Source: a virus
DNA length: 30,232 nucleotides
Reading direction: 5' to 3' (one strand)
Virus record (IMG/VR): IMGVR_UViG_3300042691_003868
Location: 1 to 30,232 of that record
The translations under genes were made by a program, and so were the position numbers. The notes under the pieces are model-generated. The model did no database searches. It had not been told where the DNA came from and worked only from the letters and a program-made list of their open reading frames with translations. Positions 1 through 30,232 of the stretch are shown piece after piece (position 1 is the first letter of the stretch; the number at the start of each line of letters is the position of its first letter).

Positions 1-2
1 GT

Positions 3-2132
3 AGCACATCCCAAGATATTACTGCTTACGCCGATACCGGAAATGGGTTCCGTGTATACACAAACGGCAACAACGAACGTATGCGCATCGATAGCAGCGG
101 CAACGTCGGGATTGGTACGGCTACACCTGATGTATTTGGTCGTTTTTACACTCGTTCGGTGGGCATCAATTCTTCCGGCACGTCGATGCTGCAAATCAAC
201 GGCACGACCTATGGTGGTATTGATTTAGGCTTTAACGGCACTCGCACGGCAACTATGCTTGCAGAAACGGGTGGCCTCTTTATCCAGACAGTCACTGCTG
301 CGGCCATGTCTCTGGGCACAAACGGCTTAGAACGCATGCGGATTGACACCAGCGGCAACGTCGGGATTGGTACGAGTTCGCCGGGGGATAAGCTAACAGT
401 TAGCGGCACTAATACTGGTGTAGGTATTTCAGGGGGTACTGGCTCAGCTGGTTCTCCTGCCTACACAAACCTTAATTTCCGTGGGTTTTCTAGTAATCGC
501 ACAGCGGTAATTCGCTCCTTTGACCAGAGCGGAAGTTTTGCAGCAAGCGGTGGGCTTGAGTTTCTTGTAAACCAAAATATGCTTGCTGACACGCTAACCT
601 CCGTGATGCGTATCACTGCTGACCTCAACGTCGGGATTGGTACGAGTGCGCCGGTCACAAGGTTGCATGTATCTCAAAGCAACTCAGGTGATTACGCTTC
701 AGTTGCCTTGCTCTCAAACAGCGCAGACGCAGCGGCAGACCGCACTGGTATCTACGGCTCGCCCGCTCCGGGCACCGCAAACCCATATCGCGGCGGCATT
801 ACTTTCTGGCCCGGTTCCTCTGGGGCTGTCTCGATACACACTGGGAATAACGCCACCCCCGGTGCCGGTGAGCGCGTTCGCATCGACGGTACGAACGGCA
901 ACGTCGGGATTGGTACGACCACCCCTGCTGAAAAGCTAAGTGTCGCGGGAGCCATTCGTGTACACACCAATTCTAGCGCAGGGTTTACGCTTGATACAAA
1001 GGGTGGCTTGTTTGACTTTGTTCCAGCAAGCAACAACGTCCGACTTGGGTATGTCCCCGGCACATCAGGGGTGAATACAGGTATCTTGACTTTTGTAGTT
1101 GGCAGCGGCTCAGAAGCCATGCGCATAACCAGCGCGGGCAACGTCGGGATTGGTACGACTGCTCCAGCAACGAAGCTGCAAATCCAAGAAACTACGGGGA
1201 CATCAGGATTTGAGAGTGGGTTATCGTTGACAAACGCTGTTGACAGCAACTTATTCCTACAGATAACTGGTTCGGCTAGCGCCGACAAACGGGCGCTTAT
1301 CTCCACCAGCACAGTAACACCTATTGCGTTTGCCACTAACTCTGTAGAACGTATGCGCATCGACGCCAGCGGTAACGTCGGGATTAATTCTACCCCTAGT
1401 GCTTGGAGTTCTGGGTATAGGGCGCTTCAGATTGCCGGTCAGGGCGCTGGGTTATTTGCTAACACTACAGTTTCTCAGGCCATTCTTGGGTCAAACGGCT
1501 ACTATAACGGAACCAACTGGATATATAATAACAGCGACACCGCCGGTCAGTATTGGGTTGACGGAAACGTCCATAAGTGGTTCAACGCCGCTGGTGGGTC
1601 ATCCGGGTCTACCATCAGCTTCACAGAACGTATGCGCATCGACAGCAGCGGCAACTTGCTGGTGGGGACGACGGCTGCGTTATCTAACCCGACCACCGGC
1701 ATTACCTTCTTACCTGCGTCCGGCGCGTCGAACGCCGGAATTGGCCATGTAACTGGAACTGCGTCTGGTACAGGCTACCTGTATTTTGCGTTTAATGGCG
1801 GCAACATCGGCTCCATCACGCAAGACGGCACAACGGGAGTTCTTTACAACACATCCTCTGACGTTCGCCTAAAAGATAACATCACTGACGCGGATGACGC
1901 CGCCAGCCTGATTGACGCGCTTCAAGTACGGAAGTTTGATTGGAAGGCTGACGGCACGCATCAACGCTACGGCTTCGTGGCGCAAGAACTTGTCACCGTT
2001 GCACCAGAGGCAGTCAGTCAACCAGCAGACCCAGACGATATGATGGGTGTGGACTACTCGAAACTGGTCCCGATGCTGGTCAAGGAAATTCAATCGCTCC
2101 GCGCCCGCGTGGCACAACTAGAAGGAAACTAA
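3..2132 (+). CDS. Tail fibre with S74 self-cleaving chaperone domain (5' partial)
   Basis: The frame is open from base 3, so the N-terminus lies outside the window. The ATG at 81 sits inside a repeat module and is unlikely to be the start. The visible 709 residues contain seven modules of the type (E)RMRIDSSGNVGIGTxxP, spaced 78-93 residues apart and joined by Gly/Ser/Thr-rich beta-type sequence. The C-terminus is a Peptidase_S74 intramolecular chaperone. It has a Ser-Asp-Val-Arg-Leu-Lys motif with Ser at 1857-1859 and Lys at 1872-1874, the five-residue spacing of the known Ser/Lys dyad, followed by DNI, the FVAQEL motif and a terminal coiled coil (LVPMLVKEIQSLRARVAQLE). In this family the chaperone drives trimer folding and then cuts itself off, here predicted at 1859/1860, releasing about 90 residues. 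The role is host-receptor adhesion at the tail. The family assignment is firm; the receptor is unknown. Confidence 0.93.
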   Translation, partial: STSQDITAYADTGNGFRVYTNGNNERMRIDSSGNVGIGTATPDVFGRFYTRSVGINSSGTSMLQINGTTYGGIDLGFNGTRTATMLAETGGLFIQTVTAAAMSLGTNGLERMRIDTSGNVGIGTSSPGDKLTVSGTNTGVGISGGTGSAGSPAYTNLNFRGFSSNRTAVIRSFDQSGSFAASGGLEFLVNQNMLADTLTSVMRITADLNVGIGTSAPVTRLHVSQSNSGDYASVALLSNSADAAADRTGIYGSPAPGTANPYRGGITFWPGSSGAVSIHTGNNATPGAGERVRIDGTNGNVGIGTTTPAEKLSVAGAIRVHTNSSAGFTLDTKGGLFDFVPASNNVRLGYVPGTSGVNTGILTFVVGSGSEAMRITSAGNVGIGTTAPATKLQIQETTGTSGFESGLSLTNAVDSNLFLQITGSASADKRALISTSTVTPIAFATNSVERMRIDASGNVGINSTPSAWSSGYRALQIAGQGAGLFANTTVSQAILGSNGYYNGTNWIYNNSDTAGQYWVDGNVHKWFNAAGGSSGSTISFTERMRIDSSGNLLVGTTAALSNPTTGITFLPASGASNAGIGHVTGTASGTGYLYFAFNGGNIGSITQDGTTGVLYNTSSDVRLKDNITDADDAASLIDALQVRKFDWKADGTHQRYGFVAQELVTVAPEAVSQPADPDDMMGVDYSKLVPMLVKEIQSLRARVAQLEGN
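81..1675 (+). repeat. In-frame tail-fibre repeat modules with a conserved 19-bp core
   Basis: The 19-base string caacgtcgggattggtacg occurs at 101-119, 356-374, 626-644, 899-917 and 1139-1157, with a degraded copy at 1373 and a more diverged one at about 1652. All spacings (255, 270, 273, 240, 234 and 279) are multiples of three. The repeat encodes N-V-G-I-G-T inside each MRID..GNVGIGT module. Nucleotide identity is tighter than the protein motif requires, which suggests recent duplication or gene conversion. Confidence 0.9.
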
Positions 2133-2135
2133 GAC

Positions 2136-2465
2136 ATGCCTATCACTAACACATGGTCCGTAGTTCAGATGGATTGCTACCCAGAACTGGACGGCGATAC
2201 CGACGTAGTATTCACCGTACACTGGACCCTTAATGGAACAGACGGCACGTACAACGGCAGCGTATATGGCTCGGTCGGCGTCACACTCGACGCAGGTGCG
2301 ACGTTCACACCATATGCAGACCTCACCGAAGCGCAGGTCATTGGCTGGGTGCAAGATGCACTTGGCGAAGAGCAAGTTGCAAGCTATGAAGCAAACGTGG
2401 CCCAGCAGATTGCAAACCAAATCAATCCTCCTGTTGTCACACCCCCGTTACCATGGAGTGAATAA
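2136..2465 (+). CDS. Small conserved phage protein, 109 aa, function unknown
   Basis: The protein begins MPITNTWSVVQMDCYPE, continues with a beta-rich domain (VVFTVHWTLNGTDGTYNGSVYGSV), then a helical stretch (LTEAQVIGWVQDAL), and ends in a proline-rich tail (NPPVVTPPLPW). I recognise this type as a small protein found in tail-fibre neighbourhoods of many uncultured marine and freshwater phages, but I know no function. It starts 3 bases after the fibre stop, with a GAAGGAA ribosome-binding site inside the end of the fibre gene. Its stop overlaps the next start as TAATG (2463-2467), which suggests translational coupling. A virion or fibre-accessory role is inferred from position only. Confidence 0.75.
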   Translation: MPITNTWSVVQMDCYPELDGDTDVVFTVHWTLNGTDGTYNGSVYGSVGVTLDAGATFTPYADLTEAQVIGWVQDALGEEQVASYEANVAQQIANQINPPVVTPPLPWSE

Positions 2466-2626
2466 TGGAAATCGAAATCAAGCTACACGTAGAAGAAGTT
2501 AACGCCGTATTGCAGACGCTTGGCAACCTGCCGACGTCTTCAGGTGCATGGCCTCTTGTAGTGAAAATCAAGGAACAGGCGGAAGCTCAAGTAGGCGCTC
2601 CGCAGGATGATGTAGAAGGGGGCTAA
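2465..2626 (+). CDS. Short ORF, 53 aa, function unknown
   Basis: The start codon overlaps the upstream stop (TAATG) and the ORF ends at TAA 2624-2626, directly against the GTG start of the next gene. The protein begins MEIEIKLHVEEVNAVLQTLG and ends QDDVEGG. It looks like a strand followed by a helix, and is acidic. The one-base overlap upstream and zero-base gap downstream fill the space exactly, which is the main argument that it is real. Short proteins of this kind (IEIKLHVEEVN..L..LG.LP) recur beside phage tail genes, but I know no function. Confidence 0.7.
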   Translation: MEIEIKLHVEEVNAVLQTLGNLPTSSGAWPLVVKIKEQAEAQVGAPQDDVEGG

Positions 2627-4558
2627 GTGTCCTTCATCAAGCTTCAGTTTAAGCCGGGTGTTAACCGGGACCAGACCGACTATTCTAACGAAGGCGGCTG
2701 GAGGGAGTGTGATAAAATACGCTTCCGTTCCGGTTACCCCGAGAAGCTTGGCGGCTGGCTAAAATCCGCGCCTGACCCATTCATCGGCTATTGCAGGCAG
2801 ATGCTAAACTGGGTTACTTCTTACTCTGATGATATGCTTGCGATGGGCACGGACGTAAAAGTCTACATCGAAATCGCAGGTAACTACTACGACATAACCC
2901 CGCTGCGCGCTATTGACCCGGTGCTAGACTCACCGGACACAGACAACTGCATAAACACCACTAACGGCCAAGCTAAGGTCACAGTGAACTTAGGCGCAGT
3001 TGCCCATGGCGCGCAGACGGGGGATTATGTAACTATTTCTGGGGTTACGGGTTCCGGCTCACCATCCAATATCGGTGGTATTCCAATCACTGAGATTAAC
3101 GGCAATTACCCAATTACCGTCGTAGACCCATTTATATTCACCTACACTGTTAGCACAAGTGCGACATCTACCGTAACCGGCTCGGGTGGTACAGCCATCG
3201 ACCTTGCGTTCGAACTTAGCCCCGGTTTTCCTATCAGCGTATTTGGTTATGGCTGGGGTACAGGCACTTGGGGTCGTGGTACATGGGGCACTGGCTCTGC
3301 GTATCCGATAGCGCTGCAACAGCGCGACTGGTGGTTTGATAACTTCGACAACGACCTTGTAATGAACTTCCGCAACGGCGAGGGTTACTGGTGGACGCGT
3401 GGACTTACAGACGACCCGACAAACGCGCTAAATACTCGTGCTATTAGTTTATCAGCTTACGCTACTACGCAAGGGTTCACAGCTGCGTCGGTCCCTGTTA
3501 AAATTATGCAGTTGCTGGTATCACAGCAAGACAGGCACTTGATTGCATTTGGCGCGGTGCCTTTCGGTTCGGTAGACCCTGATGATTTTGACCCCATGCT
3601 TATACGCTGGGCTGACCAAGACACGCCGGGTGACTGGACGCCTTCACAGACTAATTCTGCAGGCGACATACGTGTTTCTCGCGGCTCACGTATCATACGC
3701 GCTCTGCCTACACGGCAGGAAATCATAGTCTGGACAGACAGCCACCTGTACACACTGCAGTTTCTTGGCACGACCGACGTATTCGGGCTGCAGGAGTATG
3801 CGGATAATATCTCCATTATGTCGCCACGGTCGATGGCTACGGCGGCTAACACCACATACTGGATGGGGCAGGACAAGTTCTATGCCTATACCGGTCGCGT
3901 CGAGACGCTGCCTTGCACCTTGCGTAACCACGTATTCAATGACTTCAATCTTCAGCAAGCCGACCAAGTTATATGTGGTACTAACGAGCAGTGGAACGAA
4001 GTCTGGTGGTTCTACCCCACCGCAGATAGCGACTATAACAACGCCTATGTGGTCTACAACCACCTCGAACGTATCTGGTATTATGGCTATATACCCCGCA
4101 CAGCGTGGCTCGACACTTCTATACGCTACTACCCGCAAGCTGCGAACACGACGGGCGGTGCAACCAGTGGCTACTTATACTCCCACGAACTTGGGGTAAA
4201 TGACGACGAGTTGCCTATGGACAGCTACATCCAGTCGTCTGACTTTGACCTCGATGACGGCGACAACTTCATGCTCACTAGGCGTATGATACCCGACATA
4301 AGCTTTGACGGCTCGACTGCTGAAGCTCCAGAAGTGACGCTGACTGTTCGGCCACGCAACTTCCCCGGTAGTGCGTTCCGTGTGGACCCTGCGGATAGCC
4401 AGCGTGTTATTGAGACTTCAGTCGGTGCTTATACAGACCAAGTGTTTGTCCGTGCCCGTGCACGTCAGATGGCGCTAAAAGTTTCTTCCGGTGAGCTTGG
4501 GGTACAGTGGCAGTTAGGTGCACCGCGCCTAGACGCACGACCTGACGGACGCCGCTAA
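2627..4558 (+). CDS. Virion hub-like beta-structure protein, 643 aa
   Basis: The start is GTG, immediately after the preceding stop. The N-terminus (FKPGVNRDQTDYSNEGGWRE, then KIRFRSGYPEKLGGW) is a hallmark of a large structural protein found near tail genes in many podovirus-like phages. Residues about 108-190 form an inserted beta domain (VAHGAQTGDYVTISGV, then ITVVDPFIFTYTV) resembling the FCCH-like domain often detected in phage structural proteins. The remainder is rich in Trp, Gly and Tyr strands, consistent with a beta-propeller or tail-hub fold. It may correspond functionally to a P22 gp10-like stabilisation protein or a T7-like tubular protein; I cannot decide between these. The stop overlaps the next start as TAATG (4556-4560). 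Confidence 0.75.
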   Translation: MSFIKLQFKPGVNRDQTDYSNEGGWRECDKIRFRSGYPEKLGGWLKSAPDPFIGYCRQMLNWVTSYSDDMLAMGTDVKVYIEIAGNYYDITPLRAIDPVLDSPDTDNCINTTNGQAKVTVNLGAVAHGAQTGDYVTISGVTGSGSPSNIGGIPITEINGNYPITVVDPFIFTYTVSTSATSTVTGSGGTAIDLAFELSPGFPISVFGYGWGTGTWGRGTWGTGSAYPIALQQRDWWFDNFDNDLVMNFRNGEGYWWTRGLTDDPTNALNTRAISLSAYATTQGFTAASVPVKIMQLLVSQQDRHLIAFGAVPFGSVDPDDFDPMLIRWADQDTPGDWTPSQTNSAGDIRVSRGSRIIRALPTRQEIIVWTDSHLYTLQFLGTTDVFGLQEYADNISIMSPRSMATAANTTYWMGQDKFYAYTGRVETLPCTLRNHVFNDFNLQQADQVICGTNEQWNEVWWFYPTADSDYNNAYVVYNHLERIWYYGYIPRTAWLDTSIRYYPQAANTTGGATSGYLYSHELGVNDDELPMDSYIQSSDFDLDDGDNFMLTRRMIPDISFDGSTAEAPEVTLTVRPRNFPGSAFRVDPADSQRVIETSVGAYTDQVFVRARARQMALKVSSGELGVQWQLGAPRLDARPDGRR

Positions 4559-5502
4559 TGGCACTTGATAGGTTTAAGGCCGCGCCGCTACCCAACGCTC
4601 CAACAGAATACGACCCGCAGTATATGCGGCAGTTTATGCGCGTCATAGAAAACTACTTCTCCCAGCTGGACTCGCGCACACCCAACAATGCGCAGAAGTA
4701 TACAGCCGACGAGTTTGTAGGTGGCAGCTTTAGCGGCACTTCGATAAACGCGACCAGCGTTGCCACGACGACCCTAAGCGCGGTGCAGGCGCAGATTAAC
4801 TACCAAGACTCCGACGGCATTCGTACCTCTGCGTTGATTTCGGATGGCCACCGTAACGGCGCTCAGATTTCAGACCAAATCATGACGAACCGGCTTTACG
4901 CCGACTTCCTCTATGGTGATGGCCGTTACGTATCGACATCATATAACCAGCTAACGAGCGACCAAGACCAGACCGCTGCGAGTGTGGCCGTTGCTTATGC
5001 ACTTACTCTTAACGGTGACGAGTTTCCCAACGGCATCTCCATCGTCAGTAGTTCACGCATAACCTTTGCGCAGCAGGGCATCTATAATGTGTCCTATAGC
5101 ATCCAGTTCAAGAACACGACCAACGACCAGCAGGACATCGACATTTGGCTGCGGTACAACGGGACTGACATCGCCAATTCTAACAGTCGGTTTACCATAC
5201 CGTCGCGTAAATCTGCGGGGGACCCGTCGCATCTTATTGCCGTAACACCTATCGTGGTCGATATTCCTGCGGACAATGGCTATATCGAAATTATGTGGCG
5301 CGTCGAGAATACAGGCGTGTCGATTGAGCACTTTCCTGCGGTCGCTGCCAGCCCCGGTGTAACCCCTGCAATCCCAGCTACACCATCTGCGATTATAGGT
5401 ATTACGCATGTTTCGGCACAATTTCCGCCGGTAACACGAGTAGCACCACTTCCGGTCTTTGGTTTTGGTGAAATTGGCGCTATAAGCGTAATCACAAGAT
5501 AG
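4558..5502 (+). CDS. Structural protein with virion-attachment-like N-terminus and jelly-roll-like C-terminus, 314 aa
   Basis: The N-terminus (LPNAPTEYDPQYMRQFMRVI, then ENYFSQLD) is a helical segment common to phage tail or head appendage proteins and is probably the virion-attachment part. Residues about 125-295 are strand-rich, with the pattern ITFAQQGIYNVSYSIQF, then QDIDIWLRYNGTDI, then IEIMWRVENTGVSIEH. This is what is expected of a TNF/C1q-like jelly roll as used in phage adhesins and head fibres. A proline/alanine loop (ASPGVTPAIPATPSA) precedes the last strand. The start is coupled to the upstream stop by TAATG. A surface-exposed adhesin or decoration role is inferred from fold appearance and position. 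Confidence 0.7.
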   Translation: MALDRFKAAPLPNAPTEYDPQYMRQFMRVIENYFSQLDSRTPNNAQKYTADEFVGGSFSGTSINATSVATTTLSAVQAQINYQDSDGIRTSALISDGHRNGAQISDQIMTNRLYADFLYGDGRYVSTSYNQLTSDQDQTAASVAVAYALTLNGDEFPNGISIVSSSRITFAQQGIYNVSYSIQFKNTTNDQQDIDIWLRYNGTDIANSNSRFTIPSRKSAGDPSHLIAVTPIVVDIPADNGYIEIMWRVENTGVSIEHFPAVAASPGVTPAIPATPSAIIGITHVSAQFPPVTRVAPLPVFGFGEIGAISVITR

Positions 5503-5510
5503 GATACGAG

Positions 5511-8381
5511 ATGACGGACACGCGCACCATGCCACCGATTATTAACTCAGCGTCGAATGCTTCAGTAACAGGGTCTGCTCCCCAGCTTGGTGCTATGGTT
5601 CCCGGCACTACTGGCGGTATGCCTGCGGTTGGTGGTCTGTCCGTAACTCAGAACCCTATGGCTAAGCAGCTACAGAGCTACGGTCGTGGCGACGACAAGA
5701 TGCTCGTGCATATGACCCCCGGTGAAGTCAACGGGCTGCAGCAGCTAGCTATGGCGCATGGCGGCTCTCTTACAATCAACCCACATACTGGTCTGCCCGA
5801 AGCTGGCTGGCTCGGTAAACTTCTTCCAACACTTATCGGCTTCGGTCTTGCTGCTACTGGTGTCGGTGCCCCACTCGCTGCTGGTATGGTAGCCGCAGGA
5901 CAGACTGCACTTACTGGAGACTTGAGCAAAGGTCTTATGGCTGGCCTCGGTGCCTTCGGTGGTGCTGGTCTTGCTGGCGCTGTTGGTGCTGGCGGCTCTA
6001 TTCTTGGCGGTAATGCCGCTGGCTTGTTGGGTGATAGTGCCGGAATGTTCGGGGCCAATATGGGTGCCGGTACTGTTGCACCTACCCTTACCAGTGCCGC
6101 AGGCGCAGTGAGCAGCCCAGCCTTAGCTGTCACTAATGGTGCTATTGGGTCGGGTACTAATATCGCTGGCCTAGCGTCGAATGCTGCTACTACCGCTGGC
6201 ACCACTGCTCCAGCTGCTGGTGGTTTGCTCTCCAAGTTCGGGCAAAGTGTAACTCAGGGGCTACCTGCTGGCACTCCCGGCATGATAACTAAAGCTGCGC
6301 CTATGCTGGCTGGTACAGGATTGCTTAGCTCTGTGTCAGGCGCGATGCAGCCGAAGATGCCCACTTACAACGAAGAGGACGAATATAAGTCCAACTATAA
6401 TGGCCCGTATGTGCCCGGTAAGCGTGAGCTGTCTTTCCAATCTCCAGCGCAGATGCAGGCTTCTGGCGGCGCGGAGCATAAGTACTTTACTCCATCTAAC
6501 CCACCGCCTCGTTCAGTAAATGAGCTAACCCCCGAAGAGCGGGCCCAGTATGGGTTTGCCGAGGGCGGTCTTGCATCACTGCCAGCATCCAATGATTTTC
6601 AGTCTATGGTGAACTATTTTAGTGCAAATAGTCCCGGTGCTATAACTGCGTCGATGCGGCCTGATTACGCTGGCCTTCCCCCTTCCGGGGCCGGGGAGAT
6701 AATGAGCTTTAACCGCCCTTCCACAAATCTAATCCCTAACCCTAACCCAATAGCGGGTGGCGGTGGTGGCGGTAACGCTACTGGTGGTTTCGGGGGGTAC
6801 GATGAAGCTTTCCTCACCGGCCTATACGACCGGTTTGGGCGTATGGAAGACAGCATAATTAACCCTGACTACAGTGCGCTTGATGACCGGTTTGGACGGC
6901 TTGAAAGCCGCTTTGGTGAGCAGTTGGGGCAGATAGACTCAGGTATTGACGACCGGTTTAACCAGTACGACTCCCGGTTCAATATCATGCAGGACTCTAT
7001 AACTCCGGCGCTTACCGGTATCAACGACCGGTTTGGGCAGCTTGAGAACAACTTTGCTAGCCAGTTCAACCAGCTGGACTCGGGGCTAAACAACCGGCTT
7101 GGGCAGGTTGAGACTAACTTCGCTGACCAGTTTAACAATATAGACTCTGGCCTCAATAACCGGTTTGGGCAGCTTGAGAACAACTTTGCTAGCCAGTTCA
7201 ACCAGCTGGACTCGGGGCTAAACAACCGGCTTGGGCAGGTTGAGACTAACTTTGCCGACCAGTTCAACCAAATAGACTCCGGTCTAAATGACCGGTTTAA
7301 CCAGATAGACTCACGGTTTAATACGCTGCCCACTACTGACTTGAGTGGGGTCTACGACCGGTTTGGGCAGCTGGAAAATAGGTTTGGTGAGCAGATAGGG
7401 CAGCTAGACTCTGAACTCGACAACCAGCTGGGGCAGATAAATTCGCGCTTCGACAGCATCCCGTCCACCGACTTGAGCGGTGTTTACTCACAGCTGGGCA
7501 ATTTGGACTCACGTCTAAGCAACATGCCAGCCACTGACTTGAGTGGGGTGTACGACCAGTTGGGGCAGATAAACTCACGTTTTGAAAGTATCCCATCCAC
7601 TGACCTTAGTGGGGTTTACGACCAGTTGGGAAGCCTAGACTCACGTCTGAGCAACATGCCTGCACCTGCAGCTACGGACCTAAGCGGTGTCTACGACCGT
7701 CTTGGACAAATCGACTCGCGCTTCAACAGCCTGCCCACACCTGCAGCTACCGACTTGAGCGGAGTTTACGACCGTCTTGGGCAAATCGACTCACGCTTCA
7801 ATAGCCTGCCTTCACCCGCAGCTACGGACCTGAGTGGGGTCTACGACCGGTTGGGGCAGATTGACTCGCGCTTCGATGCTATACCTACACCTGCATCCAC
7901 CGACCTAAGTGGGGTATACGCCCAGTTACAGCAGCTGCAGGACCAGCTTGCTGCGTCCCGGCAGGCACCTACTGACGTACCTAGTGGCATGCAGTCGTAT
8001 GATAACTTCGGTGAATTTGCCCGTGGCGGTGAAGTAGACATGCGTAACGGCTCTTTTGTCGTAGACGCACGTACCGTATCGGAACTCGGTAATGGCAGCA
8101 GTAATGCAGGTATGGAGCTTCTGGCCCGCATGGGCGGACGCCCACTGCAAGGACCCGGTGACGGAGTAAGCGACTCGATACGCGCACGTATCGGTGGCAA
8201 GCAGGAAGCACGTGTCGCCCGCGACGAAGTACTGTTCACACCAGAAGCAGTTAAACGCATAGGCGGTGGTAGCGATAAGCGCGGCACTGCCAAACTATAC
8301 TCCCTGATGGATAAGGCCCATAAAGCACGCAAGAAAGCGAAGCGCGGCGAAGACACTAAAGTTCGGAAAGGTCTAGCATGA
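5511..8381 (+). CDS. Large internal-virion or ejection-type protein with coiled-coil repeats, 956 aa
   Basis: A weak AGGA ribosome-binding site precedes the ATG. Residues about 60-90 hold a motif familiar from uncultured phage virion genes (MLVHMTPGEVNGLQQLAMAH). Residues about 100-245 are a hydrophobic Gly/Ala-rich stretch, suited to membrane insertion. A Gly run (GGGGGGN) leads into residues about 433-800. These consist of 22-residue units of the type DRFGQLENNFASQFNQLDSG, then eight TDLSGVY units of 22-25 residues, predicted to form long helical or coiled-coil rods. The C-terminus is basic (HKARKKAKRGEDTKVRKG), which could contact DNA. Short FAEGGLASL and FARGGEVDM motifs flank the repeats. 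It heads the presumed ejection module and ends in an ATGA overlap with the GNAT-like gene. A tape-measure role is a less likely alternative. Confidence 0.72.
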   Translation: MTDTRTMPPIINSASNASVTGSAPQLGAMVPGTTGGMPAVGGLSVTQNPMAKQLQSYGRGDDKMLVHMTPGEVNGLQQLAMAHGGSLTINPHTGLPEAGWLGKLLPTLIGFGLAATGVGAPLAAGMVAAGQTALTGDLSKGLMAGLGAFGGAGLAGAVGAGGSILGGNAAGLLGDSAGMFGANMGAGTVAPTLTSAAGAVSSPALAVTNGAIGSGTNIAGLASNAATTAGTTAPAAGGLLSKFGQSVTQGLPAGTPGMITKAAPMLAGTGLLSSVSGAMQPKMPTYNEEDEYKSNYNGPYVPGKRELSFQSPAQMQASGGAEHKYFTPSNPPPRSVNELTPEERAQYGFAEGGLASLPASNDFQSMVNYFSANSPGAITASMRPDYAGLPPSGAGEIMSFNRPSTNLIPNPNPIAGGGGGGNATGGFGGYDEAFLTGLYDRFGRMEDSIINPDYSALDDRFGRLESRFGEQLGQIDSGIDDRFNQYDSRFNIMQDSITPALTGINDRFGQLENNFASQFNQLDSGLNNRLGQVETNFADQFNNIDSGLNNRFGQLENNFASQFNQLDSGLNNRLGQVETNFADQFNQIDSGLNDRFNQIDSRFNTLPTTDLSGVYDRFGQLENRFGEQIGQLDSELDNQLGQINSRFDSIPSTDLSGVYSQLGNLDSRLSNMPATDLSGVYDQLGQINSRFESIPSTDLSGVYDQLGSLDSRLSNMPAPAATDLSGVYDRLGQIDSRFNSLPTPAATDLSGVYDRLGQIDSRFNSLPSPAATDLSGVYDRLGQIDSRFDAIPTPASTDLSGVYAQLQQLQDQLAASRQAPTDVPSGMQSYDNFGEFARGGEVDMRNGSFVVDARTVSELGNGSSNAGMELLARMGGRPLQGPGDGVSDSIRARIGGKQEARVARDEVLFTPEAVKRIGGGSDKRGTAKLYSLMDKAHKARKKAKRGEDTKVRKGLA
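7027..7252 (+). repeat. Perfect 94-bp direct repeat pair, 132-bp period
   Basis: Bases 7027-7120 and 7159-7252 read as identical over 94 bases (both begin accggtttgggcag and end gactaactt). The offset of 132 bases equals 44 codons, i.e. two 22-residue coiled-coil units, so the duplication keeps frame. Related but diverged copies lie on both sides. The perfect identity implies recent duplication or ongoing conversion inside the 956-aa virion gene. Confidence 0.9.
7335..7919 (+). repeat. Eight tandem TDLSGVY repeats
   Basis: The heptapeptide TDLSGVY occurs eight times between 7335 and 7919, usually followed by (D)xLGQIDSRF and a Pro-containing linker. Early units are 22 residues long. The later four carry a PAA or PAS insertion, giving 25 residues. 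The first interval is longer because extra coiled-coil units are inserted. The units resemble a rigid helical rod with proline hinges. Confidence 0.9.
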
Positions 8382-8809
8382 GCGAGGTTCGCGTATCTGC
8401 GGTGCCGAAAGAGCTTGTGCCCAATATATGGCCGCAGGTGGAGCAGTACGTGCGGGACGCCGTTGCGCATAGCCAAGGTAAATACGAAACCGAAGACGTG
8501 CTAGCTCTCGTGCTAGAATATGATTATCCGCTATGGATTGCTTTCGATGGTGATGATATAAAGGGTGCTGTAATAACTCGGTTTATAGACTACCCACGCA
8601 AGCGGTGCCTTTCCTTAGAGATGTGCGGTGGTAAGGAAAGCGCAGTGTGGAAAAAGCCTATGTTGGATATGCTCCGTAATTGGGCTAAGGACAATAAGTG
8701 TGACGCGATAGAAGCACATGGGCGCGTAGGTTGGGAACGGGTGTTCCGGGACGAGGGGTATAAAGCAACCCTGCAGTCGTTTGAACTACCTTTGGATATA
8801 CAGGAGTAA
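8378..8809 (+). CDS. GNAT-like internal virion protein (T7 gp13-type), 143 aa
   Basis: The predicted fold is an acyltransferase-like alpha/beta protein: an N-terminal helix (PNIWPQVEQYVRDAVAHSQG), then the strands LWIAFDGDDIKGAVITRFID and RCLSLEMCGG, a helix (PMLDMLRNWAKDNKC), and a terminal segment (EAHGRVGWERVFRDEGYKAT). Small proteins of this type, including T7 gp13, sit next to internal core proteins in podoviruses. I see no clear canonical acetyl-CoA loop (Q/RxxGxG/A), so enzymatic activity is doubtful. The gene overlaps the upstream stop as ATGA and ends 3 bases before the next gene. The length (143 aa) is close to T7 gp13 (about 138 aa). A role in assembling the ejection apparatus is inferred. 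Confidence 0.72.
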   Translation: MSEVRVSAVPKELVPNIWPQVEQYVRDAVAHSQGKYETEDVLALVLEYDYPLWIAFDGDDIKGAVITRFIDYPRKRCLSLEMCGGKESAVWKKPMLDMLRNWAKDNKCDAIEAHGRVGWERVFRDEGYKATLQSFELPLDIQE

Positions 8810-8812
8810 GTT

Positions 8813-10819
8813 ATGGCTGGCGGTTCTAGCGCACCCACGAAACAAGAAGTAACTACTACTTCGAGCAACCTGCCCGAATACGCACGTCCGTATTTTGAAA
8901 GCCTCATGCAAGGCGCGCAAGGCGCGCTCAACACGCAGTATACACCGTATAGCCAGCAGCGCATCGCAGGCTACACTCCGGCCCAAGAGCAAATTCAGCA
9001 GAATGTGCTAAACATGGGTGCACCGAACCAGTACGGTACTGGCTCAGCACTTGCTTACCAAGCAGGGCTTGGTGCACTGCAGCAGAACTATAACCCGTCG
9101 CAGTTTAATGCGCAGCAGGTCAGTGGCCCACAGCTTCAGCAGTACCAGATGGGTCCTGCTATGGGAGTAGCTGCTCAGCAGCAAAACGCGCCTATGATGG
9201 GCACTGCCCAGACCGGGTATAATCCGAACCTAAATGCGTTTCAAATGGGTGGAACACGTGACGTAGGCGCGCAGCAGGTTAGCTCTTCCGACATGCAGGG
9301 AGCGCAGACGGGGTACAACCCGAGCCTAAATGCGTTCCAGTTTGGACCTACTCAGCAGGTATCAGCGCAGCAGGTTAGCGCGCCTACTATGCAGGGTGCT
9401 CAGACTTCTTTTGGCCAAGGCCCACTTGAACAGTTGCGTATGTCTGCTCCAGAGCAGTTCGGGCAGGCGCAAGCCGACCAGTATATGTCTCCCTATGTGC
9501 AAAGCGTAGTAGACACACAGAAGCGCGAAGCCATTACAGACGCGAAGAAGAGCCAGCTTGCCCAAGACCTTGGCGCTGCGCGTCAGGGCACCTATGGCGG
9601 TAGCCGTCAGCTACTTGCCGGTCTAGAGCGTGAGCGTAATCTGGGTACGCAGCTAGGTGATATCCAAGCACGTGGTTCGCAAGCGGCGTTTGAGAATGCG
9701 CAAGCTCAGTTTGAGCGTGACCGCGCAGCAGGCATGACCGCAGGTCAGACTAACTTGCAAGCAGCATTGGGTCAGCAGGAGTTGGGTCTCCAGACTGGCA
9801 TGCAGGCGGCTCTGGCTAACTTGTCGAACGAGCAGCAGGCACGGGTCAACAACCAAGCAACGCAGTTCCAAGCACAGGGGATGAATGCTGATAGCGCGCT
9901 GCGCGCCGCACTTGCTAACCAAGGCGTAGATGTAACGCGGGCACAACAGAACCTACAGTCGCAGTTGGGTACTCAAGAGCTTGGCGCTAACATCGGTCTG
10001 CAGACGGCGATGCAGAACCTGTCGAACGAGCAGCAGGCGCGGGTCAATAACCAAGCGCAGCAGTTCCAAGCACAGGGGATGAACGCGGACAGCGCACTAC
10101 GTGCTGCGCTTGCTAACCAAGGCGTAGACGTTACCCGTGCGCAGTCAAACCTGCAGTCACAACTAGGTACTCAGGAGCTTGGTGCTAATATCGGCATGCA
10201 GACTTCGTTGGCTAACTTGTCGGCAGCACAGCAGGCGAACGTGCAGAACCAAGCTGCTCAGTTGCAGACACAGGGGCTAAATGCTGAACAAGCGATGCGC
10301 GCAGCGCTGGCTAACCAGCAGGCTGGGTTGCAGGTAGGCTCACAGAACCTCGAAGCGCTGATGAATACGCAGCAGCTTGGCTCACAGAACTACATGCAGG
10401 CTATGCTCGCTAACCAGCAGCAAGGGCTTGAAGCGCAGCGTCTCGCAGAACAGTCGCGCCAGTTTGGTGCCTCTCAAGGTCTTGCCGGGTTACAGGCAGC
10501 AGGGCAGATGGGTCAGACCCTTGGCAACCTCGGTCAGTATCAGCAGCAGTCGGACCTCCAGCGTCTGCAAGCCCAAGCGGCGGCAGCGAGTGAGCAACGC
10601 GGTCTACAGCAGCAATACCTCGACCAAGCTTACGCAGACTTCCTGCGTCAGCGCGACTACCCAATGGAGACGCTGGGCCAGTACAGCAACTTGCTTCGCG
10701 GCATACCTGTAGGCTTGAACTCGACCCAGACATCATACGCACCGCCACCATCTATGGCTTCTCAAGTGCTCGGTACTGGTCTAGGTGCATTGGGTCTATC
10801 TAGGACGCTCGGCGGTTAA
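8813..10819 (+). CDS. Gln/Ala-rich repeat internal virion protein, 668 aa
   Basis: The N-terminus (PEYARPYFESLMQGAQGAL, then YTPYSQQRIAGYTPAQEQIQ) is a conserved start of an internal or tail protein in many uncultured podovirus-like phages. Residues about 100-200 repeat short units ending YNPxLNAFQxG and AQQVS. Residues about 220-300 (YMSPYVQSVVDTQKREAITD, then GAARQGTYGGSRQ) form a conserved helical core. From about residue 310 on there are 66-residue amphipathic repeats very rich in Gln, Ala and Asn. A good GGAG ribosome-binding site lies 6 bases before the ATG. By composition and position it is a candidate for the T7 gp14-like trans-envelope channel component. That comparison is an inference; no sequence identity to gp14 is claimed. 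Confidence 0.7.
   Translation: MAGGSSAPTKQEVTTTSSNLPEYARPYFESLMQGAQGALNTQYTPYSQQRIAGYTPAQEQIQQNVLNMGAPNQYGTGSALAYQAGLGALQQNYNPSQFNAQQVSGPQLQQYQMGPAMGVAAQQQNAPMMGTAQTGYNPNLNAFQMGGTRDVGAQQVSSSDMQGAQTGYNPSLNAFQFGPTQQVSAQQVSAPTMQGAQTSFGQGPLEQLRMSAPEQFGQAQADQYMSPYVQSVVDTQKREAITDAKKSQLAQDLGAARQGTYGGSRQLLAGLERERNLGTQLGDIQARGSQAAFENAQAQFERDRAAGMTAGQTNLQAALGQQELGLQTGMQAALANLSNEQQARVNNQATQFQAQGMNADSALRAALANQGVDVTRAQQNLQSQLGTQELGANIGLQTAMQNLSNEQQARVNNQAQQFQAQGMNADSALRAALANQGVDVTRAQSNLQSQLGTQELGANIGMQTSLANLSAAQQANVQNQAAQLQTQGLNAEQAMRAALANQQAGLQVGSQNLEALMNTQQLGSQNYMQAMLANQQQGLEAQRLAEQSRQFGASQGLAGLQAAGQMGQTLGNLGQYQQQSDLQRLQAQAAAASEQRGLQQQYLDQAYADFLRQRDYPMETLGQYSNLLRGIPVGLNSTQTSYAPPPSMASQVLGTGLGALGLSRTLGG
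9823..10350 (+). repeat. 198-bp (66-codon) tandem repeats in the Gln/Ala-rich gene
   Basis: Copies begin at 9823, 10021 and 10219, exactly 198 bases apart. Each begins at the gtcg of NLS(N/A)(E/A)QQ and contains QAxQxQxQGxNAxxAxRAALANQ. The first two are close to identical and the third is diverged and incomplete. The 66-residue unit can be read as three amphipathic 22-residue segments. Confidence 0.88.
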
Positions 10820-10830
10820 GGAGATATAAG

Positions 10831-12414
10831 TTGGCTAAACCATTCAGTATCCAAGCGCCGGAAAATATCGCTAAGGAATATGCCGGTAATAAGCAGAAGA
10901 TTGCGCAGGCTGCGCAAATGGGTATCGTTGACCCTACTGCAGCCGTGCTTGCAGGTATGTTTATTGACCGGATGCGTTCCGCACAGGTTATGGAAGCTGC
11001 GCAGCAGCCGACTGTAGCGCAGCAGGTTCTTGGTGGTGGGCAACCACAAGGCGCTCCCCCTGCCCCACAACAGGGTATGGGTCCTCCACCCCAAGGTATG
11101 CCTATGCCGCCTCAAGGTATGGGCGCTCCGCCACAGATGCCTATGGCTCCGCCTCCTCAAGATATGGGCATGGCCCCACCTCCACAGGGTATGGCTATGG
11201 GTGGTCTAACTACCCTACCTGTGCCTGACGCTATATTCGACGAGCCTGATAACGGCAGTTATGCAGGTGGCGGTATGGTTGCGTTTGCTAGTGGCGGTAA
11301 GGGCGGCATGGCAAACCTCTATGACGACGTAGAGTATTGGGAAAGCGGTGGTAAGCAGGATGCCGTGAGCAGCGCAGGTGCGCGTGGCGTTATGCAACTT
11401 ATGCCCGGCACTATGAAGGACCCCGGTTTTGGTGTGACGCCTATGCGGGACGATAGTGAAGCGGAAAACCGCCGTGCTGGTCGTGACTACCTTGATGCCA
11501 TGTATCGCCGTTACGGCGATGAGGCTACTGCACTAGCTGCGTATAATTGGGGACCGGGTAACGTCGATAAGTGGCTGAAGAAGGGTGGTGACCCTAAGCA
11601 GCTGCCTGCTGAAACGAAAAAATATATTGGCAATATCCTAGGCGGTAAAGCCACACCCAAAATGCCCGAACGCGATTTTGGGACTGCTGAAGGGCGTTCT
11701 CGTTCAGTCGCAGATGAATACCAAAACCTGATGCGTCAGTTTGGTCCTACGGAAAAACAGCGGGAAGTTGAAGCTAAGCGTCTGGCCCGCGCTGAAGAGA
11801 TGGCGTCCGACGAGTATTACGAAGAGCAGCGTAAGGACTCTATGTACCAGACGTTAGCAGAAATAGGCTTCAACATGGCCAGCTCTAAGTCTCCGTATCT
11901 ACTGCAAGCAGTGGGTGAAGCCGCTGCCGCAGCTATGCCGGGTGCACGTGCAGATAAGAAGGAGCGCAAGGCACTTAAGGACCGCGCTCTCGATATCATG
12001 GGTCAGATGAACGACAAGACCCGTAGGGAAAACCTAGAGATACTTGGTGTCGCTGTAGATATGTCTAATACTGGCCTAAAGGCATCGCAGTTTGAACGTG
12101 AGCTTACCAGCAGGGAAAATATTGCGGCTAACGAGCTAATTGCTAGGACGATTGCTGCTACGGCTAAAGAAGGTGTCAAACCAAATAGTTTTGAAGCCTA
12201 CGTGGAAACGTTCTACAAAGACTTTATAGACAAGGGATATCCAGAAAACAAAGCTAGGCAGTTTGCTTACGGCGCAGCAAAAATAGCTATGGAAAAGATA
12301 AACGCAAAATTTGGTGGCACCGGTATGGAAGGTTCGCTAAACCTAGATGGAGAAACAGGCGGCAGTGCCGGTGAAAAAGACCCATTTGAAGGTTTTTCAG
12401 CAACGCGTAACTAG
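10831..12414 (+). CDS. Virion-associated lytic transglycosylase (SLT domain), 527 aa
   Basis: The start is TTG, supported by a strong AAGGAG site at 10818-10823. After a helical N-terminus there is a Pro/Met/Gly-rich linker (residues about 68-123, repeats of PPPQGM). A YAGGGMVAFASGG motif (144-156) follows, then an SLT domain at about 163-240. Its signature elements are the catalytic Glu171 in YWESGG, then GARGVMQLMP and TALAAYNWGPGNVDKWL. This enzyme class cleaves the MurNAc-GlcNAc bond of peptidoglycan by forming a 1,6-anhydro product. In phages it opens the wall for DNA entry. The C-terminal half is helical and of unknown role. Its position just before the giant protein supports a role in ejection rather than host lysis. 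T7 places its transglycosylase in gp16; here it is on a separate chain. Confidence 0.9.
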   Translation: MAKPFSIQAPENIAKEYAGNKQKIAQAAQMGIVDPTAAVLAGMFIDRMRSAQVMEAAQQPTVAQQVLGGGQPQGAPPAPQQGMGPPPQGMPMPPQGMGAPPQMPMAPPPQDMGMAPPPQGMAMGGLTTLPVPDAIFDEPDNGSYAGGGMVAFASGGKGGMANLYDDVEYWESGGKQDAVSSAGARGVMQLMPGTMKDPGFGVTPMRDDSEAENRRAGRDYLDAMYRRYGDEATALAAYNWGPGNVDKWLKKGGDPKQLPAETKKYIGNILGGKATPKMPERDFGTAEGRSRSVADEYQNLMRQFGPTEKQREVEAKRLARAEEMASDEYYEEQRKDSMYQTLAEIGFNMASSKSPYLLQAVGEAAAAAMPGARADKKERKALKDRALDIMGQMNDKTRRENLEILGVAVDMSNTGLKASQFERELTSRENIAANELIARTIAATAKEGVKPNSFEAYVETFYKDFIDKGYPENKARQFAYGAAKIAMEKINAKFGGTGMEGSLNLDGETGGSAGEKDPFEGFSATRN

Positions 12415-12425
12415 GAGTACCCAAG

Positions 12426-15400
12426 GTGCCTTCATACACTGTAAAAGGCCCGGACGGCAGGAGCTACACTGTCAACGCTCCGAAGAATGCCACCGAGCGC
12501 GATGCTATATCATATATCGCCAAAGAGTACTACCAAGGTGGTAAGTCCAAGCAGGGTGCTAGCTCTATTGAGAAAATCCCGCTAGTCGGCGGGTTGATTG
12601 CGCCTGTTGCAGACATACCTTTGAGTGTAGCCGAAGGTTTAAGCGGTACAGTTAAGTCTATCTCAGATGTCTTTGGTGCTGATAATGCTGTGTCCGATGC
12701 AGCTGATTACGTGTCTAAAGCCGCCGCCGCCTTGAAATCTGCTGGGTCTCGTGAAGATTTAGAAATTGCCCGCAAAATCCAGAAGGACGCCGAAGGTAAG
12801 GGCGTGTGGGAAGAAGTTAAGGCTGCTGCTCGTGCGTTCACTTATGCACCTTTGGAAAACATTGCTAGCGTAGCAGGTTCAGCAGTGCCTTTTGTCGCCG
12901 CAGGTGTTGCCACTGGCGGTACCGGAGTTGTGCCTATAGCTACTATGGCCGGGCTTGGCACGGCGTCAGGCGTGGGTACCATAAAAGGTGCTGTGTACGA
13001 CGCCGTATACGACGAGTTTGTAAAGAGCGGTGCGTCTGAGAAAGACGCCGAAGCCGCAGCTGAGCGGGCGCAGGAGTACGGCGGCAAGAATATGGACCAG
13101 ATTGCACTTGGTGGTGCAATAGGCGCGCTCGCTTCGGCTACTGGTTTTGCTCCACAGATTGCCCGTACCATAGGTGCAAACGCCGCTAAGAATGTTGCCG
13201 CTAAGGTGGCAGCGCGTGAAGCCGTAGAAGTCGGCGCAAGGCGCAGTGTATTAGGCGGAGCCGCTAAAGGTGCGGTAACGGAAGCTGTACCGGAAGCTGT
13301 ACAAGGTGGGCAAGAACAGTTGGCCCAGAACCTAGCGTTGCAGCGCGAAGGCTTCGATGTAGATACGTGGAAGGGTGTAGCCGGTCAGGCCGCGTCTGAA
13401 GGCATCGCGTCCCTATTCCTAGGTGGCTACGGTGGTGCGCGTGAAACGCGTGCGGAAAACCGTGAGATGCTCACGAAAGAGATTGCACAAGAGCTTGAAG
13501 CTCTGCCGCCAGAGCCGACTGAAGAAGCCGTGTCCGCTGCAGTTGAGCGGTTCACTAGGCGCGGGTTCCCGCTGGAGAAAGCCCAGCAGGTTGTAGACAC
13601 CATGGTGAAGCAGAAGGCCGCTATTGATAAGCAAGCTGCAGAACTTGAAAAAGCACGTGCCGAACGGCTAGCCCAAGAAGATATTGATGTTGGCGGAGGT
13701 CCTGACCTTTCCACACTGCCTCCGGTTGACACCGAAGAGCAAGCCGCCATGCAGCAGGCGCGTGAGGCTGAAGCTGCTGGAGTCGAGCCTGCTAGCACCA
13801 TACCAGACATAAATACTCAGATAGATGAGTACACTGCGTTTGTTGATAAGGGGCAGGTAGCACCGGCACCACTCGTAGAGAGCATAGCGCGTCAATACGT
13901 TGACGCCATGAAGACCACCGGCATCGACAAGGTTATTGCACCCGAGCGCATGGCTGCGTTCTCGCAGTTTGTTGGTAACGAAGTTTCTACTATTGAGCCG
14001 TTGTTTGCTGAGCAGGCTGCACCAAAAGCAGAAGCTGCGCCACAGCGCCGTAAGCTATCTCCTATAGAGCAGTCTGCTATTGACCTTGTCTCTGCAGTTG
14101 ATGCTGGTGGTGTGCCTTTTAATACGCCTAGGATAAACGCGATTGCACGTGGTCTAGGGTTAGACATCAGTAAGAAGGATAAACCTGAATATACCATCGA
14201 CCGCATACGTAATGCCGTTAGTCGGTTTGACTATACTCCCCCACCAAAAGCAGAAGCTGCACCTGCGCGTTCCGCTGCGCCCACTATTACGCCAGCATTT
14301 GCTGAGGCTACCCTGCAAAACGACGATGGCGTCCGTGCATTTGCTGACAAATACGGAATTGACGAAGCGGAAGCCGTTGACCGCCTAAACGCAGCAGCAG
14401 CTTCCCCCACGGGTATCAAATACTCGCGTAGGGGACGTCCACCCAGTGCCAGCACTGTGGAAGCCGCAGGCCAAGAAGGTCTGTTTGGTGCACTGCCTAC
14501 ACAGGAAGAAAACCGCCTCGACAAGTTCGAGGAAATCCAGCAGCGCAAGCTGGAGCAGGGTGCGCTCGCACCGGAGCAGCGTGAAGCCGAGCGTCAGGCG
14601 CAGGCCGACGAGTTTGATAGGCTGCAGCAAGAGCGCGCAGCCAAGGACGAGCAGTACAAGGCCCAGTTCGTAAAGAACATTGAGGACGCCATACGTCGTG
14701 CTAACCCTGCTAACGAAGCGTATAGTGTGCAGGTTGATGAGACTAGCCCGAAGCCATATAGGGTTGTCGGTCCAGACGGTGAGGTGTTTGCAGCTGCAGA
14801 TACCCTGAAGGACTTCGAAGAGCAGGCTATGGACCTCATGCCATACGTTGCTCCCGCTGCGGCTATACCAGATACGGACTCCGCAAAACCCACTGTAGCT
14901 ACGTCGATGGTGCAAGAGCTTACTGCAGAGATTGATGCTGCGCGTGAGCGTGGCGAGATAGACAACAACCAGCGTACAGAGCTTATCCGCCAGCTGGAGC
15001 GTCCCGCTGCGTACGACAAGTTCGGTCGCCCACAGGACAACATCGCCAAGGCTGAAGAAGAAGCACGGGCAGCAATGTCCAAGTTCCGCAACACCACAGG
15101 CGTTGAAGCCAAGGCAGCGGAAGCAGAGTTGGTGGTCGCCAACGAGAAGCTGGCTAAGCTCGTAAACAATCGCATGCTGAACCCAATCCGGTCGCGGCTA
15201 CGTTCCATGTCAGAGATGCGCAAGGACGAGCAGCTTGGTGCCAAGATACGCATTAAGGAAGCGTTGCAGGAAGGTGACCAAAAGGAGCTACGCGATGCTA
15301 AAATCGACCTAGCTGAAAGCCGTGTGTCGAAGTACCGTAGGGGTGAAACGCAGCCGGGCCAAGCCAAGACCGACGTGTCAAAGGCCCGCGCAGCGGTAGA

Positions 15401-18400
15401 TGCTATCGTGTCGGTGTGGAAAGGTCCACCCGTAGTTGAAGTGGTACAGTCAGTTAACGACATAGCTGACGCTAAGATACGCCGGGCTGTGATGCAGGAC
15501 AACGCCACTAATGCAGAAGGCTTCGTGGCTCCTGACGGCACAGTGTATCTGATTGCCGACAACCTTGAGTCCGTAGAGCGTGCTAAGGCGGTGCTGTTCC
15601 ATGAAGCCCTTGGTCACGTTGGCCTTGAGAAGCTGTTCCGTGGCGAACTAGACGGCGCTTTGACCGCGCTATACAAAGGCAATGGCAACATACGGACCAA
15701 GACTGATGCTTGGCTAGCTGCTAACCCAGAGGCATATGCAAAAGACACTGACCGGGTCGCCCGTGCAGTAGAAGAAGTCCTAGCTGAAATGTCCGAGACC
15801 GGACAAATCCGGCCAAATATGCTTAGCCGTATTGCGGCTATTATCCGTAACTTTGCACGTAAGCTGGGTATCAGCCTAGCAATCAGCGATGCGGATGTAG
15901 AGGCTATACTGGCCGCAGGTCACGAGCGCGTCGTAAACGGCCCACAGGAAAGCACGCTCGTAAAGGGTATGCGGTATATCAGTGGGTGGGACACCACCAC
16001 ATCACGCGCTACAAAATACTCCCGGCCTAAGACCACCCCTGAGCATAAAGAAGCGCTGGAAGAAACGTCGGCCTCCATGAGCGATGGTCTGCGCCGCACG
16101 CAGAAGTCTACGTCCACTAACGGCATAGCTGACGGTGTAGGGAAAGCTGTGCAGGGGCGTAAGTTCAGCGCCTTCCTTAATGCGTTCAAAGACAACTCCG
16201 ACGGTATGGGTCCACCTACGCTAAAGGCTATACTGAAGACTATACCAACGTCTGGCATCCTAAACTGGTTTGGCCCAGACATACCTAGCATACGTGAGAT
16301 TGACACGCTGGTGCAGAAGATGGTGGCTATGAAGGCCAACATTATCAAAGCCGCCGAAGATATAGGTCGTGAGCTGGATGAGTTTCTTCTGACAGACAAA
16401 AAGCAAGTGCTGGCATCACTGCAGAGCACTGCCCGTATAAACGAGTACTCCCCTGACGAGTTCAAGTCTGCTGATGAGGCGCTGGCTAATCACCCTGCGA
16501 TGAAGGAAATCGAAGCCCGCATACTGAAGAACTCAAACGACAAAGCGCTAGCCGCCCGCATAATAGCCGAGATGAAGGCTCTGACTATGCAGGGTAAGGA
16601 AGTAGTAGGGGTAAAGGGCGACAAGGTAAAAATGTCTGACGACATGCGTAAGCTTGTAGCGGACCTATCTAAGACTGCTATCGACCGCCAGAAGACTAGC
16701 GCCCAGACTGGGCAGGTTGCAGAACTTACCCGTCGTATCCGTGACGTGCACAAGCTGTGGGATGAGTTGGGTAAACTCAAGAATGGCCACAAGCTGTACC
16801 TTGAGATGCGCGCCTACTACAAAGACATGTTCGAAGCAGAGCTTGCCCTACTAGATGGTCGCATTTCGACTATTGCTGGTGAGGCAGAAGCTAAGCGCCT
16901 GCGCGACCTACGTGCAGACATGATGCGCGAAGTGATGAACCCGGATGAGGCTAAGAAGAGCGGAGATATATTCCACGACCTCGACTCCAGCCTGTTCACC
17001 AAAGACTATTTCCCGTTCATGCGCGAAGGCCAGTACTACGTGCGTGTAGCAGCTGCCAAGGACGGCTCGCGGGAGCGGGAGTTCTACCAGCTCTACTCCG
17101 CTAAGGACATGCAGGACGCGCAGAAGGCGATAGCTAAGCGCTTAGGTGTGAACCCCGAAGACAGCAGTGTAATAACCGTAGGGTACGATATCGCGCAGCT
17201 GCAGGAGAACATGAAGTCTGACGACCAAATGATGCAGAAGATATTCGACCTAGTTAGCAAGGCTAAGGCTGAGTTTGCGGGCACCAAGGGTATCGACGCT
17301 AATAGTTTCAAAGACCTTACGGACAGTATCTACCAGACATGGTTGCTATCTACGCCAGAACGGTCAGTGCGCCGCCGGTTCATGCATGCTCAAGAGGTAG
17401 TCGGCTTCCAGCAGGACTTGCTGCAGCAGTTCGCGTCGCAAGCTAGTAACTATGCTAACCAGCTAAGCAAGCTGGCCTATGCCGGGGACATTCGCCTGAA
17501 GACCGAGGAAGCCCGGGATAACGTATCTGACCGCGATGCAACGCTCAAGGCGAAGTATAACTCGGTTATAGACGAGCTTGAAACACGGGCCGAGGACGAG
17601 ATAAATCCAAGCCCGCAGAGTTCGTTTATAAACGCCCTTAACCGTGCGTCATACTTCTACTACCTGACAGCGCCAGCGACAGCCATGCTGCAGCTTACTT
17701 CCATACCGATACGTGTGGTGCCGCGCCTGTGGCGTGACTACGGGTATGCAGAAGGCACACGTATGTGGCTGAAGTATATGAAGATATGGAACACACTGGG
17801 TAAAGCCAAGGTGCAGACTACGCGCACTGGTCTGGCCGGTGCTGGTGACCAGCTCGATGTGCTGATGCCCAATATCAATAGCTCGAAGCTAATTAACGCC
17901 AATACTGACGAGGGTAAGCTTTTACGTAGGGCACTGGCGGCAGGCATGGAGCGCAACGTGCTTGAGACCGTGCAGGATACTCTAATACAGAATGAGCGGG
18001 AAACGGCTAAGAGGCACCGTACGGGTGCGGCGCGCACCGCTGTTGAGGCACGTGCCTTAACTGGTAAGGCCATGGGTGTTATGTTCCAAGGTCTGGAAAA
18101 CATCTCGCGTCAAGCGGCCTACTTCATGGCGTTTGAGTTGGCGTACAAGGCAGAGGCGGCGAAGAATACTGATACTAGCGCCGAAGCCGAAAAGGTAGTG
18201 TTCGATAAGGCCGTTACAACTGCGCTAGACACAGTGCGGGACACACTAGGCGACTACTCCAACTGGGAGCGGTCTAGCATTATGAAGAAAGACTGGACCC
18301 GTGCCCTGTTCCTCTTCAAGATGCACCCTATCCTGCAGACCAAGTTCCTAGTGGGGGCGATGCGGGATATCGGTCGTGGGCTGTACCCCGGAGCTTCACC

Positions 18401-19373
18401 AGAAGCAAAAGCTGCACGTGCTGGCGCTATGAAGGAGCTAGGCGGCGTGTTGATGATGGCTGGCGTATTCGGTGGCCTTCTCGGCATGCCTCTATACACG
18501 GTCATGGCATTGGCGCTGTCCGAGAGCTTTGATGAAGAAGACGATGAGGACGTGCGCAAGCTTATGGGTCTCGACCCGCGTGTCGCCTACGACTCCGACA
18601 TCATGTTCCGTGCATGGATAATGGACAAGTTCGGTGAGCCTATGATTGGCGACGTGTCGATGGCCGATATTCTTATACACGGTCCAGTTGGCGCTTTGTC
18701 GAACACAGAAATATCTAGCCGTACGTCGCTTGACCTCAAGAATATGTGGTTCCGTGAAGCTGTCACAGGCGACTCTACTGGGGACACCGTAATAAAAACA
18801 CTGCTGGCTAACGTAGCAGGTGGGCAGATGCTAATTCAGGCGTTCAATGCGAAGGACAACTTTGCCGAAGGCGATATGTACGGTGCCGTAAAGAAGCTAG
18901 CCCCAGCGTTTGTCCGGTCATGGGTCGCTGCAGGGCAGGGAGAAGCTGAAGGCGTTGTTAGCCGTAAGGGCGACGTTATCATTGATAAGGACGACATCTC
19001 TGCACTCGATACGTTCCGCACGATATCGGGCTTCCGCCCACTACGCCTTGCTCGTTGGCAGGACTACTACATTACTCGCGGTAAAAACGACAAGAAGATA
19101 AAAGCAGAAAAGACCCAGCTGCTATCCACTTTGGATAGGAAGATACGTGAGGGTGAGATTACCTCTAAGGCACAGCTGCAAGAGTTTATCACTGACGAGA
19201 TTATTCCATTCAACCGCACGTATCCAGACCCTAGCTTTATTATTACCGAAGAGAGCATCATGCGGTCACTCAAGGGTCGTGCAGATGTTCGGGAGCGCAC
19301 TGTGCAGGGTATGCGGCTTGAGAAGAAGACTGCTGGGAAAGACATCGGCATGGCGGAGATGTTCCGCCCATAA
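12426..19373 (+). CDS. Giant internal virion protein with zincin-like metallopeptidase motif, 2315 aa
   Basis: The start is GTG with an AGGAG site 8 bases upstream. Residues 1-37 (YTVKGPDGRSYTVNAPKNAT) match a short N-terminal module common in phage virion and polyvalent proteins. Hydrophobic Gly-rich segments lie near 150-185 and 223-240. Charged helical regions follow at about 330-430 and 680-770. At 1059-1063 there is HEALGH, a zinc-metallopeptidase HExxH motif, preceded by the strand GTVYLIADN. Candidate third-ligand glutamates follow at 1116, 1117 and 1121 (AVEEVLAEM). Long helical regions follow, then SYFYYLTAPATAMLQLTSIP, then FLFKMHPILQTKFLVGAM, and a hydrophobic segment at about 2004-2032. 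The C-terminal part resembles LPD38-like regions of large phage polyvalent proteins. It is much longer than T7 gp16 (about 1318 aa). It is probably ejected into the cell at infection; the protease target is unknown. Confidence 0.85.
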   Translation: MPSYTVKGPDGRSYTVNAPKNATERDAISYIAKEYYQGGKSKQGASSIEKIPLVGGLIAPVADIPLSVAEGLSGTVKSISDVFGADNAVSDAADYVSKAAAALKSAGSREDLEIARKIQKDAEGKGVWEEVKAAARAFTYAPLENIASVAGSAVPFVAAGVATGGTGVVPIATMAGLGTASGVGTIKGAVYDAVYDEFVKSGASEKDAEAAAERAQEYGGKNMDQIALGGAIGALASATGFAPQIARTIGANAAKNVAAKVAAREAVEVGARRSVLGGAAKGAVTEAVPEAVQGGQEQLAQNLALQREGFDVDTWKGVAGQAASEGIASLFLGGYGGARETRAENREMLTKEIAQELEALPPEPTEEAVSAAVERFTRRGFPLEKAQQVVDTMVKQKAAIDKQAAELEKARAERLAQEDIDVGGGPDLSTLPPVDTEEQAAMQQAREAEAAGVEPASTIPDINTQIDEYTAFVDKGQVAPAPLVESIARQYVDAMKTTGIDKVIAPERMAAFSQFVGNEVSTIEPLFAEQAAPKAEAAPQRRKLSPIEQSAIDLVSAVDAGGVPFNTPRINAIARGLGLDISKKDKPEYTIDRIRNAVSRFDYTPPPKAEAAPARSAAPTITPAFAEATLQNDDGVRAFADKYGIDEAEAVDRLNAAAASPTGIKYSRRGRPPSASTVEAAGQEGLFGALPTQEENRLDKFEEIQQRKLEQGALAPEQREAERQAQADEFDRLQQERAAKDEQYKAQFVKNIEDAIRRANPANEAYSVQVDETSPKPYRVVGPDGEVFAAADTLKDFEEQAMDLMPYVAPAAAIPDTDSAKPTVATSMVQELTAEIDAARERGEIDNNQRTELIRQLERPAAYDKFGRPQDNIAKAEEEARAAMSKFRNTTGVEAKAAEAELVVANEKLAKLVNNRMLNPIRSRLRSMSEMRKDEQLGAKIRIKEALQEGDQKELRDAKIDLAESRVSKYRRGETQPGQAKTDVSKARAAVDAIVSVWKGPPVVEVVQSVNDIADAKIRRAVMQDNATNAEGFVAPDGTVYLIADNLESVERAKAVLFHEALGHVGLEKLFRGELDGALTALYKGNGNIRTKTDAWLAANPEAYAKDTDRVARAVEEVLAEMSETGQIRPNMLSRIAAIIRNFARKLGISLAISDADVEAILAAGHERVVNGPQESTLVKGMRYISGWDTTTSRATKYSRPKTTPEHKEALEETSASMSDGLRRTQKSTSTNGIADGVGKAVQGRKFSAFLNAFKDNSDGMGPPTLKAILKTIPTSGILNWFGPDIPSIREIDTLVQKMVAMKANIIKAAEDIGRELDEFLLTDKKQVLASLQSTARINEYSPDEFKSADEALANHPAMKEIEARILKNSNDKALAARIIAEMKALTMQGKEVVGVKGDKVKMSDDMRKLVADLSKTAIDRQKTSAQTGQVAELTRRIRDVHKLWDELGKLKNGHKLYLEMRAYYKDMFEAELALLDGRISTIAGEAEAKRLRDLRADMMREVMNPDEAKKSGDIFHDLDSSLFTKDYFPFMREGQYYVRVAAAKDGSREREFYQLYSAKDMQDAQKAIAKRLGVNPEDSSVITVGYDIAQLQENMKSDDQMMQKIFDLVSKAKAEFAGTKGIDANSFKDLTDSIYQTWLLSTPERSVRRRFMHAQEVVGFQQDLLQQFASQASNYANQLSKLAYAGDIRLKTEEARDNVSDRDATLKAKYNSVIDELETRAEDEINPSPQSSFINALNRASYFYYLTAPATAMLQLTSIPIRVVPRLWRDYGYAEGTRMWLKYMKIWNTLGKAKVQTTRTGLAGAGDQLDVLMPNINSSKLINANTDEGKLLRRALAAGMERNVLETVQDTLIQNERETAKRHRTGAARTAVEARALTGKAMGVMFQGLENISRQAAYFMAFELAYKAEAAKNTDTSAEAEKVVFDKAVTTALDTVRDTLGDYSNWERSSIMKKDWTRALFLFKMHPILQTKFLVGAMRDIGRGLYPGASPEAKAARAGAMKELGGVLMMAGVFGGLLGMPLYTVMALALSESFDEEDDEDVRKLMGLDPRVAYDSDIMFRAWIMDKFGEPMIGDVSMADILIHGPVGALSNTEISSRTSLDLKNMWFREAVTGDSTGDTVIKTLLANVAGGQMLIQAFNAKDNFAEGDMYGAVKKLAPAFVRSWVAAGQGEAEGVVSRKGDVIIDKDDISALDTFRTISGFRPLRLARWQDYYITRGKNDKKIKAEKTQLLSTLDRKIREGEITSKAQLQEFITDEIIPFNRTYPDPSFIITEESIMRSLKGRADVRERTVQGMRLEKKTAGKDIGMAEMFRP

Positions 19374-19406
19374 AAAACCCCCGCCGGGGAGTAGCGCCAG
19401 CGGGGG
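19372..19406 (-). terminator. Intrinsic terminator of the - strand operon
   Basis: On the - strand, CCCCCGCTGG (19406-19397) pairs with CCGGCGGGGG (19387-19378) through 10 pairs including one G-U. The loop is 9 bases and six U residues follow (19377-19372). On the + strand the hairpin is followed by tagtatc and lacks a U tract, so it should mainly stop leftward transcription, 46 bases after the last - strand gene. The U tract overlaps the stop codon of the giant + strand gene. Confidence 0.88.
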
Positions 19407-19451
19407 TAGTATCAACCAAACGGAAGGAGCATCTTCCGGTGTCATGCATAG

Positions 19452-19652
19452 TCATATTCGCCAGATGCGTAAACCCCTAATACCAGATTTGGTGTCCACG
19501 ACGCTGCGGTACACCACTTTTAGCTTCAGTCTGCGTAGCACAGGGCGTATCTCGCGCTTGGCGGCTTTAGGGTCGAGGCACGGGAAAAAGAGTGACGCGC
19601 CCTTGGTAAAGGCGCGCCAGTTTATATCGTAGCTGACTCCAGCTACCTTCAC
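19452..19652 (-). CDS. Small basic phage protein, 66 aa
   Basis: The GTG start overlaps the stop of the primase-helicase gene as GTGA (19649-19652), a typical coupling. The protein is basic. The segments AFTKGASLFFPCLDP, IRPVLRRLKLKVVYRSVV and GIRGLRIWRI give a small alpha/beta pattern that I have seen in short phage proteins ending in (V/L)R(V/I)WR(V/I). No function is known for these. It is the last gene before the terminator. A role linked to replication is inferred only from co-transcription with the primase. Confidence 0.7.
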   Translation of the reverse strand: MKVAGVSYDINWRAFTKGASLFFPCLDPKAAKREIRPVLRRLKLKVVYRSVVDTKSGIRGLRIWRI

Positions 19653-22483
19653 TCTTCGTCGGAGTCCGGCTTCGCGGCAGACACTACGTTATTAAACAGG
19701 TCCGTAATGCCGCTGAAGTCTGGGTGGTTAGCGTCGAAGATTAGCGACTGCACTGGCACCGTGTTGACTTTCATGCCCTTGGACATGCGCTTGTTTTCCG
19801 CGTCGAGGTACAGGCCCTTGGCCTTCATAGCGTTAATCGTAGAGCGGTAAGCAATGTTACGTGCACCACAATACTCACGGAACGAGCTAGCAGTTATGTA
19901 CACCTTAGCTGTGTCAGGCTCGTAGCGTATCATAAGCTCCTGCTTTGGTTCTAGTGCCGGTACTTCCGCCATCTTGCTGCGACGGTCTACCCCGTCGTTG
20001 ACGATAAGAATGTTCCCGAGACGGGCGTTCATAAACTCACCCAGTATCTGCTGGTCGCCTTCAGGCGGTGGGGTCATGGTGTTGCGTAGGTTGAGCACCA
20101 TCTTGCACGTCCACTTGAAAATGGCAGCAATGTCCCAGTTACATAGGCCCAGATGTAGGGCAATGTAGATGCCCGTTATGTTAGCAGCCGCTGTTGCCGA
20201 CCAGAAACGCTCACGCTGTGTTAGCTTAAGCTTGGTGTCGATGCGCTGTTGGACCGTAGCATAGAGCGCCTTCACCTCATCATAGTGCGTAATCAGGTAC
20301 CGTGCGTAGATGTCACCTGCATGCCCGTAGTTCTCGAGCAGCTGGTGGTCGAACATCTTCTTGCCATACTCGATGTCAATCGCGTCAGAATAGTCGATGC
20401 TGTACTCGATGATGCGCATGGTTTCACCATCAGGCGAACCCTTATTGATTTCCAGCTTCTCGTAGAACGAGTGGTTAGACGAGCACAGTGCTATGGTCTG
20501 CCACGACGTCAGGTTTGCCCGAAGCTCGTTGGCGGACGCCTTCATGCGGTCCTTGCCGGTGCCCTGTGTAATCAGGTAGGCAAGCTCACTCAACTGCTTA
20601 GGTTCAGTGTTGGACATTTCGTCGAAGCTGATATGCAGGTTGCAGAACACGCCTATCTTGAACACCTTCGAGTTGAACGTGTCGTCCTTCTTCGCGCATA
20701 GCGCCACAGGGTCACCATACACGCTGTTAGCCATCTGTAGGGCTGTCGTCTTACCCGTGCCCGACTTAGGGTGCACCACGTTGATAATCGCCCCACGCTG
20801 GCCGGAGAAGCGCAAGAGAGGCGCACCGAAGGCGGTGGCTGCTGCAAACGCATGCCCCTCAAGGCCCGGACGTCCGTACAGGTCGAACACTTCGCGCCAC
20901 TTATCCAGTGTGCCCTTAGCTGTCATGTGCTCCGCTACTACCTTGGTAACGGAAGATGGTGGACTATGGTACGTCCCCTCCGCACTTATCTCACGGTCGC
21001 CAATGATAAACTTACTGTCGTTATCGACCCATCCAAATTGATTTCGCATTTGCTCTACCTTCTCGTTATGAAAAAACTGTGCCACTGATTTAACTATGTA
21101 ATCGACTAGATATGCGTAGTCGGTCTTCGAACTCAACATCACGTGCTTAGAAGCGAGAAGCTTCTTCAGCTCGGTGCCGTCCGCCATCTTGGAATTGTGC
21201 ACCGTGAACTCTTTGACGCCGTCCTGCGGTGTGTGCAGTCGGATAAGGGCTACGCCACCCTCAACAGGGTCATCCATCCGCTTGGCCACGTAGATGTCGT
21301 ACGGATACACAAGCGCAACGTCTTCGACGCCTTCTTCCTCGTCCTTGGGCGCAACCTTGCGCCATACGCCCCCATGCTTGCCACGCACGTAGGGGAAGGG
21401 AAACTCGGGTATGTGGAACTTTATCGCCCCCAGCTTCGTCTCTTCTATGACTACGTTGTCCTCCGGAGTTGCCTCCTTCAGCTCTTTGCCTAGCGTAATA
21501 GGTGAGCGTATCTTGCCAGCGTGTGGACACTTTCCGCATCCGCCGGGATTGTTCTTCTCGAACTCTGCGCAGGTGTGCGGCCCGAGTATGTGTCCTATCT
21601 TCTGCTCAACCTTGTCAGGGTCGTAGTCCGGATGGTCTGCAGATAGCTTGTGTATCGCCCTATTACGGTCCTTACAGAACTTTGCGATTGACAACGCCGA
21701 GAACCAACGTGGCTCGGATATATGCTCGCGGTCCTCGTAACAGGAGTTAAGCTGTGCGCAGCCTTTGTCCCCACGGTTCATAATCTTGGCGAAGCTGGAC
21801 TCCATGCTAGCCTGTATGACTTTGGATAACGGGCTAGGTGCGAACACCGGAAGGTCGCCTAGGGGCGACGGCTTAGTCTCTTTAACGCCAAGTATGTCAC
21901 GTATGTCTGCCATGGACGTCGGCTTGCCGACCACCAGAACCTCTACGCGCAGTGGGTCATCACCCTTAAAGTTAAAAGTGCCGGGAATACGCAGGATGCG
22001 CGCTGCCTCAAAGCAGCTGTTATCTACACGTAGCCCCTTGGTGGCGCAGACTTCTTTCAACCGTGCGCACACTGGCTCCCATTCTTCGCGTGTAACTTCT
22101 TCAGTTAGCGGCCAGTATACGTGCAAACCGCGCCCCGAGTTAACCACGATAGGCTTGGGCATACCTACGGTCTTACAGAACGCACGAAGAGCCGTGAAGC
22201 CTTCGTCCTGTGTATCGTAATCCTTCTCTGGTCCGCAGTCTATGTCGAGCCAGAGCGACTTAAGCGCCTTCACGTTCTCTTTCTTGCGGCTCTTACCGTC
22301 TGTGTACTTAGCTACACCAAAGAATACGTTCTTACCTTGGTTGAGGAAGGTCTTTGCCCATTCGTCCGCTTCCTCGCGGGTCTCTACTAACTCCTGCTGT
22401 TTATTGTCTGGGCTAAGCCCGACGATAGCGTACCAACCCTCTTGAGGCTGCACCGCTGATAAAAGGTCAAATTCCTCCGCCAC
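19649..22483 (-). CDS. Primase-polymerase / helicase fusion, 944 aa
   Basis: Residues about 15-200 form an archaeo-eukaryotic primase (PrimPol) domain: acidic pair D80-x-D82 (LWLDIDCG), the S116GRGLH121 motif, and EAARILRIPGTFNFK at 159-173. A zinc-binding segment follows (C305, C316, C319, H321 in GGCGKCPHAG). The C-terminal half is a helicase-like ATPase with Walker A HPKSGTGKT (K578) and Walker B HISFDEMSN (D621, E622), in a DUF927/SF3-like arrangement. Such fusions make primers and unwind DNA at phage and plasmid origins. The start is GTG at 22483, with GGAG 10 bases upstream; no in-frame ATG lies nearby upstream. The gene follows a 63-base gap after the HTH gene. Confidence 0.9.
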   Translation of the reverse strand: MAEEFDLLSAVQPQEGWYAIVGLSPDNKQQELVETREEADEWAKTFLNQGKNVFFGVAKYTDGKSRKKENVKALKSLWLDIDCGPEKDYDTQDEGFTALRAFCKTVGMPKPIVVNSGRGLHVYWPLTEEVTREEWEPVCARLKEVCATKGLRVDNSCFEAARILRIPGTFNFKGDDPLRVEVLVVGKPTSMADIRDILGVKETKPSPLGDLPVFAPSPLSKVIQASMESSFAKIMNRGDKGCAQLNSCYEDREHISEPRWFSALSIAKFCKDRNRAIHKLSADHPDYDPDKVEQKIGHILGPHTCAEFEKNNPGGCGKCPHAGKIRSPITLGKELKEATPEDNVVIEETKLGAIKFHIPEFPFPYVRGKHGGVWRKVAPKDEEEGVEDVALVYPYDIYVAKRMDDPVEGGVALIRLHTPQDGVKEFTVHNSKMADGTELKKLLASKHVMLSSKTDYAYLVDYIVKSVAQFFHNEKVEQMRNQFGWVDNDSKFIIGDREISAEGTYHSPPSSVTKVVAEHMTAKGTLDKWREVFDLYGRPGLEGHAFAAATAFGAPLLRFSGQRGAIINVVHPKSGTGKTTALQMANSVYGDPVALCAKKDDTFNSKVFKIGVFCNLHISFDEMSNTEPKQLSELAYLITQGTGKDRMKASANELRANLTSWQTIALCSSNHSFYEKLEINKGSPDGETMRIIEYSIDYSDAIDIEYGKKMFDHQLLENYGHAGDIYARYLITHYDEVKALYATVQQRIDTKLKLTQRERFWSATAAANITGIYIALHLGLCNWDIAAIFKWTCKMVLNLRNTMTPPPEGDQQILGEFMNARLGNILIVNDGVDRRSKMAEVPALEPKQELMIRYEPDTAKVYITASSFREYCGARNIAYRSTINAMKAKGLYLDAENKRMSKGMKVNTVPVQSLIFDANHPDFSGITDLFNNVVSAAKPDSDEE

Positions 22484-22523
22484 GCAGACACTACTCCATA
22501 GGGCAACTCACAAGCCCACTTCT

Positions 22524-22557
22524 AAAAGAAAATGCTCCCTGCTCCGTTAGGAGACAG
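22524..22557 (-). terminator. Weak hairpin plus U-rich tract between HTH and primase genes
   Basis: On the - strand CTG(T)CTCC pairs with GGAGCAG around a TAAC loop (22557-22539, one bulged base). After six more bases a U-rich run TTTTCTTTT follows (22532-22524). The 6-base separation makes it a poor intrinsic terminator. It could be an attenuator that lowers expression of the large primase gene, or chance. Confidence 0.3.
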
Positions 22558-22789
22558 AACTCTCCAGACTTGCCATGTATACAGCTATAAGGGCGGCGGG
22601 AGTGCCCTGTGGGATGGAAGTCCCACAGAACCAATTATATACTGTCTGCCTTGTTACGCCTGTACACTTAGCGACTACGGCTACAGGAATGTCCTGCGCA
22701 ATGCAGAGCCTACCTAGGCGAACACCCAACTTGTGTTTGCTCGCCTTGGCGTTTGCCTCCTGTATCCGTAAGCTATAACCGCTACTCAT
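22547..22789 (-). CDS. Cro/CI-like helix-turn-helix protein, 80 aa
   Basis: The ATG at 22789 overlaps the upstream stop as TAATG. An earlier ATG would add an arginine run translated from the neighbour's acidic-tail codons and is rejected. Residues about 22-58 (GVRLGRLCIAQDIPVAVVAK, then CTGVTRQTVYNWFCG) fit a lambda-repressor-like HTH, with TRQTVYNWF as the recognition helix. A further helix follows (TPAALIAVYMASL). The protein is a likely DNA-binding regulator or origin-binding factor for the replication operon. The only strong palindrome I found nearby is at 24184-24198, a candidate target with no direct support. Confidence 0.8.
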   Translation of the reverse strand: MSSGYSLRIQEANAKASKHKLGVRLGRLCIAQDIPVAVVAKCTGVTRQTVYNWFCGTSIPQGTPAALIAVYMASLESSVS

Positions 22790-23715
22790 TAGTCGTCGTC
22801 TTCTTCGTCGTCGCCCCACCGGCTTACTACAGCAGCAATAGTGCCGGTAGGTTCAGCGGTGGCCTTCTTGGATGGACGCTTTACTGGCTCGGGAAGTTCT
22901 TCTTCCTCTTCGTCTTCATCATCAGCGTCTAAGAACGATGGCTTCTTCGCCTTCGGCTCGGCTTGTGCTGCAAGCTTAGCAGGTTCTTCTGCGGCAGCAG
23001 CCTTCACGATGTCGAAGCTAATCAGACGGGTCGTGGCGGCGTTCTCTTGTGCCTCAGTGACGCGCTCCAGCTCTTCTAGGTCAATAAACCGGTCAGCAGT
23101 GAAGTTAAGCTCCATAGTCTCTGCGTCGAGGTTGTATGCGATGGTGGTCACCACGCGGTCAGGCGCTGCACCGTTAGACACCAAGTGGCGGCAGTACTGC
23201 TCGAACGGCAAGGTGTTACCGGTGCCCTTACCGAATAGCGACTTAGCTGGGATGTTGAACTGATACACGTCGCCGGACTCGTCACCGTCTAAGAACAACG
23301 CGACCTTGCGGCTGAAGCGACAGGCTTTACCCTTACCGTTCTTACCCGAACCGTCTATGTTCTTAGGGCAGCTGGCACAGTTAGACGCCTGACGGTTGGA
23401 GGCGGATGCCTCTGGCTTGTCACCTAGGTTAGAGAAGCAGTCAGGTGCAGTGCCCTTAGCGTCGGGGTCGTAGTCACTAGCGTAGAAGCTGCGGCTAGGC
23501 TTCTCTAGCATAGCAAGGATGATGGCGTTGAACTCACCACGGATGGCTTTGCCGACCTGCTCACCGTTTGCGATACGCTTGAACGTGCCGTTGGTGTTGG
23601 TGGCGATGCGGTTATAACCGCCCATGCTCGCAGCAATCTGCGTACCCATCTTGGATGGTGGCAGTGCTCCGGCAGTCATAGCGTTTGGGTTTTTAAAGAT
23701 GGTCAAATTGGTCAT
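22789..23715 (-). CDS. Probable single-stranded DNA-binding protein, 308 aa
   Basis: Four cysteines (C93, C113, C116, C132) form a probable zinc site in the segment DCFSN...NCASCPKN...KACRFSRK. This is followed by strands (VALFLDGD, VYQFNIPA) and an aromatic/basic region. The C-terminus is a long acidic, Ala/Pro-rich tail (DADDEDEEEEELPEP) ending WGDDEEDDD, the usual signature of phage SSBs that recruit partners through an acidic tail (T4 gp32 and T7 gp2.5 type). I chose ATG 23715, which has a GAGAG site. GTG 23727 would instead overlap the upstream stop as GTGA and add four residues. The identification rests on architecture and position beside replication genes, not a recognised family motif. 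Confidence 0.68.
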   Translation of the reverse strand: MTNLTIFKNPNAMTAGALPPSKMGTQIAASMGGYNRIATNTNGTFKRIANGEQVGKAIRGEFNAIILAMLEKPSRSFYASDYDPDAKGTAPDCFSNLGDKPEASASNRQASNCASCPKNIDGSGKNGKGKACRFSRKVALFLDGDESGDVYQFNIPAKSLFGKGTGNTLPFEQYCRHLVSNGAAPDRVVTTIAYNLDAETMELNFTADRFIDLEELERVTEAQENAATTRLISFDIVKAAAAEEPAKLAAQAEPKAKKPSFLDADDEDEEEEELPEPVKRPSKKATAEPTGTIAAVVSRWGDDEEDDD

Positions 23716-23723
23716 TGTTTCTC

Positions 23724-24125
23724 TCACTTGGTTGTTGGTTTGCGAACCGAAAGCACATACTTAGTATCTGCATTGAGGCCGACAGGTAGACTATCGGGGT
23801 TCTCCTCTAGGTAATTACGCATGTTGCCATTGTGGATGCGCTGTTCGAGAAGATGCATCACATCATTCTCCTTAAGAAACTTGTACATGGACTCCCAATC
23901 GCTCGTCCAGTAGCGGGTAGCAGCGCGCCTAGTTATCGTACCTTCTTTGGTACGTAGGCTGTCCACGTTCTGTGTGTTGCAGACCTCAAGTAGCTTGGCG
24001 CTAACTAGGTCCATCTGCCCCTTAAGCTCTGTAATCTCGGCTTTGTGGGCGTCTTCCTTAGCCTGCACGACATCACGTATCTTGCGATAGACGCGCACAA
24101 GCTGGTCTACGGGTAAATCATCCAT
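23724..24125 (-). CDS. Gam/gp157-like phage protein, 133 aa
   Basis: An N-terminal helix (DQLVRVYRKIRDVVQAKEDA) leads into a coiled coil (HKAEITELKGQMDLVSAKLL), followed by a compact domain with SLRTKEGTITRRAATRYWTS and YKFLKENDVMHLLEQR. It ends PVGLNADTKYVLSVRKP. This order (coiled coil, then a short domain in which an early strand-turn pair is followed by a helix and a 'P.G....Y.VSVRK' end) is found in a widespread family of phage early proteins near SSB and helicase genes. That family is sometimes compared with Gam or gp157, which bind DNA ends or affect host nucleases. Activity here is unproven. A strong GAAGGAGCAAG site precedes the ATG. Confidence 0.6.
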   Translation of the reverse strand: MDDLPVDQLVRVYRKIRDVVQAKEDAHKAEITELKGQMDLVSAKLLEVCNTQNVDSLRTKEGTITRRAATRYWTSDWESMYKFLKENDVMHLLEQRIHNGNMRNYLEENPDSLPVGLNADTKYVLSVRKPTTK

Positions 24126-24183
24126 ATGCTTGCTCCTTCTTGGTTGTGATTGTGGTTTGTTATATTGTTAGCTACCACTAATC

Positions 24184-24198
24184 TTTGACAGTGTCAAA
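24184..24198. promoter_or_regulatory. Perfect palindrome in the widest gap of the operon: candidate operator/-35
   Basis: TTTGACAGTGTCAAA is a perfect 7+1+7 inverted repeat, 3 bases past the stop of the SNF2 helicase gene and about 60 bases upstream of the 24125 start. Read leftward it contains TTGACA, a consensus sigma70 -35 box. The -10 candidates downstream are poor (TAGCTA at spacing 17, TAACAA at spacing 21). An operator or an internal promoter are both possible; neither is shown. Confidence 0.4.
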
Positions 24199-24200
24199 TA

Positions 24201-25745
24201 CTATATTTCCATAACTTCCTTATACAAGTCAATAAGTTTTTTGTGGTTGGTGATATTATTCTGGAGCATACTATACAGCCGCTCCTCTACCGGACTGCCC
24301 TTGATATGCACGATGGTCATGGCGTTCTTCTGGCCGGGACGGTCGATACGGGCGTTAGCCTGCAAGTATGTTTCCACGCTGGTTACTGGCGCATACCAGA
24401 TGATTGTATCCGCCTCCGTTAGAGTCAGACCGTGCGATGCAGCCTGTGGCTGGATGATAAGCACATGTGGGTCTTTGCTCGTCTGGAACCGCTCGATGAT
24501 GTCGCTGCGCTTATTCAGTGATACTTTGCCGTTGATGACGCCACACGAGATGCCTTCCTTCTCCAGCCTAGCGCGAAGTATCTCAATAGTGTGCGTGAAC
24601 GGCACGAAGACCAGCACCTTGTTGCTGGCCTCCTCTATGACTTCGAGTACGACGTTAACCCGGTTAGACACATCGAACTCCAGCACCTCGCCAGTATCCG
24701 TATAGACCGCGCCTCCACTTATCTGCAGCAGCTTGTTTATCTGCGTAGCTGCGTTGACCGCACTGACTTCCTCGCCGCCCGTCTCAATCAGCAGCTGGTC
24801 CTTGAGCATCTTGTAGTACTTGCTCTGCTGTGTTGTCAGCGGTGCGTCACGCGACACGTGCGTAACTTCGGGTAGGTCCAAGCAGTCTTTCTTTTCGAAC
24901 CGGATGGCTGGCTGCAATATGTTATGCACGTACTCAGCTGCGTGTGGTTTCGGTGCCCATTTAAAGTGGGTCACCTTGTGCATGATAGAAGCTCGGAACT
25001 CGGTGTAGTATTTAGGGCAACCTTCTGGGTTAACCAGCTTAGCTAAGCCATACGCATCTATGGGAGACTGCGCAGCGGGTGTACCTGTCATCATCCAAAG
25101 CCGTGGGTCAGTGAGGTTCACAATCTGGCTAAAAATCTTCCAGCGGTTGGTCTGCACGTTCTTATATGCGTTCGCCTCGTCCACCACGATAAGGTCGAAG
25201 CCACCTGCAATTATCTCGTCCTTGACGATAGCTAGACCGTCGAAGTTAATGATGACGAACTCTGCCCCTGCTTCGATAATCTTCTTGCGTTGTGGGGCTG
25301 CACCGTGCGCAACGCTGCACGAGCGGTGCATAGCGAAGGTGAATAGGTCGCGCTGCCAAGCCGACTTCATAATCGACAATGGGCATAGCACCAGTACGCG
25401 CTTAATCTTGCCCTTCTTCATCAGGTAGTCAGCCGTCCATATGACGCTAGCCGTCTTGCCTGTGCCCTGCTCGTTGAAGCAGAAGGCGCGTTTGCGGATA
25501 GACAAGAACGAAGCTGTCTCTTTCTGGTGGTCGAACGGCGCATACTTACCAGTCCACTGGTAGTCGCGGAGCATAGGGGACGGCACGCCGTCATAACCAA
25601 GCTGAGCTAAGCGCGTAGCCTCGTGTAGCCCCCAGTGTACGGCTACGGCTCCACCTTCAACCACGGCGCTCTTTGTAATGTATTGGGGTATAGTATGTGC
25701 GTTCGGCGCTGTAATTAGCAGCGCCTTGTTATCAATTATCTGCAC
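24201..25745 (-). CDS. SNF2-type superfamily 2 helicase/translocase, 514 aa
   Basis: The GTG at 25745 is chosen as the start because it has an AAGGAG site 5 bases upstream, in the gap after the HNH-like gene. A longer reading would overlap that gene. Motifs in order: Walker A NEQGTGKT (K97), Walker B VVDEAN (189-192, DEAN instead of the usual DEAH), motif III MTGTPAAQSP (about 219-228), and the C-terminal lobe ending QAASHGLTL...YLQANARIDRPGQ, the SNF2 motifs V and VI. It is a double-strand DNA translocase rather than a classical unwinding enzyme. Phage members act in recombination or fork remodelling. It lies with Cas4-like and HNH-like genes, which supports a recombination role. Confidence 0.92.
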   Translation of the reverse strand: MQIIDNKALLITAPNAHTIPQYITKSAVVEGGAVAVHWGLHEATRLAQLGYDGVPSPMLRDYQWTGKYAPFDHQKETASFLSIRKRAFCFNEQGTGKTASVIWTADYLMKKGKIKRVLVLCPLSIMKSAWQRDLFTFAMHRSCSVAHGAAPQRKKIIEAGAEFVIINFDGLAIVKDEIIAGGFDLIVVDEANAYKNVQTNRWKIFSQIVNLTDPRLWMMTGTPAAQSPIDAYGLAKLVNPEGCPKYYTEFRASIMHKVTHFKWAPKPHAAEYVHNILQPAIRFEKKDCLDLPEVTHVSRDAPLTTQQSKYYKMLKDQLLIETGGEEVSAVNAATQINKLLQISGGAVYTDTGEVLEFDVSNRVNVVLEVIEEASNKVLVFVPFTHTIEILRARLEKEGISCGVINGKVSLNKRSDIIERFQTSKDPHVLIIQPQAASHGLTLTEADTIIWYAPVTSVETYLQANARIDRPGQKNAMTIVHIKGSPVEERLYSMLQNNITNHKKLIDLYKEVMEI

Positions 25746-25750
25746 GATTG

Positions 25751-25756
25751 CTCCTT
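25751..25756 (-). promoter_or_regulatory. Ribosome-binding site deciding the SNF2 helicase start
   Basis: On the - strand AAGGAG lies 5 bases before GTG 25745, inside the 16-base gap after the HNH-like gene. The ATG at 25817 has no equivalent site and would place 24 extra residues over the neighbouring gene. Confidence 0.75.
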
Positions 25757-25761
25757 CGTGG

Positions 25762-26040
25762 TTACTTCTTGCGTTCCCGTTTGCTGCGCTCCGACACGAG
25801 GTTACCCTTCTTATCACGGAGGAACGACCGATTAGCGGCCTTACTTTCTACACGCAGTCCCGTCTTATTGGAACCACCTTTGTCGAATGCTTTTACGTGG
25901 GCAACGTCTTTACCATCGCCCTTGTGCACCTTACCGGCTTTAGTCATCTTGGCACGGGCCGCATTGCGCGAAGCACGGTTCTTCTTCTGCTCTGGGCGAG
26001 CGTGGTATTTATCGTACTCGGCTTTGTAATCCCTTGCCAT
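25762..26040 (-). CDS. HNH-like small basic protein, 92 aa
   Basis: The start is ATG 26040, which overlaps the nuclease stop as TGATG and has GGAGG 7 bases upstream. A longer reading from 26061 lacks this. The N-terminus (ARDYKAEYDKYHARPEQKKN) and the segment KDVAHVKAFDKGGSN followed by LRVESKAANRSF match the layout of a common phage family with an HNH-like core (H48, N58, N70-R71). The usual DH pair is replaced by A-H48, so nuclease activity may be reduced. The protein is very basic (ends SKRERKK) and may simply bind nucleic acid. Part of the recombination/repair cluster by position. Confidence 0.72.
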   Translation of the reverse strand: MARDYKAEYDKYHARPEQKKNRASRNAARAKMTKAGKVHKGDGKDVAHVKAFDKGGSNKTGLRVESKAANRSFLRDKKGNLVSERSKRERKK

Positions 26041-26711
26041 CAATGCCTCCGTGGTTTCCAATGCTCACAGCTTTTAACTGGGCACCAACCACATAACGGG
26101 CTGGTCTTTGCGTTCCATACACCATTATCCATGCTGGCCTCAAGCTGTTCTAGCTGATTATCAAACACAGATAGGTACGTATCCAAGTGCTCACGCTTGT
26201 GGGTCTTCTTAGGAAACTCGTTGGACACCACAAACGCCAGCCCCGACTTAACCTTGGTTATCTCTGGGTAGTGCACGAACACTGCACCAGCCATCAGGTC
26301 CAGCTGCTTCATGTCCGCATACTTAGCGTTCTTGCCGGTCTTGTAATCTACCATGTGGGCAGTTGTGCCGTTTGTGATGAGCAAATCGACGATGCCGCGC
26401 CACCATACGTCCTTATCGAAGAAGCCGCATGGTTCGTAGCCAGTACCCGTTTTCTTTACGCCTAGCTTCAGCTCGGTGTGCTTCTCGCCCGGAAACTGGG
26501 CCAGCACTTCCACGACGGGCCGCATGATGCTGAACTTCTCTGGTATAGGAGTACCGTGCTTGATGTAGTGCTCGGCTGCTTCATGCGCGTTGGTCCCATA
26601 GATAGCTGCTTCGCCGGGGTCGTCCTTTACGTCCTTAATCACCTTGAGGTGAAAGTACTTCTTCGGACACTGGTCGAAGGTCTTGATGCTACTATAGGAC
26701 CACGCTGTCAT
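26040..26711 (-). CDS. PD-(D/E)XK nuclease, RecB/Cas4-like, 223 aa
   Basis: The N-terminus SYSSIKTFDQCPKKYF carries C15 of a putative iron-sulfur site. GTNAHEAAEHY (H43) is the conserved helix. The active-site residues are D109 (RGIVDLLI), then D122 and K124 (VDYKTGK). The C-terminal LCGWCPVKSC (C207, C210, C215) completes a 1+3 cysteine set as in Cas4 and AddB. Enzymes of this family are single-strand exonucleases that resect DNA ends. With no cas1 or cas2 and no CRISPR array in view, a phage recombination role is more likely than spacer acquisition. The start follows the upstream stop by one base. Confidence 0.88.
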   Translation of the reverse strand: MTAWSYSSIKTFDQCPKKYFHLKVIKDVKDDPGEAAIYGTNAHEAAEHYIKHGTPIPEKFSIMRPVVEVLAQFPGEKHTELKLGVKKTGTGYEPCGFFDKDVWWRGIVDLLITNGTTAHMVDYKTGKNAKYADMKQLDLMAGAVFVHYPEITKVKSGLAFVVSNEFPKKTHKREHLDTYLSVFDNQLEQLEASMDNGVWNAKTSPLCGWCPVKSCEHWKPRRH

Positions 26712-26712
26712 G

Positions 26713-27195
26713 TTATCTGATTTTCCCTTGGAGACGGTCGGCCACTAACGTAGCATATCCGGCTATATCAATCCAGCTATCTAGGTGGTTTGGGTTGCCA
26801 TGCACGATGCGACTTATCTTGGTCGCAATCATATCCAACGCCTGTAGCTGGTCAGGGTATAGGAGCACTTCGTTACGAGCCACCACATTGTGTAGAATGC
26901 TCTTAATCCTGATAACCGTATCCGAAGACTGCATGAACGAACCATATTGTTCCGCCCTTGCGTCTAGCACCTTACCCACCCCACTGACTTCGGGTTCGGG
27001 TTTGGGTTCGACTTTCTCTTCGACCCATTCTTTGACTTCAGCTACGGCTTCTTTCGCCGCTTTCTCTAAATCTTTCTTCAACTTCCATGCGTAGTTGTAG
27101 CTTACCGCCATACGCTGGGTAACTTCCTTGGGCGAATAGCCCTGCTTAAGCAGCTTTATAACGTTCCCTGCTATGACTTTCTTTCTCATACTCAT
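26713..27195 (-). CDS. HTH-containing protein with DUF6378-like C-terminal domain, 160 aa
   Basis: Residues about 5-42 (AGNVIKLLKQGYSPKEVTQR, then MAVSYNYAWKLKKDL) form a resolvase-type HTH in which YSPKEVTQRMAVSYNYAW is the helix pair. An acidic/lysine linker (EEKVEPKPEPE) follows. Residues about 75-160 (RAEQYGSF...VIRIKSILHN...DMIATKISRIVHGNPNHLDS, then WIDIAGYATLVADRL) match a widespread phage domain of unknown function that resembles nucleotide-processing helical folds. Role unknown; a regulator or a nucleotide-pool protein are both possible. The start at 27195 is supported by a GGAG site 8 bases away; a competing ATG 5 bases earlier is too close to it. Confidence 0.75.
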   Translation of the reverse strand: MSMRKKVIAGNVIKLLKQGYSPKEVTQRMAVSYNYAWKLKKDLEKAAKEAVAEVKEWVEEKVEPKPEPEVSGVGKVLDARAEQYGSFMQSSDTVIRIKSILHNVVARNEVLLYPDQLQALDMIATKISRIVHGNPNHLDSWIDIAGYATLVADRLQGKIR

Positions 27196-27209
27196 TTCAT
27201 TTGCTCCTT
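27192..27209 (-). promoter_or_regulatory. Ribosome-binding site with overlapping mini-ORF before the HTH/DUF6378-like gene
   Basis: On the - strand AAGGAG (27209-27204) is followed by ATGAAATGAG. The first ATG (27200) opens a two-codon reading frame, ATG AAA TGA, whose stop overlaps the real start at 27195. Spacing from GGAG is 3 bases to the first ATG and 8 bases to the second, so the second is the better start. Confidence 0.55.
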
Positions 27210-27967
27210 CACTTTAGATTGCCGCCGCTCTGCAAGATGTCACCACCAAACACATACGTGCCTACATGATGTAGCTTGATGAACGGGTGGGCGTGTATTT
27301 TGCCACCGTGGTTGCGCCACAGTTCACAAAAATGGTAATCTTCGCTTAGCAGTGCACCGGTCTCGTCGATGCTGGTAGCGAAAAACTCATGGGTCAACGG
27401 CTTGTCGTACTCACCCGTCTCTGGGTTTTGGAACGACGACACGCGGTAGGTTGGTACATGAGGCACAAGTGCCTCGAAAACACCACGCTTGATTAGCATG
27501 AAGCCTGTGCCGCCATGCCGCACTTCGATGCAGCCTGTCTCGTCGGTCTCCACATTGGCTCCACCTACCATGTTGAACACGAATGCTCCGGCGTGGTTTG
27601 CAAGGTCCGTCTTACCTTCAAGGGCAGCGCGGTTGACGCTATCCCAGTTCACTTCCTTCTTCGGGTAGATGCCGCATGCGATGTCCTTGTCGGCCAGCAT
27701 GAGGTGCGCGATGGCCTCTGCATCAAAGCCAATGTCAGCGTCGATGAACATGAGGTAGTCATGGTCGCTCTCAAGGAACACCCGTGCCAGTTCATTACGT
27801 GCCCGTGTGATAAGGCTCTCGTTCATAATCTGGCACCATGCCACGTTGACACCCAGTTCGCGCATCTTGTTCATGGTCATAAGTAGACCTTGCACATAGT
27901 GCCCTGTGCACATGCCCCCGTACATGGGGGTGGCAATCATCAGGCTCGGTCGTTTCTCCTCAGTCAT
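27209..27967 (-). CDS. Family A-fold glycosyltransferase, 252 aa
   Basis: A Rossmann-like N-terminal half begins LMIATPMYGGMCTGHYVQGL. It leads to the DxD sugar-nucleotide/metal motif D76-A-D78 (YLMFIDADIGF). Later elements are GGTGFMLIKRGVF, the acidic pair E209-D210 in SEDYHFCELW, and HP...LHHVGTY, as in many GT-A enzymes of phages and bacteria. The sugar and acceptor are unknown. Its place inside the replication operon rather than near virion genes hints at DNA or host-surface modification. No membrane segment is evident. The start overlaps the upstream stop as ATGA (27964-27967). Confidence 0.85.
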   Translation of the reverse strand: MTEEKRPSLMIATPMYGGMCTGHYVQGLLMTMNKMRELGVNVAWCQIMNESLITRARNELARVFLESDHDYLMFIDADIGFDAEAIAHLMLADKDIACGIYPKKEVNWDSVNRAALEGKTDLANHAGAFVFNMVGGANVETDETGCIEVRHGGTGFMLIKRGVFEALVPHVPTYRVSSFQNPETGEYDKPLTHEFFATSIDETGALLSEDYHFCELWRNHGGKIHAHPFIKLHHVGTYVFGGDILQSGGNLK

Positions 27968-28500
27968 TTCTTAGCTCCTAACGCCTTAACCAAAGCCTGA
28001 ACTGCTACAGTGTGGTCCCTATTACCGGTAATATAAGCTTGTGAGGCCGCTATGCTGCCCTGCGCTTCCGCTTCCGCAGCCAGTAGTGCCCGTGCTTCCA
28101 ACACCAGTGGGTCTACTTCTAAGTCTGGATAGCGAAGTAGTGCAGCTTCTTTCCACTGCGTCAGCACGGCAATCTCTGTTTCCAGCGTCTCGATAAGCGA
28201 ATTAAACAGTTCAGGCCGTGGGATTGGTTGTGGTGCCGCATCTTTATCGACCTTCTTGTACTTTACGGAGTACGCACTGTGCGTCGTAATCCGACCCGAT
28301 GGACCCTCCTCGCGCTTTTTGCCTGTCACGAATACTAGGTTCTTACCCGCCATCGAACTTATCGCATGCGATATGTCGCCTATCGCGTGGTGGGGCATAA
28401 GGGCAGCTAGCTCTTTAGTTGTGCTGTTAGGGTGCAGCCCCAGCGTATTGAAAACTTCTTCCTTACGAGTGTTCGGACGTATTTTAGACATAACGTTCAT
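27964..28500 (-). CDS. Winged-helix-like DNA-binding protein, 178 aa
   Basis: Residues about 14-65 (EEVFNTLGLHPNSTTKELAA, then ISHAISSMAGKNLVFVTGKK) resemble a winged helix, with TTKELAALMPHHAIGDISHAI as the HTH. The wing is followed by HSAYSVKYKK. After a linker (APQPIPRPEL) comes a helical Ala/Glu-rich region (LEARALLAAEAEAQGSIAAS). I know no specific family. It may regulate transcription or serve at the origin. An AAGGAG site lies 8 bases before the ATG; a second in-frame ATG three codons later is possible. Confidence 0.65.
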   Translation of the reverse strand: MNVMSKIRPNTRKEEVFNTLGLHPNSTTKELAALMPHHAIGDISHAISSMAGKNLVFVTGKKREEGPSGRITTHSAYSVKYKKVDKDAAPQPIPRPELFNSLIETLETEIAVLTQWKEAALLRYPDLEVDPLVLEARALLAAEAEAQGSIAASQAYITGNRDHTVAVQALVKALGAKK

Positions 28501-28523
28501 GGTACTTACTCCTTCTTTGGTTG

Positions 28524-28709
28524 TTACTTGCTCTTGTTACCTACGAAGCGACCCTTGGAGTCGCGGTCTGTTAGTTTGTGCAGCTTTGCATTGAGCCGCT
28601 CGTTCTCACGTTTGATGGTAATAATTTTACCGTCTGCGCTACCTTTACCAAGCTGGTAACTGAAGTAGGCCAGTGCAGACACGCTTATTATTGCTAGTAT
28701 GTACTCCAT
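28524..28709 (-). CDS. Small single-pass membrane protein, 61 aa
   Basis: Residues about 3-19 (YILAIISVSALAYFSYQLG) form a transmembrane helix or uncleaved signal anchor. They are followed by a short hinge (GKGSADGK) and a charged coiled coil (KRENERLNAKLHKLTD) ending in a basic tail. GAGGAGAA, within the last codons of the upstream gene, provides the ribosome-binding site. The layout recalls Rz-type spanins, but no lipobox or partner is seen and the genes around it are not lysis genes. An inner-membrane accessory is the safer reading. Confidence 0.65.
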   Translation of the reverse strand: MEYILAIISVSALAYFSYQLGKGSADGKIITIKRENERLNAKLHKLTDRDSKGRFVGNKSK

Positions 28710-28711
28710 CG

Positions 28712-29143
28712 CTATTCTCCTCTGTTAATTGATATTACACCACCTAACTGCGTACTTGGCGTTACATTACCAACCCCGACGTTGCCGATGCTGTCGATGC
28801 GCAGTATGGCGTTCTGAATATTCTGCTGCATCGCTTGCTGCTGCGTGTGCTGCAATGCGGCTGCAAGATGCCGCTCATACTCATTCTCTTTCTCTTCCTG
28901 CGCACGGCGCTCGTCGCCGTTAAGCAACTCCTCCATTATTTGCTCGTGAACTTCAGCCATGCGGATATCACGTACCTTTGCATCAAGTGCAGCTATGTCA
29001 GCCTCATTTCCGTAAGAGTTTATAGCGCTCATGTGGTTATACCATCGGTCATGGTACGACGGGTCTTTAAGCCTAAACTCCTCTGGATGACTCTCCATCC
29101 GTGCAAGTAGCAGCTTGACTGCGTCGTGCGGTTCATCCGCCAT
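28712..29143 (-). CDS. Conserved phage protein with a tail-fibre-like C-terminus, 143 aa
   Basis: The N-terminal two thirds are helical and charged (DAVKLLLARMESHPEEFRLK, DRWYNHMSAINSYGNEADIA, VHEQIMEELLNGDERR), a type I have seen next to phage polymerase genes without known function. After a Gln-rich stretch (QHTQQQAMQQNIQNA), residues about 112-136 read ILRIDSIGNVGVGNVTPSTQ, almost the module sequence of the tail fibre at the left end of the window. The gene overlaps the polymerase end by 11 bases and has GGAGCAAG before its ATG. Either the C-terminus was captured from a fibre gene, or the domain has an independent origin. Function is unknown. Confidence 0.72.
   Translation of the reverse strand: MADEPHDAVKLLLARMESHPEEFRLKDPSYHDRWYNHMSAINSYGNEADIAALDAKVRDIRMAEVHEQIMEELLNGDERRAQEEKENEYERHLAAALQHTQQQAMQQNIQNAILRIDSIGNVGVGNVTPSTQLGGVISINRGE
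28769..28804 (-). repeat. Inverted copy of the tail-fibre repeat
   Basis: Read on the - strand, these 36 bases match 81-116 of the fibre at 32 of 36 positions by my alignment, including an unbroken 14-base run ggcaacgtcgggtt/ggcaacgtcgggat differing only near its end. Both copies are in the coding frame and encode (M/L)RIDSxGNVG(I/V)G. The two copies are in opposite orientation and about 28.7 kb apart. Confidence 0.85.
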
Positions 29144-30232
29144 AACTTGCTCCTATCTTGCTCTCACAGTTCAACGGTAACGCTGCGGCCCACTTAGGTC
29201 GCATGCGCATGCAGACTTCAACAAACGCACGGGCTTTGTCAGCTTCTTCTATGGGGGCAATCACCCCCACGGCGTCGTGCACGGTCATCACCACACGGTA
29301 GCGTCGTGCAATCATCAGCATCTGCTCACCGATAATGATACGGGCCAAGGCTTGGCACACGTTCTCAATCAGCTTCCCGCCGTATATGTACGTAGGTAGC
29401 GTAGCCCGACCCTTCTTGACGTCGTAGACGAACTGGTCCCGGCCCGACTTCTTGTCTGGCTCCTTGCGTAAGTTATCGTACCGCAGGTACATACCGTTGG
29501 GTAACCTGATACCGAACATATCTACTAGCAGTGCTTCGTGCTCACCCAGTTGTGCGGTCCTAGTGGACATAAGCGCCTCTAACGCCTTATCCCCTTGCTC
29601 CCACAGTAGCGGTATCTGGCTAAACTGGTCCCTGTACTTGTACACAATATGCGCGCAGGTTTTTGAGTCCAACTCTACACCGAATGTCTTAAGCTGCGCT
29701 TGGAACTTACTACTTCCCATGCCGTAGCCACAACCAAGGATGGTGGTCTTACCCACGAACCGCTGGTCATCCGTCACGTCATCAATAGGCACTTCGTAGA
29801 TAGACGACGCCATAATCTTATAGACGTCCTCACCTTTGTCGAAGGCATCCACCAAGTCGTTCTGTCCAGCTAGCCACGCCAAGGTCCGCGCTTCGATTTG
29901 CGACGAGTCACAGTCGATAAACACATAGCCTTCTGGTGCCCGCATAGACTTCTTGAGCGGTGACTTGCGCGGTAGGTTCTGGAGGTTGACCTTGTCGTCG
30001 CCACCCCACCGGCCTGTATGTGCTGCGTAGTAGCGTAGTGGAACTGGTAGTAGTCCCCGGTCAGCAATAGCTACGAACCGCTCGGTCCGCGTCTCCTCAA
30101 GTGTAGACTTCACGCCCAGCCGCGCAGCGACGATGGCTTGCACTTGTGGATTGGGGTGGTCGAGCAGTGCCTTGAACAGTTCATCACTCTTGGCGAAGGC
30201 GAATGCTGCCTTACCTGTCTTGGCGCTCACCT
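29133..30232 (-). CDS. Family A DNA polymerase, palm/fingers region (5' partial)
   Basis: The frame is open to the window edge, so the N-terminus (usually a 3'-5' exonuclease) is missing and the GTG at 30230 need not be the start. Visible motifs: TGRW...NLQNLPR before motif A, motif A D-S-S-Q-I-E-A-R (catalytic Asp at 29907-29909), motif B RFVGKTTILGCGYGM, and motif C V-H-D-A (Asp at 29274-29276). The residue equivalent to E. coli Phe762 is Leu (29736-29738). Motif C has Ala where His-Asp-Glu is usual. It replicates the phage genome, with the PrimPol-helicase and SSB on the same strand as probable partners. Identification is firm. Confidence 0.95.
   Translation of the reverse strand, partial: VSAKTGKAAFAFAKSDELFKALLDHPNPQVQAIVAARLGVKSTLEETRTERFVAIADRGLLPVPLRYYAAHTGRWGGDDKVNLQNLPRKSPLKKSMRAPEGYVFIDCDSSQIEARTLAWLAGQNDLVDAFDKGEDVYKIMASSIYEVPIDDVTDDQRFVGKTTILGCGYGMGSSKFQAQLKTFGVELDSKTCAHIVYKYRDQFSQIPLLWEQGDKALEALMSTRTAQLGEHEALLVDMFGIRLPNGMYLRYDNLRKEPDKKSGRDQFVYDVKKGRATLPTYIYGGKLIENVCQALARIIIGEQMLMIARRYRVVMTVHDAVGVIAPIEEADKARAFVEVCMRMRPKWAAALPLNCESKIGASYGG

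Follow-up and report, generated by a model that had tools for sequence, protein, structure and literature searches.

A polA-linked protein of uncultured tailed phages has an exchangeable tail that carries modules of tail-fibre type

Introduction

Exchange of tail fibres by recombination between phages or tailocins is described in several reports (e.g. the accessible parts of PMC13195805 and PMC10579305). Fibres may also depend on separate proteins that act on them in trans. The accessible part of one report describes T4 gp57A as a 79-residue chaperone required for gp12, gp34 and gp37 (PMC3004832), and that of another describes Pam3 gp25 as a separate chaperone, in which a non-conserved domain binds the fibre and a helical domain mediates trimerisation (PMC9608196). 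Fibre genes of the Peptidase_S74 type lie in the structural module beside virion genes, whereas the gene considered here lies beside the gene for DNA polymerase A (polA), on the opposite strand. We found no description of a polA-linked family with a fibre-module tail in the open PMC literature, as covered by titles and beginnings of abstracts of the best-ranked matches, a collection outside which most subscription papers lie.

Results

The window, i.e. the whole stretch of DNA that was analysed, is a 30,232-base fragment of an uncultured tailed phage (IMGVR_UViG_3300042691_003868, positions 1 to 30,232). Its + strand holds the structural genes, beginning with a cut tail fibre, followed by a DUF7936 gene and then by a stabilization-protein gene, so named here because its cultured relatives include proteins annotated as 'stabilization protein'. 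The replication genes occupy the − strand, starting with DNA polymerase A and proceeding to a primase/helicase-like gene. It is among them, adjoining polA and on the strand opposite to the fibre, that the gene for a 143-aa protein lies, exactly as an earlier note on this DNA had placed it; a 61-aa gene begins 2 bases after it. The features are as follows.

3..2132, + strand: tail fibre, cut at the window edge, with a Peptidase_S74 chaperone domain near the C-terminus (Pfam, PHROG)
81..116, + strand: fibre repeat nearest to the module; further repeats start from 336, 606, 879, 1119, 1353 and 1632
2136-2465, + strand: DUF7936 gene
2627-4558, + strand: stabilization-protein gene; its PHROG family is a virion structural protein
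28712..29143, − strand: 143-aa gene of the polA-linked family, with the RMESHPEEF signature (ORF, IMG/VR relatives)
28742..28804, − strand: fibre-like module LRIDSIGNVGVGNVTPSTQLG, residues 114-134 (sequence, DNA match, profile)
28769..28804, − strand: 36-base stretch, 32/36 identical to fibre repeat 81-116 (blastn and position-by-position match)
28787..29005, − strand: single long helix, predicted, residues 47-119 (AlphaFold2)
28916..29143, − strand: conserved N-terminal part, residues 1-76 (alignments; AlphaFold2 pLDDT about 87-97)
29133..30230, − strand: 3' part of DNA polymerase A; 11 bases are shared with the 143-aa gene (ORF, Pfam, PHROG)

The 143-aa protein contains LRIDSIGNVGVGNVTPSTQL, the end of which lies 10 residues before the C-terminus. 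The earlier note had read this fibre module as the very end of the protein; the module is present, but LRIDSIGNVGVGNVTPST is followed by 12 more residues, QLGGVISINRGE. The best cultured matches of other window proteins are to Pseudomonas phage Rollin (helicase, 40%) and DSL-LC04 (structural protein, 33.5%). The same replication operon also includes a gene (23724-24125, − strand) matching a PHROG called 'minor head protein' (E 1.1e-19) and, below the cut-off, a Pfam family described as Pam3 gp33-like. In the structural region, translations of 5511-8381 (+) and 8813-10819 (+) display, by eye, many imperfect tandem repeats of the DLSGVYDRLGQIDSRF and NLSNEQQARVNNQAQQFQAQGMNADSALRAALANQ types.

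The identity of 32 out of 36 bases between 28769-28804 (−) and 81-116 (+), claimed in the earlier note, was reproduced, and a blastn search of the 143-aa gene against its own record gave E = 1.8e-9 at 82-117. The same 36-mer matches the other fibre repeats at 30 (position 336), 28 (1632, 1353 and 1119), 24 (879) and 23 (606) bases. The seven top-scoring sites on the fibre's strand are all fibre repeats, and the background starts from 22, which is the score of the best site outside the fibre on that strand as well as of the best other site on the strand of the 143-aa gene. Nine of 12 residues are identical to the best repeat, 8 of these 9 with the same codon. The longest exact word common to the 143-aa gene and the fibre has 15 bases, or 20 in the sister phage G003; for the other replication genes, compared with the fibre on either strand as 34 overlapping pieces of up to 432 bases, exact words reach at most 12 bases.

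Similarity of this extent is not readily reproduced by codon choice. With synonymous codons for the 36-mer drawn from the window's own genes, at least 32 matches to any of six modules were obtained at a rate of 1e-5 (200,000 draws). Under a harsher null, which covered 60 bases and followed the codon usage of fibres, P was 0.0032 (window) and 0.002 (G003). It is the G003 fibre that both match best (44/60); the window's own fibre scored 40/60, where the null mean is 37.8. Across 18 stretches the same null revealed a clear excess only in the window and G003, with G025 (0.045) and G053 (0.049) being borderline; the remaining 14 have no excess, so that older capture and short-motif convergence are indistinguishable there. 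Accordingly, the view of the earlier note that the match goes beyond protein convergence stands for the window clade, where it exceeds the codon nulls, but does not extend to those 14 of 18 stretches.

The core 25-mer of the match, AGCRNCGGCAACGTCGGGRTTGGTA, was located in 53 stretches of IMG/VR (51 contigs). Four of these stretches are this gene in relatives of the window; the other 49 are fibre ORFs, most of which have several repeats or the C-terminus of a fibre. Among the 49 fibre stretches, 36 also hold a DUF7936 relative and 20 a stabilization-protein relative (13 of the 20 at 24-31% identity). Since carriers of the 25-mer differ in their other genes, the repeat has spread over distant phages. 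Given that 49 of the 53 stretches are fibre ORFs and that the codon nulls rarely reach the observed match, the module in the 143-aa gene probably derives from the fibre. The 25-base core is nearly fixed across the 49 fibre stretches (window 81-1667, loci L334-L386) and may be a joint at which fibre modules recombine.

The 143-aa protein is not confined to the window. Using it as a query in IMG/VR we obtained 80 loci, and with further members found by three relatives as queries the collection comprises 71 unique complete proteins; the signature filter (RM followed by E or K) overlooked two members, L005 and L014, which carry RMDSHPEEF. In alignments, the conserved N-terminal part is characterised by the RMESHPEEF signature and an invariant W34. 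Of the 80 loci, 75 include a polA relative encoded on the same strand; in the remaining 5 the locus ends no more than about 300 bases from the gene. The gene comes after polA in most loci and before it in several distant ones. The polA-linked family is that of a large, widespread group of uncultured tailed phages. In distant relatives, two or three tandem RMESHPEEF paralogues adjoin polA (L068 6957-7738, L074 1666-2459 and L071 3759-4411), and tandem paralogues are also found in contigs G018, G027, G028, G040, G043 and G045.

The window's 143-aa protein has no match in Pfam, and PHROG and PDB profile searches with the conserved part produced marginal matches only, the PDB search returning two chains, TATA-box-binding protein (E 0.006) and saglin (E 0.2). 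Tails of family members match two PHROG fibre families at about 1e-4. No cultured-phage relative of the conserved part was retrieved by three family queries with a limit of E 1; of two more family queries with a limit of E 10, one found nothing and the other a single match with E 5. A tail alone had one match among cultured phages (E 0.7), and a search of GTDB-species genomes for prophage relatives with one peptide pattern yielded none. For the window protein, AlphaFold2 predicts helices at residues 7-44 and a single helix at 47-119, with the fibre-like tail modelled at low confidence (pLDDT about 52). The prediction for L025, a longer relative, includes a 74-residue helix, two strands (147-150 and 153-158) in the fibre-like part and a C-terminal helix (172-182). 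A coiled coil was considered for the long helix and rejected, its hydrophobic periodicity being not significant in 8/8 members tested. Fold searches against PDB and BFVD gave 0 matches at E 0.001 or better.

The C-terminal tail is a hypervariable, exchangeable cassette on a conserved helical N-terminal part. The window gene (L001) shares with L005 92% of bases in residues 1-76 and 40% in the module region, and several replication proteins of L028 are 99% identical to those of the window, yet its tail is different. The reverse is seen for L025 and L253, with 76% of bases identical in residues 1-76 and 99% over the last 34 codons. L001 and L006 agree at 72% of bases in residues 1-76 and at 76% in the module, but at 96% in the last 9 codons, which amount to only 27 bases. 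Between the window and G003, the module of 21 codons differs by 0 synonymous and 3 non-synonymous changes. In L006 (5644-6042), four module codons (TCTAATAATTTA) are almost wholly unlike the codons of the window or fibre type, while the flanking codons match. Gene conversion was considered for this mosaic-looking gene and set aside: the segment, searched as GAYTCTAATAATTTAGTCGGG, is in no other IMG/VR contig, and the change may have gone in either direction.

How often tails carry fibre motifs was assessed with two profiles, M1, derived from 97 fibre repeats, and M2 (GTLPVANGGTGAT type), derived from 15, both taken from the IMG/VR fibre stretches minus the four holding this gene. The scored set consisted of 67 tails, i.e. 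the 71 unique proteins minus four with tails under 20 aa. At 6 bits or more, M1 is found in 11/67 tails, compared with 1/1872 control C-termini, 1/1340 shuffled tails and 0/335 other-frame readings; for M2 the corresponding numbers are 5/67, 1/1872, 0/1340 and 0/335. One tail has both motifs, 15/67 have either and 52/67 have neither at 6 bits. The tail of L001, a protein identical to that of the window, scores 22.1 bits with M1. The tails of L005 and L014, scored later, fall below 0 bits with both profiles, bringing the counts to 11 and 5 of 69. Control C-termini left out ORFs with at least two VGIGT-type motifs, ANGGTG or the family signature. In a set of 26,786 complete ORFs (60-260 aa), all distinct sequences reaching at least 12 bits (5 for M1 and 2 for M2) are family members; this set, like the control ORFs, includes overlapping loci, near-identical contigs and spurious frames.

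Several of the 15 module-bearing tails are closely related (L001, L003 and L006; L025, L253 and L037; L061 and L208). On a polA tree of 53 members, the 8 rows with M1 call for 7 or more changes, and the 12 rows with M1 or M2 for 10 or more. These counts are perhaps somewhat high because 17 of the 50 inner branches of this quick tree (the 53 of 71 members whose locus includes 300 aa or more of polA) are open. Judged by the profile scores, fibre-type modules of two kinds thus occupy the same position and reading frame in several lineages. As for a one-off capture as opposed to recurrence, the module is not always present in homologues of the 143-aa protein (15/67), but it does recur in family tails.

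Tails and fibres were also compared within genomes whose fibre region lies on the contig. For this comparison near-identical contigs were merged (G005 with G016 and G029; G047 with G048; the window with G001), and M1 fibres were called strong when their hits reached at least 25 bits. The five genomes with strong M1 fibres have 7 to 17 fibre-profile hits each outside this gene. M1 tails are present in 4/5 of them and in 0/14 genomes without strong M1 fibres (Fisher P 0.0013, in a post hoc test on related genomes). With the same two reservations, the counts are 4/5 versus 0/9 (P = 0.005) when distant members without long tails are left out, and 3/4 versus 0/9 (P = 0.014) when G003 is dropped too. 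Counting weak fibre hits as well gives 4/8 versus 0/11 (P 0.018) for hits of at least 8 bits in long structural-strand ORFs, and 4/10 versus 0/9 (P 0.054) for hits in any ORF. G026 has the fibre motif and lacks the tail motif. G053 is the one M2 tail with a fibre on its contig; that fibre is also M2, but M2 fibres are common. In G018 and G051, which have some 6 kb of sequence ahead of the stabilization-protein gene, the fibre region is possibly incomplete.

Copying of each tail from the fibre of the same phage was considered and rejected: when tails were compared with contig ORFs, the own genome was not the consistent best match among the matches listed, and we therefore do not claim a copy from the phage's own fibre beyond the window clade. 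The condition that the earlier note had set for its own refutation, namely homologues with the motif in unrelated codons and no fibre containing it, had a mixed outcome. In relatives with the motif, codons are no nearer to those of fibres than expected by chance, but a fibre with the same motif type accompanies the tail in 5/5 same-contig cases.

Discussion

The explanation that we consider probable, if by no means secure, is recurrent acquisition of fibre modules by an exchangeable tail of the polA-linked protein, with the modules kept in frame, possibly because the protein works with the fibre. In the window clade, the tail of the 143-aa gene contains DNA homologous to a tail-fibre repeat, which recombination would have brought in. 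The tail behaves as a fast-changing cassette swapped between diverged N-terminal parts, and other lineages have, at the protein level, fibre-type modules of two kinds at the same place and in the same frame. Because the reading frame is preserved, the modules appear to be kept for what they do as protein; such retention for function would most plausibly reflect use as an interaction or oligomerisation element working with the phage's fibre, which we take to be the partner of the module. Capture of a fibre fragment, one of the options in the earlier note, is well supported for the window clade by the DNA excess and by the 25-mer, otherwise seen only in IMG/VR fibre ORFs, whereas for the other lineages the case is made at the protein level only.

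Several other explanations have to be weighed against recurrent acquisition. The tail could be neutral debris, the 3' end of the gene being a recombination hot spot that catches the commonest repeat of the genome and plays no fibre-related role. The multi-copy nature of fibre repeats (the 7 to 17 profile hits in each of the five strong-M1-fibre genomes), the 52/67 tails with neither motif and the low-confidence tail prediction by AlphaFold2 all agree with this, and we regard it as possible, though on balance doubtful: two fibre motif types recur at the same place, no short ORF outside the family reaches 12 bits, and the module is found in 0/335 other-frame readings, even if old out-of-frame captures would be hard to see. 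Less plausible still, although compatible with capture, is a virion protein or mini-fibre encoded in the replication operon and packaged, in which a helical anchor and stalk would bear a short fibre module; a misplaced virion protein was also among the options of the earlier note. The architecture predicted for L025 (helices, one of them with 74 residues, then two strands within the fibre-like part and a C-terminal helix) would suit such a protein, as would the match of the operon gene 23724-24125 to the 'minor head protein' PHROG, but many family members lack a fibre module or a long tail and structural matches at E 0.001 or better are absent.

Convergence, by which tail and fibre would each have evolved VGIGTxxPS independently as a short module of a generic kind, finds some support in the stretches where the DNA excess over the codon null is absent (14 of 18) or borderline (2). 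It is already unlikely for the window clade, where the DNA match is above the null and where fibres are the only other carriers of the 25-mer, and the single hit among 1872 control C-termini at 6 bits speaks against it more generally; overall we consider it improbable. The least credible explanation is a donor cassette or phase switch, with inverted copies flipping about 28 kb or reshuffling the fibre, as the earlier note had also envisaged. A 36-base inverted repeat with 32 identical positions does exist, but its longest exact part is 15 bases (20 in G003). Moreover, the 143-aa gene and the stabilization-protein gene are on opposite strands, i.e. in one relative orientation, in 28/28 assembled contigs with both (24 identified by blast and 4 by profile, near-identical contigs included), and the window's fibre as a query has no match in the 80 loci around the gene. 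Gin/Cin-type recombinases and integrases (PF00239 and PF00589, each in 0/5 records) and reverse transcriptase of diversity-generating retroelements (PF00078, also 0/5) were not found in the five records, all of which are fragments. These observations argue strongly against the proposed inversion, and we see hardly any room for it.

Returning to recurrent acquisition of fibre modules, a bolder version would have the replication-operon protein form a fibre-mimic system, its tail occasionally rewritten from fibre repeats so as to track the fibre type. The protein would then assist in trans with folding, registering or protecting the fibre, or else block the receptor or fibre of competitors. We offer this as speculation that is rather unlikely to be correct in full. 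More modestly, the data hint at a link, unrecognised so far, between a replication-operon protein and host-recognition fibres. If the tail does track the fibre, it would be a partner of host-recognition fibres that can be read from sequence, and would help in studying how fibre repertoires are assembled or switched.

Among known systems, the closest in sequence are Peptidase_S74 tail fibres with RIDSSGNVGIGT repeats (PHROG 18345 and 9942; PF13884): the tail module is the same repeat, in the window clade at the DNA level. Unlike those fibres, the 143-aa protein has a single module and no S74 domain (Pfam), and its gene belongs to the polA operon, on the strand opposite to the fibre. In terms of function, the nearest analogues of the polA-linked protein may be trans-acting fibre chaperones such as T4 gp57A and Pam3 gp25, a comparison drawn by analogy. 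No chaperone family was matched in Pfam (searched with the window protein only) or in PHROGs. We know of no fibre module in T4 gp57A. As far as its accessible description goes, gp57A resembles the 143-aa protein in that both are small and neither is itself a fibre, and we propose a functional analogy only, claiming no membership. Likewise, in Pam3 gp25, as portrayed in the accessible part of its source, the variable part is an N-terminal beta-sandwich, whereas in the 143-aa family it is C-terminal and itself fibre-like; here, too, no membership is claimed. Finally, in fibre exchange as presented in the accessible parts of the reports cited above, segments move between fibres and the recipient is a fibre or a host-recognition module, whereas the recipient of fibre segments here would be a polA-linked protein, in several lineages and in frame.
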